From Axinella damicornis (taxonomy: Eukaryota > Porifera > Demospongiae > Axinellida > Axinellidae), in contig OZ007515.1 in assembly GCA_963931865.1 (NCBI GenBank), forward strand, positions 7,827,685 to 7,891,684: DNA of 64,000 bases, in the 5' to 3' direction. Position numbers and translations under genes: made by a program. The notes beneath the pieces are model-generated. The model was not told the DNA's origin, made no database searches, and worked only from the letters and a program-made list of their open reading frames with translations. Of the stretch, positions 1 through 64,000 are shown one piece after another (within the stretch, counting starts at the first letter, position 1; the number at the start of each line of letters is the position of its first letter).

Positions 1-640
1 CTACTGGTCATGGTCAAACCACATGACAATTCTAGCATAACATAGCCAAGCATTTGCAGTTGCATGGTATCATAATCCTTAACCACAGTCAGCTACATGT
101 ATTATTAATACTTCCTGTTGTGGTAAGGGTATATTAGGTATCAGAAAGCTGATCCAGCAAGGAGCCAATGTGGACCTCACCAACAAGGGTCTATGCTAGA
201 CAAGTATATACGTAGTAGTACTACTGGTCATGGTCAAACCACATGATAGACATGCATTTGCAGTTGCATGGTATCATAAACACAAACCACAGTCACCAAT
301 TAATACTTCCTGTTGTGGTAAGGGTATATCAGGTATCAGAAAGCTGATACAAGGAGGAGCCAATGTGGACCTCTCCAACAAGGGGTCTATGGTAGCTAGG
401 CAATGCAACAATGTTGCAGTACTACTTTCAGGGTACTACTGGTCATGGTCAACCATAGCATATAGCCATGCCTTCGCAGTTGTATGGTATTATAATCAAA
501 CCTCTGCAAATCACAGTCACCAGCAGTTGTAGTAAGGGTATAATACGTGTCAGGACGCTGATCCAGCATGGAGCTAATGTGAACGTCACCAACAAGGGTC
601 TATGCAGTATTACTTTCAGGGTAATACCGCGGTCATGGTC
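1..640 (+). repeat. Tandem array of about 215-bp units, each with an ankyrin-type exon fragment
   Basis: Three units in a row begin with nearly the same phrase (CTACTGGTCATGGTCAAACC near 1 and 221, and a diverged form near 437), with a fourth start near 625. Each unit contains a short open stretch reading like the second half of an ankyrin repeat: KLIQGGANVDLSNKG in unit 2 and LIQHGANVNVTNKG in unit 3, followed by a GT dinucleotide. This looks like the edge of an ankyrin-repeat gene in which one repeat-coding exon plus its intron was duplicated. The gene continues, if anywhere, to the left of the window. No complete protein can be built here. Confidence 0.5.
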
Positions 641-1480
641 GAACCACATGATAATTCTAGGCGTAACAAGCCATTCTTCGTACCGCAGAAAAACTGCTAA
701 GGAAGAGTGGCAATGCCTAGCACTGAAACACACTCCTTCAGAGGCACTTGCACAAGCGACTGGGTGGACTGGAGGAATCCATGTACAATGAGCAAGCTCG
801 GTCGCACATGGTCAAATGTAAATCGAAGAAGAGCACCGTGAAGGAAGACAATGCATGCCCTTCACGCAGTGACGTTAGAATGTAAACTTGCGCAAGGTAA
901 GCTAGGCTGACACATTTGTCAGAGATGTGCAGGCTGCACCTTGCCTGTTTGAATTTGTATACATTTGTATGCAAGACAAAAGTCTTCAGTTACAGACTGC
1001 TGAATGGACAGCTAAGCAACCCAACAGCGGCTTTTAGGTCGCATTCTTTTGACCAGTCTGAGGTCGAAGTGAAGTTGAAGAAGCAACAGAAGAAATGGAG
1101 GACAAGGAGAGCAAAGCCTCTAACCTCAAAAATGTACTCAGGGTAACCACGAAGCTGGAAGTCACAGTGGAAAGCAGGCATGGCTGTCAGTACTCCAATT
1201 ATTGCCCATCAAGCCACTAGATATAGTGCTTGACAATCTGTCACGAGCCCCAACCAACCCAATGCAGTGCAAGGATGTCCTGTGGACTTGTGATTCCGTT
1301 GCATATGAGATGAGGGATTCCCAGACCTGCCAAGTCTCATGCATTGAGCGTGAGACTCACGCATTTTAAGCACATCTCACACTTTCACGTATTGACCCAC
1401 TAATCTCACGCGCTGCACTCTATCAGCCTCACAGTCCGACTCTTCTTTTGTCGCATTTGTTCAGCACTGCGGTACACGAC
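641..1480. other. No gene recognised
   Basis: Short open frames on both strands overlap and none resembles a known protein. No repeat structure was recognised. Confidence 0.5.
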
Positions 1481-1482
1481 AG

Positions 1483-1904
1483 TTGCCCACGCAAGATGAT
1501 TGCACCAAGGACAATCATCTCGCGCAGGCATTTGGTTTTGTACGAGGTACAGCCATGTGTCACACAAAGATGTCTAGTTTCGATTTGGAGCCTTGCCACA
1601 AGACACCACCACCAAGAAAGAAGCTGAAGAAGGCTTCCAAAGGTGCAGCTAGCTTTGGGACCAGGTATAAATGATTCCCCTATGGCAGTCGGACTTCCCG
1701 TTTGTGTCCTGCTGCCAGCAGGACGCATGCAGCTTTCACTGCAATGTGTGCCAGAAGGATGTTAGCTGTCAGCATCAAGGTGTGAGTGATTTGAAGAGAC
1801 ATGAGAAATCGGCAGGTCACCAGAGTATGACTCACGCCATGCAGAACAGTGCCCACCTACAGTGTAGATGCAATGGGATTTGTACCTGCGGGAAGTGCCA
1901 TTGA
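1483..1904 (+). pseudogene. Zinc-finger fragment of the kind found in transposon-derived proteins, frameshifted
   Basis: Two overlapping frames join at about 1671. The first ends in a basic segment (PPPRKKLKKASKG). The second reads WQSDFPFVSCCQQDACSFHC, then a Cys2-His2 pattern C-x2-C ... H-x4-H within FHCNVCQKDVSCQHQGVSDL and KRHEKSAGHQ, followed by a Cys-rich tail (CRCNGICTCGKCH). A finger of the form 'F-C-x2-C ... HQG..D..RH..S..H' is typical of hAT-like or BED/TTF-like transposon-derived proteins. A one-base shift separates the basic segment from the finger, so this is probably a relic, though a short intron cannot be excluded. The catalytic part of a transposase is not found downstream. 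Confidence 0.45.
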
Positions 1905-3530
1905 CACTCGATCAAAAAAGCAATAAACAGCAAAGAAAGACATCTTGCTACAGTGGTACTCGCGTGTACATATACACACGAGTATGTATACACACGAGTA
2001 ACAGCGAGTAGTGAGCACAATCTCACGCAGGCAAATCACACAAGCACACGCATACTCGCAACTTGACTCGCGAGCAACTCGAGAGTGGCTCGCGAGTGAC
2101 ACGTGTGTGCCATTTAACTTGCTCATGGACGGGTCTGTATCTTACATTAATTGGGGCGAGCCTGAGCGAGCCCCACACTAGCGTGACTTCATTGCGCTGT
2201 GCGTGTGTATGTTTGCTTGTTTGCTTGCATCTTGCAATTACCGTAATTTTAAATCAGCGAATTTCACTTGCACGTGCACAATAATATTCAAATTCAACGA
2301 ACTCTAGCTACGCAAGGACTCGTGAACCGTCTGGCTACCTGTTCGACGGACGATGGTGACAACAAAGACGGAGAGACCACTCGTGGACATTGGCTAGAGC
2401 ACCATGAACATTCTGTCTCCTCGGTGGCGACACTCGGACAAAGACGGTGCCGGACTACTCGTGGGCCTACCGCCATGGCCGGTGATGTTGCTGCTAGACT
2501 GCTTCAGCTATAAACGCTAACCTGAGTCGCAGTTGCTGTGATGTGTATGAGTGTATATGTTTAGTGCCATAATTTCTGTGGCCTATGCTCATTGCCCAGT
2601 CACATTCTGATGACAGTCATGTGAATGCAACTGCTCCTTGCATGTCCCAGTGCATGCACTTCGCTCAGGCTCGCCCTCCAATGCCCTACACTCCACTAGT
2701 AATGTTTACTTTGCCTTTATACATGTACCTTCCTTTACCTGTGTTGTAACATGTACACCCACCTCAAATGCTACACTAAACACTGGAGCGAACCACAGCA
2801 GTCATAGTCTGAGTCATAACATCTGATCTCACTCCTGAACTGTTTAGAGCCTTGGCATCTCTGGATTCCATGCCTGGCGTAAAACATACGATGAATGGAC
2901 GTGAAGAGTGGACCCTGTGACAAGGAAGGAACGCCCGAAAATCAGGCGCAGCCCCAACTCCACAGATGACTCTGCAACTGATTCGGGAAGCAGTGGTAGT
3001 GAACTGGATGTCTCGTGTTGTAGGATGATGCAGTGTGGCATGTGTGAAGGTCTTCCTGGTCTAACTGTACAAATGTGCTCTGCACCCCAATCATACTAGC
3101 CCTGTAGCTTCAAGGACAAGAAGTAGAATTAAGAACACACTCTGAAGCTATGGCTCCACTTGCGCTTCTCATTAAGATATGTACGTTATGGGGGAAAGTA
3201 TTGCAACAATCAAGGGACCCACTGTTTCCGTTTAATGGGGTTTGCGTCAGCACGCAAACCGAGGTTAACGGCTATCACAAGCGGCATCCGGTTCATTCTG
3301 CAACTTGCCACCAGTAATTGGGGCAAGCTGGCTACCCAGTCATCCAGCAAACATCCTAGCCACAATCCAGAGCCTATACTACTACTGCTACACGCAAAGG
3401 GCCGGATGTGGGTGTGGTCATTCTCACAGCCATGCGCGCACATGTACCACATGCGCGCACCTTGCGTGTGGTCTTTCTCATAGCCATGCGTGCGCACCTC
3501 GTGGTAGCTTTCGCCAGCCAGCTATATAGT
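1905..3530. other. Repeat-rich stretch without a recognised gene
   Basis: Contains short CGAGTGTRTA-type and CTCGCGAG-type repeats near 1960-2100 and a palindromic core at about 2153-2174 (GGGGC...GCCCC). The surroundings of that core recur in inverted orientation at 46.25-46.30 kb. No protein was recognised in any frame. Confidence 0.45.
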
Positions 3531-3579
3531 CCTAGAGCCTTGTCAGTTTAGTTTAGTGAGCCTTGGCAGTTAGTTTCTA

Positions 3580-3775
3580 GTGCGTTGTCAAGTAACTCCT
3601 GGCAGTGAACCGAAATTCACCTCCTGTCAGTGAACATGCAGAGCGGCAATAACCCCTGTCAGTGTACAGCCACGACATATCCTGTCAGCACACGAACTAC
3701 CACACCCTCCTGCCAGTGAACAGTGTCTCCTACCCACTTCTACCGGCTCCTGGCAGTGAACTGTAGCAAGCACCC
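3580..3775 (+). repeat. Irregular minisatellite upstream of the Gag-like ORF
   Basis: The phrase CCTGTCAGTGAAC and close variants (CCTGGCAGTGAAC, CCTGCCAGTGAAC, CCTGTCAGTGTAC) occur about seven times with variable spacers of 10-30 bases, ending about 70 bases before the ATG at 3830. It may be part of the 5' untranslated region of the retroelement. Confidence 0.6.
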
Positions 3776-3829
3776 TCGTACAGCAATCAGTACTGCAACC
3801 TCGACAGAGCTGCTCAATCATCCAGCAGC

Positions 3830-4756
3830 ATGCCTACCAAAAAATCTACCCGTGGTGGGGCTAATCCCCCTCCTGCCCTCCCATCGGATATCGCCCTGCC
3901 CAAGATCAAGCACCTGCCATTATCCACCATCCGCCTCTACCTCAACCAATATCACCTGGTTGAAGCAGGCAACAAAGCCACGGCAGCAAAGAGGCTTTAT
4001 GATTACTTACAGGCCCAAGCAAGTTCTGAGCACAACAGCAACTCCAGTTCCAGCGAGGAGGAACAGAACGCCAGCTATTCCGGCTCAGGCCGGGATGACA
4101 ACAGCAGTGGTGAAGACTCAGAGGCCACAGCCTCTCCTGCAGCACCTTTCACTGACGCCCAGCAAAAAGCATTGACCAAGGCCATAAAGTCAGCCTTGGC
4201 TGCAGACGCGACAAAAGGTCGCAAGCGGCACCATACTCCTACCATCTCGCCTCCCTCCTCCAGCTGCGGCGCCGAACCTGTGACTAGGGAGCGCAAGAGC
4301 CGTGCCCCAACCCGCCCCAAACGTGCCAGGCATTCCCGCCACTACAGTAGCTCTTCATCAAGCAGCCCCTCTACATCACCATCCTCCAGCTCCTCCTCTG
4401 GCTCCTCATCCGATCGCCACCATCACTCCCGCAAGACCCATCACCGCCGTCGCCATCGCCGCCACCACGGCCGGAATGCGGGACAGCACCAGCGACACAC
4501 CCCCCCAGTGCCACGTAAGGTCAGGAGTGCTATCCAGCGAGGTGAGTTTGTTGACCTAAATAAGCTACTCTGTGAACACCTTACTTTGGTTGGATCGGCT
4601 CGAGCCAGCCGTACCAACAGGTCCCTTAGCACCAGGTGCATTACAGGTCTGGACACGTGGCTTGAAGCCTGGAGCATTTTTGCAAGCGTTCTCAGCGACC
4701 ATAAGCCTAAGCTCGCTGCGCAACTTTTTCAGTACCAAGGCTTTATAACTAGGTAA
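3830..4756 (+). CDS. DIRS/Ngaro-type retrotransposon Gag-like ORF with SAP-like domain
   Basis: An open frame of 308 residues. Residues about 28-62 resemble a SAP-type nucleic-acid binding helix pair (LPLSTIRLYLNQYHLVEAGN, then KATAAKRLYDYL). The middle is low complexity: Ser/Glu runs, poly-Ser, and His/Arg-rich RRRHRRHHGR. Residues about 230-308 have the conserved C-terminal pattern of Gag-like proteins of tyrosine-recombinase retrotransposons (GEFVDLNKLL ... ITGLDTWLEAWSIFASVLSD). In that family this protein is thought to package element RNA. The frame ends right after QLFQYQGFITR, where the family would normally continue. Downstream there is unrelated repeat DNA and no reverse transcriptase, RNase H or tyrosine recombinase, so the element is truncated. 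SAP and exact clade are inference; relation to DIRS-like Gag is fairly secure. Confidence 0.7.
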   Translation: MPTKKSTRGGANPPPALPSDIALPKIKHLPLSTIRLYLNQYHLVEAGNKATAAKRLYDYLQAQASSEHNSNSSSSEEEQNASYSGSGRDDNSSGEDSEATASPAAPFTDAQQKALTKAIKSALAADATKGRKRHHTPTISPPSSSCGAEPVTRERKSRAPTRPKRARHSRHYSSSSSSSPSTSPSSSSSSGSSSDRHHHSRKTHHRRRHRRHHGRNAGQHQRHTPPVPRKVRSAIQRGEFVDLNKLLCEHLTLVGSARASRTNRSLSTRCITGLDTWLEAWSIFASVLSDHKPKLAAQLFQYQGFITR

Positions 4757-5188
4757 ACGCTGACTTGTGTGCGCTTGGGATCCAAACTTGGCATCCATGT
4801 AATGTTCGGGTCTGGGGTTTCCGTACGCTTTTATCAGTACGTCTATGCGCACACTACGTCGTCCTCGCATACGTCCCTGCACCCGTACCCGTACTGCAAG
4901 ATGGGCAGGGCCTGGGAACGAAGCTAGTACCAGTATGCGTACGCGTACGATCCTGATACCATATGCCATACAGGTAGTATGTACACGTACATCCCTGCAC
5001 CCGTACCGTACTACGTAGACTGCAAGCAACCGAAAGCTGCATGGCAGGGCCTGGGACGGAGGCTAGTACCGGTACTAGTATGCGTACGCGTACGGTACCG
5101 GTACCAGATGCAGATCTAGATACACGGGTAAGATACGGGGATAGACATGGGGATGAAGCACGAGGAGCTGCAGCGCTGAGCTCGAAAC
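4757..5188. repeat. Direct duplication with nested palindromes
   Basis: Two related segments (about 4860-4960 and 4985-5110) share CCCTGCACCCGTACC, GGCAGGGCCTGGGA and the palindromic core TATGCGTACGCGTACG. The second copy adds GGTACCGGTACC. The CCTGGGAACGAAGCTAG part resembles the ends of the TAGCCT hairpin elements elsewhere in the window. It interrupts the retroelement at its 3' side. Confidence 0.5.
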
Positions 5189-5245
5189 GTGGCCTCAGTC
5201 TTGAGGACGAGAGCCACCAGCAGCGCTAACTTAGTGAATTGCAGA

Positions 5246-5596
5246 ATGGCAACAAAGCCCCCAGAGGCTGTCCTGATCAAGTGGGCTGAAAATAACTCTC
5301 CAAGGTTTGACGAACATGTACATTCTATTGTCAAAGTAAACGATCGAGACGTATCTGTGCTGTCACCATCAGACCTTGAACCCGGAGATGTCATCCTAGT
5401 GCAACATCTCGGAAAACACAACAAACCAGGACGACGCTTGTGGAAAGCAGTAAGACAATCGGTGGGCATTGGCCCACCTCCTTCCATCTTTCCAACCAAT
5501 GGGAGTGAGTCACTAAACAAGGTGACCAAACAGTATGTCCACTACAAGGCCCAATTCCAATACCAGTCTGAAGAGCTTGGCTGTTGCAAAGCATGA
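5246..5596 (+). CDS. Unassigned open reading frame or exon
   Basis: I do not recognise the family. From the ATG at 5246 the frame reads MATKPPEAVLIKWAENNSPR ... VLSPSDLEPGDVILVQHLGK, with the composition of a folded domain and no low complexity. A good splice donor (GCA|GTAAGA) lies at about 5450, so the true exon may stop there after LWKA. A second open stretch, KHDEVIRAISGRGRYCSMHI, starts near 5586 in another frame and could be a following exon. Neither a promoter nor a 3' end was identified. It may be a real hypothetical gene or a relic. Confidence 0.35.
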   Translation: MATKPPEAVLIKWAENNSPRFDEHVHSIVKVNDRDVSVLSPSDLEPGDVILVQHLGKHNKPGRRLWKAVRQSVGIGPPPSIFPTNGSESLNKVTKQYVHYKAQFQYQSEELGCCKA

Positions 5597-5599
5597 TGA

Positions 5600-6410
5600 G
5601 GTCATTCGTGCCATCAGTGGTCGAGGACGGTATTGCAGTATGCACATCTCGGAGTTGAGCAAATTGAATGGCAGCAAAAGAGGCCAGCTAACGGGAGCGA
5701 ACATAGTGGCAGCAAGCACAGTTCACCTTTCGGCATGCCTTGGTGTTTGCCCTGCCCATCCGCTGTTTTGTCCACCCGAGGGCCCAGCCAGAGCTCCTTG
5801 TACTTTTTGTCTATTTGTCCCATGGACCATGTCCAACACTGCTACACCGTTTGCATGCACAGATCACATTTCAGTGTTGCACACACCAATTGCATTCTGT
5901 GTGCCGAGTGGATTTACAGCACACACCGACTACATGTATTAGCAACTGCCTACACAATCTACATCGGACTTACAGGGTAGAAATGGCCCCTGCAGTTGTC
6001 CATAGGTCTACGAAAATGATCTGTTCAGTGGATTACTTGCGTGAGCCTCCATAGAGTAAATTGTGTTCTGTAACTTTTGTTGGCAACTAATATTTGACAG
6101 TCCAGTCCAGTCCAGTTAAACCAGTGATTAACGACACCCTTCTCTTAGTGACAGTTATCCTCATTTGAGAAGGTCGTTGACAATTGATACACAATTTCTA
6201 CATAGGGGTCCCCGCATGACTTAATAATTCTCTGCATGCAATGTATTAAACGGGAGACTACGGTAATTCAAATTACCACTACGGTACTAAAATTACAATT
6301 GCCAAAAACAAGCATAACAGGCAGCCTATACTGTATATTACGGCCATTAGAATATCGCTCATCTCTGCTGTCAGACAAAGATTAGAGTGTGGTACGTATA
6401 CATTTGTATT
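5600..6410. other. No gene recognised
   Basis: Apart from the possible exon noted near 5586-5730, open frames are short and unlike known proteins. The missing 3' half of TRMT6 was looked for here on the minus strand and not found. Confidence 0.4.
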
Positions 6411-7193
6411 TGTTCTGCGCAATTTAGGAATTTGCGCAATCTCGAGATTGCGCAGCGCATTCTCGGAATCCCGAAATTGCGTGCTAATCTCGAGATTGTG
6501 CAAACAATCCTGAGATTGCACAATACGCTTGCGCAATCTCGAGATTGCGCAAACGTATTGCGCAATCTTCGAACTTTTGACCTTAGCCATGTGGTTGACA
6601 GCTAGTGCGCTCGCGGGACGGAAACCGTTTATACAAGCGGTCTCCTGCTCCAGACATGACGTTATGCGATCTACTACTGTGAGTGATGCCATCTATCGAT
6701 CAGCAGTGGGGAGGATTTTGTTCGAAGCGATTCGGGGAGAATGGCTGCCAAACCAGCAAGACCATAGCATGTGAGAAGGGCCAGAAGATTATCCACAGAC
6801 TACAGATCGACCCCATAGCAGATACCTGTGGTTCCTGATTCAAGTTTTTAGTGAAACAGCCGGGGTTTAGTCAGGAACTGCGCAATCTCGAGATTGCGCA
6901 ATCTTGTCACCAGGGTTGTCCGGGATTGCCATCGCATATCCCGGGATGTCCCAGGGCATCATTGCTTGTGTCGTTATCCTACCCTAACCCTAACCCTGAC
7001 CCATTGTCCTATCCTTAAGGCTCCAGATCAGTAGGACACTTGATGGCAATCCCGGACAGTTGTCCTTGTCACTGCGCAATCTCGAGATTGGGCGGTGTTG
7101 CTGCGCAATCTCGAGATTGGCACGCAATTTCGGGATTCCGAGAATGCGCTGCGCAATCTCGAGATTGCGCAAATTCCTAAATTGCGCGGAACA
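6411..7193. mobile_element. 783-bp element with 87-bp inverted ends containing palindromic iterons
   Basis: The left end (6411-6497) and the reverse complement of the right end (7107-7193) match almost base for base, starting TGTTC[T/C]GCGCAATTTAGG. Inside are seven copies of GCGCAATCTCGAGATTGCGC or close variants (about 6433, 6483, 6533, 6881, 7074, 7103, 7151), each itself a palindrome. No long coding frame is present, and no clear target duplication is seen. It is a non-autonomous DNA element or foldback element, inserted in a repeat cluster 3' of the recognised TRMT6 exons. Confidence 0.75.
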
Positions 7194-7222
7194 CATTCAC
7201 TAACACCCAACCATTATTATCT

Positions 7223-7727
7223 AGCCTTGTTCCTTGGCCTCCATGCCCAGCTTTTGCTGCTTTGCAGTACAAAAAGCCTGAGGAAGGCCTGGTAGATCTC
7301 ATCACATAATGACTGTTATCCTTTCAAGACCAGAATACACATGTACATGTAGTAGCACGATCGCGTACAAAGACAGGTCAATGGCCAGAAGAGAGCCACA
7401 CCGAGATTTTCCAACCCAGAAATCTTACATTCGAAGTAGTGCTGAGCTGCACTTTCCAGAGCAATGGCTCACTGCACAGATGAACAGTATAAAGTGCTTC
7501 CAATAAGTATAACCGTTGTATTACAGTCATCTCTCAGCGGTTTTGCTTCAAATCGAGGTACATGTATGTTGTATACATGTAGGTAGGACCTGCCTCTCAT
7601 CTATAGTTTGTCTGGTCTTTGTAGTGTCTCTGGAACAGGTCATAGCAAGTTGTATCAGGCCTTCCCCCAGTCTTCGTACAGCAAGCAACAAAAGCTGTTC
7701 ATGCACGTGGCGGCCTGACGAGGCTAC
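7223..7727. mobile_element. TAGCCT-ended non-autonomous element
   Basis: Left end TAGCCTTGTTCCTTGGCC and right end GGCCTGACGAGGCTA are inverted copies of each other. Internal sequence around 7536-7610 (GTAGGACCTGCCTCTC and its surroundings) recurs in the elements at 26459-26949 and 54922-55370. The flanking nine bases do not match, so the insertion is old or rearranged. It lies just 3' of TRMT6 exon 5. Confidence 0.55.
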
Positions 7728-7773
7728 ACATAATATGTTTCCAAATAAATCATCTTTTTGCAAAGGTGCTCAC

Positions 7774-10201
7774 CATATCTTTGAAGGACCTCTGGCGTAA
7801 TACATTTCACATAGAGCTTTTGTAGTGGGCTTTACGATGGTTAGAACAGGGAGGTGCCTGCAAATGCAGAGAAACTTTGTTATTGCAGTACGATCGAAAG
7901 TACGATCCTAAAAGAACACTTACTTCTTCTCTTTTTTTTTTATGTACTTCTCTTGAGAGAACTTTGTCTTTTCCTGGAAGGAAGTGCTGTGACCAACGAC
8001 AGACTCCACCAAATCCTAAAGGAAGAATTATTGGGAAGATATTCACCCTATAGTGATTAGGGTTTCACTGATACTGGTATCGGTATCGGTACTGGTCAAA
8101 TAACAGCCAGTGGTGAGGTATTGGATATCAGCCATTGGAATTCCTATCAGCCTGACTGAGCATTTGCTCGTGCAATCTACGATGGCCAGGCAAGATATAA
8201 GAGGGTTTTATATATAGGAGCCTCGATCTCTGTGTGAATGATAGCAAGGTTTGGTGCAAATTTGCAAAGCCTTTCAAGGGTATACCTATCACACAGTGGT
8301 ATCACAGTGGTATCAGCATCGGTATCGGCCTATTTCACATATTCCAATACTGGAATCAGAAGTATCAGCAAAATTTGGTATCAGTGGAACACTATTACCG
8401 TACACTCGTGAAAGAGGTGGTGCACCTTACGTGTTCGCCGAATGGGGGAACACTCTCCCCTCGGGGGGTGGTCTGGGCACGAGACTAAGAAAGCCCCCCC
8501 CCCCCCCCCCCCCCCCCATTCGTCGGCTCTTAACGGAGGTTCCAAATAAGGGTATAGTTAGGTTACTGGGGTTTGAATGAACGATAAGTTAGACGCTCCT
8601 TCTCATTATGGGCTCCTGTAGCAAGTAAGCCACTTCTATATACAGCCAGTGGTCAGAACCTGGAGGTGGGGAAAAGTCTACTAACTCACCTGCCCTGTGA
8701 TTCCCTGTTCTTTCATCCCAGTAATTTCAACGTGGGATAGCATTTGACTTTTTCCGGTGTCAAAAATGCCTCGGTTGTCCACGCCAAATGAAGGACCTGC
8801 AGAAGTGTGCACAAAGTCACAGTGGACATCGCCACTTAACCCTACAGTTGCATAATATAAAGTATTCGTATGTGTCACGCAAGTGTAATATTAGTTGGCA
8901 CCATGGATATAATAGAGCACAGGGAACTGGATTGGAAATGCACACATCACCCTATTCTTAATGTATGGAGTGTCGGCACGGCCTTTGATTGAATGCGGGT
9001 TTCGCTGGTTTTTTGTTGTACCTCTGGTGCCACACAGTGACTGTTCTAGGGCTCACCTCTTGTCTCGTTGGATCAGCCTTCAACTGGTGTATGCCCAAAG
9101 CAGTAAGTTTTGCTCCTGAGCCGTAGATACGTAAAAGCATGCTTAGTCCAAAAAAACCGGATGTATCCCTGAAATCGAGATACCAGCGTACTGTTGCACC
9201 TCTGGTGCCGCACGGAAACCGTTCTGAGGCTTACCGTTCGATCGGTCTTGAACTGGTGCATGCCCAAAGTGGCAACTTTCACTCCTGACAGTCCTACGTA
9301 ATGACTGGTAACGGCATACTTGAGCGAAACCCGCATTCAATCCGGGTTTCCAATCCAGTTACCGTGCTTTATTATCCATGTAGGCACTGGGTAGGCCATT
9401 TCTCTCATCCTGTATGAACAGGTCTACGAAATAGTCTGACCATTCAGGGGCTCCATTTCTGGGCAGTTAAGTTTATTTTAGAGTCGCACACCAACTAAGG
9501 ATGGCTGCAATGGCACTTGTGGAAGTTAGGAGCTTCACTACCCATGTGAATTCAGTGGAAATACAATGTCATGTATGGTACATTTAAGGTCATGGCCTAG
9601 TCTTCGGCGCATATGCGCAGAGCAGTGTGCACTAAATAGAATACCAGCCTGAAGCACTATATAACTAACACATGGAGGCAGCCTCACACAGCTACTACAT
9701 GTAACAATTTTAAACCAAAGCATAAAATGAGTGACAAGTCCAAAACAACCACAGCTCATGAATACACTCTAGTAGAATGCGAAACAGACGGGACAGCTGC
9801 TTGGAACCAGAGCAGGACGCTCGAGTACAAGCAAGAATCAACTTCAACGAAACATTGCAAAAGAAGGCACCATCTTTGAATGCAACATGGATGCATACAT
9901 ATAGGTTCACTGAATATTGCTGAATCTTGATAGTCTTATAAAACAGTGCAGACCACCTATGCCCACATATACATGCATATATAGCAGGTGCTCACCAGAT
10001 GCATCATCAAATTTCCTTGCTGCATTAGATGTCAGGATGAGCCTCTCTCCATGTACCTCGAAACAACTGCCGTAGGGTTGTCCCAATGCCCCGTCAGGAT
10101 AAAACTGCAACTTCTCAAAGTGTAACTTCCTGGGAAATGCAGAATTTCAAGTACAAATTAAATGCATAGTGTCAAGCCATCAAGGCTGATTAGTCTGGAC
10201 T

Positions 10202-10232
<31 letters not shown>

Positions 10233-10382
10233 CTACTAGCACTAGAAGTATGGTTCTATGCAACAAAGGAATTTTCTTTCCCTTCATCCAAAATATACAT
10301 ACTTTCCTTTCTTCAGGGTGGCTGCTTTGACTCTTTCGTGGGCTCGGACCAATAACAATATTCCTTCTGTGATAGCATCCAT
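7774..10382 (-). CDS. TRMT6: tRNA (adenine-58-N1)-methyltransferase non-catalytic subunit, 5' five exons
   Basis: TRMT6 is the non-catalytic partner of TRMT61A in the nuclear complex that makes m1A58 in tRNAs. Five exons are seen: 10303-10382, 9996-10129, 8690-8796, 7924-8015 and 7774-7857, all with GT-AG borders and matching phases (2,1,0,2,2). Together they give about 165 residues, from MDAITEGILLLVRAHE through KKGKKLHFEKLQFYPDGALG, GQPYGSCFEV, DNRGIFDTGKSQML, KTKFSQEKYIKKKEKK and LTIVKPTTKALCEMYYARG. This order of blocks matches the first third to half of animal TRMT6. The next expected block (the 'LR.DTLAQ' region) was not found in the 7.7 kb to the left, which is filled with transposable elements. 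The gene is therefore either broken or continues through a very long intron. The start ATG at 10382 is my choice; an open frame runs a little further upstream. Confidence 0.85.
8040..8400. repeat. Interspersed GGTATCGGTATCGG-type repeat
   Basis: Phrases such as CTGGTATCGGTATCGGTAC and AGCCAGTGGTGAGGTAT recur in inverted orientation around 54100-54680. This intron of TRMT6 therefore holds one copy of a dispersed repeat family. Confidence 0.5.
8494..8517. repeat. Poly-C tract
   Basis: About 24 consecutive C, preceded by CGGGGGGTGGTCTGGGCACGAGACTA-like sequence (8461-8487). That sequence resembles the right end of the element at 23324-24010, suggesting a solitary element end next to the homopolymer. 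Confidence 0.7.
8901..9381. mobile_element. Inverted-repeat element with internal direct duplication
   Basis: The outer parts (CATGGATA...GGAACTGGATTGGAAA on the left; TTTCCAATCCAGTTACCGTG...TATCCATG on the right) are inverted copies, as are TTGATTGAATGCGGGTTTCG and CGAAACCCGCATTCAA. Inside, two roughly 135-bp direct repeats begin TTGTTGTACCTCTGGTGCC near 9012 and TGTTGCACCTCTGGTGCC near 9191. It lies in the second intron of TRMT6. Confidence 0.6.
9560..9850 (-). repeat. Dispersed repeat, copy 1
   Basis: On the minus strand this segment matches 36180-36420 on the plus strand over about 240 bases. Shared phrases include GAGCTGTGGTTGTTTTGGAC and GCCTCCATGTAGTGCTTCAGG-like text. No coding function was recognised. 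Confidence 0.6.
10202..10232. repeat. Poly-G tract
   Basis: About 31 consecutive G within the first intron of TRMT6. The length is uncertain because such tracts are often misread. Confidence 0.7.
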
Positions 10383-10462
10383 GATACAAGCTACCGACTG
10401 CAACACTGGCTGCTGAAGATGAAGGAAAAATTCTAAATTAACAACTACCTACATGTACATGT

Positions 10463-11026
10463 AGCCTTGTTCCCAGAGGGAGGAGGAAATAAGGGCCTGG
10501 TTTCTACTGTTTGTGCATGTGCTTAATTATTTTCGGTAACCAAAACATTCATAAGGGGGCAGGTGCAAATGACGTCTTCACAGTCATGTTATTGAACACG
10601 TGACGCTTTCTAATTAGCTACACGGGTCCTCCATCCACGAGATGAGGGGTGCAATTACACTCCCACTAGCAACACACTTGCCCGACATTACTATGCCAAC
10701 CGAAACAGAAGGGTCTGGCAGCACACTGACTCCACACGGCCGGTACCGGTGCGACGGAAGCCACACGAAAACATCCTATCTTTCAATCGCAGGTCGCTGT
10801 TCTAGCTCAATTTCAGGAGCGCCTTGCCACCTGATTGCTTAGGAGAGAGCACAATCGAGAGCTGTCATGACGCACACCCAAGTCATATTCACTTACTACG
10901 CTCTGAAGTGTACAGACAAAATCGAATGTCTGCGGTGCCGGTGGAATTCCACTGCAATTTAGCACATGCGTAAACTGTGGAAACCAGGCCCTTTTCTCCT
11001 TCTTGTCTTGGGCGTGGGACAAAGTT
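10463..11026. mobile_element. Non-autonomous element with inverted ends, upstream of TRMT6
   Basis: GGGCCTGGTTTCTACTGTTT (about 10495) and, on the minus strand, GGGCCTGGTTTCCACAGTTT (about 10990) are inverted copies in equivalent positions near each end. The left end begins TAGCCTTGTTCCCAGAGG like other TAGCCT elements. It explains an attractive minus-strand frame at 10813-11022. Confidence 0.5.
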
Positions 11027-11072
11027 CATGACTACCCTACTTCATATCTCTACAAATTGCTACAGTATAGCC

Positions 11073-11154
11073 TTTAGCCTCATTCCCAGGCCTTCTACAC
11101 CTCCAGCTGTGATCCTTCACAGGGCGCATGCGTGGAGGGCCTGGGAACAAGGCT
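11073..11154. mobile_element. Short TAGCCT hairpin element
   Basis: Left TAGCCTCATTCCCAGGCC and right GGCCTGGGAACAAGGCTA are inverted copies around a short spacer. A second left-end-like piece (TAGCCTCATTCCCAGGC) follows at about 11207. No target duplication was recognised. Confidence 0.65.
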
Positions 11155-11278
11155 AAAGACTACCCTACTACATATCTCTACAAATCGCTATATACTGCAT
11201 AGTCTTTAGCCTCATTCCCAGGCTTCTACACCGTATACTACCGCGGATCCCAACCGTTTCTAATCTGCCTCGCCTCAG

Positions 11279-11287
11279 GCCTCCAGT
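11279..11287. repeat. 9-bp target site duplication, left copy
   Basis: GCCTCCAGT lies immediately before the left TIR. The identical nine bases stand at 17315-17323 immediately after the right TIR. Confidence 0.9.
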
Positions 11288-11391
11288 TAGTCTATCGAGC
11301 TAGACCAAATTTCTCTCGCTCCGGAAGTTGGGGGCGGGGCGTAGGGAAGAGCGAGAGAAGGTCTAGCAGATGTCATTAGTATGCATGAGGT
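11288..11391 (+). repeat. Left terminal inverted repeat, 104 bp
   Basis: Identical to the reverse complement of 17211-17314. It contains an internal inverted repeat: GCTAGACC...TTCTCTCGCT near the outer side is mirrored by AGCGAGAGAAGGTCTAGC towards the inner side. Each TIR can therefore fold on itself around a GC-rich loop. Confidence 0.93.
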
Positions 11392-11485
11392 GCTGACGTA
11401 GAACTACTTTGCATCTACTTATCCTGCTCATTAATTGGACCGCAGAAGCCACGTGCAACAAATTGATTGTAGTAGTGAAGATGAT

Positions 11486-14400
11486 ATGGCTGTCGTTTGC
11501 GCGCTGTGTAAAGCTGGCAATCTCCCCAGTCATCGCTATCGAATACGGGAGGGGACACACACAGCAGGTGGGCCGACGGAGTTGTTTCGCCAACTGAGAA
11601 CAGTAGTAGGAGAGAATTTGCCTGAAACGCTGTGTTCCAATGTGGTGTGTGCGCTTTGTCGAAGCAACATCCTGAAAGCCCTAAAACAGAAGGAGCGCTT
11701 TGAACAATCCAGGAGAGAGCTTGTTGAGAAGCTACGCGGAGTTCCTGCCTCCTCTGTACTCCCTTGCAACGCGCAACCACCCGCGCTGAAAGCAGTTAGT
11801 CCTCGTAGTAGCCAACCCTGGAAGCGACCTCGACCGTCTCCGTTGACAACAACTGGAGTTTCTCCTCTAGCCAAGAGGCCTCTTTCTGCTACGAACGCAT
11901 CCCAGCGTAAGTTGACGACACCAGTTGCTCGTCGTGAACTGTTCCCTGTTCCAACTGGTGGCCAGGCTTCACCCTCAAGGATCCCAATGCCACCCTCAAG
12001 GATCCCAATGCAACCCTCAAGGATCGCAATGCCACCCTCTAGGTCAACAACCTCTTGCTCCCCTACCACAAGCGTGGGTCATGTAACTCTGTCTCAGCAA
12101 CCCGCAGTCCAGCAAGAGGTAATTGTGGATACTACTTTGGTGTGTTAGGAGTTTGTCTGGTGTTACAGGGACTTGTATCCATGCAGCATATCCACACCTT
12201 GCCGTCCAGAATACCAGTGCGAAGTGGTGTAGTCAACGTGAGACTGTTAGCACAAGGCCCAGCTATCTGTGCTGGCGTTGTGATCCAACCTCTGCTGTCT
12301 ACAACCCAACAACAGTCGCTGAGGGTGGCACCACCACAACAAGCTGCTACAGGACCCCCGCCTGTTTCCATCCGGCAACAGCAGCAGGTTTGTGCAGTAT
12401 CCCCTTTTTCTGTGTGTCAAAAGTTAAAGTGTTACTGACCTTATAGAATATACTTGTACATTTCAGGCACTCCCTCACATAATTGCGAGAAGATCCGTAG
12501 ATACTCAGGCTATGGTGGAGGCAATTAGGTGCCCTGGACCTACACAAGACCTCATTGTGAGATGCCTTCTGGAACTACTCCACCAAGAGTGTGTGGCGCT
12601 CTGTCAGAAGAAGCAGATGTCCTCTGTTTTACGTGGGCTTCAGCCTCAAGATTTAGTATCATTCTCGTTCAGCCACATTATCGATGAGTGGGCTACCATT
12701 GCTCCTCTTTTTTTGAAGTTCTTGGCTACCGCTGCCAATGTGAATCCTTCCGATCCTGGTAGCAATGTTGCTGGCGTCTGTACAGCAGGTGCAGTCTTGC
12801 TAAGGCAAAGGAACGTGCACATGAGTGCACTACACCACATCGCTGGGCTTATTCTCTTCCATGGAAATGCTAGCAAGCAGGTATGGTGACAAATGTTGTG
12901 GATATTATTGTTCTATTGCATGAAGTGTCTTCTTTATATCCACCAGGCACATGTTCGCCTGAACCATCTGCAGTTGGCTGTTTCACCTGATGCAACACTA
13001 AACAAGGTTGACCAATTGGCAGCTGGTTTTGATCAAACAGTAGTAAAGTGGAAGGATGACATCAGTCGTTATCACTCAGGTAAGAATTAATTGGCTGAAG
13101 TATGAGTTGTTAATTGCTGTAAATCCCCAGCTGGCCAGCTGAACCATTGTAATGCAAGGCATTTTTTCATATATACACTGTAATAGGTGAGTTTGAGAAC
13201 TACCCTTCGTACCAGATCATTGGAGACAATGTTGACATACACCAACGCACCCCCCACCAATCCATGAAAAGGAAGGACAAAGACCACCACTGGTTCCACA
13301 TGTACGCTGTCCGAGACCGTGTCACAGGAAAGGAACTTCCAAATGATGTTCCCATTGCCGATGTGACCAAAATACCCCTACAAACCTTCCTGCCATCAGT
13401 GGAAGAGTGCAATCACATTCGAGTTGAGTTTGGAGTTTTGATCGCTCGAGTTGTCGTTGAGAAAATGGAGTACTTCCGTTCCCTGAAGCCATTTGTTCCC
13501 GATCACATGAAGCATAAGTACTCGGATGCAATGAGGCTAAAATCTGAAATGGTGAGTACTGCATGTTATTACCATTCATTTTAGAGGTGTGTCATCCTAA
13601 GTTACAAACCTTTAACAAACCATTGCTTTGTTACTTCAGGTGCCATTGGGCGTGCTTACCAAATCGGAGCAAGTTGGGGACGACATGATAGACATCATGA
13701 CCCATATCCACAAATATGTTCCCAAAAAAGCCAACGGCACGTTTAGTCCCATTTTCTTTGGTGGTGACCAGCTAACAAGGGAGAGAGCTGGTGGTGCACT
13801 GGATGCTCGGCTACAGGCGTCTGACCCCCTCAGACGGCTTGAAGGTGTCATACCAAAGGTGGAAGATTGGCATGCTCTAGTGTGCTTCTACCAGGTAATT
13901 GATATTGAGCAGCTCATATATGGTAAATCTTTGAAGTTAGCATAATTACAGTCAATTCCCACCCCCTCCTCTACATCATTATCACCTTTTGTCCCCTTTG
14001 TAGGTCATATGGAATCACTTGTACAAAACCACCTCATTCAGCGACAAGGGTACACTGAAACAGCTGGCCAACCTAATTGGCCGAACTAACGTTCCACAAG
14101 TTGTGAAAAAGGACTTCGCTGCTGCGAAAGATTTCTTCAGTGTCGTTCTTGATGCCCATATAGTCACTGCAGCGATGCACTTCTTTGGGATGAAGGATGT
14201 GAATGACACACCAACAGAGAATACTTTTCCAGGCAACCTCAATGCTGCTACGGATGAAGAGAAGAAGAAGTACCTATCTGTGTGCACAAGAGCGTTCATC
14301 TCCAAATTTGCTCTTCATCATGTTCAAAGCCTTGATGAGGATAGCACGACGGGTACTGATGGTGTTTACGACTATGCCTGTTCAGTCATAGGATTTGGCC

Positions 14401-15035
14401 TGCTAGCACACAATTTTGGTGATGCCACTCATGAAGGTGATGGGGAGAGATTGATTCGCTGCTGGAAGTTCTTCATGCTCCACTTCAAAGCAGATGGACG
14501 TACCAAGTACGCTGTTGAAGCCTTCAATCTTCTTGCCCAAGTTAAGGCATCCCTCACCCCACAAATGGCCCACAGGTTGGTATGGAACCGCACGTGTAAT
14601 CCCAAAGGAGGTGATGGAAAGAACATACAACTGGATTTACACAATGAACACCTAAATCGTGTGTTCAAAGATGATATAAACACGTTCCGTGCGAATATAT
14701 CAGGGGTGAGTGTTTCCAGAAGCTCACAAGCTATTGGTCCAATGATGGACATACTGAAGACAGTTGATTCCATGGTGCATGTGAAAACCCCAAGTGGACG
14801 GCACATTGGACCAAATATAGACCTAGACTTCGAGTCAATCCTAAAAGTACTTTTGGACGAAAACGTTTTTGTGACCAAGAAGGGCCGTAAGCACAAGCAC
14901 TTCTCACACTTCAAATCGGACCCATTTCTGTCATTGAAGAAGAAACCGAAACCTTACGCTAAATTTCACAAGTGGCTAGTCAAACGGAGGAAGGCAGCGA
15001 GTATTCAACACCAGATAGCAACCCGAGTGTTTTAA
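11486..15035 (+). CDS. DUF6589-type protein with N-terminal ZAD-like zinc-binding module; candidate transposase
   Basis: Seven exons: 11486-12118, 12169-12387, 12467-12880, 12947-13079, 13187-13551, 13640-13894 and 14004-15035. All have GT-AG borders and compatible phases, giving 1016 residues. The ATG at 11486 is the first Met in the frame. Residues 1-70 hold CALC ... LCSNVVCALC, a Cys pattern like ZAD/C2C2 modules. Residues about 163-187 are a seven-residue repeat (PSRIPMP). Exon 3 has the family's 'VCTAGAVLLRQRN..M' to 'GLILFHGNASKQ' block. Later come GDNVD (480-483), DHHWFHMYAVRDRV (499-512), FFGGDQLTRERAGGA (627-641) and VEDWHA (662-667), features I recognise from DUF6589. A conserved D...D...E set suggests an RNase-H-like nuclease, but this is inference. 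Its position inside identical TIRs makes it the candidate transposase. A polyadenylation signal follows at 15107. Confidence 0.85.
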
Positions 15036-15106
15036 CTTTGTTGGATTGTTTGTCAATGTATATTTAATGATAATTAGGCAAGTTGGGTATAATATTGTTA
15101 GGCAAC

Positions 15107-15112
15107 AATAAA
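15107..15112 (+). promoter_or_regulatory. Polyadenylation signal of the DUF6589-type gene
   Basis: AATAAA lies 72 bases after the stop codon at 15035 and before the convergent stop of the helicase gene. Confidence 0.7.
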
Positions 15113-15160
15113 TTTGTCACTGACAGGAAGTGATGTTACAAAAAGGAAATCAGAAATTAA

Positions 15161-17113
15161 TTAACAGTAACCAAAAATATCTTCAATAATCCTCATGATT
15201 TCACCAGCCCAGTTCCATACTAGACATTTTTCTTCAACATCAAATGAATCGGAGATGAACTCACAATTATCAACAACAGAATCTACCATTTCTGTAGGAA
15301 GGCCACAAACGATATCATCTCCCACATATGTGGACATCCCTTCACATAATTCGTGAGTTGAGTGCAGCACTATATCCCTAAATTCCATCAGGCGTGTTCG
15401 TAGTAGACGCCTTTCAGCGGGAGTGACAGTACGCACAAATTCCTCCCCATCCTCATCATCATTGTCATCATCACTTGCACAATTCAGTTTCACTTGTTGA
15501 ACACGTGCTTGAACTGGACATTCCACTGAGCATGTACATTCTCTGGTACAGACATCACAACAGTTATGTTTAATATTTCCAATTGTAGAGGTGTCAATAC
15601 CACCTATGAAGTTGTGTAGCAGCATTCTTCTGCGACACTTGTCTTCTGACTTGCAGTACTCCTTCATATTGTTGCTCACATGACCAATCAGACAGCCGGG
15701 GTACAAGTACAGGATGACATTGCTTTCTAGTCCATCACGTCCTGCCCTCCCACACTCCTGAAAGTAATCATCCATATCAGCAGGTGGTCCGAAGTGGATA
15801 ACTGTACGGATATTCGGCACATCTACGCCCATACCAAAAGCAGTAGTGGAAAACAGAACCCGACAGTTACCGTGCGGATTCAGCATCGACTGCATTATCT
15901 GCTGCTTTTCGTCATCTCCAGCTCGTGAATGATACATAGCAAACAGACGGTTAGCTATGGACGGCGGGCTTCCACAAGGCTCATAGCTCTCTTTTTTCAA
16001 CTCGGTGAGGAACATTTTGTACAGTGATGCACACATATTGATCGAGCGGCAAAATACAATCACCCTAGGGAGGGAACTTCGTTTCCTCTTGAGGTCTGAA
16101 ACTAGCCATTTGAAAGCGACATGCACGTCGCGGTTGACTCTCTCTACTGAGTAGCGAAGATTTGGTCGATTTGATGGTTTGGTGATCAACTGCACAGGGG
16201 TCATCTGCAGCGCATGAATGATGCGATCCTTGACATAATGAGTTGCCGTGGCTGTCAGTGCCACAATAGGTGTGTTGGACGGAAGCAATGACCGTAGCTG
16301 TGATATCTGGCTGTACCATGCTCGAAATTCATCTCCCATTCCCCTAAGGAAGTTAAAAATGTGTACATCAATATCAACACATGCAATGGTATGTGGTGTA
16401 ACATGCAGTATACACTGTAGGCTGCCAGTGAGAGATTTAAGCCTATACAGAAGGGGAAGGCAATTTCAATTCCCCATGTATAGCCTCGTACCATCGAACA
16501 TGTAACTATACTTCAAGCCAAGGCAACTTATCATAACAATGTGAGTTTCAAATGATAGTGTGCATGATACTTACAGCACTCACCATTTCACAATACAGTG
16601 AGCCTCATCAATTGCCAAGGCCACCACTCGTCCTGAGAACCTATCGTTAACGAACAGTGAGCGCCATGTTTTGTTGCCAATGAAGGCTTCTGGGCTGCCA
16701 AATATATGTGTAACCCGCCCTTCAACCACGTCTGCAATGCAATCTCTCGACGTTTCCCCCGAAATTCGTACCGCCTTCACGCCCTTGGCGACAAGCTTGG
16801 AGACTTGGTCTTCCATAAGTGAAATCAGAGGCGACACCACTACTACCACCGAGGGTTGGGACGTCTGCGAAGATGTACAGGAACGGAGTAGGCTGTCCGC
16901 GCAGAACGGCAATAACTGGTACACCAGAGACTTGCCAAATCCCGTAGGGACGCTCATCAACACGTCGTCTCCATTAAGCAGGCTCTGAACGGCTGACAGC
17001 TGCTCGGACTTTATACTTTCGTAGCCCATGCAACGCATTCCTTCCTCCACAGCACGGGTAACAAGCGATGGGTCAGTGGATAGTTCAGTTACCCAAGTCT
17101 TGTACAACGCCAT
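15161..17113 (-). CDS. RecQ-family ATP-dependent DNA helicase carried by the transposon
   Basis: Two exons, 16584-17113 and 15161-16343, with a splice inside a Trp codon, give 570 residues. The start is the first ATG (17113), giving MALYKTWVTELS. Helicase motifs are intact. Motif 0/I region: GYESIKSEQ (30-38) and PTGFGKS (56-62). Motif II: DEAH (169-172). Motif III: ALTATAT (205-211). Motif IV: VIVFCRS. Motif V: FSTTAFGMGVDVP (341-353). Motif VI: QECGRAGRDG (372-381). A RecQ-type zinc-binding Cys set follows (C407, C413, and CCDVC at 438-442). The C-terminus is an acidic run and an unassigned tail without a recognisable HRDC domain. RecQ enzymes unwind DNA 3'-5'. Here it may assist excision or repair of the element; that role is inferred from its place inside the TIRs. 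Confidence 0.92.
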
Positions 17114-17210
17114 TGCAAAACTCACAACTGTTCACAACTACTTAGCGAACGCATAATTTGCACGTGTTACTACTGGCTGAAAATCGATCAGTAGAATCTG
17201 ATTGGTCGGT

Positions 17211-17314
17211 ACCTCATGCATACTAATGACATCTGCTAGACCTTCTCTCGCTCTTCCCTACGCCCCGCCCCCAACTTCCGGAGCGAGAGAAATTTGGTCT
17301 AGCTCGATAGACTA
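17211..17314 (-). repeat. Right terminal inverted repeat, 104 bp
   Basis: Exact inverted copy of 11288-11391, about 100 bases upstream of the helicase ATG. The TIR or adjoining DNA probably carries that gene's promoter. Confidence 0.93.
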
Positions 17315-17323
17315 GCCTCCAGT
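17315..17323. repeat. 9-bp target site duplication, right copy
   Basis: GCCTCCAGT, identical to 11279-11287, directly abuts the right TIR. Confidence 0.9.
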
Positions 17324-17483
17324 AAGCTTACATAGTTACAACAGACGACTTACTAACAAGATGCCAGAACTTTTGGTATTCACAGATCACTCCTTGAAGT
17401 GAGGGCGCTACTTTTCCTGAAGGCCTCCTCTCACATGTCTCAGCATCTCGTGTAGTCTCGTGTCGTCAGTGCATATGCGCATG

Positions 17484-17521
17484 TAGTCTCGTTCCCAGAC
17501 GGGGGTCTGGGAACGAGACTA
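17484..17521. mobile_element. 38-bp hairpin element with perfect 9-bp target duplication
   Basis: TAGTCTCGTTCCCAGAC is followed by GGGG and the exact inverted copy ending GAGACTA. ATGCGCATG stands on both sides (17475-17483 and 17522-17530). This is a whole insertion reduced to two ends, about 280 bases upstream of the RPL12 start codon. Confidence 0.85.
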
Positions 17522-17802
17522 ATGCGCATGCAGATAACTCCGCCCACTTTTAACGCATGCGCAATCGATTTCGTTCTTTCTTTGGACACTTGTACTTGTG
17601 TGCGTTACAACGTGGGAATTAGAATCCATCTCAATCGGTAGGTTACCGTCTTGTTTTATTGTATCAGGCGGCGAAATAGAGCCTCTGTGTACTGTTTGAG
17701 AAGGCAGAAGTGCAACGTACTCAAATGAGTACTTGGTAGGGTTTTCAAGAACTCATCCACACTATGCCTTCTCTCTTCTGTAGACCACTAAGTATCATCA
17801 TT

Positions 17803-20171
17803 ATGCCGCCTAAGTTTGATCCGAATGCAATTCACATTGGTAAGATAGAGTCTGTCTTTATTAGTGTGACTGGGTTGAGTGTTATAGTGAGAGGTGTGTA
17901 TAGCAATCGATCCGAAGCTTCACCTACACAGTGTTAAGCCTTCGGGTGGTGTAAGGGGTGGTCACTGTAATATGCACCATGGTCACAGCTGTATCTTGAC
18001 CAAGGAAAGGGTGGTAGTTGCTACCTGTTCCGTATGCTATTGGGTGAACTCTGTTGCTGAAGTCGTCATTCTGCTTTGTGTGCGTACACCGACACCAACA
18101 CTCAGACAAGTAAGGCCGCAAGAGTTGGTCTCCTCTACTGCCTCGAATAATTTGCTCTCTCTCCTGTACTGCCTGTCACTGGTCTAGCTGTTGGTACGGT
18201 CCCGGGCTCGACCGATATTTGCTCTGCCACCTGCCACTGGTCCAGTTGGCAGTCCGGGCTCGACCGATTTTGATGCTGAGGATCGAGGCTGCGAGGGAGT
18301 GCCACTGCGACCATTGATAATAGTTTTCATGTACATCTTTGCTCCAAGGAGTGTCTCTGGCAAAGAGCACTACCGTGAGTTGCAGCATCACTGTGTCCAA
18401 ACTATCGCAGAGAGTTGAGCCTGGACTGACAACCAGACCAGTGACAGAATCGGTTTAGCCCGCACCATACCGACGACTAGCCCGGACTTACAAACCAGTT
18501 GAGAGCTAGAGAGAGAAAAGCATGCACGCGGGAAAGATGGTTCTGGTAGTAACTAACCAGTTCCATTCTGTTCTGTTCCACGTTCCGTGTTTCCAGCATC
18601 CCAAAGTTTAGACTCATGCATGGTTAGCCTCGTTCCCCGGCCTGCTTGGCAACGAGCAGCAAGGGTGCCTGGGAACCAGCCTAACTCATGGTTGCAGCTG
18701 TGTCTGGAGAGTCCTCTGTACAGTATCTCCAGAATGATATGGAAGTTTATTCTGGCATCTCTACTTCAGTCTACCTCAGGGCTATAGGTGGTGAGGTCGG
18801 TGCTACGTCTTCCCTTGCTCCGAAGATTGGTCCTCTTGGTTTGGTATGTTGATTGTTTGTGTGAGATACTATAGTGTCATTGTTACCAGTGGACTGGACA
18901 ATCAATCCTTTCTCCATATCCTCGTGAGGGGGCCATGTGATAGGCAGTCTTTAGCATTTAATACACCATCCATTGGGGGGTAAAAGTAGGCATTAAATGG
19001 AAAAATGTTCATGCATGAAACACAAGAACATCTTGCACTCCCCCCCCCCCCCCCCCCCCCATTACATCATAATTGATAAAGGTCTATTGGAAACACCTTA
19101 TTTTTTTATTTTCTGATTGTCCGATGTTGGCATGGGCCTCAAACATCAGTCTACTGGTACAAAATTGGATTTCTGCTCCGTCCGAACACTGTAGAAAAGT
19201 AAAAGTTGCTCAATTTTTGATGTCGAAGTTTGTGTAATTGACGTTCACTGGTCTGTTTGTGAGATTGCGTTGGGTGTGTGAGTATATTCTGGCTCATTCG
19301 AACTTGTTGTAGAGAGCAGAGAGCAATGAGTGTAATCAATGATGCAGATATAGAGAGCTAACATGGCCTTCTTTCTTGTCATGGATCAGTGTGGAAAGTC
19401 TTCAATGATCGTCCTCACCTGTTGCTTCTAATGCAAGCTGAAGCCAAGGGCAGTGAAACATACTTATAGTTGCCAAGTGCGTTAGCGTGAGGCAATTACG
19501 CATAGGCCGCAATTTCAGTTAGGGTTGTGTGTACGTACATTTTTTGTTGTTAAAATATTTTTGCGAGTGCGAATGAGTACTGTGTAATAGTGTTTTTGTG
19601 CTTGTCCTATCAACCCATTGCATTTGTGTATGGTCAGTAATCAGTACACTCCTGGTAAACCAAAGGACACCAGTCATGATCAGCGAGATGTACATTTCAT
19701 GCTCTCTGCAGTCACCAAAAAAGGTGGGGGATGATATTGCGAAGGCAACACAGGATTGGAAAGGGCTGAAGGTGACTGTCAAACTGACCATCCAGAATAG
19801 GCAGGCCAAAGTCGAGGTGGTTCCCAGTGCTGCGTCTCTTGTTATCAAGGCCCTCAAAGAGCCTCCCAGGGATCGGAAGAAGCAGAAAAACAGTACGTCA
19901 TAATTTTCTAATTCTGTGCTGTAAAGATTGTCATGCATTGTTTTGTTTTATTCTCTCTCCAGTTAAACATAATGGAAATATCTCCATTGACCAGGTGATT
20001 GACACTGCTCGTATCATGCGTCCCCGATCCATGTCAAGATACCTTTCAGGAACTGTGAAGGAGATTCTGGGGACCTGCCAATCTGTCGGTTGTACTGTGG
20101 ATGGAGCACACCCACATGACAAGATTGATGAAATCACCAGTGGCTCTCTCGTCATTCCAGTAAGATCCTAA
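17803..20171 (+). CDS. RPL12: 60S ribosomal protein L12 (uL11)
   Basis: Four exons, 17803-17839, 18770-18843, 19712-19892 and 19963-20171, with GT-AG borders and phases 1,0,1, give 166 residues (animal RPL12 is 165). The protein runs from [20 protein letters not shown] through [52 protein letters not shown] and [19 protein letters not shown] to the end VIPVRS. It belongs to the ribosomal stalk base, where it binds 28S rRNA and supports the P-stalk and GTPase factors. Intron 1 holds small hairpin elements and intron 2 a poly-C tract. The final codons CCA-GTAAGA form a good splice donor, so a different C-terminus by further splicing is possible. A polyadenylation signal lies at 20267. Confidence 0.95.
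18625..18683. mobile_element. 59-bp TAGCCT hairpin element in RPL12 intron 1
   Basis: TAGCCTCGTTCCCCGGCC and GTGCCTGGGAACCAGCCTA are imperfect inverted ends. Flanks ATGCATGGT and ACTCATGGT agree in 7 of 9 bases, consistent with an aged 9-bp duplication. Confidence 0.65.
19041..19061. repeat. Poly-C tract
   Basis: About 21 consecutive C in RPL12 intron 2. Confidence 0.7.
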
Positions 20172-20266
20172 AAATATATGCTGCATGTTTTCTGAAGCAT
20201 ATGGTGCAGAACAAGAGTGTGTGAGCCACTTGTGCTGCTACTGCCTTGTGTATTACAGTTGTGGTC

Positions 20267-20272
20267 AATAAA
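20267..20272 (+). promoter_or_regulatory. Polyadenylation signal of RPL12
   Basis: AATAAA 95 bases after the RPL12 stop codon, in the expected distance range. Confidence 0.7.
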
Positions 20273-20454
20273 AGGTTTACGTACCGTACCAGTAGTATGT
20301 GCGTAGTACGCATAATTCCATTCTATATTGTAGACGTACCCTAGACGTAGTTAGCACCTTGTGTACGGTACGCTGACAACAGGTACATGTGTATTTTGTT
20401 ACAGTTACAACCATAGTATAGCTATCAAGTGTGAAACTAGCTGAAGGAAGGAAG

Positions 20455-20590
20455 TGAGCAGCGGATTCTCTACTACAGCTTCCAGGGCTTCAAGACACCG
20501 TCAATTTGTCGTTTGTTGAAGGAGGAAGGCTTTCGAGCGAGCCAGGTAGGACGAAAAAGTTTCAGGAAACTGGCAGCATTGCACCCCCCA
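20455..20590 (+). pseudogene. Tc1/mariner-type helix-turn-helix fragment
   Basis: The frame reads EQRILYYSFQGFKTPSICRL then LKEEGFRASQ, the typical first DNA-binding helix-turn-helix of Tc1-like transposases. A one-base shift after GRK leads into the expected 'FQETGSI' in another frame. The DDE domain is missing. This is a short relic just downstream of RPL12. Confidence 0.55.
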
Positions 20591-20599
20591 GCTTATATA

Positions 20600-23080
20600 C
20601 TTACTGCTCCAACTCTTTCAAGCGATAGTGCATCAACATCTTGAGTCTTCAAAAGTTCAAACACGAAACAGTTTCTCACACCACGAGGCGTTACCGTATA
20701 TATGTTGGTCCAATATTACCTATTACATATTATGTTACGGTAAATTATTATTGGGTACTTCCGCATACTTTGTGCATACGGTGTGCGTACTTTGCACGTA
20801 CCCTTGTGCTACCGTACAAGCGTACTGCTGGTATGTTACGTAAACTTTTCATTGACCGCAACTGTACGAGGCTAAGACTGGTTGTACCACTTTGTGTACA
20901 AGAGTTTGCTAGCAATGACAGCTGTGTGTTCCTCGAAGTCGTCGTCGGATCATGAACGAATTGACACTGAAATTAATTGTTTATATTGCAAGTTTGCAAC
21001 CATCAGTGTTTGTTTGTTTTTTTACTCCTTGCAGGAAGAGTAAAGAATGAAGACCATTGTTTGTGTTCATAATTTGATTATGCACAAGTGTTGTTTGGCT
21101 TTGGCTTTGGCCTGTACCTGTAACTGGAATGGAACATTGTTTGGCCGGTGGTGTTAGCGTTATCGTACAAGGTGGAGTTAGGGACGAGCTGGAGAGACTA
21201 CGCATATGCGCATGGAGATAGCAATATTGGTCTCACAAAGGAGTCTAGACTCCCAAGAAGACCTTGGGAGCAGCTTTCTAAATTCAGCAACCTGGGTCCT
21301 TGTCTCCTTCGCGCGAAGGGTCCGGTTCCGAGACTACCTGGATCCGTGGTTTCGGGGTCTAGGTACGTAGATTTCGGTGTGTGTGTACTAGTCTCGTTCC
21401 CAGACCCCTGGGAACGAGACGAGACTGCATGTATTTGTTGAGATGACGTCATCTACTAGATATAGGGATCGAGACAGAACGGAGTCCCATGTCATGAGTC
21501 CTGACACCCTACTCTTCTCGAAAGTCGCGCAAATGAAGAGTCAATGCCTCTTGTGAAAGAATGGGCAAGATGATTCAAGAAGGTTTGTTTGCATGATTGT
21601 ATAAATGGCAAGTGCGCTTGCACAATTTATAAATCTTTGTACATAGTCCGAGACCGGTATTGAAGACACCGTTTCTTTGCTGAAGTGTCCTGCATTATCC
21701 ATTGCAAATTATCTCCTCCAGATCCGATGTTGGGGGAATCAGTGAGCATTAAGGATACCTCCCTAATCAGGACACTTCCCAGCTTGAGGGAGGGAAGGAA
21801 GAAAAATGGGAGGAGGGAAGAGAGGAAGGATTGGAGCAAAAGGGATTAAGGCAATGGATCCAGGGGATCTCCGGACAGTCTTTTAATTCTGGACACGCCC
21901 TCACATTCCCTCCATTAGCAATTCTTCCGGTAAGTGTGCATGCATACCCTACCTTCGAACTTTCCAACACTGTGCAGTTAATTGTTAGCAAAAACTGCTC
22001 CTAGAGAGCGAAAACTGGGGCTGTGTCCGGGAATCCCCTGCTGTCCGGAAACCATTACCTTAAGAGAACAGCACAGTACGAAGTTTGTGACAGAACTACA
22101 AATCTATGAATTGTCACTGTAAGCCAACATAAATTAGATTCTCATCCACCTGGCTTCCTGTTCCAAGAGCGGCGGGCGGTTGTTCATAATTTATTATTTG
22201 CCATAGGCATAGATAATACACTAAACCGCTACATCAGGGGAGACCATATCATAGCCTCCCACTCTAATGAACTTGTCTACACCCCTGAAGTGGCTTGCAA
22301 TTTGGCTCCGGCTGACCCTATAACCCACCGTGGCGATCGTTGCTGATGTCAACGTCCTCCACCTTCAGCCTCAGCCTTTACCTAAGGGCCTCAGTTAAGC
22401 ACATCCACACAATATGTGATGGTTCGAGTAGACGCCTCGTACCGCCTGGGTATGAGGCTAATTAGCTTATATAGGTTAACCTTCAGCACAGCTGTAGAGC
22501 GTTCTCTGGTAGCTGTCGCTGTCGCTTCCTGCCGTCACTTGGCTCAGAACTACACAGCTGTGCACAACAACAGAACAATGGCCTTGGTGTCGCCGCTCCA
22601 GTCAATTATCATGTGGCGGAAAGAATCACTATAAGAGTGTTTAGACGCGCTATAGCTAGTTTTGGTACAACTCATGGATTTTGCGCGATTTGAATTTTCC
22701 ATGCTCTTACTCCGCGCGACCTACACTGTACTTATGTGTTCTTGCACCATCTGAGTCACATCCAAGAGACTCGAGAAGAGGCTACCCTACTGCACCGGTT
22801 GCACAAACTCAGCGGGCGAGCGTTTGCGGTTTGCACACGTGCACGATCTTGACCGCATCAAAATATGTAGACCAGCTCGAGTGCTCACAGAAGTTGGTGC
22901 GGGCAAGGATGAGAATCTAGTAATTAAATTTATGTGGCCTAAGTTGGACTATCGTCTGGAGTATTAGACACTCTCAATTAATACACTTAGGCAAGTACAT
23001 GCAGGCAGGCCCGTTTTCTCCTGAGGCTACTCCACACTAGGAAACCCTCTCATGCACCCACACACACAGGCTGCCCTAGC
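20600..23080. other. Repeat-rich stretch without a recognised gene
   Basis: Contains a hairpin at about 21391-21420 (TAGTCTCGTTCCCAGACC and its inverse) and a TCAGGACACTTC-type repeat near 21755 that recurs near 27750. No protein family was recognised in any frame. Confidence 0.45.
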
Positions 23081-23084
23081 AGAC

Positions 23085-23190
23085 AACCATCTCTGTGTAT
23101 CCTCAATGAGGCAGAGACGCGCCTACAAGAGTTGGAGGCTCAGAACGAAAATTGCCTGGCAAAGAAAGAGGAGCTGAAGGACCTAGCTCT
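23085..23190 (+). pseudogene. Possible dynein heavy chain coiled-coil stalk fragment
   Basis: An open stretch reads CILNEAETRLQELEAQNENC, then LAKKEELKDLALL and a stop. The heptad pattern and the 'A.L.E.....C.AKK.EL' spacing resemble the stalk coiled coil of dynein heavy chains. It precedes, on the same strand, a clear dynein AAA5-region fragment at 28.03-28.19 kb, in the right order for one gene. Alone it could be any coiled coil. Confidence 0.35.
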
Positions 23191-23323
23191 GCTCTAGCAG
23201 GGCAGAAAAGGTATGTGTGTGATCGAGTTGGGGTAGGTGTCAGGAAGAGGGTAACCTCGTTCCTAGGCCACCCACATGGCCTGGGAACAAGGCTAGAGAA
23301 AGAGGGGTGTGTAAGCTTTCTTG

Positions 23324-24010
23324 TAGTCTCGTTCCACACCCCCTCGCAGGGAGAGACGGTGTGGTGAACGAAGTCGAATTTCCTGGGCTTATTACCGGAA
23401 CGTGGTAAGGACCAATGAGATTGCGAGAATGTTAATAATTACGCTTTGAATACTCATAAGCTGGAGAAGACACAGCCAAGAGCTTTTGCCATGCCAGTTT
23501 GCCATTAGCGCTTGCAACGCTATGTTGTGGCGACAACTTCTTGCGCTTGATTGTGCTACTAGTTGTTAGCCTTGTGGCATCGCTTATGAAAGATCAAGTT
23601 GAGAACTTTGGAAGCGAGGTCGGTAAAGCGATCAAGTACAACGAAGCGCCCCCTCTAGGTGCAAGCTAGTGCTGTCCCTAGGCCGTTCTTCGTGTTTGAC
23701 CCCAGTAAAGTGCCTGAAAGGACTGCCAAACAAACGGGAAGCAGATTTCATGGACGGCGAAGGATGCTTCAAAAACCTTCTACAGGCCATGGGTGAGAGG
23801 CAAAAGGTTAGTACATCTTCTCCCGATATGAGTAGCCATAATTGCACTTGGTCGACACGGGAGCCTTCAGCGGACGCTTTCGCAGGCACTTAACACCACG
23901 GGTTTATACAATGATTACACATTCCGTAGTATGCTTCAAGCCCAAGAAATTCGACTTTGTTCACCACACCGTCTCTCCCCACGAGGGGGTGTGGTCTGGG
24001 CACGAGACTA
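23324..24010. mobile_element. TAGTCT-ended deletion derivative with RecQ relic
   Basis: Left end TAGTCTCGTTCCACACCCCC, continuing to GACGGTGTGGTGAACGAAGT, is matched inversely on the right by ACTTTGTTCACCACACCGTC ... GGGCACGAGACTA. Flanks GCTTTCTTG and GCTTGCTCA agree in 6 of 9 positions, so the duplication is decayed or doubtful. It contains a helicase-like frame at 23553-23640. Confidence 0.7.
23553..23640 (+). pseudogene. RecQ helicase motif Ia-region relic
   Basis: The frame reads VLLVVSLVASLMKDQVENFG then SEVGKAIKYNEAPP. This matches the RecQ block 'VVVSPLISLMEDQV..L...G.KA' present in the intact helicase of the 6-kb element. Flanking residues are lost. Confidence 0.6.
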
Positions 24011-24019
24011 GCTTGCTCA

Positions 24020-25007
24020 TACCATGAAGCGTGGGTGTATGAAAGAAGCCCCCAGGGTACAATTCCCATGTACACCTGTGGCTTCTTTGAAGTGTTAGTT
24101 GTACCCGTACCCTGAGGTACTAGTTGCTAGGCAACATAGCAGCTGTCCAGACTAATTAGCTCAATCATGATGGGCGTGACTAAAACACGGAATGGAAAAC
24201 GGACCAGATGCCCTAGACACCATGTATTTGATCATGCAGTGAACTAAGGATTAGTAGCACAGGTCCACAGTCTAGCAGACAGCACCCAAGTCCACATACG
24301 TACAGTCACAGTGGTCACGAGATTATCCGTGGTATCACTCTGAACATCGCTGAGCCACCCGAGCGCCTGCCTCCCGGGTCTGGCTTCGCCAGATTGACTA
24401 CCCTTCTGTACGCGAGCGCTTATTAGTTGCTGCATTGCTCCTATGCACTGGAGTATTCATGGGAGACTAGGGGGTGACACTCCCATAGATGCCATAGTCA
24501 GAGCTACGACCAGGGTCAAGAAATCTGACCATCATTTTTGCTGCTTGACCACTCGACCGCATCGCAAAAAGCCTCGTGACCTTTTGACTGCGCTGCATTT
24601 CAGCCGTTGACTGCTTGACCTACGCACATTTCGTCCTTGACCCGATAGTTTACTGAAGAATGCGTAATGACTCCACCCCTTCCTTAGTATACGGGGTCAA
24701 GATAAGCAGCTCTGACTACGGCATCTATGGGAGTGTCACCTCCTTGTGTGTACCAGACTTGAGAGAGGAGTCCTTGTCTGGCTGCGAGGCGCTGGTCACC
24801 TTTCATCCATGGCTGCACGGACCTGTGGCACTGGTGATTGTGCACTGGACTGCGGACTGGCGGTACTAAGCTAAACTGTAGTTTTACTGTGTGATCGAGT
24901 GGACGCTGTGTCTAGCGCATGGAAACCCAGTCCGTTTTCCGGTCTGTTTTTCAGTACTTTCTGTGTTTTACTTACGTCCAATCATGATACAAGCCAGCTG
25001 TGCCATG
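24020..25007. other. No gene recognised
   Basis: Open frames are short. Near 24500-24690 the phrases CTTGACC/TTGACTGC recur several times, a minor tandem-like region. Nothing else was recognised. Confidence 0.4.
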
Positions 25008-25016
25008 GCTTCACAG

Positions 25017-25596
25017 TAGCCTCGTTCCCAGGCCCACCCCCTTTTTTTCTGTTCTTCGGTTTCCGTTGACAATAATACATGGATGCTGAAGGGCGGCGTA
25101 AAAAACGCGGAAGGCCTGGTACGATTCGTCAGGTGGACGCAAGGGTGGACGTAGGGGGGGCGGGGCCCGTAGTCGTTTCAGCAGGTCCTGAAGGCTGTTC
25201 GTCATCCAGTCGGCTCGGTTCGAACGCTCCGCGGCTAGTCGGGACTCGCAGACGATCTACACAACTTCTTGGGCGCTTTTAAAACTTATTTGCGGTTGGG
25301 CCAAACCGCAAATAAGTTTTAAAAGCGCCCAAGAAGTTGTGTAGATCGTCTGCGAGTCCCGACTAGCCGCGGAGCGTTCGAACCGAGCCGACTGGATGAC
25401 GAACAGCCTTCAGGACCTGCTGAAACGACTACGGGCCCCGCCCCCCCTACGTCCACCCTTGCGTCCACCTGACGTCACTCATGTGATGAATCGTACCAGG
25501 CCTTCCGCGTTTTTCGCCGCCCTTCAGCATCCGTGTATTATTGTCAACGGAAACCGAAGAACAGAAAAAAACGGGGTAGGCCTGGGAACGAGGCTA
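25017..25596. mobile_element. 580-bp near-perfect hairpin (foldback) element with 9-bp target duplication
   Basis: Starts TAGCCTCGTTCCCAGGCC and ends GGCCTGGGAACGAGGCTA. The two arms are inverted copies over roughly 270 bases, meeting at CTTATTTGCGGTTGGGCC near 25290-25310. GCTTCACAG is repeated exactly at 25008-25016 and 25597-25605. The right arm carries a small extra segment near 25470-25500 that the left arm lacks. Frames inside are shadows of the repeat. Confidence 0.88.
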
Positions 25597-26458
25597 GCTT
25601 CACAGTGGGTATGGTTTTGTACAATCCTCATGTTAATGACATTCAGTGCTTATGATAACGGTCGGTCAACGGACATTTTCCGGTCAATTTCCCTGTATGT
25701 CCGGTCAATTACGCATTTGAGCTGCAAATTTGTCAGGACAAGTTCCGTGAGGTCGTTCACCAGGCTCGTTCTTAGTGCATGTGCTGAAATAGGGTGTCAA
25801 TCGTATTTATAGCCTTGAAGTACATCATCAAAATTGAGTATGGGATTTACTTGGCTGCTCATAAATCTACTTACCATGGCTCTCTCTAACTACACCCACT
25901 CAGCTCTAGCTAGCTAGCTAGATAATTGCTGAAAGAATTGGCCTTCAACAAGGTGTTGTCTAGGTCCATTTAGCTATGAATTATAATGGCCCACCTGACT
26001 CTGACGAGACATCAAGCCCAGGCACTACCATGCTGCTTTCACCCTTTGGGTGAACATTCCCACCTCCCCCTAACCCACCCTTTGTGCTCACACAGAACCT
26101 CCAAAGATATTCTCATTGCTAACAGGTTTTGCAGTTGTAAAGGGTTAAACAGCTGCCATGTCCTCTGCATGATTCTGAGCTGATACCAAGTCGTGCCGAG
26201 ACACATCAAGTCTTTTAAAGACTCACTTGTTAGCATACAAGCTGATGGCAGCACTGACTCTACTATTATAATGTAGAGGATGAGCTGTTCCTAGCCCTGT
26301 ACTTCGATGCACACACCAAGGATGGGACAGTGCACGTACACAGTAGTGTCAGGACAACATGTGTGGATGTCAGGTCAAATTTGGGATGGTCTGACATTGT
26401 GTCAGAGCAAAGACGAAATCTTATCATAAGCACTGTAATGATCAATGTACACGTACTT

Positions 26459-26949
26459 TAGCCTCGTTCCCAGGCCTTCCGCACCTCCAGTTTTTGATCG
26501 CTTGCAGTATGCGAAAACGGAGGGGGAAGTACACCGAGCGTATGAAGCATACCCAGGCAACAAGCCATGACTCCAAAGGGCTGCCGAGTGACAAACGTGA
26601 AAATGCCCAGCTATGACGCAATCTTCTCGTGGAGCGAAAAGACGGCACTATTTGGAGTTTCACCCCTTGTATCACAGCTATATATATCCTCAGCGGTTTT
26701 GCTTCGAACCTGGATATATTTTACAGGTAGGACCTACCTCTTCTCTGAAAGTTGTTTCAGTTTTCTAGCTTCTTTGTAGCTGTGGATGGGAATGTACAAT
26801 GTAAATAAGCCATTGCGTCTAGAATCCGTGACGTCAGCTGTGCCGCGTATCACATGAGAAGATTCCCCAGGCCTTCGGATTCCCCCTCCGTTTTTGCATA
26901 CTGAAAGCGATCAAAAACTGGAGGTGCGGAAGGCCTGGGAACGAGGCTA
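26459..26949. mobile_element. 491-bp TAGCCT element with perfect 9-bp target duplication
   Basis: Ends TAGCCTCGTTCCCAGGCC and GGCCTGGGAACGAGGCTA. CACGTACTT flanks it exactly on both sides (26450-26458 and 26950-26958). Internal sequence is shared with the elements at 7223-7727 and 54922-55370. No intact coding frame. Confidence 0.88.
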
Positions 26950-26959
26950 CACGTACTTG

Positions 26960-27830
26960 GTGTGTGCATGTTAGTACATCATTAAGCCTTGGGTGGTACC
27001 ACTGCTAAAGCCGTGGTACAACTAAAGTGGTGCTTGCACATGCCTGCACGCGCACACTTGCACAAGTATGCATGTGCATGTATATAACTATACATGTGCA
27101 TGTGTTAGTATTTGACTCAAATTGTGGTTAGGCCCTAAGAAAATAAGGCCTTCCAAAAATTATTTATCGTTCTGATACATGTAGTGAGACCAAGTGCAAG
27201 TGTTTGAACCTCCAGACTTTTATAGTGCCAGTGCGTGTGGTACACTTGTGGGTTTGTGACACTATTCGTATTCATAGCCAACTCAAAAGCCATGAATACT
27301 TGAAGCATCCAGCCTCTGCTTTGACATAACTTGACTGCTCTCTTGCTTGACTCTTGTATTTGGTCTAGTATGCGGACGATGTAGGCAGCAGCTCTTTGTC
27401 AATGTTGATGAGGGAGTCATCCAGCCACATCTTGTGCCACTCAACCAGTCTGCCGCTATTGCCCACTAGATTCCTAGTTACACAGCTGCTTGCTGACCTG
27501 ATCGTCCTGTGAGGGGGTGGAAGGGAGGGGGAGTAAGTCCTGGAAGTGACTGGTGGAGGGGAGGGGGTGCTACAAGTGACTGGTATAGCCAGTGGCAGAT
27601 ATCCATTGTAGTTACCAAGTGCTATAGCTAGCTAGTCTAGGAAGGGAACGTCTGTTGTACTTTACCTAGTACTACAAGTGTTACTAGAGTGGCTAGCATT
27701 TGTGCAGCTACAGTGGAACCCCACTTCTTAAGGGCACCTCTGAAATTAAGGATATCTCCTAATCAGGACACTTGACCAGGCTCCAGCGTCATACGAATAT
27801 GCCTCCTGAAATTTCCTTGCTAATCAGGAT
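26960..27830. other. No clear gene; one doubtful minus-strand frame
   Basis: On the minus strand at about 27370-27490 an open stretch reads RNLVGNSGRLVEWHKMWLDD. It looks protein-like but belongs to no family I recognise. The remainder is simple or repeated sequence. Confidence 0.3.
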
Positions 27831-27848
27831 TGGGGGGGGGGGGGGGGG
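27831..27848. repeat. Poly-G tract
   Basis: About 18 consecutive G following TCAGGATT. Adjacent TAATCAGGACACTTG recurs near 21760. Confidence 0.65.
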
Positions 27849-28030
27849 TCAAGGTTGTCCATTTTAGAGGAGTTCCATGCACTACCTTTCTGTCTATACA
27901 TAAATGACGTAACCATATGGTCTCTCCCCATGCTCGTGCACTGCATGTGAGAAAAGGCTGGTGGGTGAGACTATAGGGAAAGAAGTGAGGGGTCACTTCC
28001 CTGATTTTGTCTTCTGTTCCTGTCCACCAG

Positions 28031-28190
28031 ACCGTCAAGCAAGCCGGCAGCACCGTCATGAAGCTGGGAGACTCTGTGATGCCGTACTACGACGACTTCA
28101 AGCTGTATGTACACCACCACTAAGCTGCCCAACCCACACTACACTCCTGAGATCTCCACCAAGGTCACCTTGTCAACTTCTCGCTCTCAC
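28031..28190 (+). pseudogene. Dynein heavy chain fragment (AAA5 region), frameshifted
   Basis: After an acceptor-like TGTCCACCAG the frame reads TVKQAGSTVMKLGDSVMPYY then DDFKLY. One frame over it continues TTTKLPNPHYTPEISTKVT, and then in a third frame HLVNFSLSPG before GTGAGC. This is the well conserved axonemal dynein block 'I.LGD..I.Y...F+.Y.TTKL.NPHY.PE...KVT..NF...P'. Two single-base lesions break it, near 28106 and 28168. Together with the stalk-like piece at 23.1 kb this suggests a decayed dynein heavy chain gene with transposons in its introns. Sequencing error is an alternative for each lesion. Confidence 0.7.
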
Positions 28191-28506
28191 CGGGGTGAGC
28201 CATGTTGGGTTGGTGTCCTCTTTCAGCCATGAATACTTGAACCATCCAGACTTGGCATAATTGCGGAGTGGGAAGCAGGGCAACTAGTCGTGCAGGACTG
28301 CAGTTGAATTAGCCTCGAACCCAGGTTCGAGAATCTGAGCTAGCTTACATAGCTATATGTGACCTTCCACAGACCAATTTTTGAGTAATCTGAGATTATG
28401 ACTTGTTGAGTTCAAGAATGGTTGGTGCTTCAGAAAAGTATGTTTCCATGGTTACCGCTATTGTTGTTGTTTACAGCACTATGAATAACTAATTAGCCTG
28501 ATGACA

Positions 28507-28947
28507 TTAAGGTTACGGGATACTCGTGCGCGCGCCGTGCGAAATGTATTGGGAAATGTATACTTAAGCTCGCTAACCAAGAATCTCTGGTACGAACAGC
28601 GTGAGCAACTTGATTCTGGAGGTGAAGGTACGCTGTCACAAGGTGCAGGGCATGACGGAAGCTTTAATTTACCGATACGCAGCATAGCCGTGCAAAAACG
28701 AGCAGTTCAGTTCACCAAAAAGCCGTATTTTCCGCTTTTCTTGAGCGAGACAGCAGATAAACTTGCCAGGGATTATGCTATCAAAAAAAGCTTCCGTCGT
28801 GCCCTGCACCTTGTGACAGTGCACCTCCACCGCCAGAATGAAGTTGCTCACGCTCTTCATTCCAGAGATTTTTGGTTAGCGAGCTTAAGTATAGATTTCC
28901 CAATACATTTCGCACGGCGCGTGCATGAGTATCCCGTAACCTTAAGA
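28507..28947. mobile_element. TTAA-flanked inverted-repeat element, piggyBac-like
   Basis: TTAAGGTTACGGGATACTC at the left is mirrored by GAGTATCCCGTAACCTTAA at the right, and similarity of the arms extends about 85 bases. TTAA at both borders fits the piggyBac target duplication. The internal frame of 156 codons that runs through both arms does not resemble a transposase. Confidence 0.65.
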
Positions 28948-29019
28948 AGGGTTTATAAAGGAAAACACTAGTAAATGAGCTGTCCAGAGCTGTTACAGTG
29001 TAGGATATCTAAATAGTTT

Positions 29020-29160
29020 GCTATTTGCTGTTGTTTGACTCCTTTTCGATGGTTTATGAGGGTCTATGTGGCGAGATTTTTTTGACTGGACAGACAACTG
29101 ACAGACGGACAAAACCGATTGCTTAACCCCGCTTTGCGCATGCGCTCGGTAGAACCTAAA
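29020..29160 (+). repeat. Dispersed repeat ending in GCGCATGCGC
   Basis: Shares ACTGACAGACGGACAAAACC and GATTGCTTAACCCC with 58430-58560, and the looser pattern GACAGAC.AACCGATCACTCT with 30480-30530 and 62080-62130. Confidence 0.55.
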
Positions 29161-29384
29161 GCAGGTGTGGAGCTCAAACTTTTTCCAAAATAAAGAGCAC
29201 TCCCTGCTCCATAAGGATGTGGGTTATAGCTAAATTTAGCATTGCTTTGATGCCATTTATAGACCACCACCACACTACAGGGCAGAAAGTGAGGTACCAG
29301 TTTACTTTACTACATGATTACTCAAAACAAACTTTACTGCGCGTAGTACCAAAATTGTGTGGAAAATCACATAGTTTATATACC

Positions 29385-29772
29385 TAGCCTCGGACCCAGT
29401 CCCACGCCCAGCTTTCCGTCGCTTGCAGTACGGTAAAGCGGGGAGGGCCTGGCATATATTCCTCACGTGAGCATCATGTAATCGAAAAATTGCAAAATTT
29501 CAGAACGAAGACGCTACGTTATTCAGCCATCTACACGTTCAACGCTCGGTTAGTATAACAGTCGCCCCCTGCTAGCTAGATACGTGTGGTGTGTTACCTG
29601 GTGCCTTCGCTGTTCTTGCTGTTCTGAGACCCACTACGCCCACGTTAAACTTCCGGTCTTTCTACCGCTTTCTACCCTTGACGTCACTCACGTGAGGAAA
29701 TGTACCAGGCCCTCCCCGCTTTACCGTACTGCAAGCGACGGAATGCTGGGCGTGGGACTGGGAACGAGGCTA
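29385..29772. mobile_element. TAGCCT element with GTCCCACGCCCAGC arms
   Basis: Ends TAGCCTCGGACCCAGTCCCA and GGCGTGGGACTGGGAACGAG are inverted copies. The flanking nine bases share only TTATA, so the duplication is unclear. Confidence 0.6.
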
Positions 29773-29867
29773 TTATAATTATACCCTGGTATAATGTTTG
29801 TAACACTCAGGAATGCAATAAGGACGTCAATCGTACCTCATTATGCAAGTCACGGCCTACGGGGGCA

Positions 29868-29970
29868 TAGCCTCATTCCCAGTCCCACGCCCAGCTTTTC
29901 GTCGCTTGCAGTACGGTAAAGCCGTACTGCAAGCGACGAAAAGCTGGGCGTGGAACTGGGAACGAGGCTG
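29868..29970. mobile_element. About 100-bp hairpin element of the same subfamily
   Basis: TAGCCTCATTCCCAGTCCCA and its inverted copy meet at GGTAAAGCCGTACTGCAAGC near 29918. The arms are almost perfect. Confidence 0.7.
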
Positions 29971-30257
29971 GTGGGGCACACACGCATACTAACTATGCAA
30001 GTCGCGGGGGCACTCACGCAGCAAATGTCGTCCTTACAATATGTATATATAGCCTATAGGACCTGACTTCTATTTATAACACAGAGTTGAATCTTCAACA
30101 ATGAGTATGGGTTTTGCATGATTTTCCTGGCTGCTGCCAGAGCTACATGAATACACTTACAAGGCAGTGAATACCCCAAAACATAAAATGCCTGGGCCCA
30201 CTAACGAATGGCAAGTACAATAATTATTGTACTTGCTTTACTTATTGTTGCCCCTCG

Positions 30258-30540
30258 ATGTAGTTAACTGGAGCTCAGCAGAGCATGTACCCCGTATGCT
30301 ACTTTTCATTATGGCCATGCACGATGCGATAGCTAGGGCCTACAGATTTAATACAGCATGCCTGCAGAATGAGATACCGTAAGTGGCAGTAATGTTAGAA
30401 ACAGGGCTAGTTGTCGACTTTCACGCAACTCTTTTCAGCCTCAAGGCCTTCACTGCTCAAACTGCATAGACAGGCTGACAGACAGACAAACCGATCACTC
30501 TACCCCTGCAATGCGCATGCACATGGGGGCTCTGTGGAGG
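30258..30540 (+). repeat. Dispersed repeat, relative of 61740-62135
   Basis: Shares CAGCAGAGCATGTACCCC, AATGAGATACCGTAAGT, GGCAGTAATGTTAGAAA and CGATCACTCTA with the later copy in the same order. Confidence 0.6.
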
Positions 30541-31423
30541 ACCTAGCCTCGTTACCAGACCATGTAGGAGAAACGGCCTGGTGACTTACGTGAGTTCAAA
30601 CTGTTACTTTCGCTGCCAGAGAGTAGGAAGAACCAATCAGATTTCAGATTGCTGTCACATGACAACAGTAAACCAAATTGCGTCATGTGTTAAAACGTCG
30701 CAGTCGCACCCATTCATCACAATAGTTGATCCCTCGATCGCACTAGTGTAGGCGCTCTGCACAAGGACTTTTGGTTCATTCGTCTTCTGCTTACCTTCCG
30801 TTGCAGAACCTGCTCAAACAGTTGTTCTCGAAATATTAGAAGTATCACGTGGACTTCACTGCTTGAATGAGGTATGCAATTGCCGTGACGTTACATCCGT
30901 TTACATTTTGAACTCTCGGAAGTTGCCTGGCCGTTTCTCCTACACGAATTAGGTATATATACCAGTGGCTACTGGGTTGGTTGAAGGGCAAACGTATGTT
31001 TATCCTGCACAGGTTTGAAGTAGTCCTGACAGATTGAATGGTACTCCTCCACCATGTCAATATGAAAGCTAGGAAGGACGTACGCAACCCTGAATACAGT
31101 TTCAAGTGAACATGTTGGTCAAAGTAGACTTGTACTTGAATCTCACATCACAAGTGTCGCTTCTCCACGGCTCATTTCCTCCTTCAGCCATAATTCTTCA
31201 TGCCACTATATATATGAAAGAGTGGTAGTTTGTCAGACTCAAACCAGTGATGGGTGAATCAGATCAGCCAGCTAACGGTAGCCCCTATAGGTCCGGTCTC
31301 CATCTTTGTTGTCGCCACCAAGGAGGTATATAGACTGTTCATGGTTCGCCGATCGCTCTAGCCAATGAATAGGTAGGTCCACGAGTGCATGGTCTCTGGC
31401 TTGTTCTGGTCATCGTCCATCCA

Positions 31424-31605
31424 ACACACACACACATACTACAGGCACACATCACACACACACATGCACACACACACACATGCACGCACACACACACAAC
31501 AGGCACACATCACACACACACATGCACACGCACACATACGCATACACGCACACACACACACACACATACGCATACACGCACACGCACACACACACACACA
31601 CACAG
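31424..31605. repeat. CA-rich microsatellite
   Basis: Interrupted (CA)n with ATGCACACACA and ACGCATACACGCA variants. It produces long His-Thr frames that are not genes. Confidence 0.9.
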
Positions 31606-31609
31606 AGTC

Positions 31610-32400
31610 TATAAGGTTGCATGGGGAGACGGTACTGTCCAGGGTTATGCAGCAGCACACTACAAAGTCTAATCAAATAATGACTTTAAGTGGCTCTGCT
31701 GTGTTATACTCTGCTGACGAGGCCTAAGGAGGCCGAAACAGTACTGAAACACGTGTGTCGAGCCATGTCATGTCTGCATGTGCAATAAAAATTTCTGGCA
31801 ATGCTGAATGACCCGATATATATGAAGAGCCGAGGCTTCGTTCTAAAATGTGAGTATGCCGTACTCATTGCACTTACCAGGAGTGTGGTTGCTACGTACA
31901 TGTACTCAGAAACCAGTCTGAAGTGTCCGGGAGGTGAGAGTGTATAGCTGGCATGTTGTATGTATGTTGGCTCATGATCACAGTCAGTGATGGTTCCTGA
32001 AAATAATAATGGCATAGAAGCCCTTCCCGACATTTGGAAATGGTGGTGGGTAAAAAGTTGCTTTGCATGGTTTCTCAACTACTTTGCAGCCTCTGTCAAG
32101 GTGCATAGCACTAGCTTCCGCCAATGACCAGCACTAGTCTCATACCGGGATTGGTATAGGTAATCACATGGATTTCGAGTGCAAATCGCACGAGAATACA
32201 AGGTCACATACTAACCATTCAATCATCAGTGTCAAGTATACCTTGTTAAAACTTCAAGAAAGTGACCTTGTGCCTTGTACATAACATAGACTCCCACGAG
32301 GACTGATAGGTGCATGCTTAGCTTACATTACATTATGCTAACTGCAGTAATGTGTACCACTTACTGCTGTATTAATAATTTTATGCTGGCAAATTAAATT
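31610..32400. other. No gene recognised
   Basis: The sequence GAGGCCTAAGGAGGCCGAAAC near 31719 is a repeat-like palindrome. Nothing else was supported. Confidence 0.4.
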
Positions 32401-32496
32401 AATGATAATCAGTTTCTAAATGATTAGTACAAAAACAATTGCAAGTCTTCCAAAAAGCATACAAAATGATATGAATTGTCAAAACATGTTCCCGTG

Positions 32497-33252
32497 TCAG
32501 ATACAGTGCACTTGGAATGAGACAAAGTCACAACACAGCTGCATCAACTTGGCTGGTTGGTTTGCGATTGGTATCGTATCCTGCAACCAGAACCTCACCA
32601 CCACGGAAGAGCTCTGCCACCATCTCTGTACGTGGATCAGTAGTAACCATTTGGGGGTTCCATGGCAACGACCGCAGCACAGCAATCCACGTCTACCAGC
32701 CTGCCATGAACAATTGGAAGAAGATTGGCGCTTACCTTGCGCACACTCACATTGTTCGTGTACACTGCTACCCAGAGGTGCGGGAAGGATAGTGAAAACT
32801 GGCACTGTGGCTAGGCGGTCAGCATCCCCCCTCCCACCTGCCACCACCAGCTGTCTTTCATAAGTTGCCACAGCTGGACTGTGACGTGGTGTGGTCATAG
32901 GGGGGTAGGGGTGTTTCCAGCCACGGGATATCCCCTCAGTGTCCCACACTGCAATCTGATTGGTCACCTGATGAGTGGAGGTGTTGTACCCACCAACTAG
33001 CACAAGCTTGTTGGTAAGTATTGCCATTGCAAACCACACACACTCGTACTGTGGTAGTGGTACCCACTGGTCAGTTGGTGGGTGATACTGGTAGACAGTA
33101 TGATCGTCATCATCATAGAGTGAGTCTGTGAGTCCTCCTCCAACAAATTCAACAAGTGTCACTGACTGTGGGGACACCATTACACATGGCATGTTCCTGC
33201 ACCATCTCCACTTCAATGTGAGGGGTAGCTGTAGCTCACTGGGGGGACGTGC
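32497..33252 (-). pseudogene. Kelch-repeat exon of the truncated kinase–kelch copy
   Basis: From the acceptor at 33252 the minus strand encodes LKWRWCRNMPCVMVSPQSVT, QYHPPTDQWVPLPQYECVWF and VLVGGYNTSTHQVTNQIAVW. Kelch blades are recognisable by GG and W spacing. After ERQLVVAGGRGDADRLATV the frame loses about 240 bases compared with the copy at 37799-38715 and goes out of frame. At the HPYPPMTT point this copy is in frame while the other is not. It is a partial paralogue left by segmental duplication. Confidence 0.75.
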
Positions 33253-34446
33253 CTGGGATAGAGGTTATTATGGCATAATAAAGTGGCTCAGCTGGTAGGT
33301 ACCTACACACTTCATCAATACAGCGTGTGATGCAGTCAAGCTGCAGTGCAAGCTCCATAATGTATAGTCGGGTTCTCAGACCCGGAACGTGAACTGACTG
33401 GAATAATGTATCACTTGGCTACAGTGAATAATGTATCACTTTGCTACGACATGATGTCGAGGTGACTCCCAAGGGTTGCTGCTTCAGTTACCCACATCTC
33501 TGGTGATATTGGGATGCAACTTGCACCAAAATGAATATTTGAATAATTCACAACTATTGTAAACTTCTAGCTCCAAAGCCAGTTTGGGTGTCACCCCCCA
33601 CAAATGCACAACATTGGATACAGCTAAGTCTGACATTCATAGCTGGTTGCATTTTGGAGGTATAGCTACAGCCACTTGAACTCGACCCATCCAAGGGTTA
33701 TTGCACTCCGATTTGACTCTGCAGGTACAGTGACATAGAAGAGAAGGAACAGCAAAAACTACTTTCACGTAATTATAGTCCTTCCTGCTCCAAATCTCCA
33801 GCAATGGCACAGCTGTTAAAACGTAGTTCGAGAGCCATCTGTTGTTTGCCAATCAATCATGGCGTGGGGATCCGTCTAAGTCCGTAAGCATGTCAGACCT
33901 CCTCTGGTAGCGTCTACGGAGATCTTGGCGAAAACAATCAATGCTTCTAGTATGTGTTGAAATGCGATCGCTATGCAAGCAAGTACATACAGAAGGTGTC
34001 AGTGACCTTTGACCCCTATGACTTCAATGAGGATGCATGATTGAATGCAGGCTAATTAGTGGCACAGCCGAGATTCCATAGTCTATTCCATATTTTATTC
34101 CACAGTTCCAGTCCATAATAGCGGATTGTACTTCCATTTAAATATTCTGCGACCACGTTAATGCATTAGTGGCAAGAACTTCCTGCCAGGGAGTCCGGAA
34201 GCTCCGGACACTTGGCGTGAGTGTCATACTTGCAGAACACAGTTTCCATGAAAATCCACGGAATCCACACTGTTCGAACGGAAGTACAATTCAGTCTAGT
34301 TATACATAGTAGAGGTGCTGAATTCATGGAGAATGTCCTAAAATTAATATTATGCAATTATCCCACCACAATCCGATTGGAATCTCAGTAGACTATACTA
34401 GCTATCTTATCGCTAACAATCTCATACACAACTACCCATCTCTGAC

Positions 34447-34902
34447 CTGTGTGAGTGTGAAGAGGATGAAATGTCCAAATGTAAAAATATCCAGTCGGGG
34501 ACCGTACTGCGAGTGCTCATCAAATGCCTCCGGTGGCATGTATGCCATTGTTCCTGGAAGACGTGTGAGTGTTCTGGCTAACTGGCCCGGCTGCAGGTTT
34601 ATGATTCGAGCATTGCCCAGATCAGTAATCTTGGCCACAAGTGATGAGATTAATAAGACGTTGCTGGCGGATAGGTCCTTGTGCACAACAGGAGGGTTAT
34701 GTGAGTGCAGATAGACCAACCCCCGCACTATGTCCACCAGCAGAGATCGCTTGAGGGTGAGAGGGAGGCCGGTGGTATTCTCTAGCAGATCGCTCAGGCT
34801 GCTGTCCAGCCTCTCCATCACCAGCACTGGCAGAGTGGACCCTTCTAGGAAACATAACCCCAGAAACTGCACCACATGAGGGTGCCGCATCTCTGCCATC
34901 AC
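34447..34902 (-). pseudogene. Protein kinase core exon of the truncated kinase–kelch copy
   Basis: A 456-base exon (phase 0 at both ends) encodes the kinase core from VMAEMRHPHVVQFLGLC through HKDLSASNVLL, KITDLGNARI and YMPPEAFDEHSQYG. The HRD motif reads HKD and DFG reads DLG. It is nearly identical to 43906-44361. The neighbouring exons for the N-lobe and for the kinase C-terminus plus coiled coil are absent from this copy, so it cannot make a complete kinase. Confidence 0.8.
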
Positions 34903-35084
34903 CTGTAGTGGTTCCAAGTGGGCTATTCCATTATATGATGAGCCTATTACTGGTGACCTCGTTTCCTGTATTGCAGTTATTCACTATTGTGTATAACAAT
35001 ACCATACCATGTTATACACAGTTACGAGATTCTGATCCTGAGTGGTTTAGGTTTGAATCACTGCTTCCGATCTATTCCAGGGCC

Positions 35085-35620
35085 AATAATACTGTATGGC
35101 GGGCATTAAATTTGGCGATTTTAGCAAAAACACCGTATTTTAAAATTTGGCGAATTTTAAATTTAGCGAATTTTAAATTTGGCGATTTGATCCTCGACAC
35201 AAATGACGTAACGGCAATGTCGTAAGCCTCAGCGCGAGGCGCTAGGTGCTCATTGTAAACTGTAGCTACATGTATTGACCGAGTGCGACCAGTTAGTTAC
35301 CAGCTAGCCATGGAGATCAACCTTCAAAGTAGAGAGATGTGTCAGAGGCCATCACGTTTTCCATACAGTTTGGAGCACCACCGTCCGAGAGCGGCGACTG
35401 GATTGCGCTGCGGCGGTGATGCGCTCGAGCACAATCGTTGGCCACGTCCCAGGCTCACACTCTCGTTAACGGCTTGTACGTACTACGTATGTGCATTACT
35501 AATGTGCACGTGCATACCCGAGTGGCCCGGCTAGGGTGCATGGAGTTTATTATTGGCGGAATAAATCGCCAAATTAAAACCCTTGCCAAATTTTCCCGCT
35601 ATACGGTAGTGAACAATGAT
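35085..35620. mobile_element. Inverted-repeat element inserted in the truncated kinase–kelch segment
   Basis: ACTGTATGGCGGGCATTAAA on the left and TTTTCCCGCTATACGGTAGT on the right are imperfect inverted ends. The insertion is absent from the matching place in the second copy (about 44550-44590). A multiply repeated AAATTTGGCGAATTTTA follows the left end. Confidence 0.6.
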
Positions 35621-36179
35621 GGGGATTGGCCAAGGACAGACTTAAGCTTATATAGTCTCGCGGGGCCAGACCCACACGGAATTGCTGTAAGACCCCAACT
35701 TGTCGTAAAAACAAACAAACTACTACTCATAGACCGCCACTTGTCTGGCAGCCTATCATATCACCATGCAAGCAGATTCATCTCACACTCTAAATCACTC
35801 CCCTTAAGGTCGCGGGCTAGTCGCGTATTAATTCAATTAGCATGGTACACGTGAGTATTGTTTTCCGGCTGTAATGTCAATTTTCGTGAACCTATTGACC
35901 TTTTGTGGAAGTCAATTAGACGTCGTGGAAAGTGTAGAGGCTGCCGGTGCATGCCACGGCGTCGTTGTAAGCTTTGTGGGTGAAGCTCAGGCTAAAGTTG
36001 ATGTTGTTCGGGCGAAAGTTATTTGAACCACAACCGAGTTTGACTGATGGAAGGATACCAATCCAAAAGAGGGATGTCCAGCAACTGTACTTTGGGGAAC
36101 GCATAATTTTTGTCTAACCGCTGAACATAGTGGCAGTACAGAGCCAAGTGTAGCCAAAAATGTGTCATAGAAGGTGATT

Positions 36180-36420
36180 CTTGCTTGGATCCTGCTCTGG
36201 TTCGTCCCGTCTAAACTTTATGTTTCCGCATTCTACGAGAGTGGTACTCATGAGCTGTGGTTGTTTTGGACTTGTCAGGTATGTTTCTGATTTTATGCTG
36301 TGGTTTAAAATTGTTAGTAGCTTGTGTGAGAGACTGCCTCCATGTAGTGCTTCAGGCTGGTATTCTATTTAGTGCGCGCCGCTCTGCGCAATGCATGTCT
36401 ATGGCCTAGCAGCAAGGCCG
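36180..36420 (+). repeat. Dispersed repeat, copy 2
   Basis: Plus-strand match of 9560-9850 (minus). Shares GAGCTGTGGTTGTTTTGGAC and TGGTATTCTATTTAGTGC. Confidence 0.6.
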
Positions 36421-36899
36421 TAGACAAGTAGGTGCTTAGGGGTGCTGAAGCACCCCCAAATAATTTTGGAGTAATGTATGTATGCTTACTTTCCTGTGAG
36501 CAACTTACTTCTGTGTGCAACTTACTACTACGAGCAACTGTGATCGCAAATACTTGAGTTGAACTGCTGGCAAGTTTGCTATTCTACGTGAATAATAATA
36601 ATTATTTTGCCTAATCTTCTAATTATAGGAAGTACAAAGTTCAGTCTCAAATATTTCTTTGACCACATGGCTAGCTAATGCTAGCTTTCTTGGAAGTACA
36701 TGATTGTAGTCTAGTCTTTATTGAATTGGATGTTTAAGTTGTGCGGCGCCAAAGAAGTTAGTTGTTTCAATGGATTTGCCAGGACTTTCAGAAGGTCTCA
36801 ACTCTGAAGTAAGAGCTCTGAACTCGTCATTTTAGGCAATGATGGTACAGAAAGTTGTTCTACTGATCAGCCTGCTATATGTCTGAATGTGTAATTAAG

Positions 36900-37460
36900 T
36901 GTGGAAGAGACAACACAGAAGAAGCAGAAATCAATGCTTTCTTCGATGGTGAACCTTGCTGTGCTGTTGGTCCCAAGAAGAGTGGTTGCTGGAAGCAGTT
37001 TGGATGAAAGAAGGTTGTGGAAGCTAGGAGAGACTATGGAGTTGAGCGAGTCGTCAATTAGTCGTCTGTTGCTGGTAAAGACAAGGCACAGTTGACAATT
37101 TCTAGCACAGGAACTCGTCTAGTTTACTGGTACAATTGGTCAGAATTCCGTGGCGAATTTTGGCAATTCAAAAATTATCACAAAATACCATCCCTTCAAG
37201 GTGAAAGGAGGCAAGTCCAGGAAAGGTGTATGTGAAGGAATACTCACACTTCACTGAAGAGGAAGTCGACATCTACAAAAAAGGTGTGACTACTACATGA
37301 AACCTCGGGAGAAGCATGCCTGGATGCTAAGAGACAATGGTATTTGCACCATGAAGTCTGCCCTTTTTGCTCTAACAACCTAGCTAAAGACATTACATGT
37401 CCATTGCCATTGGTCCCTCGTCCCAACAGTGACGGAAAACAGAGCAAGTGGAAGAAGTAA
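36900..37460 (+). pseudogene. Degenerate coding relic of unknown family
   Basis: Broken frames read EINAFFDGEPCCAVGPKKSG then CWKQFG-stop-KKVVEARRDYG near 36930-37050, and later KVYVKEYSHFTEEEVDIY (about 37225) and CPFCSNNLAKDITCPLP (about 37360). The composition looks like old protein-coding DNA with stops and shifts. I cannot name the family. Confidence 0.3.
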
Positions 37461-37798
37461 ACTTTCTGACGCCCACGCATTTCTTTGTTAATTAGCATTG
37501 CTACTTGCTAGGGTGGTTTCACAAGAATGGAAGGACTTTTTGCGAAAAAAGAAATTCTGGACTAATTTCTCTATTATGTGGTGTGTTTAACTCATAATTA
37601 AGGACCCTTTTAGGTTTCCATGTCATAATTAATCAAAATTATTTTTAATGATTAATAGTACAAATTTAAAAACAATTGCAAGTCCTCCAAAAAGCATAAA
37701 AAACGTACAAAAAATAATATGAATTAATAATTGTCAAAACATGTTCCCGTATCAGATACAGTACTCTTGGAATGAGACAAAGTCACAACACAGCTGCG

Positions 37799-38715
37799 TC
37801 AACTTGGCTGGTTGGTTTGCGATTGGTATCGTATATATCCTCCTGCAACCAGAATCTCACCGCTGGGTAGCAGTGTACATGAAGAATGTGAGCGTGCACA
37901 AGGTAAGTCGCCAATCTTCTTCCAATTGTTCATGGCAGGCTGGTAGACATGGATGGCTGTGCTGCGGTCGTTGCCATGGAACCCCCCAATGGCTACTACT
38001 GATCCACGTACAGAGATGGTGGCAGAGCTCTTCAGTGGAGGTGCGGGAAGGATACACCATTGTGTGGATGTGTTTGTGGTGGGAGAGTGGAAACTGGCAC
38101 TTGTTATGTCGGGGAGGGACACAACAAGTGTCTCCGTGGTCAGTGTCCCCCCCATCAGGTACAATTCTTGATTAACAATGGCTGATGTCATGTAGGCACA
38201 GTTCACGGGGAGTGGTGAGGTACACATCCATTGGCAGGATGTAGTATCGAGGACCTCAACTGTGGCTAGGCGGTCAGCATCCCCCCTCCCACCTGCCACT
38301 ACCAGCTGTCTTTCATAAGTTGCCACAGCTGGACTGTGACGTGGTGTGGTCATGGGGGGTAGGGGTGTTTCCAGCGACGGGATATCCCCTCAGTGTCCCA
38401 CACTGCAATCTGATTGGTCACCTGATGAGTGGAGGTGTTGTACCCACCAACTAGCACAAGCTTGTTGGTAAGTATCGCCATTGCAAACCACACACACTCG
38501 TACTGTGGTAGTGGTACCCACTGGTCAGTTTGTGGATGATACTGGTACATGTAGACAGTATGATCATCATCATCATAGAGTGAGTCTGTGAGTCCTCCAA
38601 CAAACACGTCTTCGCCAAGTGTCACTGACTGTGGGGACACCATTACACACGGCATGTTCCTGCACCGTCTCCACTTCAATGTGAGCGGTAGCTGTAGCTC
38701 ACTGGGGGGACGTGC
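37799..38715 (-). pseudogene. Kelch-repeat last exon of the kinase–coiled-coil–kelch gene
   Basis: Starts after an acceptor at 38715 (ARPPSELQLPLTLKWRRC) and ends at the stop at 37799 (GGYIRYQSQTNQPS). Five or so kelch blades can be seen through the GG and W.. spacing: VFVGGLTDSLYDDDD, VLVGGYNTSTHQ, LVVAGGRGDADRL, LYLMGGTLTTETL, VVAIGGFHGNDRS and ILVAGGY. One base is missing at about 38352 (HPYPP then MTTPRH in another frame); the truncated copy keeps that base. Kelch propellers bind protein partners. With the kinase and coiled coil in front, this would be a cytoplasmic signalling scaffold. Confidence 0.75.
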
Positions 38716-40249
38716 CTGGGATAGAGGAATCATAATTATTATGGCATACTAAAGTGGCCATAACTCTCAGCTGGTACAATGTAGGTACCTACACACTTCA
38801 TTAATACAGCGTGTACCACTGATGCATCAAGCTGCAATGCGTATAGTTTATATTGCAGTTCCGGTTTAGTGTGAGGCAGAACATGTACCACAGATATTAC
38901 ACCTATATACTTTCTGCAGGATGTAATGTACACAAATGTGTGGCATTGTGTGTTACAAAGTTCTACAGAATCTGATACCATACAAAGTCTTATTAACATT
39001 TTAAATGCTGTGTAGGCTAACATCAAACAGGTTTGACATCTGACAATGAGTAATGTATCACTTGGCTACAATGAATAATGTATCACTTTCCTACGACATG
39101 ATGTCGAGGTGACTCCCAAGGGTTGTTTGTATAAACTGCTTTAGTTACCCACATCTCTGGTGATATTGGGATGCAACTTGCACCAAAATGAATATTATAA
39201 TTCACAACAGTAATGAACCCTTCAGAACCAGAGTGGTCTAACCCACGAGCATTGAACTAGCCCCCCATAAACTTGAGAGTACTGTTAAAATGTTTTTCAG
39301 GAGCTGCTGAAATTTCAAGAATTTCAAAATTTCGGTCATACGCTCATACCCATTGCATATTTTTTACCATTTTTGTGCAATTTCCAGTACTTGATTTGAG
39401 ATTAGACCACTCTGGTTCTGAGGGGTTCAGTTACTATTGTAAACTTCTAGCTCCAAAGCCAGTTTGGGTGTCACCCCCCACAAATGCACATCACTGGATA
39501 CAGCTGAGTCTGACGTTCATAGCTGGTTGCATTTTGGAGGTAGCTATACAGCCACTTGAATTCGACCCATCCAAGGGACGGTTATTGCACTCCGATTTGA
39601 CTCAGCATTGCTATGCAGGTACAGTGTCACAGAAGAGAAGGAACAGCAACATTCCAAGAAGCTACTTTAACAATAGTCCTTCCGGCTCAAATCCAGCAAT
39701 GGCACAGCTGTTAAAACGTAGTTCGAGAGCCGTCAGTTGTTTGCCAATCAATCATGGCGTGGAGATCCGTCTACGTCCGTAAGCATGTCAGACCTCTTCT
39801 GGTAGCGTCTACGGAGATCTTGGTGAAAACAATCAATGCTTCTAGTATGTGTTGAAATGCCATCACTATGCAAGGCAAGTAAAAACTTACCAGTGATGGA
39901 GGACCAATGTAATATGGGACACCAAGATGGTGGCACAAGCAATGAAAAATAATGGCCCCGCCGGAAAAATGACGTAAGTGCAATGGATCTATTAGGAGTT
40001 CGGGGGCTTGATCATTTCAGTATCTTTCTCCAGGCAGTCATGCATAGTTCTGTACATGGACATTGGGTGGACATGTGGAGGAGTGGCACATTCTTGGAAA
40101 AACCACAAGTAATTAAGTGAATGCACTACCAACCGAAGGCATGGGCCACTGAGTGACTGGGCGGTCAACATCAGGCAGTCTTGGCACTGTTTCTGGGTCC
40201 TGAAAGTCGTCCCAGAGCATACAGAAAGTACTACAAGTGACAAACCCTA

Positions 40250-41300
40250 GGACGGGAAGCCTGGGAACAAGGCTAGTATAGGCCATAGCTAGGGCCTTGT
40301 TCCCCAGGTTGTGTACGTTCCATAGTCTGGGAATGAGGTTACCGTGAAGAGGTAGTAATTTTGGGGCCACAAAATAGAGGAATCTTACGAAGTGTCTAAG
40401 GCACAAGACGCCTGGACCTCCACAAGCTGTCGAAGCAAGCAAAGGGGATGCCGAATGGAAGACCAAAAAATTATTACAGCGCTCACAGTTTCGCTACGAG
40501 GGTAAGTGCCAGTACAGGATGGCGATCACAACGGTGCGATCAGAATCTTCAAAGTATTTAGTGTTACTGGTTCGTTGGTAGCTTCGAAACTGTGCATGCA
40601 TGTGCATTTTCTACATAATTTAATTTTCAGCCATGTATGTGATCGATTCTGCATGAGGCGTCTGATTCATTGAGGGCCACATGACGTCTATGTAGCACTG
40701 CAATGCCATGACTGTCAGCTCTCAGGAACGAGACCACGATCTAGTATATTTACGTGTACGTATGTATTACGTCCATGAGCAAAATTTGAGCAAGAAAGAT
40801 GTACATGGCGGCCCCGGGACCTGCAATCCTCATACATCTGGAACTTGCAGTGCAAAGCACGAAGGTGCCGCGAGAGCCCATCCTGATAACTGAAAAATAT
40901 TTTTTTCCACGCTTTGTGTGGACTGATCAGCCCTAAATGCCTCTATGCACTACCTCCGGCAGCGTGTCATTGTCCTGCTATGTATTGGCCTTCCCCTTTC
41001 ACAAATCCTGTATCCGCCCCTGAGAGCCCATCCTGATAACTGAAAAATAAAGGTGCTACGCGCCTCTGTGCACTGCCTTCGGCAGCAGCCCTCCATATAA
41101 AAGAACCCCCCTTTCTAAAATCCTGGATCCGCCCCTGATTATCTCACCCTTGACCATTACTACACTGCCCTAGCCTCATTCCCAGGCCTTCTACACGCCC
41201 AGTTTTTGATCGCTTACAGCATACAAACAATTCTGTAAGCGATCAAAAGCTGGGCGTGTAGAAGGCCTGGAAACAAGGCTAACATTACCCTCGGCCCCTC
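40250..41300. repeat. Cluster of dispersed repeats in the intron before the kelch exon
   Basis: 40740-41010 matches 57205-57466 (shared GGCGGCCCCGGGAC, CTCATACATCTGGAACTTGC, CACAAATCCTGTATCCGCCC). A shorter direct copy follows at 41025-41140. A TAGCCT hairpin lies at 41171-41281. Confidence 0.7.
41171..41281. mobile_element. 111-bp TAGCCT hairpin element
   Basis: TAGCCTCATTCCCAGGCCTT and its inverted copy at the right, with TTTTTGATCGCTTACAGCAT and its inverse inside. Flanks ACACTGCCC and ACATTACCC agree in 7 of 9 bases. Confidence 0.75.
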
Positions 41301-41484
41301 GGTGCATGAAAACCCGTAATGCCCAAAAACTGGTACTTAAAATTTAAATACCACTATATTACATAGTACACCAATGTTATAATTATGTACGTATGCACCC
41401 CCATTGCCAGCTAGGTTATACTTCCTTGTTGGAAGGATGCTTTTTCAATCATGGTTGATGACGTATGCTTCAACTGTAATTCAC

Positions 41485-42197
41485 CTGGGGTTGTTGAGGT
41501 GGGGATCGCACTGCAGCTACCCTTTCATCTCTGGTAGTACTTAGATCCTGTGCACAGAAGCACAATATCAGTATCACAGTAATGAAAAAGCACATTATTA
41601 GTTCCTTACTCTCAGCTCTCTCCGGAGTCGGCTGATCTCAGTGCCCCTCTCTCGAAGTTCAGCCTGCAACCACAATATACAACACACGTACTTTGGTACA
41701 GACATTCCCTTACAGACTATCCATATCAGTAAGTCTGCATGATTCATACCCTCAATGTTTGTAGTTCTGCTTGCTGCCTGTTGATTTCAGCATCTTTCTC
41801 TTGCTGAAGTTGGTCCTTTGCTAGCTGCAGCCTTCCACTCTCCTCCTAGCAATCCAGGTACTGATGAGTCAGTCACTTATCTGTTTGATACTAAATGTTC
41901 AGATCCTTACCCTCAGTATTCGCAGTTGCCTGTTGGTTTCAGTAGCCCTCTCTCGGAGAGCTGTGGCTTGTTGCTGGAGCTGGGTGTCCTTCTGTTGTAG
42001 TTACGTGTCCCTAGCTTCCACCTCTGTCTGCAGACCTCTCTTGCCCTCCTAACAGTGAGGAAGATGTGTGTATACTAGAAGGATTACATTGATAGCTGTC
42101 TGTTGCATACCCTCAGTACTTCCAACTCTCTCTGCTGCCTCTCAATTTCAGTGTCTTTCTCCTGCAGTTGGACATCTGTCTCCCTAGCTTGTTCCAA
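41485..42197 (-). pseudogene. Coiled-coil exons 4-8 of the kinase–coiled-coil–kelch gene
   Basis: Five small phase-0 exons: 42111-42197, 41911-42048, 41750-41845, 41610-41663 and 41485-41547. They encode repeated coiled-coil units such as LQEKDTEIERQQRELEVLR, LRERATETNRQLRILR, KDAEINRQQAELQTLR and RERGTEISRLRRELR. The exons look like duplicates of one ancestral unit. Exon 41911-42048 has an in-frame TAA at 42001-42003 after VEARDT, where the pattern expects Gln (CAA). Unless that exon is skipped (it is 138 bases, a multiple of three) or the base is wrong, the protein would stop there. Confidence 0.75.
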
Positions 42198-42281
42198 CTA
42201 CACAACAAGAACAACTTGATCATATCTTGGACCAGATCTGCTACAAGCTCTGGTCCATGATCTCACACAGAGCCAACCTAC

Positions 42282-45106
42282 CTCCAGGTGCTGCATTTGC
42301 TCCTGCAGGTTTCCAATCTCTCTCAGTGCCTTCATCATCCCCACTTTCACCACGTCTACTTTCTTGAGCTGGCTGCCGTATGGCCCCTCAATCTCACTGC
42401 CCACTGCCTCCAGTCGTGGAAGCAGCTCTGCTGCAGAGGGTCGTCGTGATGGGGTGTTGTGAAGACACTGCTGTACCAGCTGCACAAGAGGATGCTGCTC
42501 TCCCAGCTGCCCATGAAGGGATTGGATGTAGTCCCTTCGACGCTCCACCTCAGAATGAGCCAAAAGGTGGTCTGCATTCTGAGGATCTGTGTAGTTGTGG
42601 GGAAGGAGGGATCCAGGGAACACCTGCACGGGGAAAGGATATAATACGGGTGCCTCTAATCGCTGGGGTAGAATACGGACTACAATGAAAAATGGAATGG
42701 ACTACGGAATTTTTCTATAGCAGAAGGCACCACTCTCAGAAATGTCTCCTTTCATTTGCAGTTATGGTGGCAGGCAAATTGATTTTGGAGATGTCATGTT
42801 GTAACCTGCTGGTCCTGCTATGAATTATGCGCTACTTATGCACCGAGCCAGGATGTTCTGAAGCAGCAAACAACAGAGACAGTGTTCTATTGAGCACTGG
42901 TGGAATTTAATGATTTGTCTATACGTCTCAGTTCCATCGCACACAAGCTACTGCTACCGTACTTTCTCAAGATCAAGACAGCCCCATTCTGGAGGGGGCT
43001 ATGCCCAGTTATGTAAGTGTGTTGCACAACTAGCCGAATAGCTAGAGAGTAACAATGTGATTGTGAAGTCAATATCCCATTTTGCAAGGCAGAAACCCCG
43101 ATGAGACATTCGTTCAACGCCATGACGGTGTAGCCCCCTCGAGTAACCAGTGAAAGAGCTGCCTGCGTAAAATTCGTTTGGCTGATTTTTGAGACGTACA
43201 GAAAAACACATGCAGCATTGTAGACTTGCAGCTAGCGTTATCACGGTACAAATTACGTATAACATAGCTCTCAATAACTACGTTGTCAATGGATGCCCAA
43301 CAGCCTCGGAAGACGAAAGGTAGCATGACATCTTGGATGGTGTGCTTGAGAGCGGTGAATCAGAAACCACGCCTCCAATCATTGTACAGTCATGCATATC
43401 ATTGCTTGCCCACCACCTTAAGGCTGCTAGCTACATACAGAACGTGTCTGTGACCTTTGACCCCTAAGACTTCAGTGAGGATGCATGATCGAATGCAGGC
43501 TAAATAGTGGCACAGCCGAGCTGGATAGTGCCACCGAAAAAAGTTTCTGGGTAAAAGATTCCGTAGTCCATTCCAAATTCTATTCCACAGTTCTAGTCCA
43601 TTACAGCGGATTGTATGTACTTCCATCAAATATTCTCCACGTTAATGTATTAGTGGCAAGAACTTTCTGTGGGTGGAGCTTCATGGAATTCGCATGCACG
43701 GCCAGGAATATGCTGGAGTCCGGAAGATCCGGACACTTTGCGTCAGTGTCATACTTGCAGAACACAGGAACGGAAGTGAAATCCAGTCTAGAGAAACCCT
43801 ATATACGTAGTAGAGGTGCTGAATTCATGAGATTATCCCACCACAAACAGATTGGAATTGCTATCTTATTGCTAACAATCTCATAAACAACCACCCATCT
43901 CTGACCTGTGTGAGTGTGAAGAGGGTGAGATGTCCAAATGCAAAAATGTCAAGTCGGGGACCGTACTGCGCGTGCTCATCAAATGCCTCCGGTGGCATGT
44001 ATACCATTGTTCCTGGAAGACGTGTGAGTGTTCTGGCTAGCTGGCCCGGCTGCAGGTTTATGATTCGAGCATTGCCTAGATCAGTAATCTTGGCTACAAG
44101 TGATGAGGTTAATAAAACGTTGCTGGCGGATAGGTCCCTGTGCACAACAGGAGGGTTATGTGAGTGCAGATAGACCAACCCCCGCACTATGTCCACCAGC
44201 AGAGATCGCTTGAGGGTGAGAGGGAGGCCGGGGGTATTCTCTAGCAGATCGTTCAGGCTGCTGTCCAGCCTCTCCATCACCAGCACTGGCAGAGTGGACC
44301 CTTCTAGGAAACATAGCCCCAGAAACTGCACCACATGAGGGTGCCGCATCTCCGCCATCACCTGTAGTGGTTCAAAGTGGGATGAGCCTATTACTGGTGA
44401 CCTCATTTCCTGTATTGCAGTTATTCACTGTTGTGTATAACCATAGATAATAGAGACGTAACTCTATTATCTATGGTATAACAATGCCATACCATGTCAT
44501 ACACAGTGCACAAGTTACGAGATTCTGATCCTGAGGGGTTTAGGTTTGAATCACTGCTATTCCAGGGCCAATAATTGCAATAATAGTGAAGGGATTGGCC
44601 TAGGACAGACTTAGTCTCGCGAGGACAGACTTAGTCTCGTGGGGCCAGACCCACACGGATGCTGTAAGACCCCAGGATAGTCAAACTCGTGGTAAAAACA
44701 AACAAACTACTACTTATATATAGACAGCCACTTGTCTGGCAGCCTATCATATCACCATGCAGCAGATTCATCTCACAGCATATGCTCTAATCACTCCCTT
44801 GCTGCTACCTTTATGACGATCACTGAATTGGCATTTCTATGGCCTAGCAGCAAAGGACAATTAAGCTTAATGCATCACCTGGCACTCCCGGAGGTACTTG
44901 CGGGTGATGCTGGTCACACCGGCGTTCCCCTGCTCCACGAGTGCTTCGTGCAGTCGCTTACCCGCGCATACAAGGCCGTTTACTTCCACCTCCTCCACGC
45001 TGCCGTAGGAGCCCACACCTAGCTGTCTTCCCGTTGGGCGTACCTCGGCAAGGACGAACTGCTGCAGCTCAGGACTGCCTTGAAAAGCCTGCCGTCTGAC
45101 TGCCAT
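42282..45106 (-). CDS. Protein kinase exons 1-3 of the kinase–coiled-coil–kelch gene
   Basis: Exons 44879-45106, 43906-44361 and 42282-42623 join in phase 0 to 342 residues. Start MAVRRQAFQGSPELQQF at 45106. The N-lobe has the glycine loop GVGSYGSV (30-37) and a Lys in VCAGK (50). The second exon has HRDLSASNVLL (150-160), TDLGNAR (169-175; DLG for DFG) and PPEAFDEHAQYGPRLDIFAF. The third gives the C-lobe end, CLHNTPSRRPSAAELLPRLE, then enters a coiled coil. Ser/Thr/Tyr kinase of the tyrosine-kinase-like type is likely; kinase activity is plausible because the key Lys and Asps are present. Whether the full gene works depends on the TAA in exon 5 and the frameshift in the kelch exon. A hairpin inserted at 44442-44476 lies in intron 1. 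Confidence 0.82.
44442..44476. mobile_element. 35-bp hairpin insertion with 6-bp target duplication
   Basis: CATAGATAATAGAG and CTCTATTATCTATG face each other around ACGTAA. TATAAC stands on both sides (44436-44441 and 44477-44482). The paralogous segment near 34990 has a single TATAAC and no hairpin, showing the empty site. Confidence 0.8.
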
Positions 45107-45475
45107 CTCAGCTAGGCGGAGAAAAATGTACTAGAATGGGTGTGAGTGGGTGGAGCTGTTAATTACGAGTACATCGAGTGGGCGCGGCCAACCCGGAAGT
45201 CGCAAGATATGACATGATGCGAGCTAGCTATATCCTAGGCGCGCGCCGCGCCGCAAATTTCAGATTACGTCATTTTCCAAATGGCAATGCGCAACGGGCT
45301 AGCCGCTACTGGCGCCGCAGGGGATGCTCCGAGCGAGGCACGGAATGGAAACATTCGGCTGAATATCATGTCTCTGGGTGGATATCTGAAGATTTTGTCA
45401 TATGACTGCCAGACTGGAAGCAAGAGCTAGCTAGAGTGAGTCAAACACGTCACGCCTCGGATGAGTGGGGTGATT

Positions 45476-45595
45476 ATTGGTCCGGCAGGAAGTACATACT
45501 TTTAATAGGTATAGGTACCGGAAACGCGCGCGCATTTAGAACCGGCCCTGGCCCTTATACCCTAACCCATTGCCCTACTTCCTGCCGGACCAATA
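45476..45595. mobile_element. 120-bp inverted-repeat element
   Basis: ATTGGTCCGGCAGGAAGTA and TACTTCCTGCCGGACCAAT are perfect inverted ends, enclosing GC-rich and TACCCTAACCC-type sequence. It lies upstream of the kinase gene. Confidence 0.75.
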
Positions 45596-45599
45596 TTTA

Positions 45600-46350
45600 C
45601 AACTAGCAGAATGTATAACATTGTGGGGTGAGCCTGAGCGAGTGCATGTACATGCAACATGCATTTCACTTATTCGAATGTAACTCAACCTCAGGCTGTA
45701 GAACTGCAGCACAAGAACTGTATGTACAGTACGTGGTGATCATGTAGTATAGCTAGCTACATGCAGCACGAGCAGATGAAAGCACTCTCGCTGTCTTCTT
45801 TTGCTATGCAGTAGCTCCGAGCCATGACTGTAGCCTTCGGCGGCTCATGCGCTCCTGCTGTAGCCATTGAAGACCAGAGGTAGCTAGGTCTACGAGTCAG
45901 TGACTTCAAAACAGTGCAGCCGCGAGTTGCGATCGGTGAACTTAAATGTAGGGCTAGCTAGATCAGTCAGAAGTGCACTTTCGCATGCAGTCTTTGTTGC
46001 TGTGCGCCGGGTAGCACGCATCGCTGTATCCATTGAAGAGGTAGATTCGTGAGTGGTCTCCGTCCGTATAGCCATCCAAGGAGTACACGGTTCACGAATT
46101 TGTGCCACTCTGAGTCTCAGAACACGTCGATGAGCGATCGAGCGCTGAGCACGTGTGAATTATCATGATGCAAGGGACTTTCGGTTATTTGCAGAATCGT
46201 TTATGGTACGTACGATACATACATACAGACACGGATTCCGTTTTACACGTCTATGTGGGGCTCGCTCAGGCTCGCCCCAATAATGTGCACACACCCGCTC
46301 ACTCACATTGGATGCATCACCACCCTTAAGGGAAATGAGGGTATTATGGA
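45600..46350. other. No gene recognised
   Basis: Contains, at about 46255-46280, the inverted counterpart of the GGGGCGAGCCTGAGCGAGCC repeat of 2153-2174. No coding region was recognised. Confidence 0.4.
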
Positions 46351-46360
46351 ATGCCCAAGC

Positions 46361-46909
46361 TAGTCTCGCAAGTCAGCCTCTTTTTCCACGGAGAGGGCAC
46401 GTGTGGAGGGAGGGAGGGAAAAAGAGTCTGGTGACTTAAGCCAACATTTCGTTTTCTCTGCCGGAATGTGGGTAGAGCCAATGGGAGAGATTGCAGCAGT
46501 CACATGATTTTCATAGCAGAGGCAGTGTGTGCGATTGCCATCGCTGCAAAGCGCAACTAGGCTATCCAAGGTTGTGCCCCAACCAACAATTAGCAGTGAA
46601 GAACTCCTTCAGCGGACGGGATGTACTCGTGAGTCTTCTAACCGGCACTGGAAAATCGCCTGGTTGCTACGTATATATACTGCTGAAGGTTTTTCCCTGG
46701 CTCACCTTCCAATGGTTACTACTCTCCAGAGCTTCGCGAGCCTTTCCAACTCGCTTCGCAGTCACAGATTTGAAAGTTGTGGGCAATGCTATCATGTGAC
46801 TTTTTCATTTGTTACAGTTGATTGCATTCCACTGGGAAACGAATTAAGTCACCAGACTCTCTCCCCCCCCCACCCCTACTTGGAAAAAAGAGGCTGGCCT
46901 GTGAGACTC
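46361..46909. mobile_element. 549-bp TAGTCT-ended deletion derivative with RecQ relic
   Basis: Left TAGTCTCGCAAGTCAGCCTC and, inverted on the right, GAGTCTCACAGGCCAGCCTC, followed on both arms by TTTTTCCA.. and AGTCTGGTGACTTAA. GCCCAAGC flanks it at 46353-46360 and 46910-46917 (8 exact bases; a ninth would be mismatched). Confidence 0.8.
46557..46670 (+). pseudogene. RecQ helicase N-terminal relic (motifs 0 and I)
   Basis: The frame reads LGYPRLCPNQQLAVKNSFSG then RDVLVSLLTGTGKSPG. This equals RecQ motif 0 'GY..L...Q..AV..F..G.DV' and the Walker A 'P-T-G-x-GKS' with P changed to L. The sequence downstream is not recognisable as helicase. Confidence 0.72.
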
Positions 46910-47086
46910 GCCCAAGCCTGAGGGATTCTAGCAACGACTAACTAGCTCTTGGATACAAGTTACCAACGGTACATAAACACCATCTAGAGCTGTGTTTACA
47001 TGTACTGATTCCTTTACTGCGGATTGCAACTTTTGAGCCAGTTTAGCTCATAAATCTTCTCTCACTACTTGCTCTTCAGTGGCTGT

Positions 47087-47507
47087 TAGTCTCGCGGGCC
47101 AGACTTGACATTCTACCGAGAGGGGAAGTAATGTCTGGGAACCTGCCTATTCCATTTTGGTTCACGGAATTCGAAATCATTGCTTGTCACGTAAACGGAA
47201 TGCTTACTTGCTTTATGCTGTCATGTTCAAAATACTAGCAAAGTTCTTCACAGCTTCCTCCCGCTCTTTTCGAAGGCTTGAATAGCCTAGTCTCAAACAA
47301 GCAGCGTCGATTGCCCAATCAACATCCATGTTCAACGTTCTTCGCACAGCTCGCACGCTGTGGAATGTAATCCTACATTACGTCACAAGTTAAATTGAAA
47401 TAGAACAATGCGCCAGCATTCCAGCGCACCAGAACCAAAATGGAATAGGCGGATTACCAGACGCATTTTTCCCCCCTCGTGCGAAAAATCGTCTGGGAAC
47501 AAGACTA
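47087..47507. mobile_element. 421-bp TAGTCT-ended deletion derivative with perfect 9-bp target duplication and RecQ relic
   Basis: Left TAGTCTCGCGGGCCAGAC and right GTCTGGGAACAAGACTA are inverted, with a shared inner arm CCTATTCCATTTTGGTTC. AGTGGCTGT flanks it exactly at 47078-47086 and 47508-47516. Confidence 0.88.
47213..47329 (-). pseudogene. RecQ helicase N-terminal relic on the minus strand
   Basis: MDVDWAIDAACLRLGYSSLR then KEREEAVKNFASI and a stop soon after. It corresponds to the segment just before motif I of RecQ ('...GY.S.K.EQ..AV..'). It ends before the Walker motif, showing an internal deletion. Confidence 0.65.
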
Positions 47508-48209
47508 AGTGGCTGTGGGGCTGGACTACTTGTCATGAATACTGACAGCTTCAATGTGGAACAGATATAATCCACTTAGCAATAGTCTCGTGTCCAGACG
47601 CCTCGCGGGAAAGAGGGAACGGCGACTTTGCGCAGAAACCTCGGTCTTGGTTAACTTTTCGGCAGGAATTTCAGACTGCCAATGAAATCGCAGAGAAATC
47701 AAGGGGTTACCAAATTATTATCCCCGTGTGCCAACAGACCATGCATGCACAAAGTGAACCCCAATTCTGTAACTGCCAAATGCAGTTCTTCTACACCAAA
47801 GATGTCATAATTATATATTACATCTTGCCATTGCTAATCTGGGTACTATCACTGCATATATCCTCTCACCCTCTTTGTCATTCAACTTGTTGCCTCTGTT
47901 CCTCCATCCAGTGGCTAGAATCCAGCCCTGGCCAGTGAATATCTTCTGCTGCGCTCCAGTCATGTTTATCTTCTGCTGGATATCCCACTTCGATGCAGGT
48001 GAGTAAACGACATGTGTTGCACCATACTATCTACTATACTAACCAATCAGGTTACAGTACAATGTATTTGTGGGGTATAAGGTCATATATCCGTTCCGCA
48101 TTCCGTTCCGCGTTCCGCATTCCGGCTTTCACAGTACAACTGGCTTGTACTACAGTGGCTTCTAAGTGCACTTCCTGAGTATACTAAAGTGGCTTCTGTG
48201 TACACTAAT

Positions 48210-48300
48210 TTGTGCTGACAAGGGTGTATGTAGTTAGACGAAGGGTGTATGTAGTTAGACGATGGGTGTATGGGTGTATGGTAGTTAGACAACGGGTAGC
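48210..48300 (+). repeat. Short tandem repeat GGGTGTATGTAGTTAGACGA
   Basis: About four imperfect copies of a 20-base unit. A separate CGTTCCGCATTC-type repeat lies at 48090-48124. Confidence 0.8.
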
Positions 48301-48769
48301 AGCTAGGTTATGCTATATAAACTGTGGCGGCACCTTTCAAGTGCGTCATCACTGTAGTACAAGCAAGAGCCATATTTCCCTCCCTCAGGGTAAGTACACA
48401 GGACAGTTATGGTCATATTTCCCTCCCTGTGGCAATTAAACGTGCATGCACAAACTGTTTGTAGTGCAATGCATGACAATAAAGTTGAAGTTCAAGGTTC
48501 AAATAGCCCTAGTACCATAGTAAAGGTCATATGAATATGGATGTGATGAAGCTCAATGGAGGCAGTAACGAGTGACGTCCCTTGCCAGTTTGTGAAGAGG
48601 TTAGAAGTCATTGGATACTTCATCGTCACTCACAAACTCTGAAAAACGGGGAGCGGCTGTGAGCGAGGCAGAGCGAGGCAGGGCTAGGATCAGCAACAGA
48701 GCTGGAGGTGGAGCTTTCACCAAGGGCGGAGTTTCATGCACAGTCGAGTCAGTCCACTCACACATGCCA

Positions 48770-48820
48770 AGGCAGGAGGGAGAGAATAACATGCCAAGGC
48801 AGGAGGGAGAAAAGAGCAGG
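48770..48820 (+). repeat. Two-copy tandem ATGCCAAGGCAGGAGGGAGA
   Basis: Two consecutive copies of a 26-27-base unit. Confidence 0.7.
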
Positions 48821-49034
48821 CCATGGCCGAGTTTCTCGAATCTATCGTTACCAAGGTAGCCTTGTATTTACATAGTCGAACAGCGCCGGTGATGAGATTC
48901 AATGCACAGCTACAACTTTCTGCTAACGTGACATGCAGCTACCCTGTCTGTAGCAACTACGAGTAGCTTCGCTCGCTCAGCTACTTCCCCCTCGTTCGCC
49001 TATGTGAGTAATCCGGCGCCAGACAGCTCTCTGC

Positions 49035-49330
49035 ATAGCTGCTGCTCCCCAATTGCTCCCGCTTCAACTGCTGCTTGCCGATTGCGTCCATTTCAGTTGC
49101 TGCTGCCCGATTGCGTCCGCTTCAACTGCTGCTCCCCGATTGCGTCTGCTTCAACTGCTGCTCTCCGATTGGATCCACTTCGACTGCTGCTCCTCGACTG
49201 CATCCGCATGTAGCTTCGAGTCTCGCGACTGCTGCTCCCCGACTGCATCCGCATGTAGCCCCAGCTGTTCTGCATGTAGCCCCGAGTACAGTCGGCGTCT
49301 GCATCCTCATGTAGCCCCAGCTGTTCTGCA
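49035..49330 (+). repeat. Minisatellite array
   Basis: Units like CTTCAACTGCTGCTCCCCGA (about 30 bases) followed by CTGCATCCGCATGTAGCCCC units. All six frames stay open as a result, giving false proteins. Confidence 0.8.
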
Positions 49331-50131
49331 AGATTCCAGCCAATGCCCAGTGTTCCCAAACATTCTTCACAGAGTTCGAGGTTCAGTAAATTGAAGTACA
49401 AAGGTCGTGCTGCGTCACTAGTGTAGTCCCGCCCCACGAACATCCTACTTCCGTCACGCACAGACAGGCACACACACTTAATGCAGAGAATCAAAACAGC
49501 CTACAGTGAGGAACTAGCTAGCTACTAGGAAGACTAATCTGCACAAAACTATCAGCTAGGATTGCCAAGCACATTAGCGTGAGGCAACTGATCGTACAGT
49601 GATGTCACGTCTGTATACATATATCCAAAATTTCCGTCACGCTTTAATTGCGTGGGGGCGGTTTCTGCAGTCTCGTCCCCAGACTAGACTACTGGTATGT
49701 GTTTTGGAGGCGTGTACGCACGTGTAAGCACTGCAGTGTGGACCTTTGCTGGCACTATACGATGGAGCTGGAGCTAGCTGTCCCCGCTCGACCACTCCAT
49801 GGTGTGAACTAGGTGAGGTCTGCCGGTAGTACGTATGATAGAATGTCTTGCTGCTAAGAACCGTTCGCCACGATGAGCTAACTCAGCGTGGATCTTCGCG
49901 TTAGGCAAGGGATGCAGAACCTCGCTAACGCATTCGTCCTCCTCGAGGGGATGCTTCCATCTTCTCAGTGACTCGCAACTGAACTTCGCACCTTACTGCA
50001 CTGGTCCACCGAACAAGCACACACACGAGGCAGAGACTCTGCACATGCATATTCCTAACTTTCAAAGTAAGCAGCAAGAAGATAATTATGCATGGGGTTA
50101 CATTGTTTGCACACAATTTAGTATGAGTTGT

Positions 50132-51112
50132 TTAGCGAATGTAGAGTTCAATAAGTTCCACTAGAGTGTCCTCGTTACCAGTGTGTTGATCAGCACAAAT
50201 ACGAACCTCTATGTCATCAGTTGTGGTCTGGGCCAGCTGCTTGCAGAACCAGGGAGGATTGTTGAAGGTACACTCACAGGTATTAGCTGTCGCACAGGCT
50301 TGACCATCCCAGAGAGCATCACTATACACTCCTGCACGGTTGTCCCTGCCAGTCTCGCAGAAGTAATCCTGCCCTATGTAGGATGGGATTGCAGTACTGC
50401 TGTGACAGGGGCAACCATTGATGTTACGGCGATCATTAGTTGTAGAAATAAAGGACCAGATGTGCTGCCGGGACCCAGGAAGTCCATGTGTGATGCTGAC
50501 ACCATCGAGGTAGTAGCTCTCTAGGGTGGGCGGGAAGTTCTCAAGTGCATCAGGTGTTCCGAATTCATACCCAATGACTCGACCGCAGATGTGACTGTAC
50601 CGGATTCCATTAGATGGAAATATTGCAGAGTCGCAGCTAGCAGCATTTGTCGATCGTCTACACGTCCTCCTTGGTGTTGTAACGAGCCTCCATGCACTTG
50701 GGCACTGTTGTGAAGTGTTGCTTGTGTCGAGGTATGCAATGCGTGCCCATCCTCCAGTGCTGTTGCAGCCACACACCCTGTTCATGTCACAATAGAGCTG
50801 CACAGCACTCCCATTGGAGCTCCGGACCCAATAGTTTCCAGAGGGGCAACTTGTGGAGATTGCACTGCAGGAGGCTGCAGGGCTGGTCTGTGTTTGAGAA
50901 GCAGGACAGATGATGTTATCACGTAACAGAGTACGGATGTTCTGGGCTGTCTCAGCTTGTGATGTTTGCCGCAGTGCATCAGGTGGGCAGGTTTGTTCAG
51001 TCCCAGTCAGCACTCTTGGAGGGAGGGAAAGAGGGAGGGTAGCCTGGCTGGCCGTGGGAGCAGGGAGAAGAGCACTCAGAAAGAGTAACACTAGGATGGT
51101 TGCGAAGGTCAT
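50132..51112 (-). CDS. Secreted fibrinogen-related (FReD-like) protein of the sponge type
   Basis: A single-exon frame of 326 residues from the ATG at 51112. A signal peptide is clear (MTFATILVLLFLSALLPAPT, cleavage likely after TAS). Then come a short helical region and a Cys-rich domain that starts like a fibrinogen C-terminal domain: PSGNYWVRSSNGSAVQLYC, DMNRVCGCNSTGGWARIAYL. It continues with SQQCPSAWRLV, a Cys-rich middle (SHICGRVIGYEFGTP), GPFSHIW-like 'QHIWSFI', and a terminal CEC ... DDIEVRICADQ segment. Such proteins are numerous in sponges and are thought to act as extracellular lectins or adhesion or recognition factors. The precise ligand is unknown. A TATA box lies at 51186-51193. 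Confidence 0.8.
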   Translation of the reverse strand: MTFATILVLLFLSALLPAPTASQATLPLSLPPRVLTGTEQTCPPDALRQTSQAETAQNIRTLLRDNIICPASQTQTSPAASCSAISTSCPSGNYWVRSSNGSAVQLYCDMNRVCGCNSTGGWARIAYLDTSNTSQQCPSAWRLVTTPRRTCRRSTNAASCDSAIFPSNGIRYSHICGRVIGYEFGTPDALENFPPTLESYYLDGVSITHGLPGSRQHIWSFISTTNDRRNINGCPCHSSTAIPSYIGQDYFCETGRDNRAGVYSDALWDGQACATANTCECTFNNPPWFCKQLAQTTTDDIEVRICADQHTGNEDTLVELIELYIR

Positions 51113-51185
51113 CTTGGACTTCAATTGCTTCTCTGTGGTTCAAGTTTGGTTCTCAAGACTATTGATCCTGGAGGTGTGATGTTCC

Positions 51186-51193
51186 TTTATATA
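51186..51193 (-). promoter_or_regulatory. TATA box of the FReD-like gene
   Basis: TATATAAA on the minus strand, 74 bases before the ATG at 51112. The same box in the same context occurs at 52072-52079 in a duplicated upstream region. Confidence 0.6.
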
Positions 51194-51540
51194 GTGCTGT
51201 CCTATCACTGAACAAAAGAAATCAGCGTGTTTAACCACAGAGTGGTTACCCTGCAGACAAGCTGGAGACAGTGGTGGGTGTGGAAGTTAATTGCATAAGG
51301 CAACTTGAGAGGAAGCTGGCACAGATTATCTACTACCGTAATCAACCACTAAAATACCCTGAGGGACCTGCTAGCTGCCATCAGGGCATGAAACCAGTTG
51401 TAGTGACCTTGCAAATGTTCCCAATATTGTCAGTGAGATGATCTGCCTTGCAGGTTGTATTATGTAATTATTGCCTAGCGTAGCAAGGCATCTAATCTTG
51501 ACAACAGCAGTCCAATACTGAGCTAGCGTTAAAATTAATA

Positions 51541-51775
51541 ATGAAGGGCTCAGTGGAAAAAGGGGACAAGTGTTTTTTTACCAACTCTAAAGGTCAAAGG
51601 TCAACCATATGGCCATGTGTTTTCTGAATCAATTAAGGCTGGATCTTAACAGTCCATCCTTTCAACTATTGAAATTCAACCTTAATGTCTTGTTACACTG
51701 CGAAAACACAAAGTTGACCTTTGACCTTTAGGGTTGGTCAAAAGTGCTTATCCCCTTTTTCCACTGAGCCCTTCG
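51541..51775. mobile_element. 235-bp inverted-repeat element
   Basis: GAAGGGCTCAGTGGAAAAAG and CTTTTTCCACTGAGCCCTTC are perfect inverted ends. Inner arms AAAGGTCAAAGGTCAAC and GTTGACCTTTGACCTTT also face each other. Confidence 0.8.
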
Positions 51776-52012
51776 TTTGTATTATTATAAATATTTGGGA
51801 AACTTCTGTCACGCTTTATAAATGAGTGGAGTAACATATCCTTATATTGTATGTAGCCATCAGCGTGCAGCTGCTGTGGATGACGATCGTAAAAGATTGG
51901 CACACAGTGGAAACAAAGGTATCTGTTATTCCATCGAACTTCTTCCTGGGTTTCATCAGTAACAGTATCATAAGTGCGCAAGGGCATAGAAACGTCTGTA
52001 ACATTGTTCTCT
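51748..52012 (-). CDS. Possible exon of unknown function, first copy
   Basis: After an acceptor-like AATGTTACAG the minus strand reads SMPLRTYDTVTDETQEEVRW, NNRYLCFHCVPIFYDRHPQQ and LHADGYIQYKDMLLHSFIKR, ending inside the element at 51541-51775. A diverged copy lies at 52820-53010. I do not recognise the family. It sits directly downstream of a copy of the FReD-gene promoter (TATA at 52072-52079), so it may be transcribed from it. Confidence 0.35.
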
Positions 52013-52400
52013 GTGGTTCAATTTTTTGGTCCTCAAGACTGTTGATGCTGGAGGTACGTATCTGATGTTCCTTTATATACAATGTAGCACTGAAAATAAC
52101 AAAAAACAAATCAGTTGTGTTTAACCACAGTGGTTACGTAACCTGCAAGGGGTTGCAGACTAGCTGGAGACAGTGGTAAGAAGTTTACTTTCCGGTTTGG
52201 AAGTTAATTGCATAAGGCAACTTGGGAGGAAGCTGGCACAGATTATCTACAAGATTACATACTAGGCTACAACCATCCAGACCACATCTGTGAGGCAAGG
52301 GACTGCTGCCATGGGCATGAAATTTCCATGACAACCAGTTGTAGTGATCTGCCTTGCAGGTTGTGTTGTGTAAGTATTGCCAAGCATAGCAAGGCATCTA
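52005..52400 (-). repeat. Duplicate of the FReD-gene upstream region
   Basis: Matches 51125-51470: shared CTCAAGACTGTTGATGCTGGAGG-like text, TTCCTTTATATA, GTGTTTAACCACAG, GACTAGCTGGAGACAGTGG and GGAAGCTGGCACAGATTATC, in the same order. Confidence 0.75.
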
Positions 52401-52819
52401 ATCTTAGTCATTTTGAGATTGATTTTGAGATTTGAAAGATTTAGTCACCAAAAGATGAAAAGGAGTGTGAGCAGGAGGACCTATGGTGGCTCACTCCAAT
52501 GAAAATAAAATACACGAAAAGAAATATATAGCTATACTCAACAGAGGAAACACACAGTGTACAACAAAACAAATAATAATATATAATGTGCAGTGTACAA
52601 CAAAACAAATAATAATAATTTATATAATAATACGCAACAGAGAAAACACCAACCTCAACTATACATGCAGTGTACAACACACAACAGAGTTAACTAACAA
52701 GCACTTAGTCTAGTAAAATATAAAAGTAAATGCTTTTTAAATAAGTTGGGGTTCTGGGCCGAGACTACAAAATTAGGGAGACTATTCCTAGTCCCGTACT
52801 GAGGTAGTGTTTGTTGATT

Positions 52820-53010
52820 ATGTGCAACTTCTGTCACGCTTTATAAATTAATGTAGTAACATATCCGTGTATTGTACGTAGCCATCAGCGCGCAGCTGCT
52901 GTGGATGACGATTGTAAAAGATTGTGGCTCACACAGTGGAAACAGTTATTCCATCGAAATTTCTCCTGGGCTTCAGTATCATAAGTACGCAGGGTCATAG
53001 AAACTTTGAT
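52820..53010 (-). pseudogene. Second, diverged copy of the unknown exon
   Basis: Reads TLRTYDTEAQEKFRWNN in line with the first copy. A frameshift then follows (NCFHCVSHNLLQSSSTAA), and later DGYVQYTDMLLH and a stop. Confidence 0.45.
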
Positions 53011-53361
53011 TTTTCTTTTTAATATTAACATGACGTACACTTGCAGGCACATGTTGCTGTTGCGTTGCCCGGCTGGTGAAGCCTAGCTGAATCTGTTGGT
53101 CAGCTCAATTCCCATAGTGGTATCTCAATGCAACCAGCAAGGCAGACCCAGATCAACCTAAGATGCCGATACCCTGCAGCCTGTCTCACTCAAGCTCGTC
53201 TTAGCTACATGGAGTAACCGGTGCATGATTCTGCATGATAAGAACGAAACAGAATCATGGTCTTGGTAGCTGATGTAGCACATGAATTTGTATCACACAA
53301 CAACTGTCACCTGCTAAATATTTCAAATGAAAATTGTATAACACACTGGTGGTGCATTATG

Positions 53362-53365
<4 letters not shown>

Positions 53366-53394
<29 letters not shown>
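53366..53394. repeat. Poly-C tract
   Basis: About 29 consecutive C. Confidence 0.7.
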
Positions 53395-53395
<1 letters not shown>

Positions 53396-54094
53396 TGTCT
53401 ACACTCTTGGTACGCCATACCTTGGCGTTCAGAAATGCACACATCAAGTAATTCCGGAGATGGCTCTCTGTTCCTCAACACACAATACTTCACACCTCTT
53501 CCTCACGTGTTGATAAACACGCGCCACGCTACATGCGCGAAGTAAACCTCTCATAAGCACTTGGGTCTTTGGCTTGTGTCACAAGTTGTGTGCAACCGTG
53601 CACGGGGTTACAGTGACTGAAAAACTAATCGGTGGTTTTAACCCCATTGTGGTTGCACAAAAGCTGAAGATCGACCCAGTGGTTATAGGGTTAGAATAGC
53701 CTACATTATATAAGCTAGTAGTAGCTCTGCCCAGCGTGATGTAAGACCCATTACACCCCTTGGGAAAGGTCAGTGTTACACCACGTTGGCACTTCCTCAG
53801 CTCCACTCCACTTATGTATATCCCACTGGGCAGGGATATAACCTACGTGTCCTATAAGTGTACAATTAAGTTGCATATCTACGTAGTCAGCAGAATTTCT
53901 GGGCCATTAATTTTCAGAGAATGTAAAACTTTGTTGGGGTATAATGTCCAGAGGAGATCCGACCAATAGTATGCATCACCGGTGAGGGGATGGGCTGGGG
54001 GGAGCGACGCATTCTTGCCTGTAGGTGCCTCATTTAGCGAAGCCCTATATAGCTTTCTAGTAGCAGCGAGTAGCTATGGTGGGTAGGCTTAGAG

Positions 54095-54690
54095 TTAGTG
54101 TTACACTGATACCAATTCCGACGTTGGAATATGTGCTACATGTATAGGCCGATACCACCACTGTGTGGTATCTCAATAATAATTATACTCTTGAAATTCT
54201 AATTTTGCAACAAGCCTTCCATTCGGCATTAACATCCACACCAAATGCTTCAATATCCTCTTAACTTGCCTGGCTTCCACTGATTGCTTGAGCATGTACT
54301 CAGTTAGGTGTATGGGATTTGTACCCTGAGTGCAGTTTTATGTATTCCCGAGGGCGCAGCCCCGAGGGAATACATAAAACTGCACGAAGGGTACAAATCT
54401 CATACACCCTAGCGAAGCCATGGTACAGCTGACTTGTACCATTGTATTGTGTAAATGATGTTTACACAGAAAACCACGGTTGCCATGGAGCCCCCATGTA
54501 CGTACCCTAGGGTACATGGATGTATTAATACCATAACTTCAAAGGCACAGCTCAGTGTACATGGGATTTGTCCACTGCGGCGGTGCCTTTCAAATGCCAT
54601 CCACTATGGTACAATAACAGATACCTCACCACTGGCTGGGGGTATTGGGACCGATACCAGTGTCGGTGGAACCCAACTTGGAGTGAGCTG
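54095..54690. repeat. Dispersed repeat with nested hairpin
   Basis: Inverted relative of 8040-8400 (GATACCAATTCC, CACCACTGGCTG). Near 54305-54412 a near-perfect hairpin is nested: GTGCAGTTTTATGTATTCCC and GGGAATACATAAAACTGCAC, extended by GGGATTTGTACCC and GGGTACAAATCTC. Confidence 0.65.
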
Positions 54691-54921
54691 CTCAAACATG
54701 AAAAAGAGCATTGGCACCGAAACAATTGCCAAGGTTGCACATAATGTGCTGGCATGTATCAGTACTTAAATTCCCCTGCTGCACGCTCACCCATTGTACA
54801 CACACAGGGTACAATTGGCCAGTGCTTTGCACTACATGCCTCATCGTGGGCACAGGAGGGTAGACCACAGAAGGTGGCAACAGTCCTAGGTACCACGTAC
54901 ACCCTTCAACAAGTGTGTGTT

Positions 54922-55370
54922 AGCCTTGTTCCCAGGCCAATCTTGCATTCTGCGCTAGCTACAAAGATGGGCAAGTGCCAACAGAGAGCTACAGTGAGCA
55001 TATGAAGTATACCTAAAAGGTATAATAATGATTCCAAAGGGCTGCCGAGTGACAAACTCCAGCTATGATCCAATCTTCTTGAAGACGGCACTGTTTTTTT
55101 TTTTTAGTTTCACCACAGCTATGATAGCCCTCAGTGGTTATGCTTCGAACCAGGATAATGTGTTTTACAGGTAGGATCTACCTCTTCTCTGGACACTTGT
55201 TTCAGTTTTCTAGCTTCTCTGTAGCTGTGGATGTGAAAGCAAATACGCCATATGTGTCTAGAATCCATGGCTTAAAAGCCTTGCCACATGCATGCAGATC
55301 ACATGCGAAGATTCCCCAGGCCTTCACTGCAGTATCAAATTTGCATATATACTGCAAGCGATCAAGTGTG
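54922..55370. mobile_element. Diverged TAGCCT element
   Basis: Begins TAGCCTTGTTCCCAGGCCAA. Internal GGTAGGATCTACCTCTTCTC and GAAGATTCCCCAGGCCTTC match the element at 26459-26949. The right end is eroded. Confidence 0.6.
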
Positions 55371-56206
55371 TGTGTGTAGTATGTAGAGAAATGGAGAGGC
55401 ACTGTGTGGTTCCCCTTTGACCTCTCCTCTCTCTGACCCATGCAGCTCTGTTAATGGGACTCTTGATCCGGCCCAACATTCTCCTCGATCGATCTGCATG
55501 TGTCTCACTGGTCAGTCCAGTCTGCCACTGCGCAGCATGCCTTCACAGAACCAAGCAAGAGCTAGCCAGCATAATATTGACCAGAACAACTTTGTGGTAG
55601 AAGGTGGACGTGTATTGCAGCACTTGTATATACAAGCCAGTAACCCACATGCATATAATTATTGCAAGGCCCAGTGTCTGTTTAAAGGTCAAAGAATTAA
55701 CTCCTTATAATGCATGAGCTCCCATAAGCCCATAAGAATTTATATGGGAATTTGATACTAGCAGGCATTAGTAATGTGCATGCATGATGTCCACAAACAA
55801 GCCACTGACAGTGAAGGGGCTATAACTCCTGTACAGCTCATCAGGGCATGCAGTGAGTTCAGTACACATGCATTGCATAATGGAATGATGAAACGACTAG
55901 TGATCATTCTGGGATCGACGATGGAGACTGTTGTTTTCGCTGTACTTCTCCTGCTGTCACTTAGTTGTTCTTGACTGTTGGAACGGAGGGAGCAGGCTGG
56001 TCCTTAAAATTCTCTAGGCAGCACATGTCAAAGAGGTATATCTCTTCCTGTGTTGGACTCGCTCACCATGGGGCTGCTCCGTTGGTAGCTGGAGCTGTCT
56101 AGAGGGCGAGTGCACGGAGTGAATAAAGGTTGAGTGAATTACTGTATACATGCAAAGGAAAAAGTATCGTTGGTTGTGGGTGCATGAAAGCTAGTGAGTG
56201 GGTCTG

Positions 56207-56372
56207 CATGAAGGGAGAGGAGGGTGAGTGCATGGAGGATTGATTCATGGTCTGCATGAAGGGAAAGGAGGGTGAGTGCACGGAGGATTGATTCATGGTG
56301 TGCATGAAGGGAGAGGAGGGTGAGTGCACGGAGGATTGATTCATGGTGTGCATGAAGGGAGAGGAGGGTGAG
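56207..56372 (+). repeat. 48-bp minisatellite, about 3.5 copies
   Basis: Unit begins TGCATGAAGGGAGAGGAGGG and ends GGATTGATTCATGGTG. The minus strand stays open as a 16-residue repeat. Confidence 0.85.
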
Positions 56373-56516
56373 TGTGAAATGGGAGAGAGGTACCTAATTT
56401 GGGGAGCATGTGAGCACTCTCTTCATCCTTGCTGTTGATCAAGATGGCATACCTCACTCTATGCCTGCAAGCAAGCAGAGAAGCAGAACAATAATAGGAG
56501 CATGATTATGATCATG

Positions 56517-56540
56517 GGGGGGGGGGGGGGGGGGGGGGGT
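56517..56540. repeat. Poly-G tract
   Basis: About 24 consecutive G. Confidence 0.7.
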
Positions 56541-56829
56541 GAGCCACCCCATTGGCATATAACTGACATACTAAGCACTGGACACAGAAGACCAGCAATC
56601 ACCGTGCACAGTTGCTCTCTCCAGAAATTGTTACACCATAGTCATGGATTGGAATCTGGTACTGAGACATCCATTCAGTGCTCGGTTTATACAGCAGTCA
56701 CAGGTTGCAGGGAGTTGCCCACACACAAATTGACATGATGCTATAGTAGGTATACCCCCAACCATCAACCATCTGCAGTTGGGGAGCTTGGGAACAGGGC
56801 TATGAACAATGTGTATGCACCTTTCATCT

Positions 56830-56987
56830 CTACCGCCCGAATGATGTGGAATCTTGTGAAGCAGTAGCTGGGCTATCAACTTGTTGTAGACGTTCGTGGC
56901 ATTACACCTGATCACTCGCCTGATTGGTGGCATAGAACTCCACCATGACATGGCATCAGCTGCGTACACTCCCAGAATCCTTACCAC
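56830..56987 (-). CDS. Possible exon of unknown family
   Basis: The minus strand reads MVRILGVYAADAMSWWSSMP then PIRRVIRCNATNVYNKLIAQ and LLLHKIPHHSGG, with a GTAGAG donor-like site after it. The composition is protein-like, but I recognise no family and find no partner exon. Confidence 0.3.
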
Positions 56988-57076
56988 TCTGTGGGACCAT
57001 GTACTGCAGAGACAATGGAATGTTATAAAGTCAACTTGAGAAGCTTACCATTACCTGACCAATCGCTAGAAGCTGC

Positions 57077-57201
57077 TAGCCTCGTTCCCAGACAATTCCC
57101 ACCGCCAGTATTTGATCGCTTCCAGTATGAAATATGGCGGGGTAAGGCCTTTACCGTACTGCAAGCGACAAAAAGCTGGGCGTGGGACTGGGAACGAGGC
57201 A
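57077..57201. mobile_element. TAGCCT hairpin element, imperfect
   Basis: TAGCCTCGTTCCCAGACAAT on the left and GTGGGACTGGGAACGAGGC on the right. It is directly followed by a dispersed repeat shared with 40740-41010. Confidence 0.6.
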
Positions 57202-57204
57202 ACT

Positions 57205-57466
57205 CTGTGTACGTACGTATTAGTGAGCGAAATATTAGCAAGAAAGAAGCACATGGCGGCCCCGGGACATACAATCCTCATACATCTGGAACTTGCAAAG
57301 CACGAAGGTGCCACAAGAGCCCATCCTGATAACTGAAAAATGAAGGTGAAAATTTTTTTCCACGCTTTGAGTGGACTGATCACCACCTACCTCTATGCAC
57401 TGCCTCCGGCAGCGTGTAACATACAGTGGCCCCCCCTTTCACAAATCCTGTATCCGCCCCTGCACA
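57205..57466 (+). repeat. Dispersed repeat, copy of 40740-41010
   Basis: Shares GGCGGCCCCGGGAC, AGAGCCCATCCTGATAACTG and the end CCTGTATCCGCCCCTG. Confidence 0.75.
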
Positions 57467-58185
57467 GGGGCAGCTGTGACTTTACCTCCATATCCACCAA
57501 TTGCCCCCACAGCTGCAGTGTACCCTGAATGGTGAGTGTATGTGTGTGAGCAGTTCAAACAAAACATCACCATCAGCCATACTGTGGTTTAGTATGACTA
57601 AACAACATCCTGGTTTAGTTTTCAGTTTAGTGATGCCCTCTGGCTGACAATTCAAGCAAAAATCACAATCACAAGCAAAAATGTGATGAAAAACCACAAC
57701 TACGCTGTATTTTCCACCGTACCAGTGCACATGATACATGCTCAAGTGCTTGATGCCATCTCGCACGGGAGTGGTGGGCACTCATTCAGGTAAACTGAGA
57801 CGCTATACAGGAGACAGTCAAGCATTGGGGTGGATGCTGTTTTGCACATGCATGGGCACTCTTTTGTGAGAGTACGGTATACATGTAGCTTTATAATGTC
57901 AGTAGAAACCAGTGCTACCAGGTGTACTGAACACTCCATGGACAGTGCACATGGCACTGATGATCTGGCCAAGTCACAAGTGCTACTATGCTTTGGATAT
58001 GATGCTGGCATCAATCTTTAGGAAACCAGAGTGGCAGATGCTAACCGATGATGTACGAGTGCAAAACACAAATTTAATGTGGGTGCTCTTTCATAGGTGA
58101 ATGCGGACCTCGAGAGTTGAGACACCCAAAAGAGCATTCACCCCCCCACGCAGACATGTCCTGCATGTAAAGAGCACCACTGTAA

Positions 58186-58565
58186 TAACTAGAGGTGTTC
58201 ATAGAACACATACCCCGCGCGGAATGTCTACAGGATACAGTGCAGCTACAATCGACGACTCGACGTGACATCTCGCGCATCGAACAGGTGCTATATCACG
58301 TATACTGTGTTCGTGTATGGCCATATCCAAAGTGTGGGAGTGACCGCTACCGTATATACAACAACGTGCATATTGTGAAGCTGAAGAGGTGGGGCCAAAT
58401 GTTACGAATAATAGGAAATAGCTGGAAAAAAATTGTTTGACTCCGTTTCAATGGTCTATGTGGAAAAATTTCAATATTTTTCGCCTGAAAGATAGACGAC
58501 TGACAGACGGACAAAACCGATTGCTTAACCCCACTTCGCGCATGCGCGCGCGGGGTAATTAACAA
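58186..58565 (+). repeat. Dispersed repeat with TACCCCGCGC...GCGCGGGGTA ends
   Basis: Starts AATAACTAGAGGTGTTCATA and ACATACCCCGCGC, and ends GCGCATGCGCGCGCGGGGTA. The start matches 61737 (AACTAGAGGTGCTCAGCAGA) and the end matches 29.1 kb and 62.1 kb. Confidence 0.6.
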
Positions 58566-58867
58566 CTAACACAAAAACAAGCCATTTCAGATTAGATGTC
58601 TGAGTTAGGCTGTACTTAAACACTACACAAAAAGGGTATTCAATTACGTATAGTTTGTGGTTAACAAAATCAACACTGTGTGACCTACCTTATCATCTGT
58701 GCTCCTGTTGCCATAATTATATAGACTTCATGCATTCTTGGGGAGGTGGATGAATAGGGACTTTCCATTGTTGGCCGGTGGGGGGTAGTCCTTCTCAGGG
58801 TGAACAGTCACATTGGCAAAGCTACCGAATGGACTCCATCTGCATCTGTGACTGTCAGCCTTGAAAG

Positions 58868-59225
58868 TGAGGGGGGGGGGGGGGGGGGGGGGGAGGGAAG
58901 GGAAGGAGGGAGGCAAGGGGGAGGAGGGAAGGAAGAGGGAGGGAAGAAGGAGGGAAGAGGGAGGGAAGAGGGAGGGAAGAGGGAGGGAAGAGAGGAGAGG
59001 GGAAGGGGAAGGGGAGGGAGAGGGAGGAGGAGGGGGGGGGGAGGAAGGGGGAGGGAGGGGAGGGGAAGAGGGGAGGGGAAGAGGGGAGGGGAAGAGGGGA
59101 GGGGGTTGGGAAGAGGCAGAAGATGGGAGAAGAGAGAGGAGAAAGGAGGGGGGAGAGGAGGGAGGAGAGAGGATGGGAGGGGAGAGGGGAAGAAGAAATG
59201 GGAGGAGAGGGAGGATAGGATATGG
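58868..59225 (+). repeat. Polypurine tract of about 360 bases
   Basis: Almost only G and A on the plus strand, with a 23-base G run at the left and repeated GAGGGAAGAGGGAGG units. It gives spurious long frames on both strands. Confidence 0.9.
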
Positions 59226-59904
59226 GGAGGTAAACACTGAGACCATGTTGACTACTGGTACATGTGTGCGTGCACAAAACAGACAAACATAGGAAGTCAT
59301 AATTATGATGTATTACAACCCGCGTGAAAGTCTTATTTCTAACTTGACCACACCCTGTTTCTAACATTACTGCCACAACTTACGGTATCTTATTCTACAT
59401 GCTGACATCGCTGTATTAAAAATCCGTGGCCTGCAAATAACTCCCTATTCTGTGGTCTTCAGGGCTTGCAAAGTTACAGCAGCTACATGTGGATTGAACA
59501 GTGAGCATAGCTGACATCTTTACACCTCCACTTGATCTACAGTTAAACTCACACCACACTCGCATGCACATGGGGCCAGGACACACATACGCATGTAGTG
59601 GGCATGAGTCACGTGCACGATGCAGAAATGCATTCAACTGCATTGAATGTACCAACAGATTTGGCTTCTACTGCCCATTAAACCCAACCATAAAATTTGA
59701 AAAGGGTTTTAAATCAGTAAATTAAATTCACTATGTGACATGACGTCACCCTAAATACCTGTCCTTGGTCTCTTTATCCCTTCTCTTGTTCACCTCTGAC
59801 CACCAAGCCGGGGGCGGGGGAGACTGATCCAGTTGGAAGGACTGACAAAAAGGGGTAGATTGGTGAATGGGAAGACATTATGGGCATGGATATAGTCCCA
59901 AGGT

Positions 59905-59920
59905 GTGTGTATGTGTGTGT

Positions 59921-59972
<52 letters not shown>

Positions 59973-59990
59973 GTGTGTGTGTGTGTGTGT
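59905..59990 (+). repeat. GT microsatellite
   Basis: (GT)n with few interruptions. Confidence 0.95.
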
Positions 59991-60489
59991 AGAGGGTGAA
60001 TAATCTGCTATTATTTTGACTGTAGTATGAGGGTGTGTATAATTATGTGAAGGTGTATGAAGTCTGAAGGTGTATATGTCAAAAGGTGTATATGTGAATG
60101 TCTGTGCGGTGAGAGGGTAGGTATATATTATGTGAGTGTGTTCAATGTGACATGTGCATGTGAGGGTGAACATGAAGGGTGAATGTAAGGGTATCTCACT
60201 AAGTCAGAGTGAGCATGTACATCTGACGAAGGTGTAGTGTGAGGATCGATGCACAGTGTGAGGGTGTGCACCTTGTGATCGTCAATCTGCAACAAGATCT
60301 GCTGATTATAAGAGAACCTCAAGATCTTGTATGATACTCTCCAGATATCTTGCTAGAGTTGGTCTCTATGGTGATCACTGCCTGGGTCTCACTGACAACT
60401 GAGGAGTCTCTGTCCAAATGAAGGGAGAGGGAATGTAGGTGAAAAAAAGAGGTCATTTACACTGCGGATCGAGAGCTGAGAGGTGAATT

Positions 60490-60835
60490 AGGGATGAGGG
60501 GTGAGAGATGAGAGGGAGGGGGTGGGGTGTGAGGGAAGGTAAAGATGAGGGGTGAGAGATGAAGGGGTATGTGGGGTGCGAGGGAAGGTAAAGAAGAGGG
60601 GTGAGAGATGAGGGGGTGGGGTGTGAGGGAAGGTAAAGATGAGGGGTGAGAGATGAGGGAGTGGGGTGCAAGGGAAGGTAAAGATGAGGGGTGAGAGATG
60701 AGGGGGTGGGGTGCGAGGGAAGGTAAAGATGAGGGGTGAGAGATGAGGGGGTGGGGTGTGAGGGAAGGTAAAGATGAGGGGAGAGAGATGAGGGGGTGGG
60801 GTGCGAGGGAAGGTAAAGATGAGGGGAGAGGGAAT
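60490..60835 (+). repeat. 45-bp minisatellite
   Basis: Unit AGGTAAAGATGAGGGGTGAG then AGATGAGGGGGTGGGGTGCG and AGGGA, about seven to eight copies. Confidence 0.9.
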
Positions 60836-61074
60836 GTACTGTAGGCAGGTAGAGAGGCCATTTACACTGTGGAGAGATGAGAGCTACTGTAGAAAGGTGA
60901 GGGGTGAGGAGGTGAGGGAGTTGGGAGTGAGAGCAGAGGGAATGATTGTAGGTGGCGAGGGAGTGGGGGAGGTGAGGGGATGAGGGGGAGAGGGAATGCA
61001 GGCATGAAGAGAGGCTGTTTACACCGTGGAGATGAGAGGTAAAGGATCAAGGGTAAGTGGTGGGGAGTGGGTGA

Positions 61075-61365
61075 GAGGACGAGGGATGAGGGGTGAGTGG
61101 ATGAGGGATGAGGGGACGAGGGGTGAGGGAATGAGGGATGAAGGGACGAGGGGTGAGGGGACGAGGGATGAGGAGTGAGTGGATGAGGGATGAGGGGATG
61201 AGGAGTGAGGGGATGAGGGGACGAGGGGTGAGTGGATGAGGGGTGAGGGGATGAGGGGTGAGTGAGTGAATGAGGGATGAGGGGTGAGGGGACGAGGGAT
61301 GAGGGGTGAGTGGATGAGGGATGAGGGGACGAGGGATGAGGAGTGAGGGGACGAGGGGTGAGGGG
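61075..61365 (+). repeat. GATGAGGGGACGAGGGATGA-type minisatellite
   Basis: Irregular 10-15-base units of GAGGGATGAGGGGTGAGTG and GAGGGGACGAGG. Confidence 0.9.
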
Positions 61366-61736
61366 AGGAAAGGCAGGGAGGGAGGGAGGGAGGGATACAT
61401 AATGTTTAAATATTACTTGTTTATGTCATCGTTTAGCTGGATACACATGTTTGAGCTGAAATTTGCCATCATAGAGCAGAAGTGAGCGTCCTCACCAGGC
61501 ATTAGGACCCCTCGCCTTGGTATCACAATATTGACTCCAGTATTTATATACTCTGAAGAATCAGACCCAGGCATATCGAGTCACCCCTTCTTTGGATGGA
61601 TGACAAACACCAGCGCTCCTTGTCTGAAGACCATACATACATCTATCAGGTGGTAGCGACATTAGTTCAGTCTTGAGATAGGGTCACAGAATACAGTAGG
61701 TAGTAACAGACTTGAACAATACCAAGAGTTCATAAC

Positions 61737-62140
61737 AACTAGAGGTGCTCAGCAGAGCACGTACCCCATGCGCAACTTTGACTTGACAGCTATAGGCCTA
61801 CCACCGATTATTCACACAGCATGCATGATGAGCCAGCTAGCTAGGCCATGACGATGTCAGCATGAAGAATGAGATACCGTAAGTTGTGGCAGTAATGTTA
61901 GAAATTGGGTGTGGTCAAGTTGTATAAATTAGAAGCACGACTTTCACGCAGCTTTTCTCAGCCTCTCGAGTAGATCTCTGGTCTGTAGACGCTAGTATTT
62001 TCTGAATTCTGGCACTTCTATCCTGAAATAAGCCTTCAACAAGGCCTTCACTGCTCAAACCGCGCTTAGACTGCGGACAAACTGACAGACACAAACCGAT
62101 CACTCTAACCCTTGCTGCGCATGCGCAAGGGGTAATGCAA
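61737..62140 (+). repeat. Dispersed repeat, relative of 30258-30540 and 58186-58565
   Basis: Shares GCTCAGCAGAGCACGTACCC, GAATGAGATACCGTAAGT and CAAACCGATCACTCTAACCC, and ends GCGCATGCGCAAGGGGTA. Confidence 0.65.
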
Positions 62141-62335
62141 CTGCCATATGGTATCCACTACCACCATCTCTGCAGTATGATGTGGCAAACAGTGTGGTTA
62201 ACATGTACATAGGCTGTGTAAACTCTGTAGTAATCACAATTTCACACAGGAGCATGCGGCTGCTACTACTTCACCACTGATTGTCTATGGCATACTGTGG
62301 AGATGGTGGTGGTTGATACCATATGGCAGTTGCAC
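62137..62335. mobile_element. 199-bp inverted-repeat element
   Basis: GCAACTGCCATATGGTATCC and, inverted, GATACCATATGGCAGTTGC. Arms of about 43 bases including CACCACCATCTC on one side and GAGATGGTGGTGG on the other. Confidence 0.8.
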
Positions 62336-62339
62336 ACTC

Positions 62340-63215
62340 TTATTGTTATGAACTCTTGAGACAAACATCAGTCTTATCGTGTGCCTCGTTCCGATTGACA
62401 ACACAATGCATACAGCTACAGTGCACCTTTGATCCAGGCGCAAGGCACTTCCAATTCAGCGATCTTGAGTAAAATCCAAACCCCATACAATCCCAGTCTC
62501 TGTTTCCCCCTCTGAACCCCCTGAGCCCCCTAACAGTCTAACAGTCATCACTTTCAACTCTTTTGTTAATGCAACTCTTTTGTTTGGTGTTTTGTAGCGC
62601 AACCCTTTTTTTTTAACTCACCCACAGCATATATCTCATAGTGTATCCATGTGATGGCCATAACTGGCTCATGCAATGCTGATTAAATTATAATTACATG
62701 CATTGCTAAGTGATCGTTTAAGTGCACATGCGTACCAAATGATGAAAATGGCGTGACAAAGAAGCCGTACGTTTTGAGTAGGTGCAACCACCTGGTGAGA
62801 CTTCGAAGTTGAGAAAAAGTGATGGGCCATGCACTACTCAGTTTAAATTGCTGCTGTTTCGTGTGTAAACCATCGTGAGGGTTTGAGGCAATGTTGAGCT
62901 AGCCTGTCTGGAGAAGAAGAAAGAAGGAAAAACAAGTTCCTGGTTTGGTACTTTCGCGATGGTTTTTCGCAATGCTGAGAGTCTTGTTGGTGATGAAAGC
63001 TCTCCAAAATGAATGGTACATACATTGTTTTATAAACGCTTATAAGTTGGCCGTATTTTTGTATAAGAATTTTGCATGTCTGTTGTATCCCTACATATAG
63101 CATCTCCGACTCTATGATTCTCAATGTCACCCATCCCTAGGTCACATGTACCTGGTAGGAGGAATACAGGTCCCCAATATCTTGGTTACCATATTCTTTA
63201 TACTTCGTATTCATG
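62340..63215. other. No gene recognised
   Basis: Near 62865-62995 two weakly similar phrases (ACCATCGTGAGGGTTTGAGG, and ATGGTTTTTCGCAATGCTGA inverted in part) suggest a decayed hairpin. Nothing else. Confidence 0.35.
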
Positions 63216-63217
63216 CA

Positions 63218-63572
63218 ATACCGTATATTGGGTTATTTTCGTGTTGAATAACGTTTGCGTAATAATTATTCGTGTTGAAAAATTTTCGCGAACTCAAGCA
63301 AAGTGAACTCGCGAATACGTGTCAAGCCATAGCGATGAGGAGTACGAACGAGAATGCTGCGTTCGAGGCTACCATGTGTATCAGGAGATCTGGGAGGCAG
63401 CTGTTTGTGACCGAGAACCAAGAAACCGTACTGATTGACACGCCGTGGCAGTGTTGAAGGACAGCGTCATCATAGGACACATTACCAAAAAAATTTCGCG
63501 AGATAAATTTTCGCGATTGGAGGCATTCGCGAAAATATTTTAACAACAAAAATAACCCAATATACGGTAGTA
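63218..63572. mobile_element. 355-bp inverted-repeat element with TACCGTATA ends
   Basis: TACCGTATATTGGGTTATTTT and AAAATAACCCAATATACGGTA are inverted. Inner TTTTCGCGAA phrases recur. TA at both borders fits a Tc1/mariner-type TA duplication. The element at 35085-35620 has similar ends. Confidence 0.75.
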
Positions 63573-63721
63573 TTTCCTAATAGACACAGAGTGCAATATC
63601 CACCCATATTGCACTCCCCATATTGCACGCTGTTAAGGGTAACGGAATGGGCGGTGCTGATTGGTCACTTCCGGGTTAATGCACGTAGCAACACACGCAC
63701 GAAAAATGGCGCCGTGAGAAT

Positions 63722-63764
63722 GCTGTCGACCATGTATCCACTTGCTGATACATGGTCGACAGCA
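63722..63764. repeat. Perfect hairpin in a promoter-like region
   Basis: TGCTGTCGACCATGTATC and its exact inverse around CACTTGCT. It follows ACTTCCGGGTT and AAAATGGCGCCGTGAG, and precedes a donor-like GAG|GTAAGT at about 63811. A first exon of a gene running out of the window is possible. Confidence 0.6.
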
Positions 63765-64000
63765 ACGTACCATTGCATGCCCATTGCTGGAAATTGAGCA
63801 CAAGAGCAGAGGTAAGTTGTTTGCATCTTTAGCCAGCGGACTAAACTACCAGTCTACCATTCTTGCCTGTAAACATGGCTAGCTTCGTGCCCGAGTCAAG
63901 TTACTGTGCTGCTTGCGCGACTAGTTTTATATTGTGAAGTATAATTATATCATTGCACTCCTGGTCGTGTAATAATTATGGCTAGGCATTGCACTCTTGT

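Follow-up and report, generated by a model that had tools for sequence, protein, structure and literature searches.

What kind of mobile element pairs a DUF6589 protein with a RecQ-type helicase, and does it belong to a superfamily that already has a name? The question is raised by a locus of the sponge Axinella damicornis, located in a 64,000-nucleotide stretch of DNA (the window) on contig OZ007515.1 (C11 below) of a 226-Mb assembly. The first-pass annotation of the window had recognized a complete, young and possibly still active transposon at this locus, with DUF6589 supplying the transposase and RecQ assisting, and had suggested that the element might represent a new superfamily. The structure of the element, its relatives in the same genome and its likeness to described transposons are considered here in turn.

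Structure of the element and its two genes

The element spans positions 11288–17314 of the window (6,027 bp). Its terminal inverted repeats (TIRs) are identical at 104 of 104 bases, with the first mismatch at base 105, and are flanked by a perfect target-site duplication (TSD), as the first-pass annotation had reported (Table 1). Its description of the element as complete and young is likewise supported. Within the TIR is a hairpin-forming inverted repeat, with a DNA fold z-score of -4.96 and none of 200 shuffled sequences equally stable. The TIR hairpin may be a recognition feature, or it may be a mere relic of nested repeats.

Table 1. Features of the element, in window coordinates; gene and exon limits are predicted.
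Feature	Position	Strand	Description
Left TSD copy	11279–11287		9 bp, GCCTCCAGT, same as 17315–17323
Left TIR	11288–11391	+	104 bp, begins TAGTCTATCG; matches the reverse complement of 17211–17314 at 104/104 bases
Predicted transposase gene	11486–15035	+	7 exons, 1,016 aa
Transposase gene exons	11486–12118, 12169–12387, 12467–12880, 12947–13079, 13187–13551, 13640–13894, 14004–15035	+	predicted limits
RecQ-type helicase gene	15161–17113	-	2 exons, 17113–16584 and 16343–15161, predicted; 570 aa
Right TIR	17211–17314	-	104 bp, identical to left TIR
Right TSD copy	17315–17323		9 bp, GCCTCCAGT

The predicted DUF6589 gene forms a single open frame of 1,016 residues, and all six of its introns are of the GT-AG type. 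The Pfam DUF6589 domain (residues 532–940, E-value 1.5e-51) is the only named domain in the window protein; relatives gave, besides DUF6589 and at E-values up to 10, zinc-finger matches and scattered weak ones. The N-terminal region of the window protein contains a CxxC...CxxC motif, and weak, sub-threshold matches to zf-AD were observed in some relatives. Together, these features suggest a DNA-binding finger.

In an alignment of 24 rows, of which 21 reach the first two positions, the acidic residues D480 (21/21), D631 (21/21) and E888 (24/24) are invariant. They are separated in the window protein by about 150 residues (D480 to D631) and about 256 residues (D631 to E888). This conservation suggests a DDE transposase, and the candidate triad fits one with an insertion between the second aspartate and the glutamate, so that the first-pass reading of DUF6589 as the transposase is probable. 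The choice of the triad is a matter of judgement, since D483, E598 and D884 are equally invariant. The presumed catalytic core was modelled with low confidence in both of two AlphaFold predictions (mean pLDDT 56.2 and 59.5), and fold searches with these low-confidence models returned no clear transposase.

The helicase gene, with one GT-AG intron, encodes 570 residues and contains no internal stops. The window copy retains the helicase motifs intact, including the Walker A sequence GFGKS, DEAH and motif VI (QECGRAGRDG). Pfam DEAD and Helicase_C were both detected in an exon-wise scan, and of all solved structures the Bloom syndrome protein matches best (E-value 8.7e-41). The window helicase thus has the helicase core in common with RecQ helicases (BLM, WRN, RECQ1 and bacterial RecQ), but differs from them in that the exon-wise Pfam scan gave no match to RQC or HRDC, the RecQ zinc-binding match is under the curated cut-off, and the protein is placed apart in a tree. 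In this 25-row tree, which was built without host RECQ proteins and carries long-branch warnings, the split between nine helicases from the sponge genome and eight RecQ rows, five of which are labelled bacterial, has full support; the eight further rows, with coral, sponge and clam proteins among them, fall on the side of the sponge-genome helicases. The stops of the two genes face each other with 125 bp between them; the two intact, convergent, split genes of the first-pass annotation are thus borne out as predicted open frames.

Relatives and recurrence of the gene pair in the genome

A search with the 19-bp terminus produced 775 genome matches with at most two mismatches, the two of the window among them, and none with the reversed control. 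Matches identical over the whole 104-bp TIR number at least 12, again including the two of the window (40 of 421 candidates scored). The 36 loci scanned (L001–L017 and L026–L044) yielded 17 different elements for which both ends could be paired, ranging from 61 to 1,662 bp; each left end was joined to the nearest right end, and unpaired loci were excluded. This sample is not random, because several loci were chosen since the terminus listing showed both ends. An exact 9-bp TSD flanks 12 of the 17 relatives, and 15 of the 17 have one with no more than one mismatch; the other two have no 9-bp TSD, given the ends as paired, and an exact 10-bp TSD was found in none of the 17. The further copies that the first-pass annotation had proposed to look for are therefore present. 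Near-identical ends occur at many loci, and the element was probably mobile in the recent past.

DNA queries detected no complete copy besides that of the window. The final exon of the transposase gene and the longer exon of the helicase gene each hit two places in the genome, window included, and exon 3 the window only. The one other long copy that these queries found, on contig C10, is 97.4% identical across 3.7 kb, lacks the 5' part and contains a stop in the helicase. Exon 1 has 29 genome matches, including the window; the 18 other loci examined showed no match to the element from roughly 650 to 5,640 bp into the segment and therefore resemble partial relatives or ones with internal deletions.

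Profile searches of the genome gave at least 100 matches to DUF6589 (102 of 121 candidates scored) and at least 125 to Helicase_C (150 of 182 candidates scored). The candidates scored form 66 DUF6589 clusters when merged; in 27 of them a convergent Helicase_C match lies 0.44–1.9 kb downstream on the opposite strand, a count that includes near-identical copies and compares with about 0.07 clusters expected by chance. No other arrangement of DUF6589 and helicase within 4 kb was found in any of the 66 clusters, and 39 have no helicase match within this distance. Many of these 39 clusters are short matches, and other lineages may be among them. Of the 20 top-scoring DUF6589 loci, 17 match the window helicase itself, its own locus included.

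The gene pair was also found inside elements of two other, diverged families. In the second family, the copy on contig C13 is a 5,304-bp element with a 9-bp TSD (ATCTTAAAT); TIRs of about 71 bp were measured on the C4 copy of this family, which has no TSD. The third family, on contig C8, is represented by a 5,691-bp element with identical 70-bp TIRs and a 9-bp TSD (GAGTGTGGG). The ends begin with TAG in all three families. The enclosure of both genes by TIRs, on whose recurrence the first-pass annotation had made its reading depend, is thus repeated in the C13 and C8 families.

The two proteins also diverge in step. Pairwise distances of transposase and helicase are correlated (Mantel r 0.72, p 0.0001) across 11 families, which remained from 16 loci after removal of five near-identical copies. 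Both the recurrent RecQ partner and this correlation argue for the first-pass proposal that RecQ would assist the transposase. The helicase could instead be a passenger or a captured host gene with no role in transposition, a reading that is compatible with the AcademH membership discussed below and to which the clusters with no detected partner among the candidates scored lend some weight. We consider it unlikely, given the single orientation of the pair in 27 clusters, the correlated divergence of both proteins and the intact motifs of the window copy.

Relationship to AcademH and other described transposons

TIRs are a feature of the Academ superfamily, and the nuclease of its AcademX elements is of the XPG type. 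AcademH is reportedly a lineage of this superfamily (Kojima 2020, Mob DNA 11:15). In the consulted portions of the literature, AcademH is described as having a helicase and TSDs of 9 or 10 bp, and AcademX a nuclease and TSDs of 3 or 4 bp, the difference being tied to the helicase or nuclease (PMC10045372). "RecQ Helicase in Academ", noted by 2013, is listed after Kapitonov et al. in a passage of PMC3627910, and a mean length of 5,565 bp is given for bivalve Academ elements in a passage of PMC10294476. The excerpts of three other papers mention AcademH or Academ with no detail touching DUF6589 (PMC10799480, PMC8290104, PMC12210899).

The sponge elements share with AcademH, as far as these portions describe it, a helicase beside the transposase gene, a TSD of 9 bp that falls inside the published range, and TIRs (104 bp in the window family, about 70 bp in the two other families). 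Their lengths of 5.3–6.0 kb are close to the bivalve mean. The comparison covered the published description in helicase, TSD length, TIRs and element size. AcademX, although of the same superfamily, was rejected, because the TSDs here are 9 bp rather than the 3 or 4 bp given in the consulted portion, and no XPG_I match is near DUF6589; the genome contains 11 XPG_I matches, and in every case the closest DUF6589 cluster on the same contig is more than 230 kb away.

The statement in the first-pass annotation that no described superfamily has this gene pair is not supported. Because a helicase and a matching TSD are described for AcademH (PMC10045372) and RecQ is listed in Academ (PMC3627910), a named superfamily very probably contains the pair already, judging from the excerpts of both sources. 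We hold with considerable confidence that the locus is a 6,027-bp DNA transposon that probably adds a new family to AcademH, a lineage with a name already; its DUF6589 protein is predicted to act as the DDE transposase, with assistance, as we propose, from the RecQ-type helicase. Literature text searches found no mention of the name DUF6589, and a wider search with its accessions returned only one unrelated optics paper. A link between DUF6589 and the Academ transposase thus seems unstated in the literature searched, and we read this as a gap in annotation and not as a sign of a new superfamily.

The same silence of the literature could be taken to mean that DUF6589-RecQ transposons form a separate superfamily, distinct from Academ, and the absence of XPG_I matches from the 230 kb around any DUF6589 cluster of the sponge would agree with such a separation. 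It is nevertheless improbable, as the combination of helicase and TSD length is that of the published AcademH description, RecQ had been noted in Academ by 2013 and the element lengths are near the bivalve Academ mean, all as given in the excerpts cited above. Similarly doubtful is a superfamily of its own in which a dedicated, co-evolving RecQ opens the target over nine bp and thereby sets the long duplication.

A Kolobok-type element is a still weaker candidate and very unlikely. A RecQ helicase as an accessory protein is common to the sponge element, KolobokH and Kolobok-1_CCri, and the consulted part of PMC9587614 describes a RecQ accessory gene in KolobokH and, in one red-alga Kolobok, its location on the complementary strand. 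According to the same part, however, Kolobok TSDs are TTAA of 4 bp (3 to 5 bp in KolobokP) and the termini are 5'-RR, whereas the TSDs here are 9 bp and varied in sequence, and the ends begin with TAG. The C/DxxH motif of Kolobok was also not found at the sole histidine conserved in at least 90% of rows between D631 and E888: none of the 22 rows that have a residue at this site shows C or D three positions ahead of it. Finally, an assembly artefact as the origin of the identical TIRs and duplication, which the first-pass annotation had itself considered, has no supporting point that we could find and can practically be dismissed, as hundreds of termini are distributed over many contigs and the exact 9-bp TSDs differ in sequence.

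Proposed mechanism and implications

For a probable AcademH element of this kind, we propose that the DUF6589 protein would bind and pair the TIRs, perhaps via its N-terminal cysteine motif, cut with D480, D631 and E888, and insert the element with a 9-bp stagger. The helicase would open or clear the DNA at excision, strand transfer or gap repair, helping to part the strands or to process the gap. The shorter relatives, as putative deletion derivatives, may be mobilised in trans.

DUF6589, a domain of unknown function, thereby gains a probable role as a transposase, for which candidate catalytic residues can be named. If so, the "uncharacterized proteins" of echinoderms, lancelet and other animals that contain the domain are likely to be transposon genes or their descendants. 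Since RecQ is repeatedly found as a partner in a single orientation and diverges alongside the transposase, a role of the helicase in cut-and-paste transposition becomes testable, and the window provides an element for such a test in which both genes are open as predicted frames.

Terminal repeats and short elements in the window

Inside each 104-bp end of the main element (left end, 11288-11391), an internal inverted repeat folds into a hairpin. Some copies, down to 61 bp in length, have an exact 9-bp duplication. Two short elements in the window combine TAGCCTCGTTCCCAGGCC ends and long inverted repeats with exact 9-bp duplications, which suggests that they are likely non-autonomous relatives. 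The chance expectation for exact 9-bp matches was 0.0012 (324 pairs of TAG(T/C)CT ends). A weaker candidate is also listed. Separately, positions 58869-61366 hold a tract of G-rich tandem repeats in which GC skew is strong, reaching 0.55.

Short elements in the window and their exact 9-bp duplications
Position	Ends	Duplication	Remarks
25017-25596	TAGCCTCGTTCCCAGGCC	GCTTCACAG	long inverted repeats
26459-26949	TAGCCTCGTTCCCAGGCC	CACGTACTT	long inverted repeats
47087-47507	TAGTCT	AGTGGCTGT	weaker candidate; ends of low similarity

Other profile matches in the genome

Five DUF6589 matches in the A. damicornis assembly (G000; contig:position C5:17342296, C5:17334949, C1:9904614, C9:7638228 and C11:1943572) lie in very long open frames of 1,125 to 2,106 residues; the Helicase_C profile matches nowhere within 4 kb of them. 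These candidates from profile matches possibly represent another DUF6589 lineage or domesticated genes.

Long frames with XPG_I and Helicase_C matches, in two pairs spaced by ~2.5 kb, were observed at C5:3544463-3591547; every DUF6589 match on that contig is more than 6 Mb away. As judged from profile matches, these pairs perhaps represent another transposon type.
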